From Chloroflexota bacterium (GTDB lineage: Bacteria; Chloroflexota; Anaerolineae; UBA2200), in contig JACIWW010000026.1 of the NCBI GenBank assembly GCA_014360905.1, forward strand, positions 1 through 41,104: a stretch of DNA of 41,104 nucleotides. The letters run 5' to 3'. The notes below the pieces were generated by a model that was given only the letters and a program-made list of their open reading frames with translations, was not told the DNA's origin and did no database searches. The position numbers and the translations under genes are program-made. Positions within the stretch are counted from its first letter, which is position 1. Every line of letters begins with the position of its first letter. Of this stretch, positions 1-41,104 are shown in pieces.

Positions 1-49
1 CAGCCTCTGCCAATAGCTGCGCTTTGATCTCTGCACGGGTGCGTTTCAT
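1..49 (-). CDS. Hypothetical protein, N-terminus only (cut by window edge)
   Basis: An ATG at 47-49 on the minus strand opens a frame encoding MKRTRAEIKAQLLAEA before the window ends. It is preceded by an AAAGGA-type ribosome binding site about 7 bases upstream, which supports a real start. The 16 visible residues are charged and helical. They faintly recall small proteins found near transposases in Chloroflexota, but that is too little to name a function. It is divergent from the ferredoxin/AOR operon. Confidence 0.5.
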   Translation of the reverse strand, partial: MKRTRAEIKAQLLAEA

Positions 50-157
50 CTTAGATTCCTTTCTCTTGAGCTTCGATTCTTCCCTACATTATGCCCCAAA
101 TTTGCCCCCAAATTGAAATACACCCCTCTGCCCGATATGAATTCCATGCAGCCCGAT

Positions 158-187
158 TTGTCGGAAATGGACAGGCTATTGTACAAT
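158..187 (+). promoter_or_regulatory. Candidate promoter of the ferredoxin-AOR operon
   Basis: TTGTCG (158-163) and TACAAT (182-187) are separated by 18 bases, about 60 bases upstream of the ferredoxin start. The -10 matches 5 of 6 consensus positions and the -35 only 4 of 6. It is a plausible vegetative promoter but not a strong one. Confidence 0.35.
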
Positions 188-249
188 TGCAGCGCATGCA
201 ACCTGTGCCATTGCCAGGGAATAAACATCACGGGAGGAGACTACTAACG

Positions 250-693
250 ATGAAGGTACTCGTCTTTAATCCTCAACTGTGCGATGGCTGTCGCATCTGC
301 GAGGAGACCTGCTCACAGACGTGGTTTAAGGAAACAAACGCAGAAAAATCAGCTATTCGCATCTCCCCATTAGAAGATCAGCCAGGCCGATATCAGGCAA
401 CCGTCTGCAACCAATGTGGTGAGTGCATAGATATTTGCCCTACGCTGGCTCTTACGCGGGACAGACACGGCATTGTGCGCGTCAATAAGAAGCGGTGTAC
501 TGGTTGCCTCTCTTGTGTCGGCTTTTGTCCAATCCTAGCTATGTACATACCCCCCGACTATGTCGTACCCTTCAAATGCGTTGCATGTGGTGAATGCGTC
601 AAGGCATGCCCCACAGGAGCACTAGCCATAGAGGATTTACCTAAGGCGCCATTAACCGAAACAGAAAAACGAATGAAGGTGGTGGCATTATGA
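250..693 (+). CDS. Four-cluster ferredoxin, AOR small subunit (AorA-like)
   Basis: This 147-residue protein has sixteen cysteines in four CxxCxxCxxxC sets (C11-C21, C53-C63, C83-C93, C110-C120), enough for four [4Fe-4S] clusters. Two such double-cluster modules with little else are typical of the electron-transfer subunit beside tungsten aldehyde oxidoreductases, for example AorA of Aromatoleum. The start at 250 is chosen because GGGAGGAG lies 11 bases upstream and homologues begin just before the first cysteine set. An in-frame upstream ATG at 91 would add 53 unrelated residues. The stop overlaps the AOR start (ATGA), so the two are translationally coupled. The inferred role is to pass electrons between the tungsten subunit and a soluble acceptor in the cytoplasm. 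Confidence 0.85.
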   Translation: MKVLVFNPQLCDGCRICEETCSQTWFKETNAEKSAIRISPLEDQPGRYQATVCNQCGECIDICPTLALTRDRHGIVRVNKKRCTGCLSCVGFCPILAMYIPPDYVVPFKCVACGECVKACPTGALAIEDLPKAPLTETEKRMKVVAL

Positions 694-2861
694 AAGCTAC
701 AGATAAGAAGCAAGTCGTGCTGGAAATCCTGGCAGAGTATCGCTACACCCCTCCGAAGGTAGAACGAGGCTATGCAAACCAGACGCTCTATGTCAATGTG
801 TCGGATAACACTATCGCGGCAAAGCCCGTAGATGAAAAAATGAAACACACCTTTGTTGGCGGACGCGGATTTGGGCTATGGCTGCTCTGGAATGCGGTGC
901 GGGGAACCACCAAGTGGAACGACCCAGATAACGAAGTGATCCTCTCCTCAGGCCCTATAGGCGGGACGACTGTTTATCCAGGATCAGGCAAATCCATTGC
1001 CGTTAGCTTGTCACCGCTCACGGGCACAGTAATGGATAGCAATGTGGGCGGACACTTTGGTCCCTTGCTCAAATTCTCAGGTTGGGACGCGATCGAGGTG
1101 CAGGGCAAAGCAGATAGAGAAGTAATTGTCTTCGTGGATGGCAACAAAGGCGTGGTACAGATCATAGCTGCTCCCGAACTGGCTGATGACAGCTATGCCT
1201 TGCCCGAGCAACTCCTGGATCTCTTTGCCGAGACCGACGAGGAACGAATCGGCATTTCTTCCGTCTCTACAGGCCCAGGTGCCCAACATACGCTGATGGG
1301 TTGTCTGAACGTGAGCTTCTACGATCCACGGCGCAAGTTCGTCCGCCTCAAGCAAGCCGGACGTGGTGGCATCGGCACCGTCTTTCGCCATAAGAAGATC
1401 AAAGCCCTGGTAGTAAAGTACATCGGGGTGAAGGGAGATTCGAATGGTCCGGCTAGCTGGGCCGAATTGACCGAAGTGGGCAAACGGATGCACCGCGAGA
1501 TCTATGAACAAGATCCCATCATGAACGACATGCGCGGTAACGGCACGCCCTATCTAGTCAGCATCATGAACGAATTTGATTTGCTGCCGGTACACAATTT
1601 CCGCTATGGTTCGCACCCGGAGGCCAGCAATCTCTACCACACGGAATTCAGGAAACACTATAGCCTAGGCATCCCGGATGGTTGCTGGTATGGCTGTACA
1701 CTGGCTTGCTCAAAATGCGTGGAGCGTTTTCAGCTACGCACCGGACCATATAAAGGCCAGTGGGTGCATGTAGATGGTCCGGAATACGAGACCATCGCTG
1801 GCGTTGGTTCGAATTGCGGCATCTTCGACCCATACGCCGTGCTGGAAATAAATTTTTACTGCGACACATACGGCATTGACACCATTTCCTTCGGCACGGC
1901 GATGGCTTTCTGCATGGAATGCTACGAGACAGGCATTCTCAACAAAGAAAGAACGAATGGGTTGGAACTGCGCTTTGGCAATGCAGAGGCCATGCTGGAA
2001 GCTCTGCACCAGATGGGTCGTGGCGAAGGCTTTGGCACTGTTGTGGGGCAAGGTGTGCGTCGCATGAAGCAGTTTTTTGCCGAAAAGTACGGCGCTGATC
2101 CCGCATTCTTGCAGGACATTGGCATGGAGTGCAAGGGGCTGGAATACTCGGAATACGTATCAAAGGAATCCGTAGCGCAGCAAGGAGGCTACGGCCTGGC
2201 CAACAAGGGGCCACAACATGACGAGGCCTGGCTCATCTTCATGGATGCCGTGACCAAGCAAATACCTACCTTCGAAGACAAGGCCGAGGCGTTACACTAC
2301 TTCCCCATGTTCCGCACCTGGTTCAGCCTCAATGGCTTGTGCAAGCTACCCTGGAACGACGTAGAACCCGCGGATAACAAGAGGAAATATCCGCCGCGTA
2401 TTGCAGCCAGAGTCCCTGAGCACGTGCACAACTATATCGAGCTATTCACTGCGGTGACTGGTCGCGAAGACATCAAAGAGCCAGAAGACTTGGTGCTGAT
2501 GTCAGAAAGAGTCTACAATTTCCAGCGTATCTTCAACCTCAAGATGGGGTTTGGCACGCGGGAACACGATGCTATTCCTTACCGCTCGATGGGACCAGTC
2601 ACGATCGAGGAGTATGAATCCCGCGCCGAACGCTATGATCAGCAACTGCGCGAGATTGGCTTCGATCCAGAAGCTAAGAGCACTAAGGAAAAGCTTGCCG
2701 CTCTGCGCCGGCACCGTGAACAACGCTACGAGTCGCTGATCGATGCAGTGTACAAACGCCGTGGCTGGAACTCGCAAGGCATCCCTACTCTGGAGACAGT
2801 AAAACGCCTGGGCATCGACTATCCTGATGTTGTGGCTTTGCTGAAGGAGCACCTCCAATGA
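690..2861 (+). CDS. aor: Tungsten-containing aldehyde:ferredoxin oxidoreductase
   Basis: A 723-residue member of the AOR family, which oxidises aldehydes to carboxylic acids, or runs in reverse, using a tungsten bis-pyranopterin cofactor and a [4Fe-4S] cluster. The N-terminal pterin-binding region is recognisable (FVGGRGFG, SSGPIGGT, SNVGGHFGP). The cluster ligands appear as C332, C336 and C340 (CWYGCTLAC, with C343 following) and a late C551 (NGLCKLPW). The spacing C-x3-C-x3-C differs from the CX2CX3C of Pyrococcus AOR. The protein is about 100 residues longer than Pyrococcus AOR, with a roughly 25-residue N-terminal extension and a charged C-terminal tail. It overlaps the upstream ferredoxin by 4 bases. 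No FAD subunit (AorC) is seen. Substrate cannot be told from sequence. Confidence 0.9.
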   Translation: MKATDKKQVVLEILAEYRYTPPKVERGYANQTLYVNVSDNTIAAKPVDEKMKHTFVGGRGFGLWLLWNAVRGTTKWNDPDNEVILSSGPIGGTTVYPGSGKSIAVSLSPLTGTVMDSNVGGHFGPLLKFSGWDAIEVQGKADREVIVFVDGNKGVVQIIAAPELADDSYALPEQLLDLFAETDEERIGISSVSTGPGAQHTLMGCLNVSFYDPRRKFVRLKQAGRGGIGTVFRHKKIKALVVKYIGVKGDSNGPASWAELTEVGKRMHREIYEQDPIMNDMRGNGTPYLVSIMNEFDLLPVHNFRYGSHPEASNLYHTEFRKHYSLGIPDGCWYGCTLACSKCVERFQLRTGPYKGQWVHVDGPEYETIAGVGSNCGIFDPYAVLEINFYCDTYGIDTISFGTAMAFCMECYETGILNKERTNGLELRFGNAEAMLEALHQMGRGEGFGTVVGQGVRRMKQFFAEKYGADPAFLQDIGMECKGLEYSEYVSKESVAQQGGYGLANKGPQHDEAWLIFMDAVTKQIPTFEDKAEALHYFPMFRTWFSLNGLCKLPWNDVEPADNKRKYPPRIAARVPEHVHNYIELFTAVTGREDIKEPEDLVLMSERVYNFQRIFNLKMGFGTREHDAIPYRSMGPVTIEEYESRAERYDQQLREIGFDPEAKSTKEKLAALRRHREQRYESLIDAVYKRRGWNSQGIPTLETVKRLGIDYPDVVALLKEHLQ

Positions 2862-2947
2862 GCGAGGCTGCTCTTCCTACAGTTGGTGCCACTGCAAAGA
2901 CAGCACTGCCCATGAGAGAGCAAGAGTCTCTGCATTGGCGCCAGTGA
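2858..2947 (+). CDS. Possible 29-codon small ORF behind AOR
   Basis: An ATG overlaps the AOR stop (ATGA) and has AAGGAG 8 bases upstream. It opens a 29-codon frame (MSEAALPTVGATAKTALPMR and nine more residues) ending at TGA 2945-2947. The initiation signals are as good as those of its neighbours, but the product has no recognisable domain. It could be a real small protein, a decayed start of a third aor gene such as a MoaD-like protein or an FAD subunit, or a translational bridge towards capA. Confidence 0.35.
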   Translation: MSEAALPTVGATAKTALPMREQESLHWRQ

Positions 2948-2973
2948 ACCCATATTCCAACCAAAGAACGTCC

Positions 2974-4665
2974 ATGTCCAGAATTGCGGTTGCTTTGTTG
3001 CTACTTGTTATTTTGATCGCTGGTTGTGCGCTCAGCACTTCGACTCCTTTGCCTATTCCCACTTATACTCTTGCTCCCAGTGCAACCGCGACGGCTACTC
3101 CAATCCCGCCTACGCCTACCCCTGCTCCCTTGCGTATTTGGCTGGATCCAGCCGTGCCCGTCGCCATACGGGATGAGATTGCCGAAGCACTCACTCTCCC
3201 ATCGAGTACGGGTCAAGAGAGACACAGTATCATCATCGGTTCCTCTGCAGAAGAAGCAGATTTGCGCGTGGGACTGAACCTCCCGATTACGCTGGCTCAT
3301 TGGGTCTATGCGGTCGTGGCCCCGTTTCCAACGCTGGCAGACGGTGTGCGGTGGACCGACATAGAACGCTTCTGGGCGGGGGAACCTGACGCTCTAGCAG
3401 CGATCTCCAATAGCGAGACATCCCCTACCCTTTTCGTCTCGCCTGAGACGTTGGGGGTGCTTCATGCTCTGCTTGGGCCATCGAGTGCTAAGGTGCCCAT
3501 CACGGTGACCGACGCCTCTGACCTGCTCGATGCGGCTTGGGCTGCCCGCCCCTATGCCTGGGCCATCGTGCCTTTCCACGAACTGGAGCCACGTTGGAAA
3601 GTGCTCACCGTGGACGAGGCAAGCGTACTCGACAAACAGCTCGATGTAGAGCACTATCCCCTGTCCGTGTCCATCGGTGTAGAAGGCGATGGAGCCGCAG
3701 AACTGGCCATGGCAATGCTCCAAGATGGAAAGCCTCTCACTAACCGCGCCACGGAGCGCATGACTGTGCTGGTGATGACCGGCGTAACTGCATTGGTACG
3801 CGGTATCGCACACCGCATGGAACTCAATGGTATCCTCTATCCCGCCGAAAAGATTGGCACAGTGCTCCGGGAGGCTGACCTCACCCACATCAGCAATGAG
3901 GTCCCTTTTACCGAAAATTGTCCAACGCCCGATCCGCAACAGAAATCGCTGGCCTTTTGCAGTGCGCCGCGCTATATCGAGCTCTTACGTGCTGTTGGTA
4001 CGGACGTGGTTGAGTTGACCGGCAATCATGTAAAAGACTATGGCTCGGAGGCGCTGCTGTCCACGCTGGAAATATTGCGCAAGGAAGGATGGCCTTACTT
4101 CGGCGGTGGAGAAAATTTGGAAGACGCCCGCAAGCCACTGGTGATCGAACACAATGGTAACCGCTTCGCATTCATTGGCTGCAATCCTGTTGGCCCTGAG
4201 TATGCCTGGGCCACTGCAGATAGCCCTGGGGCAGCGCCATGTGATATGGATTACCTGCATACTAAGATTGCGACGCTAAAGGCCAAGGTGGACGTACCTA
4301 TTGTAACCTTGCAGTACTGGGAATTCTACCAATATGAACCCACACCGCAACAGCAAGATGACTTTCGCAGCATGGTAGATGCGGGGGCTGTGATTGTCAG
4401 CGGAAGCCAGGCCCACCATCCCCAGGCCATCGAATTCTACAAAGGCAGTTTTATCCACTACGGCTTGGGCAACCTCTTCTTTGACCAGATGTGGTCACTT
4501 GGCACACGGCAAGAGGTGGTAGACCGACATGTAATCTACAATGGACGCCATATTGCAACAGAGCTGCTCACCTTCATGCTGGAAGACTACAGCCAGCCAC
4601 GACCAATGACCAAGCAAGAGCGAAGGGCATTGCTCCAGGCTGTGTTCAAAGCCAGTGGGTGGTAA
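2974..4665 (+). CDS. Lipoprotein with substrate-binding-like region and CapA/PgsA-type domain
   Basis: This 563-residue exported protein starts at 2974, giving a compact type II signal peptide (hydrophobic stretch, then LIAGC lipobox at about 15-19). An earlier in-frame ATG (2935) would bury the signal. A Thr/Pro-rich linker follows (about 23-52). Residues about 54-230 resemble the small binding-protein-like domains of Chloroflexota lipoproteins (AVVAPFPTLADGV). Residues about 260-560 are a CapA/PgsA-type calcineurin-like metallophosphatase (VELTGNHVKDYG, SGSQAHHPQAIE, HYGLGNLFFDQ). CapA proteins are linked to polyglutamate export, but many homologues are uncharacterised, so a cell-surface phosphoesterase is the safer description. 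It lies 112 bases after AOR, convergent with aguA. Confidence 0.8.
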   Translation: MSRIAVALLLLVILIAGCALSTSTPLPIPTYTLAPSATATATPIPPTPTPAPLRIWLDPAVPVAIRDEIAEALTLPSSTGQERHSIIIGSSAEEADLRVGLNLPITLAHWVYAVVAPFPTLADGVRWTDIERFWAGEPDALAAISNSETSPTLFVSPETLGVLHALLGPSSAKVPITVTDASDLLDAAWAARPYAWAIVPFHELEPRWKVLTVDEASVLDKQLDVEHYPLSVSIGVEGDGAAELAMAMLQDGKPLTNRATERMTVLVMTGVTALVRGIAHRMELNGILYPAEKIGTVLREADLTHISNEVPFTENCPTPDPQQKSLAFCSAPRYIELLRAVGTDVVELTGNHVKDYGSEALLSTLEILRKEGWPYFGGGENLEDARKPLVIEHNGNRFAFIGCNPVGPEYAWATADSPGAAPCDMDYLHTKIATLKAKVDVPIVTLQYWEFYQYEPTPQQQDDFRSMVDAGAVIVSGSQAHHPQAIEFYKGSFIHYGLGNLFFDQMWSLGTRQEVVDRHVIYNGRHIATELLTFMLEDYSQPRPMTKQERRALLQAVFKASGW

Positions 4666-4713
4666 GGAAGCCGAGTGACGTGACAGGCTGCCTGGAAAAA
4701 GCAATGACAGGAA

Positions 4714-5808
4714 TCACCCTCGCGGCTGCTGCTGGGTAATGCAGTGAATGTTGCCTCCACCTAGAAGGATCTCGCGTGAAGATACCCCGACCACTTTACG
4801 CGTGGGGAAAAGTTCTTGTAATCCCCGTAGCGCCTCCTCATCGTGAGGGTCATTAAAGGTGGGCACAATAACGCCATCATTGGCAATGTAGAAGTTGATG
4901 TACGACGCTGGCAAGCGGTCCCCCGCTTTGCGGCAGCGCGTGCCTTCCACAAAGTCAATGCCTTTGCTCTCTTCCTGGGTCACATACAGCGGCCCGGGCT
5001 GATGGATCTTGTGAATTTGCAGCCTACGGCCTTTGGCATCTGTAGCTGCCCTCAATCGTTCGTAGGCATCGCATGAGATCTCGTACTGTGGATCCGATCG
5101 GTCATCGGTCCAGGTAAGCGCTACCATACCTGGGCGAATGAAACAGCACAAGTTATCCACATGACCGCTAGTTTCGTCACCACAGACACCCCTGCCCAAC
5201 CAGATAATCTTCTCAACACCAAGGTATCTCCGTAGATTTTCCTCAATCTCTTCTTTCTTCATGTGCGGGTTGCGGTTGGGATTTAACAGACATTCTTCTG
5301 TAGTCAGCAGCGTGCCTTCGCCATCTACGTGGATAGAACCACCTTCCAGCACCATGGGAGCCTTGTAGCGTTCTACTCGCTCGATTTCCAGCACTTTGCG
5401 CGCAACCAGCTCATCCTGATCCCAAGGGAAATAGGCACCGCCGTTCAGACCACCCCAAGCGTTGAACTCCCAGTCAACGCCTCGAACCTCGCCCTTATCA
5501 TTCACGACAAAGGTAGGTCCACAGTCGCGCATCCAGCAATCGTTGTAAGATATCTCGACGACACGGATATGGCCAGGTAGAATACAGCGTGCATGAAGGA
5601 ATTGTTTCGATGAGACTCCCACGGTTACCAGTTCATATTGGGCAATCGCTATGGCTACAGCGGCGAAAGCACGCTGTGCGGGCTTGGCACCTAATCTCCA
5701 GACATCTGGTCGCTCTGGCCATAGCATCCAACAACCAGCGTGCATCTCGAACTCGGCTGGCATGCGGAAACCGTCTTCTCTTGGCGTGCTGGCAAGGGTT
5801 ACAGACAC
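4714..5808 (-). CDS. aguA: Agmatine deiminase
   Basis: This is a 364-residue member of the peptidyl-arginine-deiminase-like family. It converts agmatine to N-carbamoylputrescine and ammonia in the cytoplasm. Family signatures are FRMPAEFE and MLWPERPD at the N-terminus, [10 protein letters not shown], the VLEGGSIH glutamate region, the DETSGHVDN histidine region, and the nucleophilic cysteine C356 in GGGNIHCIT near the end. The position and length match known agmatine deiminases. The start is taken as GTG at 5806-5808, which has AAGGAG six bases upstream; a TTG ten codons earlier is possible but lacks such a site. No N-carbamoylputrescine amidohydrolase (aguB) is in the window, so the next step is encoded elsewhere or absent. 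Confidence 0.92.
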
Positions 5809-5871
5809 AGCCTGCTCCTTCGCGATCCCATCATTCAAAACAAGTCTGGTGCAGGCTTTAACTATTCCGAT

Positions 5872-6561
5872 CTATTGTCGCTCTCGCGGCAAGCGCTTCT
5901 GCACCTGCGGCATGAGCCATGACAGAAAAGCATCTGAGCTGCGCGTCTGCATCAACATTCTGCCTGGCCCTGTTAGGTCCGCTACCAGACCCTCACCGCT
6001 GAAGAGGGTGGATTTCAGGCCACCTACTGTACGCACCTGGAAGCCTACATCTGCTCCGAAAGCAACAAGGTGACCTGTATCCACAGTGTACTTTTCGCCG
6101 TGACCGAGATTGCGCTCGTGGATTGCCCCATAACTGGACAAAATCAACGTTCCTGAGCCACTGCACTTGAGCAGGAACAACCCTTCGCTGGCAAAGAAGG
6201 TCTTTGCACCACCCCATTTGGTATCAATCTCGATGCCGGCCGAGGATGCGACATAGGAACCGGATTGCACCAGCAGTGTCTCATCCTTTAGCTCTAGCAC
6301 CGCCATATCTCCGGGCAGAGGCGGCGCCAGCATGATTTCCCCACCAGAAGCTGGTGCCTTGTACTCGTTCACGAAAAAGCTCTCGCCACCCAACACGCTG
6401 CGCTTAAGCGAAGCAAAAAGTCCACCCGCTGCTTTCGTTTCCAAAGTCATCCCTGGTGACATCCCGACCATGGAGCCAGCCTCCACGCGAATTGTCTCGT
6501 TTGGTTCCAAGTGGGCAATGGCAATCGAATATGACGGTTGATATTTGATTTCTACTTTCAC
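5872..6561 (-). CDS. AIM24 / TIGR00266-family protein
   Basis: A 229-residue cytoplasmic protein of the AIM24 (TIGR00266) family, rich in beta strands and glycines. Family-like patches are EAGSMVGMSPG near residue 30, GGESFFVNEY, GTLILSSYG, and HGEKYTVDTGHLVAF. The family has no settled biochemical role in bacteria. Eukaryotic relatives act in mitochondria. The start is GTG at 6559-6561, with AAAGGA 7-8 bases upstream. It sits 38 bases behind fchA on the same strand, with aguA 63 bases further on, so it may be cotranscribed with fchA. No signal peptide is seen. Confidence 0.8.
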   Translation of the reverse strand: MKVEIKYQPSYSIAIAHLEPNETIRVEAGSMVGMSPGMTLETKAAGGLFASLKRSVLGGESFFVNEYKAPASGGEIMLAPPLPGDMAVLELKDETLLVQSGSYVASSAGIEIDTKWGGAKTFFASEGLFLLKCSGSGTLILSSYGAIHERNLGHGEKYTVDTGHLVAFGADVGFQVRTVGGLKSTLFSGEGLVADLTGPGRMLMQTRSSDAFLSWLMPQVQKRLPRERQ

Positions 6562-6599
6562 TCTGTTTTCCTTTCTGAATTGGTAAATTGTTCAGCGAC

Positions 6600-7223
6600 T
6601 CATAATTTGGCTTCTACGTCCTGCAGAATCTTTTCCTTCAGTTCTGCTTTACCCTCTAAGAGCGCATTCAGCCGCGCGCGTTCCTGCTGCACAAACGCTT
6701 CGTCTTTGATACTACCCAGGTTGATCAGCACGTTGAGTGCAGCAGCGCGCAGCGCTGCTTCAGCCATCAACGCTCCTACGCCCACATCGCTGACGGCACG
6801 CACATTGCCTTTTTCTGCGCTTTCGGGACAGAGGCTCAGGATCTCAACGCAGACTTCTGCCAGCTCCATCGGCACGGCAGTGGCAGCCTTCAACGCCTTT
6901 TGGATGGCTGCGTTGCGCGTTGTCTTCTCCTCTTCCGTATCACGGGGCATTTTGTAGGCACGTGATACCTCGGTATACGCAGCTACATCGCTCTCCAATA
7001 ACTCCAGGCATTTGTGGCGGAGTTCCTCGGAACGCTTCAGGATACGATGAATGTCATCCTGGACATGGGCATAGTCCTTCTTACCTACAGTCAGGTTAGC
7101 TACCATACTCACCAACGCCGCTCCAATAGCTGCGGCTAGTGCTGCCGCGCTGCCCCCGCCGGGGGCTGGAGCCGAACTGGCAAGTTCATCAAGAAAGACA
7201 CGAACGGATTTTTCGCTGAGCAT
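6600..7223 (-). CDS. fchA: Methenyltetrahydrofolate cyclohydrolase (FTCD cyclodeaminase-domain family)
   Basis: A 207-residue stand-alone cyclodeaminase/cyclohydrolase domain (FTCD_C type), all-alpha. The signature APAPGGGSAAALAAAIGAAL lies at about residues 18-37 and the DVGVGALMAEAAL helix near 145. In acetogens the single-domain form is the methenyl-THF cyclohydrolase FchA; fused to a formiminotransferase domain it deaminates formimino-THF. No formiminotransferase is in the window, and metF/metV lie about 6 kb away, so the cyclohydrolase role in the folate methyl branch is favoured but inferred. AAGGAGG sits 5 bases before the ATG. It lies 55 bases after the FecR-domain gene and 38 bases before the AIM24 gene. 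Confidence 0.85.
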   Translation of the reverse strand: MLSEKSVRVFLDELASSAPAPGGGSAAALAAAIGAALVSMVANLTVGKKDYAHVQDDIHRILKRSEELRHKCLELLESDVAAYTEVSRAYKMPRDTEEEKTTRNAAIQKALKAATAVPMELAEVCVEILSLCPESAEKGNVRAVSDVGVGALMAEAALRAAALNVLINLGSIKDEAFVQQERARLNALLEGKAELKEKILQDVEAKL

Positions 7224-7278
7224 TTTGACCTCCTTTGTCTAGTGTTCGTCGTCTATGAATAACAAGCCTATCTCTGCC

Positions 7279-8502
7279 CTATTCTACAATCAAACTGATT
7301 TGCGAGACCAAGCTTTCATAACTCCAGCCTGAAGCGTACACGCGTATCCACAGTATACGGCGAGGGGCAATAGGTAAGACGTCAAGTAGATTCTCCGATT
7401 CATAGAAATACCATTTGTTCTGGGGTATCTCCTGACCATTCATGGTAGGGTTGTTGTTTTCGTTCTGGTAGTAAAAGCCGCGAATCCATTCGTTCTCACT
7501 GAGATACATGTCACGGTATCGGATGCGTATCATCAAGGGATATTCGGAACTGAGATAGCCCCCACCGGACAGACTTTGATGGACCAATTTGATGGTTGCA
7601 CGCACTTTGAGTGTAGTCAAGGGATCGGGCAAGTCCCGGTTGAGCTCCTGTTCGATAATTGTTTCGCAGTGATTATACTCACCGCCGATGCGATAGAAGC
7701 GAACCGCACGACGCCCTTCGTCCACAACAAGCGACCACGTGCCATCCACTTCACCGCCATCCCCGCCCTGATCGTTGAATGCGGTCCAACCAGTGCTCAA
7801 CGGGGCTGTAAAGTCGCCATTGATGAGCAAATCGCGCTCTGCCTTTAGTGGTGCCAGTGGAGGTTGGCCAATTTCCACAACCGTGCGCTGCCGCGAACTA
7901 AGCGTTACTTTGGCTGCTTCACTTGACGTTGACAGCGAAGCTGCTGCAACCTCTGCCATACCGCGATGCACGATGACTTCTGTGCGCTCGTTGCTCACTT
8001 CTATGGCATAGCCACCGTCTTCGGCGAGCAATGTATGCGCCTGCAAGCTTTCCACGCGGAATTCTACGGGCGAAGAACCGCGGAGCACTGTGTTTGCCCA
8101 CAGCCTTCCCCCTTTGGCATAGACGATGATTTGTGCGGCGCGTGGGCTTGCACTGAAACGAGGCATCCGCATACGCTGTAGAGCGATGCTAGAGCGTGGG
8201 AAAAGACGCACAAACGATTGATCGAAGAAAGTGACCACGGCCTGGGCGTTTTCATCTACACTGACCACCGTGCCTTCCGGTACGGAGATCGTTTCACCTT
8301 TCAGCACAGGTTTTGCTGTAGCGTGGCGGGGATCTTCCACGACGGCTGTACCTTCGAGGCAGGTCACTTTGGCTTCGTATGCTCTAGTGGCATGGGTGAG
8401 GTACCAGCGGATGCTCAAAGGGATGGAGACAGTCAAGGTACAGAAGAGCGCGAAGGCGATCCACAGGACTGTCCAGGCTAAGCGTTCGGGGTTGCGACGC
8501 AT
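7279..8502 (-). CDS. FecR-domain membrane-anchored protein
   Basis: This 407-residue protein has one N-terminal transmembrane helix (about residues 9-33), after which the chain is probably extracytoplasmic. Residues about 45-200 look like a FecR domain (PF04773 type): EGTAVVEDP, EGTVVSVDENAQAVVTFFD, AKGGRLWANTV, EFRVESLQAHTLL. The C-terminal half (about 225-405) begins LLINGDFTAPLSTGW, a jelly-roll or carbohydrate-binding-like opening, and ends in a beta-rich stretch. There is no sigma factor or TonB receptor nearby, so this is not the classical FecR signalling role; a surface or envelope protein is more likely. Its ATG overlaps the acylphosphatase stop (TAATG), so the two are coupled. Confidence 0.75.
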   Translation of the reverse strand: MRRNPERLAWTVLWIAFALFCTLTVSIPLSIRWYLTHATRAYEAKVTCLEGTAVVEDPRHATAKPVLKGETISVPEGTVVSVDENAQAVVTFFDQSFVRLFPRSSIALQRMRMPRFSASPRAAQIIVYAKGGRLWANTVLRGSSPVEFRVESLQAHTLLAEDGGYAIEVSNERTEVIVHRGMAEVAAASLSTSSEAAKVTLSSRQRTVVEIGQPPLAPLKAERDLLINGDFTAPLSTGWTAFNDQGGDGGEVDGTWSLVVDEGRRAVRFYRIGGEYNHCETIIEQELNRDLPDPLTTLKVRATIKLVHQSLSGGGYLSSEYPLMIRIRYRDMYLSENEWIRGFYYQNENNNPTMNGQEIPQNKWYFYESENLLDVLPIAPRRILWIRVYASGWSYESLVSQISLIVE

Positions 8503-8783
8503 TAGAATTGTACCTCAAACTGCCTGAATTCGCCCCGTGGTTTCTCCCATTCGAACTCGACTCGTTCCACTTCAGCAGAAGGTGGCCCTATGTGCAACCA
8601 GGACAGCAGTTGGTCTACTGCCTCGCGTTCGCCTTCTGCTACCACCTCGACTGTGCCATCCCAACGGTTCCGCACGAAGCCGGTTAGTCCCAGCGCTTGG
8701 GCTTTGCGTATGGTATAGTAGCGGAAATTCACACCCTGAACCAGGCCGTATACCTTGGCATGCAGTCGCACTATATCAGGCAT
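8502..8783 (-). CDS. acyP: Acylphosphatase
   Basis: A 93-residue acylphosphatase that hydrolyses acyl phosphates such as acetyl phosphate or carbamoyl phosphate. The two signatures are present: GLVQGVNFR with catalytic R21, and GFVRNRWDGTVE with N39. The length is normal for the family. Two ATGs lie close together; the one at 8783 is chosen because GAGAGG is then six bases upstream, whereas the other (8789) would sit on top of it. A strong promoter ends about 25 bases upstream, giving a very short leader. The stop overlaps the FecR-domain gene start. Confidence 0.93.
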   Translation of the reverse strand: MPDIVRLHAKVYGLVQGVNFRYYTIRKAQALGLTGFVRNRWDGTVEVVAEGEREAVDQLLSWLHIGPPSAEVERVEFEWEKPRGEFRQFEVQF

Positions 8784-8808
8784 ATTCATCCTCTCACAAC
8801 TGGTGAGG

Positions 8809-8837
8809 ATTATAGCAAAGTTGCAGCTTCTTGCCAA
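8809..8837 (-). promoter_or_regulatory. Promoter of acyP-fecR-like operon
   Basis: On the minus strand TTGGCA (8832-8837) and TATAAT (8809-8814) are separated by 17 bases. Five of six and six of six consensus positions match. Transcription would begin near 8802, about 20 bases before the acyP ATG. This makes the radical SAM gene upstream a separate unit or a read-through partner. Confidence 0.75.
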
Positions 8838-8880
8838 AAGGGGTACAAGATCCAAGATACAGGACTTTTTCAATGTCTTT

Positions 8881-9822
8881 CTATGTCCACAGGAAAATCA
8901 ATCTAGCTTGTCGGTCATCGAGTCGGTGCAAACCAGATTCCTGGGCCAGGCGAACTGCTTCAGCGTACTCATCCGATGTGATGCGGCGGTTCAGTTCCGG
9001 ATATTCATGTGCTTTGTAGCAGGGGCGGTATTGATCCATGAGATTGAGATAGGTGTTCAGAGAAATTTCCTCGGCCAAAAAACGCACGATTTCCGCTGTT
9101 CCTGCTAATCCCCCAGGTAGCACCAGATGGCGTACCAGCAGACCACGCAAGGCGATGCCCCGCTCATCCAGATGCAGGTCTCCAACCTGCCGATGCATTT
9201 CGGCAACAGCAGCACGGTTGATAGCTGGATAGTCCTTGACCTTTGAAAGACGTTGTGCAGTGGCTTCATCGGAGTATTTCATATCAGGCATGTAGATATC
9301 GAACACACCATCCAGTAAGGCCAACGTTTTGAGCGAATCGTAACCACCTGTGTTATAGACTAATGGTACATGCAACCCAGCCTGAGCAGCAATTAGCACG
9401 CCTGCCAAAATCTGCGGCACGACATGCGTGGGTGAAACAAAGTTGATATTGTGGCACCCCATTTCCTGCAAGTGTAGCATCATTGCTGCCAATTGCTCTG
9501 GTTCGACTTCGCGGCCCTCGCCGAGTTGACTGATCTCATAGTTCTGGCAGTACTGGCATTTTAGATTGCACCAAGCGAAGAAAATGGTGCCAGAACCCCT
9601 CATTCCAACCAGGGGTGCCTCCTCGCCAAAGTGCGGGTTATAGCTGGAAACGAGAGCACGCTCTCCAGTGCGGCAAACAGCGCCTTTAGGGCTTTCCCGC
9701 CGGTTGATGCCGCACTCACGGGGGCAAATGTCACAGGCTTCCAAGCGACGATATGCCTCCATGACACGCTTTTTCAATTCTCCGCTGCGCAGTAGCCGCA
9801 GATAGGCAGGCTCGAAACCCAT
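8881..9822 (-). CDS. Radical SAM protein, PflX-like
   Basis: This 313-residue radical SAM enzyme resembles PflX / pyruvate-formate-lyase-activating-enzyme-like proteins (COG1313). The SAM-cluster motif is C85-C89-C92 (WCNLKCQYCQNY). An N-terminal cysteine set (C30, C33, C37, C50 in CDICPRECG and GAVC) is typical of this subgroup and may hold a further metal site. Later motifs fit the fold: NINFVSPTHVVPQI, YNTGGYDS, DIYMPDMKYSD. The ATG at 9822 is preferred over an upstream in-frame GTG (9843) because GGGAG lies six bases before it. The substrate of this group is not firmly established and no glycyl-radical enzyme lies in the window. Confidence 0.85.
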   Translation of the reverse strand: MGFEPAYLRLLRSGELKKRVMEAYRRLEACDICPRECGINRRESPKGAVCRTGERALVSSYNPHFGEEAPLVGMRGSGTIFFAWCNLKCQYCQNYEISQLGEGREVEPEQLAAMMLHLQEMGCHNINFVSPTHVVPQILAGVLIAAQAGLHVPLVYNTGGYDSLKTLALLDGVFDIYMPDMKYSDEATAQRLSKVKDYPAINRAAVAEMHRQVGDLHLDERGIALRGLLVRHLVLPGGLAGTAEIVRFLAEEISLNTYLNLMDQYRPCYKAHEYPELNRRITSDEYAEAVRLAQESGLHRLDDRQARLIFLWT

Positions 9823-9890
9823 GGCTAACTCCCGAACGAACACGAGTTGGCTATTTTATATCTGCTCGCGACCCACGCCTCCAATTGAGA

Positions 9891-10421
9891 TCACCAATTG
9901 ACCAGAACTTTTTGTCGTTGGTATTGTTTATCCCAATAATACACGATTTTATGGCGCTGACCGTATTCGTATAATTGCTTTGTTATCTCCACATCATGCT
10001 GACAGTAGTCAAGCACCTTGTCAATCAGACCTTGGCGATACCACCGTATGGCCTGCAATCCGTCGGCAGACTTCTGAACTCCCAGTGTAGCAGTCGCAAC
10101 GGATTGGAGTGAAGGGCGAAAGCCTAGCCGGTGCGCCAGGTGCTCCATCATATCCACAGTGGTCAACTCTGCGAAAGGCTCATTACTGTAAGCGCGAAGC
10201 ACCTCATAGTCAAACTCCAGGATGTTATAACCTACTACTAAGTCGGCGGATTTGAGCTCTTGGATGAGTTCTTGGACCTGGTCCTCCGTGTAACGATGAT
10301 AGGCAGCCAGCGCAGTGTTATAGGTTACTGCAGCAGCCATGCCTAGACTTCTTATGTTAGATCGTCCACCAACTTCGTCAATCGTGCGTTGTGTTTCGAG
10401 ATCAAAATAAACAATGTAAAT
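9891..10421 (-). CDS. DEDD-type 3'-5' exonuclease / RNase H-like protein, probable ATT start
   Basis: This 176-residue protein resembles DnaQ-like DEDD exonucleases of the kind related to PolB proofreading domains and YprB. Motif I is FDLET (D7, E9), motif II is GYNILEFD (D71), and motif III is YCQHD (Y139, D143), so all acidic residues are present. The first ATG of the frame (10340) would discard motif I. The frame stays open upstream to a TAA at 10425-10427, with no ATG, GTG or TTG in frame. A perfect GGAGGT (10428-10433) lies six bases before ATT at 10419-10421, giving the normal beginning MYIVYFDLETQR. An ATT start is therefore inferred; a mutated start codon or frame error are alternatives. 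Confidence 0.75.
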   Translation of the reverse strand: MYIVYFDLETQRTIDEVGGRSNIRSLGMAAAVTYNTALAAYHRYTEDQVQELIQELKSADLVVGYNILEFDYEVLRAYSNEPFAELTTVDMMEHLAHRLGFRPSLQSVATATLGVQKSADGLQAIRWYRQGLIDKVLDYCQHDVEITKQLYEYGQRHKIVYYWDKQYQRQKVLVNW

Positions 10422-10581
10422 TGGTTAACCTCCATAGATACGTACGCGTCAAAATGAAAGCAGGACATCTACCAAAAGGTATGATACGGGAATAGAGTAC
10501 AGGATGCAAATGTTACATGCTGTGTGTTGCATATCTTGTCTACAGAGGCTATATCTAGGCAAGCGGCAGGCCCAAAGAGGC

Positions 10582-11061
10582 TTAGCTCAGCTTCTTATAA
10601 AACACAATGAGGTCGTCGCCTGGACAATAGAAATCGGGGACTCGGGCGCTGCTCGTGTAGCCCATGCGCTTATAGAATCTGCGTGCGGGCCTGTACTGTG
10701 GCGTACTACTGGTCTCAAGGATCAAAAGCCGGGCGCCAGACGCCCGGAGATGCCTCTCTGTCCAATCAAGGAGTGCATGTCCGACTCCCTGCCGTTGGGC
10801 AGTTTTGTTAACCGCAATCCAGTAAAGGTCATAAGTACCCACCGTCAGTGGCGTGGGGCCAAAGCAGACATAGCCAAGGAGACAATCTGTTTGGTCATAA
10901 GCGCCCACGAAGGTATAGTCGCGCTGTCCGGATTTGTACAGATACACTTGTAAAAGTTCATCTATGCATGCCACTTCTTCCGGGGTGAATACCCCCACTT
11001 CTTGCGAAATGGCTAGGATGGCTTCACGATCTTGTTCTTCTACTAGACGAATAGTGAACAA
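10582..11061 (-). CDS. GNAT-family N-acetyltransferase
   Basis: A 159-residue GNAT. The acetyl-CoA-binding stretch is VNKTAQRQGVGHALLDW (motif A), followed by LILETSSTPQYRPARRFYKR (motif B region) and GYTSSARVPDFY. The start is taken as TTG at 11059-11061, which has GGAGG six bases upstream; another TTG six codons earlier lacks that site. The 5' end lies inside the 3' end of the ATP-grasp ligase gene in another frame (38-base overlap), so the pair is translationally coupled and probably acts in the same pathway, perhaps ligation and acetylation of a small amino-acid product. The substrate is unknown. Confidence 0.85.
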   Translation of the reverse strand: MFTIRLVEEQDREAILAISQEVGVFTPEEVACIDELLQVYLYKSGQRDYTFVGAYDQTDCLLGYVCFGPTPLTVGTYDLYWIAVNKTAQRQGVGHALLDWTERHLRASGARLLILETSSTPQYRPARRFYKRMGYTSSARVPDFYCPGDDLIVFYKKLS

Positions 11062-12256
11062 AGAGGTCCTCCATGACAAACGAAAGTATTTTCAGAATCA
11101 TGTGTGCATAATCAAAGCCCGCGGCAAGAGCGGCACGCGCAAAGCCAGCATCCGGTGCCAGCGAAGGGTTGGGATTCACTTCGAGTACATATACTTGTTC
11201 GTTGCGCACACGCATGTCTACACGTCCATATCCGCACCGTCCGCCTACGGCTTGCCATGCGAGCAGAGCCGTGTCTCGAATGCTTTGGGCTAATTCGTCC
11301 GATACGATAGCTGGGCAAATGACCGGGGTGTGCGTATACTCGAATGATGTTTCCTCCCATTTGGCGGCAAAGGAGACGATACGCTTTTCGGGACTGCCCA
11401 AAGCGCTCAGGTCCACTTCAGCCAGAGGCAGCACTTGAGGCGGATTGCCCCATATGGATATGTTGAACTCTCGACCATCAATGAATGTTTCTACCAGCAC
11501 GTGCTGATGGTAGCGCTGGATGAGGTAAGCCACTCTAGCCCGCAGGGCTGATAGATCGTTCACTACCGCATTCTCATCAATGCCAAGGCTGCTGTCCTCG
11601 GCCACGGGCTTGACGATGACAGGAAAGGTCAAGCCTTCTACACTGCTTGCCGATACTTCATCCGGATGGGCAAAGACACACCAAGGAGGAGTGAGCACTC
11701 CGTGCCGTTGTAAGGTACGCTTGGCCTCCGCCTTGTTCAGAGCGAGACCTAATGTGTGACCATCAGCGCCGGTGAAGCGATAACCTAGTTCCTGCAAAGT
11801 GAAAGCAGCACGAGCTTCTTCGTCCCAAAAGCGCTCGCCTTCTACCTCTGCGGGGCTATCCAGGCCCTCAAAGAGATTGAATACCACATAGTCATCAGGT
11901 GGATATGCAGCTAACTTCCTTTCGACATGATGGGCAACGGGGAGCAAATGAACTTCCAGTTGAGTGTGTTGTTGGAGCACTTTAGCAACCGCCTGGGCAG
12001 TGGCAATAGTTTCCAGGTCAGCCAGGATGTCTTTTGAGCTATCCTCGGGTAACTTGTCTGCCGCACTATACAGGATGACAATGCCTCGAGGCAGGCTTAG
12101 GGCACGAGCCGAGGGCGACGCAGGGTCCTGTATTAAGCCTGGTTCACCTGGTCCGTTTGATGAGGAGGGCACAAGAGCAGAAAGCTTCTTGCCAGGGTTC
12201 CCCTGCTCGAGGGGAGGCTCTGTTTCTATGCTCTGCGCTATCAAGGAGCACGCCAT
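11024..12256 (-). CDS. ATP-grasp ligase, D-alanine-D-alanine ligase-like
   Basis: A protein of up to 410 residues in the Ddl-like ATP-grasp family. It has FPVIVKPVAEDSSLGI (ATP-binding loop), VLVETFIDGREFNISIWG, and the metal-site stretch GRVDMRVRNEQVYVLEVNPN with final SLAPDAGF. True Ddl shows a different specificity region, so a related amino-acid ligase is safer than cell-wall Ddl itself. The first 55 residues are Pro/Ser-rich and unlike the family; the conserved part begins at GIVILYSAAD. The start at 12256 has only a weak ribosome site, so the N-terminus may be shorter. It overlaps the GNAT gene. It is divergent from the DUF4416 gene, with a palindromic motif between them. Confidence 0.8.
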   Translation of the reverse strand: MACSLIAQSIETEPPLEQGNPGKKLSALVPSSSNGPGEPGLIQDPASPSARALSLPRGIVILYSAADKLPEDSSKDILADLETIATAQAVAKVLQQHTQLEVHLLPVAHHVERKLAAYPPDDYVVFNLFEGLDSPAEVEGERFWDEEARAAFTLQELGYRFTGADGHTLGLALNKAEAKRTLQRHGVLTPPWCVFAHPDEVSASSVEGLTFPVIVKPVAEDSSLGIDENAVVNDLSALRARVAYLIQRYHQHVLVETFIDGREFNISIWGNPPQVLPLAEVDLSALGSPEKRIVSFAAKWEETSFEYTHTPVICPAIVSDELAQSIRDTALLAWQAVGGRCGYGRVDMRVRNEQVYVLEVNPNPSLAPDAGFARAALAAGFDYAHMILKILSFVMEDLFVHYSSSRRTRS

Positions 12257-12366
12257 GGCGGCTTCACAGGCCTTTCCTTTCGCATTTCGTGGACAAGTAT
12301 AATGGCCATGGCTGGTTAGATACTGTAGTATAGGTGTAAGAGGTGCATATTTTCGGTGAAATTTTG

Positions 12367-12380
12367 GTGCAAAAATGCAC
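12367..12380. promoter_or_regulatory. Candidate operator, GTGCA-AAAA-TGCAC
   Basis: A perfect 5-base inverted repeat with an AAAA centre lies between the ATP-grasp gene (-) and the DUF4416 gene (+), 27 bases upstream of the latter's -35. An almost identical motif lies beside the promoter of the GltD/MvhD-fusion gene at 16825-16838. The shared site suggests one regulator, but its identity is unknown. Confidence 0.4.
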
Positions 12381-12407
12381 TCGCTATTTCCTATCTATCA
12401 TTTATTG

Positions 12408-12436
12408 TTGACCTTCCGCTTCTTTCAACTTATAAT
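12408..12436 (+). promoter_or_regulatory. Near-consensus promoter of the DUF4416 gene
   Basis: TTGACC (12408-12413), a 17-base spacer, and TATAAT (12431-12436) match the vegetative sigma consensus at 11 of 12 positions. Transcription should begin near 12443, about 18 bases before the ATG. This supports the downstream ATG at 12461 over any start further upstream. Confidence 0.85.
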
Positions 12437-12460
12437 GGCAAACGTACAGGTGGGACAGAA

Positions 12461-12997
12461 ATGGGCAAGATCAAGGAACCGCCGCCAGTCAAATTGATTG
12501 CCAGTATATTTACTGCAGATGAGACTCTGCTGGCTGTAGCCAGAGGGGCTCTGGTCAACCGCTTTGGGCCTATTGACTACCAGAGCGAATTATTGCCCTT
12601 CAACCACACTTCCTACTACGCCCGCGAGTTTGGCGAAGGATTGGTGCGCCAGATCATCGCTTTCACCGAACTAATCCCGCCAGATCGATTGGCGGAGATC
12701 AAACGTATCACCAACGATCTGGAAATGACCTGGGTCGTGGATGGGCGACGCCGTGTGAATGTGGATCCTGGCTATGTCTCATTGGGCAAGCTCGTGCTGG
12801 CTACCACAAAAGACTACTCACATCGTATCTATCTGGGGCAGGGCATTTATGCGGAAGTAACCCTGCAGTACCGGCACGGTGCTTTCCAGGCCTGGGAGTG
12901 GACCTATCCAGATTATGCCAGCCAACGCTATATCCAGATTTTCACAGAGATTCGGCGCATCTATGCCGCACAATTGCGCCAAGCTAAGAGCTCATGA
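12461..12997 (+). CDS. DUF4416 family protein
   Basis: This 178-residue cytoplasmic protein resembles the DUF4416 family. The characteristic opening MGKIKEPPPVKLIASIFTAD is followed by LVNRFGPIDYQSELLPFNHT and a C-terminal AFQAWEWTYPDY stretch. The family has no known biochemical function. The start is set at 12461 because a near-consensus promoter lies just upstream and would leave the earlier ATG (12356) outside the transcript. An AGGTGG site lies about 9 bases before it. The gene is alone on its strand, ends in a hairpin shared with the metF 3' end, and is divergent from the ATP-grasp ligase. Confidence 0.8.
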   Translation: MGKIKEPPPVKLIASIFTADETLLAVARGALVNRFGPIDYQSELLPFNHTSYYAREFGEGLVRQIIAFTELIPPDRLAEIKRITNDLEMTWVVDGRRRVNVDPGYVSLGKLVLATTKDYSHRIYLGQGIYAEVTLQYRHGAFQAWEWTYPDYASQRYIQIFTEIRRIYAAQLRQAKSS

Positions 12998-13016
12998 AGC
13001 GTACAGAGTCGTTGGT

Positions 13017-13049
13017 TTGTAGGTCGTGGGGTTACGATCCTACAATTTT
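13017..13049 (+). terminator. Rho-independent terminator after the DUF4416 gene, overlapping the metF 3' end
   Basis: Arms TTGTAGG-TCGT (13017-13027) and ACG-A-TCCTACAA (13034-13045) form an 11-pair stem with one bulged A and a GGGGTT loop, followed by TTTT. It stops the plus-strand transcript. Its right arm contains the metF stop codon and the far side may also fold in the metF mRNA. Confidence 0.6.
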
Positions 13050-13963
13050 GGCCGTGGCAGCAGTCCCGCTAGCTCCAGAATCTGCGGCACAGCCTCTTCC
13101 CATTCGATGGCCATGACATGCACACCAGCGACGCCTGGAATTTCGCGTATCTCAGAGATGATGTCGGCACACTGCTTGATACCTTCTTGGCGCACTTGAT
13201 CCTTCGGCACGCCCTTCAGACGGGCTACAATCTCTTCAGGCACATCCATGCCAGGTACGCTGGTCTGCATATAGCGTGCCATACCAACGCTTTTGATAGG
13301 GCCTACCCCCGCTAAAATGTAGCACTTTTCATGCAAGCCCAGATCACAGACTCGTTTCATGAATTCTCTGAACTTGGCCACGTTGTAAATGAGCTGTGTC
13401 TGGATAAAGTCGGCTCCTGCTGCTATTTTCTTGGCCAATCGGTAGGGTCGGTATTCAAATGGATCGGCAAAGGGATTTTCTGCTGCGCCGATGAAGAAGC
13501 GGGGCTCGACATCCATTTCTTCACCGCAGGCGAACTTTTTCTCATCGCGCATGATTTTGACTAGGTGGATCAACTGTATGGAATCCAGATCGTACACTCC
13601 ACGCGCCGTGGGATGGTTGCCGAAGCGCTGATGGTCGCCCGTTAAGCAAAGCAGGTTCTTCACGCCATGGGCAGCAGCCCCCAACAAATCCGATTGAATC
13701 GCCAAACGGTTACGATCGCGGCAAGTCATTTGGATGGTAGGTTCCAGCCCCAATTGCAGGAGCATGATGCCTACCGCAATGCTCGACATGCGCACAATGG
13801 CCGTCTGGTTATCGGTAATGTTGACCGCATCCACATAACCCTTGAGCAAGCCGGCTTTGTGGCGGATCACTTCTGGGTTGGCACTCTTGGGAGGGCCTAA
13901 TTCACCCGTAGCGGCAAAGTAGCCGCTAGTGAGCACTTTCTCGAGATTGCTGCCAACTTTCAT
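13040..13963 (-). CDS. metF: Methylenetetrahydrofolate reductase
   Basis: A 307-residue FAD-dependent TIM-barrel MetF that reduces 5,10-methylene-THF to 5-methyl-THF. Recognisable elements are TGELGPPKSANPE at the start, DAVNITDNQ, IQMTCRDRNRLAIQSDLL, LLCLTGDHQ, and GADFIQTQLIYN with the family's Q-T-Q. It overlaps metV by four bases (ATGA) and follows a large flavoprotein with an MvhD domain, as in acetogens where MetF and MetV form a complex with Hdr/Mvh-like subunits. Electrons are therefore likely to arrive through partner proteins rather than directly from NADH, which is an inference from context. No methionine synthase is in the window. Confidence 0.93.
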   Translation of the reverse strand: MKVGSNLEKVLTSGYFAATGELGPPKSANPEVIRHKAGLLKGYVDAVNITDNQTAIVRMSSIAVGIMLLQLGLEPTIQMTCRDRNRLAIQSDLLGAAAHGVKNLLCLTGDHQRFGNHPTARGVYDLDSIQLIHLVKIMRDEKKFACGEEMDVEPRFFIGAAENPFADPFEYRPYRLAKKIAAGADFIQTQLIYNVAKFREFMKRVCDLGLHEKCYILAGVGPIKSVGMARYMQTSVPGMDVPEEIVARLKGVPKDQVRQEGIKQCADIISEIREIPGVAGVHVMAIEWEEAVPQILELAGLLPRPKL

Positions 13964-14628
13964 AGTTTCAGATCCTCCCTAACAATCTTGCGCGGGCCAC
14001 CGTCATAATCCTTCGACCAGTCCTTATACGGTATCAGGGTGGCCAGGCGGTCAAGTTGTCCCAATCGTGCTAGGCGATCATAGATGAGCTGCCAGGCGCA
14101 GTCAAGCTCTGAATTGACCTCGCACTTGCCATTCTGTGAACCACCACAGGGGCCATTGAGCAGATTCTTGGCACAGCGTGCGATGGGGCACACACCACCC
14201 GTTAGACCTAAGATGCAGTCACCACAGGCACGGCAACGTTCAACCAGGACACCATGCTCTACAGCCATGCCCAGGAAGGTGGTGTTCACACCGGGCAGGA
14301 TCACCTTATCGGGATAGCGCTCTGCCAGGGCTTGCACGCCAATGCCACAAGCGAGAGAAAGGACGGCATCGGCTTGCTGAATCTGGTCAGCGACGGCGTC
14401 AATAAACTCCCATTCGCATTGGCGCTGCACGGTTGCTTCGGCAAAGATCTTGTCCTGACCCTCCATGGCTGAAGCAATACGCAGACTGGAAGCCAGCAAT
14501 CCAACTTCTTTCTCGCCACCAGCGAAACTGATAGTAACGCATGTGCCGCAGCCGAGGATCAGGATCTTGTGGTACGAAGCAATCAATGCCTTGATCTCGG
14601 CGATGGGTTTTTGTTGTGCTTTGATCAT
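13960..14628 (-). CDS. metV: MetV, methylenetetrahydrofolate reductase C-terminal domain protein
   Basis: A 222-residue MetV-type protein (methylene-THF reductase C-terminal family). It has an N-terminal CGTC pair (C27, C30) and a later cysteine-rich region (CRACGDC, GVCPIARCAKNLLNGPCGG, GKCEVN) that likely binds an Fe-S cluster and zinc. In acetogens MetV partners MetF and links it to electron-donating subunits. It starts at 14628 with GAGAGG six bases upstream, one base after the upstream gene's stop. It overlaps metF by four bases, so the three genes form one tight operon. Confidence 0.88.
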   Translation of the reverse strand: MIKAQQKPIAEIKALIASYHKILILGCGTCVTISFAGGEKEVGLLASSLRIASAMEGQDKIFAEATVQRQCEWEFIDAVADQIQQADAVLSLACGIGVQALAERYPDKVILPGVNTTFLGMAVEHGVLVERCRACGDCILGLTGGVCPIARCAKNLLNGPCGGSQNGKCEVNSELDCAWQLIYDRLARLGQLDRLATLIPYKDWSKDYDGGPRKIVREDLKL

Positions 14629-14629
14629 A

Positions 14630-16723
14630 TTAGCCTCTCCTCACAGGGCTGGGCCCCAGTTCTTTGACCTTCGTTGCCAGCGTGTCGACAATGTCCACCA
14701 TGTTGGCGCATTGGGCTGGGGACATATGGAACATTTCCAACCGTGCGCTACCCAGGCCAATTTCGTCCAGCAATGCTTTCACATAGGCCACACGCTTTGC
14801 AGCATGTACATTGCCTTTGTCATTGTGGCATTCACCCTCCAGGCAGCCCGCCACAAACACTCCATCAGCGCCAAACTCGAAAGCTTTCACTAAGTACAAT
14901 GCATCCACTTTCCCCGTGCACAGCACGTCAATGATTTTGACGTTCGTGGGCAAGCTGGTTTTGACAATGTTAGCATCCTCACCCGCATAGGCGCAGTAAC
15001 GGCAGGCAAAGCCCACAATCGCTGGCGCACCATTGTACCTTGCACTATATACCGCATCGCGGATTTCTCTGATCATGTCTTCATCAGAATAGAGCTTCAT
15101 CGAAATAGCTTTTGCTGGGCACTCTGTTGCGCAGATGCCACAGGCCTGACACTGATCTACCGGCACATTGGCGGTGCCCCGTGCCAGTACAGGCACTTCG
15201 TAGGGACAGACGCGGACACAAGTGAGGCAGGCAATGCACTTGTTCTCCTCCACTCGCGCGCCTGCACCACAGGTAAGGCAGCGATGAGCAGCGCGTATGG
15301 CCTGCGTTTCGGTATAGCCTAGGTATACTTCATCAAAGGTAAATTTGCGCTGCCCAGCATCTAGTATGGGCATCCCTTCGCGCTTGAGGTGGCGGATATG
15401 CGAGATGGTCTTTTCCTGTAGATCGTTCAGTTTCTGTGGTTCAGGAGGTTGCACGGAAGCTGGATCAAGGCCACGGAGGTAGGCATCTATGGAGCGGGCG
15501 GCGCGATGGCCAGCAGCGATGGCATCAATGATGAAGCCCACGCCAGTGACTGCATCCCCACCAGCAAAGACGCCTGGTCTGGTAGTAGCCAAAGTGACTG
15601 GGTTGACCTGAATGGTGCGCCGTGGTGTCTGGGCAATGGAACCATCTTGCGGCAGAAAGCTGAGGTCAGGCCCTTGGCCAATCGCAAATATGACCAAGTC
15701 CGCAGGAAGGGCGTGTTCCGTTTCTGGGAATTCATCCATGTCTGGCGCACCAGTTGGCAAAAAGCCGCGGAAATTCACTTTCACGCAACGCACACCCTTG
15801 ACCTTGCCATTCTCGGCAACGATCTCCTTGAACGTGCGATCGTGGAACATCTGCACACCCTCTTCCAACGCTTCCTCGATTTCCCAGGGATGTGCCGGCT
15901 GTGTCGTGCAGCTTTCCAGGCAAGTCATAGAGACTTCGGCTGCGCCCAGGCGCAATGCAGTCCGTGCTACATCTATGGCTACATTGCCTCCACCCAGCAC
16001 CAATACATGGCGCCCACTGAGGTCAATTTTCTCGCCCAAAGCTACTCGCCGCAGAAACTCGGTATTCAACCAGACATCGGGTAGGTCCGCGTTGGGAATG
16101 CGTAGCTTGCGGCCGACATGTGATCCCACGGCGAGGAACACTGCCTTGTAGCCGTCTGAGAGCAAGGCGTCTATATCTGTAATGCGCTGGTTAGTGACAA
16201 ACTCAACGCCCAGCTCTTTGAGTGGTGCTACCTCAAGATCGATGGTCTCGCGCGGCAAGCGATACAGGGGAATGCCGTATTGCATCATGCCGCCAAGTTT
16301 TGGGTATGCTTCAAAGACGGTTACCTTGTAGCCCATGCGTGCCAGGTCATGGGCAGCAGTCAGGCCACCTGGACCTGAGCCTACGATCGCTACCTTTTCC
16401 TCCTTTGGCTCCGCGACAGTCAGCCCTGGTGCATGACCTTTGCTCAGGTCATGTTGCTCCGTAGCAAAGCGCTTCAACGCACAGATGGCGACAGGCTCGT
16501 CTACGTCACCGCGTCTGCATTCGGTCTCACATGGATGAGCGCATACCTTGCCACAAATGTAAGGCAAGGGATTAGGTTCGCGCGCCAACCGATAGGCCTC
16601 TTCAAAATCCCCGCGCGCGATGGCGTGGATATAGCCCCGTACGTCGGTGTGTGCTGGACAGGCAGCCTGGCATGGTGGAAGCGGTTCTACAAGCGAGATG
16701 GGTTGGTCGCTCTTGTTGCTCAT
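14630..16723 (-). CDS. GltD-like flavoprotein fused to two ferredoxin motifs and an MvhD domain
   Basis: A 697-residue three-part protein. Residues 1-90 form the Fe-S domain of glutamate-synthase-small-subunit-type proteins (C18, C22, C57, C61, C65, C69). Residues about 110-420 are the FAD and NAD(P) domains (GSGPGG 115-120, GGGNVAIDVA, GVFAGGDAVTG). Two [4Fe-4S] motifs follow at about 480-535 (CIACLTCVRVCP, CQACGICATECP). The last 130 residues are an MvhD-type [2Fe-2S] domain (GFACRYCAY, VLCTGKVD, VAGCLEGECH). MvhD normally joins hydrogenase or formate dehydrogenase to heterodisulfide reductase. Here it is fused to a NAD(P)-binding flavoprotein and placed ahead of metV-metF, so it probably feeds electrons to methylene-THF reductase, perhaps with flavin-based bifurcation. 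It is a cytoplasmic protein. Confidence 0.85.
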   Translation of the reverse strand: MSNKSDQPISLVEPLPPCQAACPAHTDVRGYIHAIARGDFEEAYRLAREPNPLPYICGKVCAHPCETECRRGDVDEPVAICALKRFATEQHDLSKGHAPGLTVAEPKEEKVAIVGSGPGGLTAAHDLARMGYKVTVFEAYPKLGGMMQYGIPLYRLPRETIDLEVAPLKELGVEFVTNQRITDIDALLSDGYKAVFLAVGSHVGRKLRIPNADLPDVWLNTEFLRRVALGEKIDLSGRHVLVLGGGNVAIDVARTALRLGAAEVSMTCLESCTTQPAHPWEIEEALEEGVQMFHDRTFKEIVAENGKVKGVRCVKVNFRGFLPTGAPDMDEFPETEHALPADLVIFAIGQGPDLSFLPQDGSIAQTPRRTIQVNPVTLATTRPGVFAGGDAVTGVGFIIDAIAAGHRAARSIDAYLRGLDPASVQPPEPQKLNDLQEKTISHIRHLKREGMPILDAGQRKFTFDEVYLGYTETQAIRAAHRCLTCGAGARVEENKCIACLTCVRVCPYEVPVLARGTANVPVDQCQACGICATECPAKAISMKLYSDEDMIREIRDAVYSARYNGAPAIVGFACRYCAYAGEDANIVKTSLPTNVKIIDVLCTGKVDALYLVKAFEFGADGVFVAGCLEGECHNDKGNVHAAKRVAYVKALLDEIGLGSARLEMFHMSPAQCANMVDIVDTLATKVKELGPSPVRRG

Positions 16724-16792
16724 ACTCGGCTATCCTTTCTATCTTGGGGCGATATGTTGATCTGGCTGCTTAAGCAGCGAACAGCCAACGAC

Positions 16793-16821
16793 ATTGTACA
16801 CAGCTTTGACTCCTTTGGCAA
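16793..16821 (-). promoter_or_regulatory. Promoter of the GltD/MvhD fusion-metV-metF operon
   Basis: On the minus strand TTGCCA (16816-16821), a 17-base spacer, and TACAAT (16793-16798) each match five of six consensus positions. Transcription would begin near 16786, leaving a leader of about 63 bases before the ATG at 16723. A GTGC/GCAC palindrome lies directly upstream of the -35. Confidence 0.65.
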
Positions 16822-16824
16822 ATA

Positions 16825-16838
16825 GTGCAAAAAAGCAC
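16825..16838. promoter_or_regulatory. Candidate regulatory palindrome, GTGC-AAAAAA-GCAC
   Basis: A 4-base inverted repeat around six A residues lies three bases upstream of the -35 of the metF operon promoter, and is flanked on both sides by AAATAG. This position suits an activator. It differs by one base from the palindrome at 12367-12380. Confidence 0.4.
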
Positions 16839-16982
16839 AAATAGCAAAAATTGAAAGGAAAGCGGTCGTGCCTGGGGAATCCGGTGATAATAGGTCTGGA
16901 AAGGGGCAGTATTCATAGGCACCTATCTATATTTAAAGAGGAGCCTCGCAGTTCACAGCTCACTGTGTTATGCCTGGTTCCA

Positions 16983-18128
16983 TCAGCGGTATTTCTTTTG
17001 GTTTTCCAGGTGTTCCTCAAACGTCTCGGCAAAAGCGTGTGTGCCATCGCCTTTGGCATGGAAGAAGAGGTATTTGGTATCAGCGGGGTTCAGCACTGCT
17101 TCGATGGAAGCCAACCCTGGGCTGCAAATTGGACCTGGGGGCAGGCCAGGATGGATGAAGGTATTGAACGGTGATTCTATGGCGCGCAGTTCTTCCAAAG
17201 ACAGGTGAGGCCACCAACTCCCTGTTTGTGGATCATAGCCTTTAGCATATTGCACGGTGGGATCGGCTTCCAAGTAGATTCCCCGACGCAATCGGTTGAG
17301 GTACACGCTGGCGATAATAGGTCGCTCTTCAGGGACTACGGCTTCGCGTTCGACAATAGAAGCCAACGTGAGAACCTGGAACACAGTCAGTCCTTGATCG
17401 AGGGCTTGCTGGCGCATCTCCAACGTGATCCGTCGATCAAAGTTCTGCAACATGAGGTCAATCAAGGCCGTGGTAGTGATGTTAACCGGGAACTCGTAAG
17501 TATCAGGGAAGAGGAACCCTTCCAAAGTCTTAGGGGCACTTGCTGGCCGGTCGCGCAGGAAATCGTAGTGAAAGGCATCGTCGCGCACGAGACGGATAAA
17601 TTCCTCCTGATCCACTAGACCCTCTACAGCCAGCAAGTGTGCGATTTCTTCGGCGCGTAGCCCCTCACGGATGGTCACTCTTTTGGCGCGCAGACGCCCG
17701 TGTTGTAGTTGGCTTACTACTTCGGGCATGGACATGTTGCGTCTCAGCAGGTAATCTCCTGCTTCGAGCTGTGCATCTACACCCCAATAGCGCAGCAAAA
17801 GTCGGAACAGCTCGGCATCGCGGATAATCCCCGAGCGTTCCAAACGCAACGCGACAGTGGTTCCGTTTTCGCCAGGTTGAATGGAGAATGGGACAGGGGT
17901 GTCATCCGCACTAAGAGGGGATTCGATTTCATCCCGACGCAGGTTCAGATAGATACCCAACAGGGTCTTTTCCAGCGAGGTCAAGTCTACTTGCGTGCCT
18001 GGTTGCAATGCCGTAGTACGCATCTGACGGACAAAAAACCAGACCATGCCTGCTGCAATGCTCAGGATAAGACTCACTCCAAGCAGGAAAAGCACAATCC
18101 GTATCAACGTGCGCTTGCTGCCTCCCAA
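16983..18128 (-). CDS. mltG: Endolytic murein transglycosylase MltG (YceG)
   Basis: This 381-residue membrane-anchored lytic transglycosylase cleaves nascent glycan strands in the periplasm or outer face. It has one N-terminal transmembrane helix (about 9-33), a LysM-like region (EAGDYLLRRNMSM, VTIREGLRAEEIA), and the YceG core TLEGFLFPDTYEF and LASIVEREA with catalytic E260, then ADPTVQYA, SPFNTFIHPGLPPGPICSPG and YLFFHAKGDGTHAF. The start is TTG at 18126-18128, with AGGAGG six bases upstream. The length is a little over the usual 340 residues. It is the last gene of the alaS-ruvX block. Confidence 0.93.
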   Translation of the reverse strand: MGGSKRTLIRIVLFLLGVSLILSIAAGMVWFFVRQMRTTALQPGTQVDLTSLEKTLLGIYLNLRRDEIESPLSADDTPVPFSIQPGENGTTVALRLERSGIIRDAELFRLLLRYWGVDAQLEAGDYLLRRNMSMPEVVSQLQHGRLRAKRVTIREGLRAEEIAHLLAVEGLVDQEEFIRLVRDDAFHYDFLRDRPASAPKTLEGFLFPDTYEFPVNITTTALIDLMLQNFDRRITLEMRQQALDQGLTVFQVLTLASIVEREAVVPEERPIIASVYLNRLRRGIYLEADPTVQYAKGYDPQTGSWWPHLSLEELRAIESPFNTFIHPGLPPGPICSPGLASIEAVLNPADTKYLFFHAKGDGTHAFAETFEEHLENQKKYR

Positions 18129-18194
18129 ATGGCTCCTCCTTTTTCAGAATGACTAACGGCAAACCAAGATAGAGTTATCCACCATGTCCATCGG

Positions 18195-18602
18195 TCACTG
18201 CCTCGCTGCATCTAGATAGCTTTGCAGGATTACAGCCGCTGCTAGGGCATCAATCCGCTCGCGCGGCACGCTTTTGCCTGTTTCGTGGATGAGACGCTCA
18301 GCCTGCGCCGTGGACAAGCGTTCATCCCACAAAATGACAGGCACCTGCAGACGGGCACGCAGTTGTGCTACAAATCTATCTACACGTTTGGCTTGTGGGC
18401 CAATGGTGCCATTCAAACTGCGTGGATAGCCTACAATTACCTGATCTACCTGGTGTGCACGCACCAATTCTTCGATGGCCGCGAGCACGGCCTCGATGTT
18501 TTTACATTTTAACACAGTCAGCGGTGTAGCTAGCCAACCGAGGACATCGCTTAGTGCGACGCCAATACGCTTCTCGCCCAGGTCCAAGGCCAGTATGCGC
18601 AT
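18195..18602 (-). CDS. ruvX: RuvX/YqgF, RNase H-fold nuclease
   Basis: A 135-residue YqgF-family protein: MRILALDLGEKRIGVALSD at the start (catalytic Asp in DLGEKRIG), VGYPRSLNGTIG in the middle, WDERLSTAQAE and the final ERIDALAAAVILQ. The family acts on rRNA precursors and has been proposed as a Holliday-junction resolvase. The alaS-ruvX-mltG order is conserved in many bacteria. It lies 3 bases behind the baseplate-J-like gene. Confidence 0.92.
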   Translation of the reverse strand: MRILALDLGEKRIGVALSDVLGWLATPLTVLKCKNIEAVLAAIEELVRAHQVDQVIVGYPRSLNGTIGPQAKRVDRFVAQLRARLQVPVILWDERLSTAQAERLIHETGKSVPRERIDALAAAVILQSYLDAARQ

Positions 18603-18605
18603 GGT

Positions 18606-20117
18606 TTATCTTATGCTGATCCGCACACGGATGCGCGCTGCCCACCATGGCAGTCGCTGGAACAGACTATTGCTTAGCTGAATATGTGGTGTTGAGCTGA
18701 GTTTGAACTGATGCATAAGATACTCCTTAGCCGCCTCGATGGTCTTGCCAGCGATGGCGGTACTGACATCCTTAGCTTCAATGGCTGGTGCCATCCTGGC
18801 CTTTGCACTCATGCTAAACCGTGCTTTTTCTGGGGTAGCCTCAATCAGGTCACCCTGTTCAAAAGTAGCACTATCGTCAAGCAGGCAATAGCCGGGCTTC
18901 ATACGTTGCTCCAGAAGGCGCAATAACAATTTTTCTCCGTGCGCACGGTCAACAGCCAGGCCGGTTACTCTCACTTTCATTCTCATTCCCAGCTCATCGG
19001 CCATGTCACCCACTTTGTGGTCGAATTCCTGGTCCAAGATCGCAATGCTCAAAGAATCAGGAGGAATGAACTCACTCTTGCTAAGAGCAGCGGTTAGCTC
19101 GCTGTAAGCTTCTTCCTGCAAGCGTTTCATCAGTTTAGCGCGTAGATGATCTTGATCCTCGCTGGCTACTACGGACATCCGTCGCAGAGTTCCACCGCTG
19201 GTGCGTGCATCGTTCAGCACATCCGCTTGTGCTGCCAACTCCCCCTCGATGACATTGATTCTGAGTGCAGGCACGTTGCCTATTGGACCGGGCTCTGCTG
19301 CCAGGATACCCACGCGCACTGTAGCAAATAACTCACCAGGGAGCCAGGCATCAGCCACTGTGTAAAAGCGCACATTCTCGCCAGAGCTAGTGCGCACTAC
19401 CGTGCCCTTGGTGATCGTCACTGGAATGGTGGTTCTATTGGCAAACACAACAGTCCCTTGCGCGTGTGCGTCCGGGACATCACGTCTGTCCGTGGTGGCA
19501 ATTTTATCGCTGCCCTCGCGTTCGACGGAAACTAGGCGTGCGGGCACTTCTGCCAAACCGTAGTTAATATCCTTCAATCCGGCCACGCCGACGATCTCCA
19601 TAGAGGCTTCTACCGCTTCGCTGACTGGTGTAAGGGTAACCGTAGCGCTGGGCAAGACAAACAGCAAGAACAGCGCCAAGGTCAGGAAGGACAACACGCT
19701 TACCAAAATACCGACATAAACCCGAGAATCTTTTCGTCGGACAGCCCTGATAGGCACCTGTCGGGCTGGCTGGGGAAGTGTTGTAACTGGGCTAGGTCGT
19801 GGTGGCAAGCCCTCCAGCCGGCGTCGGCGGCGTTCGTATAGGTGCAGGTTAGCTTTCTGGGCCTTCTCGATGGAGGGCAGCAGGATAAATCCAGCTTGCC
19901 TGGCCATGACATGGGTGCCTCTGTCCTCTATAACTAGAGCGATGCGCAAAGCTAGATTGTCAGCCCAGCGACGCAGTACCCTGAGGTTAACCTCGTTCCG
20001 CTCCAATGCTTCACAACCTCTGGGTACAAAGAGCACTACCTCCTGGTCTGTAGCCCGCTCCAGGAGGTTACGAATGACTGTGATATTCTCATCGCCTTGA
20101 AGCTCAATGATTTGCAT
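18606..20117 (-). CDS. Membrane protein with baseplate J/gp47-like region
   Basis: This 503-residue protein has a cytoplasmic N-terminal part (about 1-125, with an Arg-rich stretch near 95-103), one transmembrane helix (about 131-158), and a large extracytoplasmic part. The outer part contains SATVTLTPVSEAVEASMEI and then GTVVFANRTTIPVTITKGTV, which resembles the baseplate J/gp47 motif also annotated in Chloroflexota and actinobacterial membrane proteins. There are no phage genes nearby. It lies between alaS and ruvX with 31- and 3-base gaps, so it is a chromosomal gene of the translation and cell-wall block. Function is unknown; a cell-envelope role is a guess. Confidence 0.7.
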   Translation of the reverse strand: MQIIELQGDENITVIRNLLERATDQEVVLFVPRGCEALERNEVNLRVLRRWADNLALRIALVIEDRGTHVMARQAGFILLPSIEKAQKANLHLYERRRRRLEGLPPRPSPVTTLPQPARQVPIRAVRRKDSRVYVGILVSVLSFLTLALFLLFVLPSATVTLTPVSEAVEASMEIVGVAGLKDINYGLAEVPARLVSVEREGSDKIATTDRRDVPDAHAQGTVVFANRTTIPVTITKGTVVRTSSGENVRFYTVADAWLPGELFATVRVGILAAEPGPIGNVPALRINVIEGELAAQADVLNDARTSGGTLRRMSVVASEDQDHLRAKLMKRLQEEAYSELTAALSKSEFIPPDSLSIAILDQEFDHKVGDMADELGMRMKVRVTGLAVDRAHGEKLLLRLLEQRMKPGYCLLDDSATFEQGDLIEATPEKARFSMSAKARMAPAIEAKDVSTAIAGKTIEAAKEYLMHQFKLSSTPHIQLSNSLFQRLPWWAARIRVRISIR

Positions 20118-20148
20118 GAACGCCTACGCGCGAAGCGGTTCTTCCGTG

Positions 20149-22833
20149 TTACTTTTGCTCTAACTTCTCTCTGACTTTGTGTTCCACCAGAGCCAGAGCT
20201 TCCCTCAGCTTGACAGCATCACCACCCCCGGCCTGCCCTATCTCGGGGCGTCCGCCACCGCTGCCCCCCATGGCTTTGGCGACTTCACCTACGAGCTTGC
20301 CAGCATGCAGCCCTCGCTTTACCAATTCGGGCGTTACGGCAGCTACCAGGCTAGGGTGATTTTCGATGATGGTTCCTAGTACGATCACTGAACCTGCGGC
20401 TTCTTGGCCCATGCGCTCCGCATATTGGCGCAGACCTTCCCGTGAAAGGTCAATCATTTCCCGCAGTTGCTCGACACTGTCGGCCTCCACCTGTGCAGCC
20501 AACACGTGCACACCGCCAATATCTTTTACTTGCTCCAAGAGGCGTGCTGCATTCACTCGAGCTATCTGACTGCGTAATTGTGCGATCTCTCGTTGCTGTT
20601 CGTGCAATTGCTCCATTAGTTCTCTGGATTTTCGCACCACTTCACCGGGTCGGCATTGCAAGATAGCAGCCACTTGGGCAAGTGCATCTAGCTGCTGCTG
20701 CACCCAGGCTTCGGCGCCGCGCCCGGTTACAGCCTCGATGCGACGCAATCCTGCACCGACGCTGGATTCACTGAGGATGCGGAAAAAGCCAATTTGGCCA
20801 GTTCGGTGCAGATGTGTGCCCCCGCAGAGTTCGCGACTATAGCCATCTCCCACGCTGATCAGTCGTACGGTATCGCCGTATTTCTCGCCAAAGAGGGCCA
20901 TCGCTCCGCTGGCCCGTGCCTGCTCAAAGGTGGTAACCCTTCCAACTACGGGCAGATCTGCGCGGATAGCCGCATTGACCTCACGCTCTATCTGGCGCAA
21001 TTCCTCATGGGTGACTGGTTGCAGATGAGTGAAATCAAAGCGGAGGCGGTCTGGTGCTACGAGTGAGCCAGCTTGTAGTGCGTGTTCTCCCAACACTTTC
21101 TGCAGTGCACGATGCAGCAGGTGCGTGGCTGTGTGATTGCGGGCAATATCTAGGCGCCGCTCTTCATCCACCTGGGCTTCAACCTGCTCTCCTACAGCGA
21201 CAATGCCTTCCACCACCTGGCCATAGTGCACCGTCAATTCAGGCAGGGGGTGGCGTGTATCTTGCACCTGGATGCGACCACGAGGTCCAATGATAATGCC
21301 TGTATCCCCGACCTGACCGCCACTCTCACCGTAGAAAGGAGTGCGATCCAATACCACCTGTACCTGCTGTCCTGGGCCAACCTCATCTTGCATCTGGCCA
21401 TCCCTGACCAACGCTAGGACTTGAGCTGGGCATTTGGTCGTGTCATAGCCAACAAACTGGGTTGCTGGCAAGCCCATGTTACGGTACAACTCTTCTTCCT
21501 GCCCCATTTCGAAGCGCTGCGCTGCCCGTGCGCGCTCGCGCTGAGCTTCCAACGCGGCGCGGAAGCCTGCTTCATCCACGGTCAAGTTATGCTCTTTGGC
21601 GACATCCCGGGTCAAATCTAGCGGGAAACCATAAGTGTCGTAGAGACGGAAGGCCTTATCGCCAGGAATGATGGTTTGATTGGCCTTCTTGAGGCCAGCG
21701 ATAATCTGGTCCAACAAGTTCATGCCTACATCCAACGTCTGCAGGAAACGCTCTTCCTCCAAGGTCGTGGCTTCCAGAATGAACTCGCGCCGCTGAATCA
21801 ACTCACTATAGTACTCGCCCATGAGGTCTATCACTACTTTGAGTACCTCGGCCATGAAGGGTTGTGTAAAGCCCAACAACCTGCCGTGACGCGCAGCACG
21901 GCGCAAGATCAGGCGCAGCACATAGTTGCGTCCTTCGTTGCCTGGCAGCATGCCATCGGCAATAAGAAAAGCAATCGCTCGAGCGTGGTCAGCGATGACA
22001 CGGTACGAAACGATCTGCTCCTCACGTTGGGCATCGCTGTGTCCGAGCAACTCTTGCGTGCGTTGGATAATCGGCCAAAACAGGTCCGTTTCATAGTTGC
22101 TGTTTGCACCTTGTAAGACTGCAGTAATGCGTTCCATGCCCATGCCTGTGTCAATGCTGGGTTTAGGAAGCGGGCGTGTAATCCCATCTGCAGTGGTTTC
22201 GAACTGCATGAAGACGAGATTCCACAGTTCCCACCAACGTTCGCATTCGATGGTCAGATTACAATCGGAGCGGCCACAGGTACAATGTTCTGGACCTCGA
22301 TCATAGACGATCTCCGAGCAAGGACCGTTCGGGCCGGTGTCGCCCATGGCCCAGAAGTTGTCTTTCTTACCCATACGGGTAATGCGCGAGGCAGGCACTC
22401 CAGCCACTTCCTGCCACAATTCAAAAGCTTCATCATCCTCGAGATAGATAGTGGGATAAAGGCGGTTTTTGTCCAGCCCCAAGACCCCGGTCAGGAACTC
22501 CCAGGCATAGGCAATGGCTTCACGCTTGAAATAGTCACCAAAGGAGAAATTGCCCAGCATTTCGAAAAAGGTGTGATGGCGCGGCGAGGGGCCTACATTC
22601 TCCAAATCGTTGTGCTTACCGCTCACACGCATGCACTTTTGCGCCGTTGCAGCCCGTGTATAGGATCGCTTTTCCACCCCCAGAAAGATATCCTTGAATT
22701 GCACCATGCCCGCATTGGTAAAGAGCAGGGTTGGGTCATTTGCCGGGATAAGAGACGAGCTGGGCACGATCGTGTGATCTCTATCCTGGAAATAGGAAAG
22801 AAAAGTGCGACGGATTTCAGCACTGGTTATCAT
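20149..22833 (-). CDS. alaS: Alanyl-tRNA synthetase
   Basis: An 894-residue class II AlaRS that charges tRNA-Ala. The catalytic core opens EIRRTFLSYFQDRDHTIVPS, with TNAGMVQFKD and HHTFFEMLGNFSFGDYFK. The editing domain has the zinc-type motif HTATHLLH and the partner ELCGGTHLHRTGQIG. The C-terminal part shows a coiled coil (REIAQLRSQIARVNAARL) and the final Gly-rich GGSGGGRPEIGQAGGG motif. Length is normal. AGGAG lies about 8 bases before the ATG. It follows clpX by 11 bases, so it is probably cotranscribed with the tig-clp genes. Confidence 0.97.
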   Translation of the reverse strand: MITSAEIRRTFLSYFQDRDHTIVPSSSLIPANDPTLLFTNAGMVQFKDIFLGVEKRSYTRAATAQKCMRVSGKHNDLENVGPSPRHHTFFEMLGNFSFGDYFKREAIAYAWEFLTGVLGLDKNRLYPTIYLEDDEAFELWQEVAGVPASRITRMGKKDNFWAMGDTGPNGPCSEIVYDRGPEHCTCGRSDCNLTIECERWWELWNLVFMQFETTADGITRPLPKPSIDTGMGMERITAVLQGANSNYETDLFWPIIQRTQELLGHSDAQREEQIVSYRVIADHARAIAFLIADGMLPGNEGRNYVLRLILRRAARHGRLLGFTQPFMAEVLKVVIDLMGEYYSELIQRREFILEATTLEEERFLQTLDVGMNLLDQIIAGLKKANQTIIPGDKAFRLYDTYGFPLDLTRDVAKEHNLTVDEAGFRAALEAQRERARAAQRFEMGQEEELYRNMGLPATQFVGYDTTKCPAQVLALVRDGQMQDEVGPGQQVQVVLDRTPFYGESGGQVGDTGIIIGPRGRIQVQDTRHPLPELTVHYGQVVEGIVAVGEQVEAQVDEERRLDIARNHTATHLLHRALQKVLGEHALQAGSLVAPDRLRFDFTHLQPVTHEELRQIEREVNAAIRADLPVVGRVTTFEQARASGAMALFGEKYGDTVRLISVGDGYSRELCGGTHLHRTGQIGFFRILSESSVGAGLRRIEAVTGRGAEAWVQQQLDALAQVAAILQCRPGEVVRKSRELMEQLHEQQREIAQLRSQIARVNAARLLEQVKDIGGVHVLAAQVEADSVEQLREMIDLSREGLRQYAERMGQEAAGSVIVLGTIIENHPSLVAAVTPELVKRGLHAGKLVGEVAKAMGGSGGGRPEIGQAGGGDAVKLREALALVEHKVREKLEQK

Positions 22834-22844
22834 CAGAAATACTC

Positions 22845-24104
22845 CTAGGCGGTCTTTTCCATATCCCAGTCCACCAGCGGCTGTGGCCGCTTACGTTCAC
22901 GGATGGTCTGGGCATCCACAATGACTTGTTTGATGTCATGGCGTGAAGGAATTTCGTACATGATTTCGAGCAGCGTTTCCTCGATAATAGAACGCAAGCC
23001 ACGTGCACCCATGCGGTAGCGATAAGCTTCGCGCGCGGTCTCGCGCAATGCATCTTCAGTGAAGACGAGATCAACGCCATCGAGAGCAAAGAGTTTTTGA
23101 AACTGTTTGATAATCGAATTCTTGGGTTGCGTGAGGATAGCCATTAGCATGTCCTCGTCCAACGGATCCACGCTGACCACTACCGGCAAACGGCCAACGA
23201 ATTCAGGTATCAGACCATATTCCAGTAAATCATCCGAAATGACATGCTTGAGCAGTTCCGTGCGCGTCCACTCGGCCCTCTCCCGGGCAGAGCCTTTAAA
23301 GCCCAAGGAGCGATGCGAGCCCAATCGCTTGGCCGTGATTTTTTCCAGCCCTTCAAAAGCGCCACCGCAGATGAACAAGATGTCGGTCGTATCAAGCTGG
23401 ATGAACTCCTGATGCGGGTGTTTGCGCCCGCCCTGTGGGGGCACATTGGCTACTGTCCCCTCTAGAATTTTTAGCAACCCTTGTTGTACCCCTTCCCCAG
23501 AGACATCTCGGGTGATGGAGGGGCTATCCCCGCTCTTGCGGGCGATTTTGTCTATCTCATCAATATAGACAATGCCCTTGGCGGCACTCTCCAGGTTGCC
23601 GTCAGCAGCCTGGATGAGGCGCAGAAGGATGTTCTCTACATCCTCCCCCACGTAACCGGCCTCTGTCAGCGAGGTAGCATCAGCCATGGCAAAAGGCACG
23701 TTCAATATCTTAGCCAGCGTCTGGGCTAATAGCGTCTTGCCACAGCCAGTAGGGCCAATAAGCAGGATATTGCTTTTCTGTAGCTCCACGTCATCTGCTT
23801 CCTGCTTGGACATAGTGCGCTTGAAATGATTGTACACAGCCACAGACAGCACTTTCTTAGCCCGGTCTTGTCCTACCACGTACTCGTTCAGGCACTGGTA
23901 GATTTCCATTGGCGGAGGGATCCTCTTCCCCTCCATCTTCCTCACTGGCCTGCTCGGTATCAACTCCTGCTCCAGGATCTCTTGGCATATCTGTACGCAT
24001 TCATCGCAGATATACACATTTCCCGGGCCGGCAATCAAATGCTGCACTTCGTATTGGGGCCGGTTGCAAAAAGAACAGTGTTGGATTAGAGGCTCTCTGC
24101 GCAT
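22845..24104 (-). CDS. clpX: ATP-dependent Clp protease ATP-binding subunit ClpX
   Basis: This 419-residue AAA+ unfoldase delivers substrates to ClpP. The N-terminal C4 zinc finger (C10, C13, C33, C36) is complete. Walker A is GPTGCGKT (117-124). [18 protein letters not shown] (with pore GYVG), [10 protein letters not shown] (Walker B) and the sensor regions follow. The ClpP-binding loop is present as [12 protein letters not shown]. Length is standard. It lies 47 bases behind clpP and 11 bases ahead of alaS in an apparent tig-clpP-clpX-alaS transcription unit. Confidence 0.96.
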
Positions 24105-24151
24105 CGTTAGCTTTCCCTCGCTGATGCTCCGTAATCACGGCTAGCTGCGTG

Positions 24152-24766
24152 CTACGAATTGCTGGGCTCTGTTTTTCTCAGTACTTCATCAATAATGCCA
24201 TATTCTACTGCTTCTTCGGCATTCATCCAGAAGTTGCGATCTGTATCCTGGATAATTCGCTCCAAAGGCTGGCCGGTATGTTTCGCTAAAATCTGGTTGA
24301 GCCGTTCCCGCTCGCGCAGGATACGACGAGCTTCTATCTCAATGTCCACAGCCTGTCCCTGCACCCCGCCCCACGGCTGATGGATATGCACCGTAGCATT
24401 GGGCAGGGCATAACGCCGACCTTTTGTCCCTGCACAGAGCAGGATCGTGCCCATGCTGGCGGTCATGCCCACGGCAATAGTGGATACCGGAGCGGTGACC
24501 AGTTGCATGGTATCGTAGATGGCCAGGCCGGCACTGATCGAGCCACCCGGGGAGTTGATGTACAGGGAGATCTCCTTCTCCGGGTCTTCTCGCTGTAGGA
24601 ACAGGAATTGTGCTACGATGAGATTTGCAACCGTGTCATCAATCGGCGTGCCTAGGAAGATAATCCTTTCTTTCAGCAGGAGGGAAAAGATATCATACCC
24701 TCGTTCCCCCCGGCCGGTGCTCTCAATCACCATAGGGATAACGGTATCATGTATTCGCTCGCTCAT
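24152..24766 (-). CDS. clpP: ATP-dependent Clp protease proteolytic subunit, catalytic Asp position is Asn
   Basis: A 204-residue ClpP. The oxyanion and nucleophile region is [13 protein letters not shown] with S104, and the histidine is H129 in VHIHQPWGG. The usual catalytic Asp, aligned with E. coli D171 by the DTxRxxxxxxA pattern, is N178 here ([10 protein letters not shown]). D174 and D176 are nearby. Listeria ClpP1 is a known case of a natural Asn in this triad and has altered activity. The ATG overlaps the tig stop (ATGA), so the pair is translationally coupled. No second clpP is in the window. Confidence 0.93.
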
Positions 24767-26127
24767 GTGCCTCCTTCAGTTGGGTCCGTTTCGCCGCTGG
24801 TTTCTGCTATCGGTTCTGTCAACTCTTGATTTGACAGATTGTCTGGCCGTTGCACATCCTGGCCGGTGGCTATAGCCAGCAGACGTTCCAAAGCCTTGCG
24901 TCGGCGAACGTCATTGGCGATGGAGCGCAGGGATCTCTCGCTGCTGAGGGCAGCTTTGACGGATTCTGCCCGCTGACCAAAGGAGCCAGACACGCGGTTC
25001 ACTTCCTGTTCGATTTCCTCTGCCTCTGCTGTGATGCCTTCTGCCTCAGCAAACTTGTTCAGCACCAGGATGCGCTTCAGGCGTTTCTCTGCCTGAGGCT
25101 GAGTTTCCGCACGCAATTGCGGCAAAGTTTTCCCCGTGATCTGCAGGTAACCCTCCAGAGTGAAACCCTGCTGGCTTAGATTATCCGCTAAGGATTCGAC
25201 CATTGCATCTATCTCGCGTTCAAGAGCAATAGCTGGATACTCCAGTACCGCTTGTTGGACTAGAGCATCCAGCGCCTCATCCAGCGCGTCATTCTTTGCT
25301 TCTTCTTCCTTGCGCTTGCGCAGTTCCTCTTCGATGCGGGCGCGTAGCTCCGCTAGCGTTTCGTAGGAGCCTACACTCTGTGCCAGTGCGTCATCCAACG
25401 GGGGCAATTCTTTCTCTTTGACCCCTTTGACCGTCACACGGAAGTGGACGCGTTTGCCAGCTAAATCCGCATCGCGAAAATCCGTCGGATATTCCACATC
25501 GAACTCCTTGCTCTCACCTGGCTTGATACCCACCAGGTTTTGGCCAAAGCCGGGCGGAGTGATTTCCTCGCTCACTTCCAGAGTCAGATCCAGTTGCTCC
25601 ACTGTCCGCCCATCCGCGGTCGTCCCGACGGTGTCTATTAACACCTGATTGCCCATCTCGGCTGCATGTTCCACTGGTACCCAGACTGCGTGGCTCTCCT
25701 GAATCTGGGCCAGTGCCTCCTCTACCTCGGATGGGGTCACCTCTACCGCTTTTTGTTCCACGCGTATACTGCGGTAATCGCCAAGAGTGACCTCGGGCTG
25801 TACCGGCACACGGATCTTGAGCGTGAGCGGTTCCAGTTGCACGATCTCCATCTGACCCTGGGCATAAGGCTCGAGCCCGCTTTCCTGCAAGGCTTCCTGA
25901 TACCAGCCATTGCCCATCTGGTTCAGCATTTCATCGTAGATCAGTTCCTTGCCATAGGTGCGTTCGACCAGGCGGTAAGGCGCCTTGCCTGGGCGAAACC
26001 CTGCAATAGGATGGCGCCGATTGAGACGTTGTGCCGCTTCACGCAACGGCGTTTCTAGACGTTCTGGTTCCACTTCGATGGTGAGCGCGTACTCGCACGG
26101 GCCTATCTTTTCTTTATTGATTTTCAA
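24763..26127 (-). CDS. tig: Trigger factor
   Basis: A 454-residue ribosome-associated chaperone and peptidyl-prolyl isomerase. The ribosome-binding signature is GFRPGKAP (43-50). The central FKBP-like domain (about 150-245) contains [16 protein letters not shown] and [16 protein letters not shown], and the C-terminal chaperone domain is helical and acidic. The start is TTG at 26125-26127, with GGAGG eleven bases upstream. It overlaps clpP by four bases and heads the tig-clpP-clpX-alaS block. The usual length is about 430-450 residues. Confidence 0.95.
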
Positions 26128-26192
26128 CGGGTTAATGGCCTCCAGTTACAAAATGGGCGCGGCTTAGGCTAATATTCTACCCAAGCCATACA

Positions 26193-26224
26193 GAGAATGC
26201 TGGTTCGTGCGAACCAGCATTCTC
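26193..26224. terminator. Perfect 15-base-pair hairpin behind tRNA-Gly
   Basis: GAGAATGCTGGTTCG (26193-26207), a two-base loop, and CGAACCAGCATTCTC (26210-26224) form a perfect inverted repeat. It lies 7 bases beyond the tRNA-Gly 3' end and about 65 bases before tig. There is no U tract on either strand, so it may act in 3' processing, or in read-through control between the tRNAs and tig, rather than as a classical terminator. Confidence 0.5.
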
Positions 26225-26231
26225 GTGAAGA

Positions 26232-26302
26232 GCGGAAGACGGGATTCGAACCCGCGGCCCTCTCCTTGGCAAGGAGATGCTCTACCGCTGAGCCACTTCC
26301 GC
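26232..26302 (-). tRNA. tRNA-Gly (GCC anticodon)
   Basis: The minus strand folds as a 71-base cloverleaf. The acceptor stem is GCGGAAG paired with CTTCCGC, the D-arm GCTC/GAGC, the anticodon loop TTGCCAA in a TCTCC/GGAGA stem, and the T-arm has TTCGAAT. The 3' CCA is not encoded. It lies 16 bases after tRNA-Leu. Confidence 0.95.
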
Positions 26303-26318
26303 TTCTAGCCTGACCGAT

Positions 26319-26398
26319 GGGGAAGGAGAGACTCGAACTCTCACGGATTGCTCCACGTGATCCTAAGTCACGCTCGTCTACCATTCCGACACTTCCCC
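26319..26398 (-). tRNA. tRNA-Leu (TAG anticodon)
   Basis: An 80-base minus-strand tRNA. The acceptor is GGGGAAG paired with CTTCCCC, the anticodon region is GACTTAGGATC (TAG), there is a long variable arm typical of tRNA-Leu, and the T-arm has GTTCGAG. The CCA is not encoded. A clear promoter lies 18 bases upstream. Confidence 0.93.
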
Positions 26399-26415
26399 GC
26401 GCCGGCGCATCATTC

Positions 26416-26443
26416 ATTCTAACCAATTTCAATCAAAAGTCAA
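26416..26443 (-). promoter_or_regulatory. Promoter of the tRNA-Leu/tRNA-Gly unit
   Basis: On the minus strand TTGACT (26438-26443) and TAGAAT (26416-26421) are separated by 16 bases and each match five of six consensus positions. Initiation near 26409 would place the tRNA-Leu 5' end about 11 bases downstream, typical for tRNA genes. Confidence 0.65.
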
Positions 26444-26633
26444 GTATTGCGTGCGCTTGGCTCTCTGCTTGACATTTCTCATCCCTTGTGTCAAAATGTG
26501 GCTGCTTCATAGTTGTCTCGTTATACCTCTGATGCAGAGTTTTCTCGTCCTGGTCAAGGTGGCGAGTCTCGCTAAAGTCGGTAGTAAAGCTCAGGGCATG
26601 AGCTTGCTTTGTGATCTAGGCAGGTGACAAGTG

Positions 26634-27107
26634 ATGATTCCCATGCCATATCTCAGCGTACTGCGCAAGATTTGTGAGCGCTTGGAAGGCAATCCAATTA
26701 ACTGGGTTGTCACAGGGAGCTTGGGCATGGCCCTGCAAGGCGTGCCAGTGCCCATCCACGATATAGACATTCAGACCGATGAAGAGGGCGCATACGAGAT
26801 CGAGCGCCGCTTTTCCGAATACGTCATCAAACCAGTACAATACTCAATATCTGAGCACATACGTTCCCACTTTGGCGCGCTTGAAATAGACGGCATCCAA
26901 GTAGAGATCATGGGCGCTGTTCAAAAGCATCTGGACATTCAGAGTTGGGAAGAGCCAGTCAGGATCGAATGCTATAGGCAGTGGGTAGAAGTTGAGGGGA
27001 TGAACATTCCCGTTTTGTCGCTAGAATACGAGTATCAGGCATATCTCAAACTCGGCCGAAGCGACAAGGTAGAGATACTGAGAGATTGGTTGCTGAAGAA
27101 CAAATAA
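26634..27107 (+). CDS. Nucleotidyltransferase-like domain protein
   Basis: A 157-residue protein with the nucleotidyltransferase pattern WVVTGSLGMALQGVPVPIHD then DID (GS near residue 28, DID near 43-45). A third carboxylate is likely in GIQVEIMG. Start ATG at 26634 has AGGTGA six bases upstream; the GTG one codon earlier is less well placed. The fold covers aminoglycoside-type nucleotidyltransferases, AbiEii-like toxins and minimal nucleotidyltransferases. No partner (HEPN or antitoxin) is adjacent, so a toxin-antitoxin role is not supported. A possible weak promoter (TTGACA at 26469) lies upstream. Confidence 0.65.
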   Translation: MIPMPYLSVLRKICERLEGNPINWVVTGSLGMALQGVPVPIHDIDIQTDEEGAYEIERRFSEYVIKPVQYSISEHIRSHFGALEIDGIQVEIMGAVQKHLDIQSWEEPVRIECYRQWVEVEGMNIPVLSLEYEYQAYLKLGRSDKVEILRDWLLKNK

Positions 27108-27231
27108 GGCGCGAGAGGCTTCTGCGTTGGCTGATGGATCACCTCCTTTGCAATTATAGGCTACAATGCGCCTAGCCAGCCTTTCCAGCCGACGCTTTAT
27201 GATCCCAATCCCCTTTTGAGGAGTTGACCTG

Positions 27232-27651
27232 ATGTCCGCTGATATGCTCGAGGTTTTGAGGCAGTTATCCTTCCTGTCCAGTGTGCTGGCTGGTTTTGCA
27301 CTCACTGCGGCTATCCAACTCATTCCATTTGCCAAAAAGAACTCCCTTGGAGTAGCCACCTTAGCACTTTTCCTCGCCTCCTCCATTGCCACGCTGGTTT
27401 GGACGTTTGTCTGTGTCATTATTATGATGGTCATCCTCTATCCGATGAGAAGCGGAATCACTGAGACACAGATTCGTCACTTCTTGGGTGGCGCTGGAGT
27501 CATCCCTATGATAGGTCTGATCCTGTTTCTTGCCGGCATAGGGCTGGTCGGTTGGTTGCACTCCAAGCCCCTGGGCATCATCACAACCGTATTGGCCCTG
27601 TTGGGGCTTATGTCAGTCCTGCGCTTCTTAATCGGCTTCATTGGCTCGTGA
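27232..27651 (+). CDS. Small membrane protein, unknown function
   Basis: A 139-residue protein with four probable membrane helices, roughly 15-33, 42-68, 85-107 and 112-137. The connecting loops are short, with one charged stretch KKNS at 35-38. GAGGAG lies about 9 bases upstream of the ATG. There are no recognisable motifs. The gene stands alone between the nucleotidyltransferase-like gene and the beta-helix lipoprotein. Confidence 0.6.
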   Translation: MSADMLEVLRQLSFLSSVLAGFALTAAIQLIPFAKKNSLGVATLALFLASSIATLVWTFVCVIIMMVILYPMRSGITETQIRHFLGGAGVIPMIGLILFLAGIGLVGWLHSKPLGIITTVLALLGLMSVLRFLIGFIGS

Positions 27652-27748
27652 TTGTTTCTCCCAATAGGGAAAGATAATACCATTCAGCAGAATGGATGCA
27701 GTCCTTCCTGTCAGGTTGAGGGCTATAGGATGATATAGGAGATATAAA

Positions 27749-29308
27749 ATGAAATATTTGCTCCTGTTGGTAATCGCATGTCTTGCTGCGCTGTCCTGCA
27801 CAACGCCCGGTGTATCCACAGAGCAAGGCAGACCAAGCGCAGAGACAACGCCTTCTGCAACATGGGAAACACCTCCTATTGCAGCCACCATACCGTCTGC
27901 AACGCGGGAGGAAGCTTCAGCCATAACTACAGGCAATGTCTACTACGTCGCCCCCAACGGCGACAACGCTAACCCTGGCACACGCGACCGCCCTTGGCGT
28001 ACTCCTGGCTATGGCTCGCGCCAGCTCCACCCAGGCGACACGCTCATCATCCTCGGCGGGCGCTATATCCTGAGTGAATATGATGCTGACATCATCGCTC
28101 CACCCTCAGGTACCGCCACGGCTTGGATCATCATCCAGGGTGAAGTGGGACACCGCCCGGTCCTAGCTGGCCGCGACAATCTCATCACTGCTATTGACCT
28201 AACTGGCGTTCAATATGTTCGCATACGCCATCTGGGGATCACCCACGACGATACTGCCCGTGGCGAGGCGGCGTGGTTCCGCGAGGGAGTGGAGATCCTT
28301 GGTGCACCATCCGCCCATATTGTCCTAGAGGACCTCTACATTCACCACATAGATGAGTTTGGGATGAACTTTCAGGACGTTGACAACCTGTACATCCTCA
28401 ACTGCCGCATCGAGTACGCTGGATTTGGCGCTCTGGGTGGCCCAGCCGGGGAGCACGGTGGTTGGCGTAACGTCTTTATCCGTAACTCATCGCTCTCCTG
28501 GAGTGGCCACTACTACCAGGGTGGTGATGGCTCGGATCGCCCCTACGATCGCCCCGATGGTTTCGGCATTGAGCCTTCCCAGGGGCCGATCTTGATAGAG
28601 GACACCGTCGCCGAGCACAACTACGGTGACGGGCTGGACTCCAAGGCTGCCAACACCACCATCCGCCGCTGCATCGTAGCGAACAACTCCTGCGACGGTG
28701 TGAAACTGTGGGGGCCAAACAGTCGCATTGAGAACACCCTCATCTATGGCCGCGGCGATGGTGATGCGAGCACGACTCCTTGGGCCGCTATCGTCATTGA
28801 CCAAGAGCAGATGACAGGGGCATCCTTTGAGATCATCAACGTCACTGTTGATGATTTCGTGGGACAAAACTATCTGATGTACGTCCAATACGATGGGCTG
28901 CCCGTTCGCTTGGCCATTCGCAATTCTATCTTTCAAGGGCGCGGGCAGGATTGCCCCATCTACGTTGGTGGGGAAAGCACCTTGATCGCCGCGCATAACC
29001 TCTTCTACTTGCCGCAGGAGGAGCGGGTGCTCATCCATGGCGACATGACTTATACAGCAGCGAATATCGGCAAGTTAGGCCCTGGCAACCTCTATGGCGA
29101 TCCGCGCTTCATGGCGCCGGCCTGGGGGCAGCAGGGGGATTACCACCTACGAGAGGGCAGCCCAGCCATCAACGCCGGGACTGTGGAAAGTGCTCCTTCC
29201 GTAGACCTGGAGAATCGTCCTCGCGATGCCCATCCCGACATCGGGGCGTATGAGTATTGGCAGCCAGCGGCAAGATTACATCTGGCTTTGGTGCTAGGGT
29301 CTCATTGA
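27749..29308 (+). CDS. Right-handed beta-helix lipoprotein
   Basis: A 519-residue exported protein. The type II signal is short (MKYLLLLVIACLAALSC, lipobox LSC at about 15-17), followed by a Ser/Thr/Pro linker (18-60). The body begins YYVAPNGDNANPGTRDRPWR, a DUF1565-like opening, and then runs as a parallel beta-helix. Recurrent turns are TGVQYVRIRHLGI, AHIVLEDLYIHHI, NLYILNCRIEYAG, TTIRRCIVANNS and SRIENTLIYGR, ending in VDLENRPRDAHPDIGAYEY, typical of pectate-lyase-like 'choice-of-anchor' proteins. A surface polysaccharide-binding or degrading role is inferred. The ribosome site AGGAG is about 9 bases upstream. Confidence 0.8.
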   Translation: MKYLLLLVIACLAALSCTTPGVSTEQGRPSAETTPSATWETPPIAATIPSATREEASAITTGNVYYVAPNGDNANPGTRDRPWRTPGYGSRQLHPGDTLIILGGRYILSEYDADIIAPPSGTATAWIIIQGEVGHRPVLAGRDNLITAIDLTGVQYVRIRHLGITHDDTARGEAAWFREGVEILGAPSAHIVLEDLYIHHIDEFGMNFQDVDNLYILNCRIEYAGFGALGGPAGEHGGWRNVFIRNSSLSWSGHYYQGGDGSDRPYDRPDGFGIEPSQGPILIEDTVAEHNYGDGLDSKAANTTIRRCIVANNSCDGVKLWGPNSRIENTLIYGRGDGDASTTPWAAIVIDQEQMTGASFEIINVTVDDFVGQNYLMYVQYDGLPVRLAIRNSIFQGRGQDCPIYVGGESTLIAAHNLFYLPQEERVLIHGDMTYTAANIGKLGPGNLYGDPRFMAPAWGQQGDYHLREGSPAINAGTVESAPSVDLENRPRDAHPDIGAYEYWQPAARLHLALVLGSH

Positions 29309-29751
29309 TCTCATAATAGGCAATTTCGTGGCAGTGCTTGGCCTCGCTGCGGTTGCTTTTTGGGCATCTCAGCACGTCGCGCAACATTAGCCCGACTGGC
29401 TTCACTTTTGGAGGCTTCTAACCTGGACGATCTCCCGATCATGGGACACTCTATGCAAGGTTGTTTTATCCGCCGTTGGGCATAGTAGAAGCACGTGGCT
29501 GGAGGCTTGTTCAGAGAATGCTGCGCAGTGCTCAGTTGACAAAGGAACGGACCTGTAATAAAATTTTTCAAAACTATGGGTCTGCCCATTACGGTGTGGC
29601 TGTCCAAACGAACGGGGAAAATGGTTTGCCATGTACCGCATTTGTTGCTTGTTGGATGAAAGGAGGTGCTGAGGGGATAATCGCTCTTTCCATTCGCATA
29701 ACTGTGGCAAACACGTGCTGATCTGTACAAAGAAAAGGAGAGAGGAATACC
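29309..29751. other. 443-base stretch without a supported gene
   Basis: Several short frames cross this region on both strands but none has family signatures or a convincing ribosome site. The one clear element is a promoter at 29536-29564 facing the zinc-ribbon gene. This would give an unusually long 5' leader of about 180 bases, containing a small ATGGG/CCCAT hairpin. Confidence 0.5.
29536..29564 (+). promoter_or_regulatory. Promoter upstream of the zinc-ribbon membrane protein
   Basis: TTGACA (29536-29541), a 17-base spacer and TAAAAT (29559-29564) match eleven of twelve consensus positions. The nearest supported start is 29752, so the transcript would carry a leader of about 180 bases. 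Confidence 0.6.
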
Positions 29752-30243
29752 ATGCCATACTGTGTCAATTGTGGTGCTCAAATTGCAGAGGGCGTTCGTT
29801 TCTGTAGTTCGTGTGGTAACCCCGTAGCGCAAGCAGCTACGGGATCTACCCCAGTGCCTCCACCAACAGCACAAGTGCCCCCAGCAGGACAGACGCCATA
29901 TGCACCCCTTCCGACTTCCGAAGCCGCTGCAGGTATCGGGCAAGCGAAAATGCTGGTGTTGGCAGCAGGTGGGATCTATGTATTAGCCACTGTGCTGGCG
30001 CTAACGTTAGGCAACATGTTGGCCATTTTAACCGCTCTCATTGCTGTGGGGGTGATCTTCGGTTTGGGGTATATGCCGCTTAGCAAGGGTCAGATCCAGG
30101 AAGCGAGAAATGGGATCACTATTGCTGCAGGTCTCGCTCTGGCTTACCTCTTGATTAATCTCTTCACGGGAGAATTCCTGGCGGGAGTGATCAATTCCCT
30201 TGCAGCGGTAGCTCTTGGGTTGGCCCGGAATCAGATCAAATAG
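29752..30243 (+). CDS. Zinc-ribbon membrane protein
   Basis: A 163-residue protein. It begins with a zinc ribbon (C4, C7, C18, C21: YCVNCG and FCSSCG), then a Pro-rich linker (about 32-58), then membrane helices from about 66 to 160 (three or four). Such zinc_ribbon_2 plus membrane proteins are common in Chloroflexota and have no known function. AAGGAGAGAGG precedes the ATG. It ends 6 bases before the next gene, so the two are likely cotranscribed. Confidence 0.75.
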   Translation: MPYCVNCGAQIAEGVRFCSSCGNPVAQAATGSTPVPPPTAQVPPAGQTPYAPLPTSEAAAGIGQAKMLVLAAGGIYVLATVLALTLGNMLAILTALIAVGVIFGLGYMPLSKGQIQEARNGITIAAGLALAYLLINLFTGEFLAGVINSLAAVALGLARNQIK

Positions 30244-30249
30244 CAAGCG

Positions 30250-30702
30250 ATGCGCCTATGGTCTCTGCATCCCTGCTATCTTGACGCTAAAGGATTGGTC
30301 GCGCTCTGGCGTGAAGGATTGCTCGCGCGCAAAGTATTGCCAGGCCAAACTACTGGATACCGAAATCATCCCCAGTTGGAACGGTTTCGTGCACAGGCAG
30401 ATCCTATCGCAGCGATCGATCAGTACTTGCTAGCAGTATATGAAGAAGCATGCCATAGAGGGTATCGCTTCGATAGGAGCAAAATCCAACCACCGCCAGC
30501 ATGGGGGAAACTGCTCGTTACTGACGGGCAATTGCGCTACGAATTTTGTCTGCTGAAGCAAAAACTGAAAAGGCGGGACCCAGCGCACTACGAAGCAATA
30601 GCAGAGATAGACTTGCCCAGGCCGCACCCTCTCTTCGTTGTGGTCAGCGGGGATATCGCGTCCTGGGAGAGGGCAAAACCTCTAGACCTGACAGGTTGCT
30701 AA
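30250..30702 (+). CDS. Pyrimidine dimer DNA glycosylase-like protein (Pyr_excise)
   Basis: A 150-residue protein. The opening MRLWSLHPCYLDAKGLVALW, then GYRNHPQLERFR, matches the T4 endonuclease V-like Pyr_excise family, whose founding members nick DNA at UV-induced cyclobutane dimers. Bacterial homologues of this type are mostly uncharacterised. The C-terminus encodes PRPHPLFVVVSGDIASWERA and the last residues lie in a palindrome shared with the convergent gene. No SOS box was found upstream. Confidence 0.8.
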   Translation: MRLWSLHPCYLDAKGLVALWREGLLARKVLPGQTTGYRNHPQLERFRAQADPIAAIDQYLLAVYEEACHRGYRFDRSKIQPPPAWGKLLVTDGQLRYEFCLLKQKLKRRDPAHYEAIAEIDLPRPHPLFVVVSGDIASWERAKPLDLTGC

Positions 30703-30717
30703 AACCTGTCAGGTCTA
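30683..30717. terminator. 15-base-pair palindrome at the convergent gene ends
   Basis: Arms TAGACCTGACAGGTT (30683-30697) and AACCTGTCAGGTCTA (30703-30717) are perfect and enclose a five-base loop. It contains the stop codons of both the Pyr_excise gene (+) and the DUF35 gene (-). It probably works as a bidirectional terminator. Its sequence also resembles scattered palindromes seen in other bacterial genomes, so a repeat element is possible. Confidence 0.6.
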
Positions 30718-31112
30718 GTGTCTAAAACGGGTCGAAACTTGTAACCATACACGATCAACCCGTTTTCGCCTTCTTCCTTGATCTTGCGTGTCACCATTTC
30801 CACAGGCATGCCGACATGCACTTGATCGTTGTCCACATCGGTAAGCTGTGCAGTCACCAGCGGACCCTCATCCAACTTGATCAGGGCCACGGTGTATGGT
30901 TGGTATTCCGTGTAGCCGGTTGGGGCGTCGTATATGGTCGAAAAGGAATACACCTGGCCCTTGCCACGAAAAGGGTGCACATCTTGCCCCTCTTCCGTAC
31001 AATGTGGACAGACGTCACGTGGTGGGAAGATGGGCTTGCCGCATGCCCGGCATACTTCGCCGATAAGCCCATAGCGTGTTTGTTCTGTTCTCCAATATCT
31101 CGGTACGTTCAT
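30699..31112 (-). CDS. DUF35 / Zn-ribbon OB-fold protein of the thiolase complex
   Basis: A 137-residue protein with a rubredoxin-like zinc ribbon (C21, C24, C35, C38: CRACGKP, CPHC) and an OB-fold acyl-CoA-binding part (GQVYSFSTIYDAPTGY, YTVALIKLDEGPLVTAQL, VGMPVEMV). In archaea this protein bridges the acetoacetyl-CoA thiolase and HMG-CoA synthase and channels the intermediate. It follows the thiolase by 55 bases and is the last gene of the cassette. Its final residues TRPDRF are encoded within the palindrome. Confidence 0.85.
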   Translation of the reverse strand: MNVPRYWRTEQTRYGLIGEVCRACGKPIFPPRDVCPHCTEEGQDVHPFRGKGQVYSFSTIYDAPTGYTEYQPYTVALIKLDEGPLVTAQLTDVDNDQVHVGMPVEMVTRKIKEEGENGLIVYGYKFRPVLDTRPDRF

Positions 31113-31167
31113 CTACTATCCAAACCTCCTTACAGTTGTTATCAAGTGTTATGTGATGTATACTGCT

Positions 31168-32322
31168 TCATGATGATGCTTCCAGGATATGGGTGATAGC
31201 AGTCGCGCCGCTTCCACCCAGGCCCTGGGCCATGCCCAGACGACAGTCAATCTGGTTAGCGCCAGCCTTTCCCCGTAACTGCATCACCAGTTCTACGATT
31301 TGATAAATTCCTGTTGCGCCTATCGGATGGCCTCGCGCTTTCAAGCCACCCATCGTGCTAATGGGAATGCGCCCATTGCGCGCGATCCCTCCCTCCTTGG
31401 CTAGATGCACGGCCTGGCCCCGATCAGCAAAACCACACGCTTCCAGGGATAATGCTGCCAGGATAGTGAATGCATCGTGCAGCTCAAAAAGGTTCACATC
31501 TTCCGGCCCCACCCCTGCCTGCAAATAGGCTTTCTGCGCCGAGAGGTAAGCTGCTTGCAGGAACAAGGGCTCCCGGCGGCTATGTACAGCTAGCCGATCC
31601 GTAGCCACAGCAGAAGCGCGGATACGCACCGGCCTGTTGCTGGAATCGCGCGTTCGCTCACTGGGACACAGGACCACTGCTGCAGCACCATCGCAGAGCG
31701 GTGCGGCATCGAACATGCTAATGGGATCCACTACCATGCCTGCCTTTGCATATGCGTCGGCTGAAATGGGCGAACGGAACATGGCGTAAGGATTGTTCGC
31801 TCCATTGGCATGCGCAGTCACTGCGAAAGGCGCAAAATCCTCACGCTGCACACCAAACTCATGCATATAGCGACGCATCAGCAATCCAGCCAATGCTGGC
31901 ATCGTGACTCCCTGGAAAGCTTCATATTCAGCATCCAGCGCAGAACTCCAGGCAGCATTAGCAGTCTCTACATCCACATCGGTCATCTTTTCTACGCCGC
32001 ATACCAATACATAGTCATGCACCCCACTGGCCACGGCAAGATAACCCATGCGCAATGCCGCTGCGCCGGAAGCATCAGCAGCTTCCACTCTCACTGCTTC
32101 GATATTGCCCAGACCACTCCAATCTGCGATCAGTGCTCCCAGGTGTTGTTGTGCAACGCACTCGCCTGAGAGCATGTTGCCCACATACAGGGCTTCTACC
32201 CATTCCAGATGAGCATCCTTCAAGGCCGCTTTGATTGCATCTACCGCCAGATCGCGCAGAGATCGTTCCCAAAGCTCTCCGACCTGGGTTTGACCAATGC
32301 CGATGATACTTACTTCGCGCAA
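31168..32322 (-). CDS. Archaeal/SCP2-type thiolase with Asp at the nucleophile position
   Basis: This 384-residue thiolase resembles the archaeal acetoacetyl-CoA thiolases encoded with HMG-CoA synthase. Conserved features include EKMTDVD, ELHDAFTI with H282, GGLKARGHPIGATG with H332, and a C-terminal GMAQGLGGSGA. The family's nucleophilic cysteine should sit in VEAACASG, but here the reading is VEAADASG, with D83 (codon GAT). This is not a single-base error from a Cys codon. The protein may not catalyse the usual Claisen condensation, or it uses another residue. It lies 24 bases after HMG-CoA synthase and 55 bases ahead of the DUF35 gene. Confidence 0.85.
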   Translation of the reverse strand: MREVSIIGIGQTQVGELWERSLRDLAVDAIKAALKDAHLEWVEALYVGNMLSGECVAQQHLGALIADWSGLGNIEAVRVEAADASGAAALRMGYLAVASGVHDYVLVCGVEKMTDVDVETANAAWSSALDAEYEAFQGVTMPALAGLLMRRYMHEFGVQREDFAPFAVTAHANGANNPYAMFRSPISADAYAKAGMVVDPISMFDAAPLCDGAAAVVLCPSERTRDSSNRPVRIRASAVATDRLAVHSRREPLFLQAAYLSAQKAYLQAGVGPEDVNLFELHDAFTILAALSLEACGFADRGQAVHLAKEGGIARNGRIPISTMGGLKARGHPIGATGIYQIVELVMQLRGKAGANQIDCRLGMAQGLGGSGATAITHILEASS

Positions 32323-32346
32323 GCGACGATGTCCTCCTGAGTTTTA

Positions 32347-33393
32347 TTAGTGCATCTGCAATTTTCTGCGGTAGCGCGTGTACAAGGCATAATCAACTAG
32401 CTTACGTCGGGCGATGTACACTTGAGTCAGGGGAGCTAGATTCTGCTTTGCCCCGATTAGATCTGTAACGACGAAAGAGAAAGCATCGCTGCCGGCTCCG
32501 GAACCGAAGGAAGCAAGCAAGATACGATCGCCCGGCCTAGCCTCATCCAGAACAGCAGCCAGCCCAAGCAGGGACGAAGCCGCATATGTGTTGCCTATTT
32601 TAGGTGCCAGCAATCCAACCCGAATCTGCTCCTTGCTAAAGCCCAGCATTTGTGCTACCCGCTGCGGGAATTTGGTGTTCGGCTGATGAAAAACAGCTGC
32701 TGCGAAATCCTTCGGCGTGTAGCCTAGCTCGTGCAATAGCGCTTCGACGGCATGGGTGATGTGTTTGAAATAGGCGGGCTCACCAGTGAAACGCCCACCA
32801 TGCTCTGGATAATGCTGGTAGGGACGCCGAAAGAAATCCGGCGTGTCCGTGACATAGGAATATGAGCCTTCCAAGTAAGCCAGGCTCTGCTCCCGTGGCC
32901 CAACGATATATGCTGCTCCCCCCGCTGCCGTTGTATACTCCAAAGCATCCCCTGGACGTCCTTGGGCTGTGTCGGCTCCAATGGCCATGGCATAGTCGGC
33001 CATCCCTGAGCCGACGAGAGCGATAGCTGCCTGCAGTGCCTCCGTTCCTGCTTTGCAGGCGAATTCCCAATCGGCTGCGCTGACCTGTGGCGTGGCTCCA
33101 ATCGCTTCTGCCACGATGGTTGAGGTCGGCTTCACGGCATAGGGATGGGATTCACTACCAATCCATACAGCGCGGATTTCTTGTGCCGCAATGCCCGCAC
33201 GGACCAGGGCGTTACGTGCTGCTTCGATGGCCATGGTTGCCGTATCTTCGTCCAGTCCCGGCACTGATTTCTCTTCGATGGGCAAGCCAGCATGCCCTTC
33301 CATCCAGACCCGCGAAACCTCGCTCGCCGGAAGGCGATAGCGGGGGATATATGCCCCATAACCTACAATGCCGACATCACGAAGTGGCTTCAT
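32347..33393 (-). CDS. Hydroxymethylglutaryl-CoA synthase, archaeal type
   Basis: A 348-residue HMG-CoA synthase that condenses acetyl-CoA with acetoacetyl-CoA. The catalytic residues appear as E81 ([12 protein letters not shown]), C113 ([10 protein letters not shown]) and H236 ([11 protein letters not shown]). These patterns and the short length match archaeal rather than eukaryotic-like bacterial mvaS. The C-terminus has [13 protein letters not shown]. Its ATG overlaps the HMG-CoA reductase stop (ATGA), so the two are coupled. Confidence 0.92.
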
Positions 33394-34679
33394 TCTTCTG
33401 CCTTCAACCTCTTCAAAATTGCCTCCGCCCTATCCAGGCGGATCACTCTCTCTTCAAGCATAGCTTGCACCACGCGATCCACCAGTTCGCCATCTGCTCC
33501 TGCAGCAATCGCTACCTGGCGAGCGTGCAGTTTCATGTGGCCGCGTTGGATGCCCTCGCTAGCCAACGCCCGTAGCGCAGCCAGGTTCTGAGCCAATCCC
33601 ACCGCTACGATGATTTCCGCCAGTTCGCGTGCGGTTTTGACGCCCAGGAGCTTTAGTGCCGCTTTGGCTGCAGGATGAACCCTGGTAGCACCACCGACAA
33701 TACCTACAGCCATGGGCAATTCCAGTGTGCCGACCAGGCTGCCGTCCTCATCCAGGTGCCAAGTGCTCAGCGCAGTGTAGCAACCATTGCGTGCAGCATA
33801 ACTGTGAGCCCCGGCTTCCACTGCCCGCCAGTCATTGCCCGTGGCGATGACTACTGCATCGATGCCATTCATGATGCCCTTGTTGTGCGTAGCGGCGCGG
33901 TAAGGGTCCGCTGCAGCAAAAGCCCAGGCTTCCACGATGCCCTGTGCTACTTCCTCGCCACTGAATTCGTCATGGGCTAAAGAAGAAACGGGAACGACAG
34001 CTTTGGCTCGCGCCAGGCGTCGATCGGCTAGGTTGGAAAGAATACGCAACAGCGTGCGCCCTCCGCTGATTTCCGCCACCAGTGGCGCAATCGCTTCGAC
34101 AGCAGTGTTCACCGCGTTCGCACCCATGGCATCGCGCGTATCGTACAGGAGGTGCACAACTAACATGGGCCCAGTTGGACTCTGCTCAATCACACGCACT
34201 TCCAGGTCTCGTGCACCGCCGCCCAATTTCACAATGACTGGGTCCTGTTCATTGGCTAGACTCAGGATGCGTTCCTTGGCAGCCAATAATTCGAAGCGTG
34301 CTGCCCACGGGTCGCTGACATCCAGCACTTGGATCTGTCCAATCATCAATGGCTCATCGCTGCACGTCTTGAACCCGCCACCATCCCGCACTAGGCGTGC
34401 CGCAAAGCTGGCCCCGGCAACCACTGACGGTTCTTCGATGGCCATCGGTATCAGGTAATCGCGGCCATTGATTAGAAAGTTAGTAGCAATGCCCAAGGGC
34501 AGTCCAAAGGTGCCGATGGCATTCTCGATCATGTGATCTGCTTGTGCCTGGCTGAGACCTGCTATCCCACAGAGAGCTTCTGCCTCCGCATCGGTCAGGT
34601 CAGCGAACTGCTGCAGTAGATGGATTCGCTCTGTGAAACTGCGCTTGTAAAACCCGCTGAGTCGCGATGATTTATTCAT
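33390..34679 (-). CDS. Hydroxymethylglutaryl-CoA reductase, class II
   Basis: A 429-residue HMG-CoA reductase of the bacterial class II type, which converts HMG-CoA to mevalonate. Signatures are [34 protein letters not shown] with E83, [14 protein letters not shown] with the catalytic Lys, GND, and the late His in [10 protein letters not shown]. Class II includes the degradative Pseudomonas mevalonii enzyme, but here the partners (HMG-CoA synthase, thiolase, DUF35) point to synthesis. The start is set at ATG 34679, since GAGGTG lies just upstream and an earlier ATG at 34727 would add 16 non-family residues. It is the first gene of the cassette. Confidence 0.93.
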
Positions 34680-34705
34680 TGCACCTCGACGCTTTTTGCA
34701 AATAG

Positions 34706-34748
34706 CACAAACAAGCCTACGACACACCCGGGCATAGGCTTGTTTGTG
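34706..34748. promoter_or_regulatory. Leader hairpin of the mevalonate operon
   Basis: Arms CACAAACAAGCCTA (34706-34719) and TAGGCTTGTTTGTG (34735-34748) are perfect 14-base complements around a 15-base loop. The hairpin lies in the 5' leader between the predicted start of transcription and the HMG-CoA reductase ribosome site. Its right arm also forms part of the palindrome at 34744-34765. Confidence 0.6.
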
Positions 34749-34765
34749 ATATTAGTATATCACAA
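34744..34765. promoter_or_regulatory. Candidate operator of the mevalonate operon
   Basis: Nine-base arms TTGTGATAT and ATATCACAA flank a four-base centre. The palindrome covers the predicted -10 of the mevalonate operon promoter, the position expected of a repressor site. The TGTGA and TCACA halves are ten bases apart, so it does not fit the CRP consensus with six. Confidence 0.5.
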
Positions 34766-34777
34766 TATTCCTATCAA
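34749..34777 (-). promoter_or_regulatory. Candidate promoter of the HMG-CoA reductase operon
   Basis: On the minus strand TTGATA (34772-34777), a 17-base spacer and TAATAT (34749-34754) match five and four of six consensus positions. Initiation near 34742 would leave a leader of about 63 bases that contains the 14-pair hairpin. Confidence 0.5.
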
Positions 34778-34942
34778 AAACTATCAGGTTGATACCAAAA
34801 AAGGTGGTATAAAGGGGTTATGAGCATCCTGTGACTGGGGAGAGCAGTGGGTTTGTCGCGCCTTCAATGCGCTTTTTGCCGCTGCATTCCTAGCACAATG
34901 CAGGTGACGTCGTGTGCTGTAAATGCAAGCGGTTGGCAACCA

Positions 34943-35596
34943 TTAGCCTGCTGGACGCCGGGAGACCCACTCTTCATTTACATCCACGTCGCGATCAAAG
35001 AGGAGGCGGCGAATGAGGACCTGGCGCCGTTCTGGCCCGGATGGCAGGGGTAGGCGGTTGGCTTCCAACCGTTTTATCACTGTAATCAACAGCATCCCAA
35101 TGGAAGTTAGGATTACCACTGTGGGTTGCCGGGTTATGTAGGTCAGCAACGGGAGTGTGAGGATACCGCAGAAAGCCACTAGTGCAGTGAGTTTGAGCAA
35201 TCGACCAGCGGCTAGAAACAAAAGCAGCCAGAGTACGCCCAGAGGGAAAACGACCAACATGACCCCCATGAAGGGACTGATCCCTCTGCCACCCTTAAAC
35301 TTCAGATACAAGGGCCAGTTGTGTCCAATGACCGCCGCTAAACCAGCAAGCAAGCCGACTGTCAGCGAGGACCCTAACCGCAGAACCAGCCAGGTAGCAA
35401 GAGCTCCCTTGGCTACATCGAGCAGACCAGCCACTACACCAGCTCCGAGCCCAACGTGGTAGATGACACCCGTGCCGCTCACTGTTCCACTGCCATACTC
35501 GCGGAGATCAATCCCCTTGAGCCATCGTCCAGCAAGGTAGGCAGTGGGGATTGAGCCCAGCAGGTAGCCAACAATAATCAATAGCACACTCTGCAT
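34943..35596 (-). CDS. plsY: Glycerol-3-phosphate acyltransferase PlsY
   Basis: A 217-residue integral membrane enzyme that acylates glycerol-3-phosphate from acyl-phosphate, the first step of phospholipid synthesis. Signatures are GYLLGSIPTAYLAGR, LREYGSGTVSGTGV, GALATWLVLRLG, AVIGHNWPLYLKFKGGRGI and the final membrane helices. The start is ATG at 35596, with GGAGG eight bases upstream; an earlier in-frame start at 35629 is less likely. The C-terminal part after the last helix is basic. It follows degV on the same strand by about 180 bases. Confidence 0.93.
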   Translation of the reverse strand: MQSVLLIIVGYLLGSIPTAYLAGRWLKGIDLREYGSGTVSGTGVIYHVGLGAGVVAGLLDVAKGALATWLVLRLGSSLTVGLLAGLAAVIGHNWPLYLKFKGGRGISPFMGVMLVVFPLGVLWLLLFLAAGRLLKLTALVAFCGILTLPLLTYITRQPTVVILTSIGMLLITVIKRLEANRLPLPSGPERRQVLIRRLLFDRDVDVNEEWVSRRPAG

Positions 35597-35779
35597 AGCG
35601 CTGTCCTCCATCCGTACTGATCCTCGCAAAGCCTCTTAGAGTGGGTTGGGTCATCTCGCTGTTGGTGTATATTCTTGCATTAGAGAGGGATGTCGGCCCC
35701 CTATCCTCATGATGACCTCTTATCAAATGACAGTTTAGCCACATTGCCTAGATAGGCGTTGCTTTCCTGCCTCACCTTG

Positions 35780-36643
35780 TCATGACGGCATGGCTTCTGT
35801 TTCACTCCACCAGGCCAGTCCAATCAGCCCCGGGCCGGTATGCGTACCCATCACAGGCGTGAACTCGGTGATGAACAATTCACGGCAGTTCAGGCGGGTA
35901 GCGAGTTCGTTCCGCAGGGCTTCCGCCTCCTCCGGTACATCGGCGTGCATGACAGCCGCATGGACTGGACGCTGACCAGCGTCGTTGCTGATGAGTTCTA
36001 GCAAGCAGGCTATAGCACGCCGGCGCGTGCGCGGCAATGCAACCAGACGCGCTTGTCCATTACCTACGCTGAGAATGGGACAAATCTTGAGCATGGACCC
36101 AGCCAAACTGGCGATACTGGGCACGTGACCGCCGCGATGCAGATAGTAAAGAGTTTCGAGGCTAGCATACACACGTGTCCTCTGAGCAATGTCGCGCGCC
36201 CTTTCCAGTACAGCAGGGGCATTAGCTCCACTTTCAGCCAACCGGGCAGCTTCCAAAGCGGCGAAGCCACAACCAAGGGCTGCGCTGCGGCAATCCAGCA
36301 CGTGGATTGGAGCGTCCACTAGTTTGCTGGCCACCTCAGCAGTTTGGTACACTGCGCTTAATTCGCTTGCTAGGTGGATTGAAACCACTTCCTCCGCTTG
36401 TTGCAAGGCTTGTGTATAGACGCGGAGAAAATCCCCTACCGACGGTGTAGCTGTCTTGGGCAGGTTGCCATTACTGCTCAGGCGTAAGTACCGATATACG
36501 TCAGTAGGCATGATGTCTACACCGTCATGATACTCGCGTCCATCCAGGTATATCAGAACCGGCACGATAAAGATACGATATTTCTCGACGAGTTCACGGG
36601 GCAGATTAGCTGCTGAATCAGTAACAATCGCTATTTTGCGCAT
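35780..36643 (-). CDS. DegV family fatty-acid-binding protein
   Basis: A 287-residue DegV/FakB-type protein: KIAIVTDSAANLP at the start, PVLIYLDGREYHDGVDI, PKTATPSVGDFLRVY, SELSAVYQTAEVA, and a C-terminal PVMGTHTGPGLIGLAWW. FakB proteins present fatty acids to the kinase FakA, so a role in lipid metabolism beside plsY is plausible. No fakA is in the window. Start ATG at 36643 has GAGGTG four bases upstream and fits the family. It is divergent from the alpha/beta hydrolase. Confidence 0.88.
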   Translation of the reverse strand: MRKIAIVTDSAANLPRELVEKYRIFIVPVLIYLDGREYHDGVDIMPTDVYRYLRLSSNGNLPKTATPSVGDFLRVYTQALQQAEEVVSIHLASELSAVYQTAEVASKLVDAPIHVLDCRSAALGCGFAALEAARLAESGANAPAVLERARDIAQRTRVYASLETLYYLHRGGHVPSIASLAGSMLKICPILSVGNGQARLVALPRTRRRAIACLLELISNDAGQRPVHAAVMHADVPEEAEALRNELATRLNCRELFITEFTPVMGTHTGPGLIGLAWWSETEAMPS

Positions 36644-36953
36644 TTGGCACCTCACCATGAAGTTCTATCCATTGATTCTGAGTGAGTGACAACCATGAGC
36701 GTAACAATGTTTCTACCCCAAGTGTAACACAGCAAGGTAAATAGAACAGCAAATAGTGGCTAAAAAGTGGTTAAAAACTAAAGGAACAAATTGGAAAAAG
36801 CGTTGTATAGCTAGCACGATTTTCCTTTTTGGTCATCATGTGTGGTATAATAATCTATACTATGTGGCTACAAGACAATATTCCAGTACGGGTTACTCTT
36901 TGTGGACTGATAAAAACATGCGTGACCCAAATAAGCAACACAAAGGATACTCC
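36644..36953. other. 310-base divergent intergenic region
   Basis: This lies between degV (-) and the alpha/beta hydrolase (+). It is A/T-rich, with repeated AAATAG, GGCTAAAAAGTGGTTAAAAA and similar tracts. It holds the hydrolase promoter at 36843-36851. A clear degV promoter was not found; TACACT on the minus strand is the best weak candidate. Confidence 0.5.
36843..36851 (+). promoter_or_regulatory. Extended -10 promoter of the alpha/beta hydrolase
   Basis: TGG-TATAAT fits an extended -10 element, with TATAAT at 36846-36851. No good -35 is seen at the right distance. Transcription near 36858 leaves about 95 bases of leader before the ATG at 36954, and excludes the upstream part of the open frame. 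Confidence 0.55.
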
Positions 36954-37862
36954 ATGTCCCTAAGCATTCTTGGGGCATTAACCGCACTGCTGACCAGTAG
37001 CGTTTTGTTAGCAGTGGTCTTTCCTGTGATTGCAGAAGGTTGGGCGACGCGCCCGCCGTTTCCACCGACCTCTAGCTTAAATCCGCTCACGGCCTTTGGG
37101 TTGACTTACTATGAAGTGGCTTTCCAGGCAGCCGATGGATTGACTTTGCGCGGTTGGTTGACCCCCGCCAAGTCGCGCGATGCGCCGGCAATCATATATG
37201 CTCATGGGGCAGGGCAGGATCAACGATCGGGGCTTTCACTTGTACCGGCTCTGCATCAGGCAGGTTATACGGTGTTGCTGTTTAGCTACCGCGGCCATGG
37301 TCATAGCGACAGTGATGGATGTGGCATCACGTACGGCTATCGGGAAAGCCAGGATATAGACAGCGCGGCGCGTTTCCTGCGTCAGACAAAACAAGTATGT
37401 CAGATTGGAGTGATTGGATACTCGATTGGTGCGAGCAGTGCGCTGTTGAGTGCAGCCCGCAATTTTGACATCCAGGCTGTAGTTGCGGTGGCGCCATTTG
37501 CCAGCCCCTTGGACGTGTGGGCAGCCAATCGGCCGTCGTTTCTGCCCCACTTTGTGCTGGATTGGATACGCAGAGTAGTGGAATGGCACAAGGACATCTC
37601 CTTGGCTGCGATAGACCTGACGCAGCTCATCTCCCATATCGCGCCACGTCCGCTCTTGTTGGTTCATGGCAGCAGCGATGAACGCATTCCACTTGCGCAA
37701 GTAAAGCGGTTATTTGCCGCCGCTGGTCAGCCCAAGACCTTGTGGCTTATCGAGGGCGAAACACACGGCTCCATTCGTTCTCACGGCTTGGAGGCGAACA
37801 TCGCGGAGATCATCCACTTCTTCGATGAGGCATTCTCTCTAGAGAGTGTTCGAGGTGGGTGA
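36954..37862 (+). CDS. Alpha/beta hydrolase with N-terminal membrane helix
   Basis: A 302-residue hydrolase. The first 30 residues form a membrane helix or signal anchor (LSILGALTALLTSSVLLAVV). The alpha/beta fold has AIIYAHGAGQDQRSG (oxyanion region), GVIGYSIGASSA (nucleophile elbow GYSIG), HGSSDERIP with the likely Asp, and ETHGS with the likely His. It resembles the YqkD/FrsA-like hydrolases of the AB-hydrolase superfamily; substrate is unknown. The frame is open upstream to 36756, but AAGGA lies about 8 bases before ATG 36954 and the extended -10 promoter supports this start. Confidence 0.8.
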   Translation: MSLSILGALTALLTSSVLLAVVFPVIAEGWATRPPFPPTSSLNPLTAFGLTYYEVAFQAADGLTLRGWLTPAKSRDAPAIIYAHGAGQDQRSGLSLVPALHQAGYTVLLFSYRGHGHSDSDGCGITYGYRESQDIDSAARFLRQTKQVCQIGVIGYSIGASSALLSAARNFDIQAVVAVAPFASPLDVWAANRPSFLPHFVLDWIRRVVEWHKDISLAAIDLTQLISHIAPRPLLLVHGSSDERIPLAQVKRLFAAAGQPKTLWLIEGETHGSIRSHGLEANIAEIIHFFDEAFSLESVRGG

Positions 37863-37931
37863 TGCCAGTCTCCAAACGATGCCGTTAGGTGCTGCAAATG
37901 TTAGGGAGGTAGGTTACGGAGAACTTTCGCC

Positions 37932-38624
37932 CTAGCGCTGAGGAGCACGAAAGCTATAACCAAAGCCGTATTCGGTGCGAATGTACTGAGGATGCTGGGG
38001 ATCAAGCTCGATCTTGTTGCGCAATCGACTGATGTAGACTTTCAGATAATTGATTTCATCGGTATATTCATGACCCCAGACGCGGGCTAGCAGCGCCTCG
38101 TGGCTGAGGGGCCGGCCAGCATTGCGAACCAGGTGATATAGTAGCCGGTATTCCGTATTGGTTAATTCCACTGGTTTGCCCCTTACTGTCAATTGCCTTG
38201 TATCGAAATCTAAGTGTACATCGCCGCACACAAAGGGTTCCTCATGCGTTAATGGCAATCCTTCTGCCCGGCGCAGGACGGCACGGGCACGAGCCACCAG
38301 TTCCAGGGCGCCAAAGGGTTTCGCTACGTAATCATCAGCCCCTAGCTCCAAAGCAGTGACTTTGCTCACCTCATCATCGCGTACCGTTAACATAATCACT
38401 GGCACATTGGAGAAACGGCGGATTTCTTTGAGCACAGTGAAGCCGTCCATGTCAGGCAGCCCGACATCCAGGAGCACCAGGTTAGGTTTCTCGTGCTCGA
38501 TGAGGTCGAGGGCTTCTTCTCCGCCGCTCGCGTTCAGGATCTCCCAACCTGGCTCCTGGGCACGGAAAGTTGCGCGCACAACCTGTACTACGCCTGGCTC
38601 CTCATCCACGATCAGCAGTTTCAT
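37932..38624 (-). CDS. OmpR-family response regulator
   Basis: A 230-residue response regulator. The receiver domain has phospho-acceptor D53 (VLLDVGLPDMDG), the Thr in VIMLTVR and the Lys in VAKPF. The DNA-binding domain is winged-helix (VELTNTEYRLLYHLVRNAG, RVWGHEYTDEINYLKVYISR, RTEYGFGYSF), closest in feel to KdpE/MtrA-type regulators. The start is ATG 38624, since the receiver begins MKLLIVDEEPG. It overlaps the upstream kinase gene by 23 bases. Targets are unknown. Confidence 0.92.
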   Translation of the reverse strand: MKLLIVDEEPGVVQVVRATFRAQEPGWEILNASGGEEALDLIEHEKPNLVLLDVGLPDMDGFTVLKEIRRFSNVPVIMLTVRDDEVSKVTALELGADDYVAKPFGALELVARARAVLRRAEGLPLTHEEPFVCGDVHLDFDTRQLTVRGKPVELTNTEYRLLYHLVRNAGRPLSHEALLARVWGHEYTDEINYLKVYISRLRNKIELDPQHPQYIRTEYGFGYSFRAPQR

Positions 38625-39888
38625 CCTTCTTAACCTCCAAAGGAATGGTAAAGGCGAACGTGCTGCCTTGTCCAGGCGTGCTCTCCACAGTAATATGCCC
38701 TCCGTGCAGCTCAACCAATTGCTTGGCGAGATAGAGACCTAGCCCGATGCCAGAGGATGCCCTCCGCCCTGTGTAAAACTTGGTAAACAAGCGCTCTCGC
38801 TCCTCAGGTGCGATGCCAGGCCCGTTGTCGCTTACTGTCACGGCCAGTATCTTTTCATTAGGAATGTGCCGTAACGTCAAGCGAATGTGTCCGCCAGTGG
38901 GTGTGAATTTGATCGCATTAGAAAGCAAATTAGCAGCTACCTGCTCGATTCGCTCCCGGTCTATCCAAGCGCGAGGCAGCCCTTCAGGCAGGTCCAGCTC
39001 CAGAGATTGCCCTTTGCTCCTTTGCAGTGGTTCCAGCGCTGCTGCCGCTCGGCGTAACAATACTGCCAGATCGGTTGGCTGACGGGTGAGCTCCAATTGC
39101 CCCGCTTCTAGGCGTATCATCTGCAGTAAATCCGTCACCAGTTTTTCCAACCGTGCGGTATGATCGGCAATCGTCTGTAGGAGCGCACACTCATTCTCAT
39201 CGGTTTCGTGCGCTTTGCTGGCCTGAAGCAATTCAATCGAGGTCTTGATGCAGGTCAACGGCGTGCGCAGTTCATGCGATATGGCAGAAATGAAACTGGA
39301 TTGTGCTTCTAACAATGCTCGCTCTCGAGCAGTAGCCTGGTGTTCGACTCGCAGTTGCTCTAATAGCAGCGAGGAGATAAAGGCAATCAGCAAAAGCAGG
39401 ATGAGCTTGGTGCCGAAAATATCCAGGGCCTGGGGTGCATTCAATCCGGCAGGATTGAGCAGACACGCGGCAACATAAAGGAAGCCGACCAGGTTCGCCA
39501 GCAACATGCTGCCGACTATGCTAAAACGAAACGCTGCGTTCAGCAAAACAAAGATGTAGAGGACAAAGAAGGCGCTATGGTAGCCGCCATTAAGGTATAT
39601 AGCCAGTGTAGCCATTAGACCATCCAGCGCCATTACATTGAATGGCTGTCTCAGCCAGGGCAGCAAGCGGCCAATAAGCAGAATAGCCAGGTTATAGATT
39701 ACCAGTATTCCGGCTAAGGGCAAAGAAGGGACAAACACGCCTTGTTTGGAACGGTCAATGAACGATAGCCCCACCGCTAATACTAGCATCGCCCAGCGTA
39801 GGGCCAGCAACGCGCGATCCATCGCAGTTATTGGCCAAACCGCCACTTTACGCTCATCCCTTAGAGGGGAAACAGAATGAGCAGACAT
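38602..39888 (-). CDS. Sensor histidine kinase
   Basis: A 428-residue membrane kinase. There are about six transmembrane helices between residues 25 and 177, with no large periplasmic sensor, then a HisKA domain with phospho-acceptor H205 (SAISHELRTPLT), and the ATPase domain with N-box NLLSNAIKFTP, G1 DNGPGIAPEE, F-box LFTKFYTGR and G2 GIGLGLYLAKQL. The sensed signal is likely membrane-related but unknown. GGAGG lies about 9 bases before the ATG. The stop lies inside the start of the response regulator gene. Confidence 0.92.
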   Translation of the reverse strand: MSAHSVSPLRDERKVAVWPITAMDRALLALRWAMLVLAVGLSFIDRSKQGVFVPSLPLAGILVIYNLAILLIGRLLPWLRQPFNVMALDGLMATLAIYLNGGYHSAFFVLYIFVLLNAAFRFSIVGSMLLANLVGFLYVAACLLNPAGLNAPQALDIFGTKLILLLLIAFISSLLLEQLRVEHQATARERALLEAQSSFISAISHELRTPLTCIKTSIELLQASKAHETDENECALLQTIADHTARLEKLVTDLLQMIRLEAGQLELTRQPTDLAVLLRRAAAALEPLQRSKGQSLELDLPEGLPRAWIDRERIEQVAANLLSNAIKFTPTGGHIRLTLRHIPNEKILAVTVSDNGPGIAPEERERLFTKFYTGRRASSGIGLGLYLAKQLVELHGGHITVESTPGQGSTFAFTIPLEVKKDETADRG

Positions 39889-39912
39889 GATCTAGATCCT
39901 CCTTACAGACTA

Positions 39913-39941
39913 ATTATAGGATGCGCAGCCATATGTGCAAA
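39913..39941 (-). promoter_or_regulatory. Promoter of the two-component system
   Basis: On the minus strand TTTGCA (39936-39941), a 17-base spacer and TATAAT (39913-39918) form a good promoter, with four and six of six matches. Initiation near 39906 leaves a leader of about 18 bases. Confidence 0.6.
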
Positions 39942-40176
39942 CCTGGTAGGCTAGGCATTCAGGTGGTTATATTGCTCGCTACTGGGAAATGGGGGAAGGA
40001 GCGTCCCACGACATTGCTTGCGCGGCCCATACCTTCTATCACGCGGCTAGTGTGCAGCATGGCATCTGGCAAGGTTTGGCTAATGCTGAGATTGCATGCC
40101 CCTCATTTTGCCACAGGCCCAGCCGCTTGCCATCCTTTCAAACTCAAGCGCAATATTTGCAAGCACATTGGCCAAT

Positions 40177-40205
40177 TTGACACAGAACAAATGTTCGTGT
40201 ATAAT
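40177..40205 (+). promoter_or_regulatory. Consensus promoter of lexA
   Basis: TTGACA (40177-40182), a 17-base spacer and TATAAT (40200-40205) match all twelve consensus positions. An SOS box fills most of the spacer. Transcription would begin near 40212, about 37 bases before the ATG. Confidence 0.9.
40185..40196. promoter_or_regulatory. SOS box, GAACAAATGTTC
   Basis: The site matches the Gram-positive-type LexA box GAACRNRYGTTC at every position and lies between the -35 and -10 of lexA. This implies autorepression by LexA. Confidence 0.9.
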
Positions 40206-40248
40206 AAGGGTGTCTAAAGCAAGTTGTGCAGTCTGGAAAGGGGGGCAA

Positions 40249-40902
40249 ATGGACCTATCGCCTAGGCAGAAAAATATTTTGGATTTTATCAGGAAGTTTG
40301 TGCAGGAGAACGGCTATCCACCAACGATTCGGGAGATCGGCCGAGCGGCAAACATTTCCTCCACCTCTGTTGTCAACTATAACCTCAATATTCTGCAAGC
40401 CAAAGGCTATATCCAGCGCGATCGAGAGATCTCACGTGGTGTGAAGCTGGTGGGAAGAAGCACGCTAGAGCAAGAACTCGTGTTCGACCAGGACATTGTC
40501 AGAGTGCCGGTGCTCGGACGCATTGTGGCAAGCGAACCAGTGCCGATTCCCGATGAGACCTTTTCTCCCCTGGATGTAGATGAAAGCATTGCCTTGACTC
40601 GTGACATTGTGCAAGAGCAAGGGCCTATTTATGCCCTGCAAGTCAAGGGAGATTCCATGATTGACGCCCTCATCTACGATGGGGATATCGTGATCATGAA
40701 AGCTCAGAAGGAAGCCCAGAACGGTGACCTCGTGGCGGCCTGGTTGAAAACAGAAAAGGAAACAACCCTCAAACGATTCTACTGGGAAAGCAAAAATCGC
40801 GTGCGCTTGCAGCCGGCGAATCCAAACCTCGACCCCATCTACGTTCACCCTGCTAACCTGGAGATACAGGGCAAGGTGATCGCTGTCATCCGCCAAGTCT
40901 AA
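40249..40902 (+). CDS. lexA: LexA repressor with Ala-Ser scissile bond
   Basis: This 217-residue SOS repressor has a winged-helix N-terminus (YPPTIREIGRAANISSTSVV, then LQAKGYIQRD) and an S24 self-cleavage domain. The catalytic dyad is S136 (VKGDSMIDALI) and K175 (TTLKRFY). The cleavage loop reads VLGRIVASEPVP, so the usual Ala-Gly bond is Ala94-Ser95 here. The start at 40249 has AAGGGGGG just upstream and the family opening LSPRQKNILDFI. It is regulated by the SOS box in its own promoter. Confidence 0.95.
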   Translation: MDLSPRQKNILDFIRKFVQENGYPPTIREIGRAANISSTSVVNYNLNILQAKGYIQRDREISRGVKLVGRSTLEQELVFDQDIVRVPVLGRIVASEPVPIPDETFSPLDVDESIALTRDIVQEQGPIYALQVKGDSMIDALIYDGDIVIMKAQKEAQNGDLVAAWLKTEKETTLKRFYWESKNRVRLQPANPNLDPIYVHPANLEIQGKVIAVIRQV

Positions 40903-40953
40903 GTCCATATAGCATTTGTAGAGGTAAAGGAAATCTTTTTGGGCTTCTTAATA

Positions 40954-40965
40954 GAACATTTGTTC
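40954..40965. promoter_or_regulatory. Second SOS-like box, GAACATTTGTTC
   Basis: Eleven of twelve positions match the LexA box; the deviation is T at the third base of the centre. It lies 52 bases after lexA and ends 16 bases before the next start codon. No good promoter was recognised around it, so it may control an internal promoter that I cannot define. Confidence 0.6.
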
Positions 40966-40981
40966 TAATAGGAGGTGTAGC

Positions 40982-41104
40982 ATGGAGCGCAAGTTGCTGG
41001 AGTTTCAAGCCAATCAAATCGAACTGGTCCTCGCCAGCCATCGCATCCCCTCGCGCGTCGTGGGCGGCACCGTCACCCCACACACGATCCGCTTCCAACT
41101 GGCC
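40982..41104 (+). CDS. FtsK/SpoIIIE-type DNA translocase, N-terminal part (cut by window edge)
   Basis: The visible 41 residues begin MERKLLEFQANQIELVLASH and continue with RIPSRVVGGTVTPHTIRFQL. This resembles the segment just ahead of the motor domain of FtsK-like translocases in Chloroflexota, which moves DNA to the division site. AGGAGG lies about 7 bases upstream of the ATG. The protein would be a soluble form lacking the membrane N-terminus, but that cannot be checked in the window. An SOS-like box just upstream links it to lexA. Confidence 0.6.
   Translation, partial: MERKLLEFQANQIELVLASHRIPSRVVGGTVTPHTIRFQLA

Follow-up and report, generated by a model that had tools for sequence, protein, structure and literature searches.

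The 41,104-nucleotide stretch of DNA analysed here (hereafter the window), contig C26 of the 2.83-Mb, 96% complete genome (G000) of an uncultured, Anaerolineae-type Chloroflexota bacterium, carries an operon that likely encodes a compact, three-subunit MetVF-type methylene-THF reductase, in which a single fused electron-input protein would deliver electrons from NADH to MetVF along a linear path without bifurcation. The operon opens with a 697-residue fusion of GltD, ferredoxin and MvhD domains, which is separated from metV by one base (TAA-T-ATG), and metV in turn overlaps metF by four bases (ATGA), an arrangement that the initial annotation had described and that open reading frames and Pfam searches confirm (Table 1). 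The adjoining metV (PF12225) and metF (PF02219) place the predicted enzyme among the MetVF-type methylene-THF reductases. Upstream of the fusion by ~260 bases lies mltG on the same strand, and a DUF4416 gene (window 12356-12997) is convergent with metF and is kept as a neighbour in relatives from the same family (L001, L003, L058).

Table 1. Features of the fusion-metV-metF operon and its surroundings, in window coordinates
Feature	Position	Strand	Basis
GltD-ferredoxin-MvhD fusion, 697 aa (putative electron-input subunit)	14630..16723	-	Pfam/NCBIfam; kept in 13 other loci
GltD-type module, residues 16-405 (Fer4_20 Fe-S, FAD + NAD(P) Rossmann folds)	15509..16678	-	Pfam, alignments
RCLxCG pair + two ferredoxin-type [4Fe-4S] motifs, residues 482-542	15098..15280	-	Pfam, motifs
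MvhD/FlpD [2Fe-2S] domain, residues 569-690	14654..15019	-	Pfam, alignment
metV, MTHFR Fe-S/zinc subunit, 222 aa (PF12225, 1.8e-38)	13960..14628	-	Pfam
metF, methylene-THF reductase catalytic subunit, 307 aa (PF02219, 4.8e-40)	13040..13963	-	Pfam
FTCD_C-type cyclodeaminase/cyclohydrolase-like gene	6600..7223	-	folate C1 neighbour, association only

Pfam assigns to the fusion a Fer4_20 domain (residues 16-91), Pyr_redox_2 (110-405; 3.9e-29), a Fer4 dicluster (about 490-542) and FlpD/MvhD (569-690; 4e-36). In NCBIfam, PRK12771, a model of an NAD(P)-binding protein, comes closest over residues 9-543, and the C-terminal end of HdrA2 is matched by residues 488-692; we therefore interpret the fusion as a GltD module followed by the ferredoxin-MvhD tail of an HdrA2-like protein, the HdrA flavin core being absent. 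Both of the [4Fe-4S] motifs noted in the initial annotation are present as ferredoxin-type motifs (C496/499/502/506 and C525/528/531/535), but that inventory was incomplete, since the GltD module has likely cluster ligands of its own, namely C18, C22, C61, C65, C69, K84 and C482/C485, as in StnC. Together with the two ferredoxin-type motifs, these ligands lead us to predict about four [4Fe-4S] clusters, in addition to one [2Fe-2S] cluster and one FAD. Thirteen other fusions have the same layout at 41-93% identity with invariant motif cysteines, which argues that the layout did not arise by chance, and across the 14 aligned sequences the GltD-module ligands, R155 and the MvhD/FlpD cysteines C574, C602, C627 and C632 are all invariant. 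The AlphaFold model of the fusion is of moderate quality (pLDDT 76), with residues 484-545 poorly modelled, and we therefore claim no cluster distances; the folds most similar to it are those of the GltD subunits of StnABC and NfnABC, with which the GltD module also aligns best, NfnB being next.

In the mechanism that we favour, NADH would reduce the FAD of the GltD module, from which electrons would move one by one through the two [4Fe-4S] clusters of that module and the two ferredoxin-type [4Fe-4S] clusters to the [2Fe-2S] cluster of MvhD, and from there through the clusters of MetV to the flavin of MetF, which would reduce methylene-THF to methyl-THF for the Wood-Ljungdahl pathway. We infer that the three proteins form a complex with specificity for NADH and with electrons flowing in this direction. 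The single fusion chain would do the work that falls to HdrA, HdrBC and MvhD in the four-protein Hdr-type (type IV) complex of relatives, with no second acceptor, and would function like the NADH-dependent RnfC2-MetVF (type III) enzyme. Reduction of methylene-THF by NADH is exergonic (about -320 to -200 mV). The type III enzyme of Acetobacterium woodii is NADH-driven and non-bifurcating and operates without ferredoxin, which demonstrates that a MetVF of this kind works (PMC8760232). The operon probably encodes a simplified form, driven directly by NADH, of a step that is central to CO2 fixation into acetate; one point against this reading is that NADH use without bifurcation gives up free energy that Hdr types may conserve.

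Several known systems share parts of this design. The Hdr-type MetVF enzymes of Moorella thermoacetica and Sporomusa ovata, and the hdrABC-mvhD-metVF clusters of marine Anaerolineae (PMC9430772, PMC5736913), likewise combine MetV, MetF, MvhD and ferredoxin-type clusters; M. thermoacetica HdrA carries a GltD domain, as the fusion does, and the MvhD expected of this type is found here as the fused FlpD domain. Unlike these enzymes, the fusion lacks the TrxR-like flavin core of HdrA and has a single FAD module (GltD), HdrB and HdrC are missing, and GltD, ferredoxin and MvhD lie on one chain. As in RnfC2-MetVF of A. woodii (PMC8760232), one subunit that oxidises NADH, here by prediction, is added to MetVF, yet in our case the NADH module is GltD-MvhD and Pfam recognises no RnfC-like subunit among the operon proteins. 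Type III HdrA with an inserted GltD (PMC12054007) also joins GltD to HdrA-like Fe-S parts, but retains the HdrA core that the fusion lacks. Nearest to the fusion in sequence and fold are StnC of StnABC and the large subunit of NfnABC (8oh5, 9bov, 9n5u; PMC10482914), which have the same cysteines, a lysine near the proximal cluster and an arginine at the FAD, although the fusion has neither the NuoG-like domain of StnC nor StnAB partners. The predicted enzyme is best called a compact GltD-MvhD type, beside the four MetVF types listed in PMC8760232. A literature search that covered few subscription journals returned no paper describing this fusion, and GltD appears in PMC10327494 in Stn-like complexes only.

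We mapped domains in 117 MetV neighbourhoods from Chloroflexota; loci were labelled by means of BLAST and a motif pattern, and some of them overlap, such that all counts are approximate. An Hdr-type, Moorella-like appearance was seen at 88 of the 117 loci, often cut by contig ends; these include MvhD, a ~1500-residue GltD-HdrA protein in 54 and HdrBC (double CCG motif) in 62. The fusion occurs without HdrBC at 12 loci and, whole or in shortened form, together with HdrBC at two, and the partner was not recognised at another 12. A NuoF-GltD label applies to the remaining three, one of which (L181) looks like a truncated GltD-HdrA; at the other two (L230:5062-9739 and L228, from two other Chloroflexota), a NuoF-GltD fusion of about 1030 residues directly precedes metV-metF as another compact NAD(P)H input module.

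Among named relatives, Chloroflexota MAGs, of which two carry the label Anaerolineales, are closest to the window's genome. It encodes FTHFS and acetyl-CoA synthase, and one stretch of contig C2 carries a Prismane/CO dehydrogenase-family protein and CdhD-type corrinoid-protein subunits. No HdrB-type CCG domain was found in this genome, in a search that was positive in 12 of 14 control genomes, nor in its genus-mate G082; domain mapping around the locus showed no HdrB/HdrC (CCG) within 8.5 kb, and the genome has no GltD frame longer than 1200 residues. The proposal that the fusion replaces the Hdr subunits is thus well supported, both by the fusion-for-Hdr pattern at MetV loci and by the lack of HdrB-type CCG proteins in the genome. 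Elsewhere in the same genome, on contig C25 (L054:7294-17162), a possible aldehyde ferredoxin oxidoreductase is followed by a cluster of FlpD/ferredoxin proteins, MvhD and sulfhydrogenase-like genes, in which the 620-residue FlpD protein has no flavin domain.

One scan of genome contigs returned only three close copies, and our survey of sampled Chloroflexota recovered full-length single-chain fusions in five genomes of the window's own family, in G017, G006 and G022, and in other classes (G551, G566 and G421). The domain order was recovered beside metFV in other genomes: 13 of 16 fusions neighbour metV, across six families of the phylum, with one more a shortened form beside metVF, one at a contig end (G022 C488) and one orphan. 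MetV follows the fusion directly or, on G017 C6, after tusA and thiF, where the order is fusion-tusA-thiF-metV-metF-FTCD_C-folD-fhs-CODH. The shortened GltD-ferredoxin-MvhD fusion (G545, L222:6524-8158) has no nucleotide-binding Rossmann fold. An intermediate arrangement occurs in G551 (L280:3186-11003), where HdrA, MvhD, the fusion, MetV and HdrBC share one cluster; the orphan (G421, L278:8938-11103) comes from a genome in which no MetV was found. As these two cases show, the link of the fusion to MetVF and to Hdr loss is not strict, and CCG proteins are present elsewhere in some fusion-bearing genomes.

Bifurcation, which the initial annotation had raised as a possibility, would mean that NADH electrons are split, at the FAD of GltD or at a flavin pair formed with MetF, between methylene-THF and ferredoxin, the latter reached through the exposed [4Fe-4S] domain, so that energy would be conserved in the absence of HdrA. 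Ferredoxin could dock at the ferredoxin-like domain, the GltD fold bifurcates in NfnB and Hdr-type relatives have been proposed to bifurcate (PMC9430772, PMC5736913); moreover, no Rnf/Nqr membrane subunit was found in the window's genome, which would make another coupling site useful. We nonetheless consider this reading unlikely, because there is no HdrA flavin core and Lys84 is of the StnC type. Counted along the alignment, K84 and R155 correspond to K170 and R239 of StnC, and Lys84 aligns with the glutamate of NfnB (4ylf and 5jca; LKRF versus LERF). Cryo-EM of StnC identified its FAD as non-bifurcating, next to a cluster held by three cysteines and Lys170, where NfnB has a glutamate (PMC10482914). 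The operon also lacks an NfnA-type partner with a second FAD. Given that K84, R155 and the cysteines are invariant among the fusions, this analogy suggests that the module is an NAD(P)H entrance working one way.

We think it similarly improbable that MvhD docks a separate donor (a hydrogenase, formate dehydrogenase or Hdr-like protein encoded elsewhere), with GltD serving as a side entrance or exit, for example between donor, NAD(H) and MetVF. MvhD normally joins hydrogenase or formate dehydrogenase to HdrA (PMC6085437), other FlpD/Fe-S proteins are encoded on C25 and the G421 fusion is an orphan. Yet no HdrB was found in the genome and no hydrogenase or formate dehydrogenase genes were recognised beside the fusions examined, the setting that would have spoken against a MetFV role as first proposed. 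That orphan would also fit a fusion that is an NAD(P)H oxidoreductase unrelated to metVF and next to it by coincidence, and the association with MetVF is genomic, which counts against our mechanism as well. However, the one-base spacing to metV, and the fact that 13 of the 16 copies adjoin metV in several families and with different MetVF lineages, make such a coincidence very hard to credit.

Returning to the NADH-driven reading, an NAD(P)H linkage, as initially suggested, is supported by the GltD module, whose nucleotide motif (C268-L269-E270) lies where the second strand of the nucleotide fold ends. At this position, the usual 2'-phosphate site, all solved NfnB, StnC and NfnABC sequences that we aligned have Tyr-Arg-Arg; StnC, for example, has this NADPH-type YRR motif. 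The window fusion instead has Cys-Leu-Glu, a motif that it shares with the other CLE-type fusions and with roughly half of the GltD domains of Hdr type. A paralogous fusion-metV-metF operon on contig C5 of the same genome (L053:8634-12290) encodes proteins with 43%, 55% and 42% identity to the window's fusion, MetV and MetF, respectively, and its fusion has Tyr-Arg-Arg. In folds of this kind, the difference predicts NADH as the donor for the C26 fusion and NADPH for the C5 fusion. Operons of the C5 type also occur in G082, G017 and G022; the C5 operon has a GAF/PAS histidine kinase upstream and response-regulator-like genes on its flanks. The ATP balance in acetogenesis depends on the electron donor of methylene-THF reduction, a question of long standing; among the known enzymes, those with MetVF alone have unclear donors, and the others need Hdr complexes that are hard to purify. 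With only three proteins and its nucleotide module built in, the natural system described here is compact enough to be reconstituted, and with NADH-like and NADPH-like copies in one genome the donor question becomes directly testable.

Phylogenies suggest how this module spread. G006 MetVF is sister to G075 MetVF of the same family (support 100/99), and G006 has the fusion where G075 has GltD-HdrA and HdrBC instead. The MetVF partners of the own-family, G017 and G006 fusions do not form one clade (AU p 6e-5), with groups for the tree tests partly chosen after the first trees were seen. By contrast, the GltD domains of CLE-type fusions form one clade (98/100) in a tree without the longest branches, whose bootstrap had not fully settled. 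MetVF operons thus appear to have exchanged the input module among themselves, since related GltD domains sit on unrelated MetVF lineages. YRR-type fusions are placed elsewhere in both GltD trees and form another clade without the longest branches, and the module appears to have arisen at least twice. A three-fold origin of the GltD domain was set aside: an 83-row tree puts the fusions in three places, but removing the longest branches leaves two clades, and we therefore claim only two origins. Forcing the GltD domains of the own-family, G006, G017 and G022 fusions into one clade without G566 and G551 gave a p-AU of 0.03, which is not meaningful because those two nest inside that clade. We regard it as an even proposition that these operons constitute a fifth MetVF reductase class, defined by a portable single-chain NAD(P)H module that replaces Hdr on different lineages, with one genome holding NADH- and NADPH-specific enzymes and choosing the donor of its methyl branch. 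Among the GltD domains closest to that of the window is one from G017 (L239:3632-17255), which lies in an HdrCB-HdrA-GltD-HdrA-MvhD cluster followed by FrhB-like and possible fumarate reductase genes.
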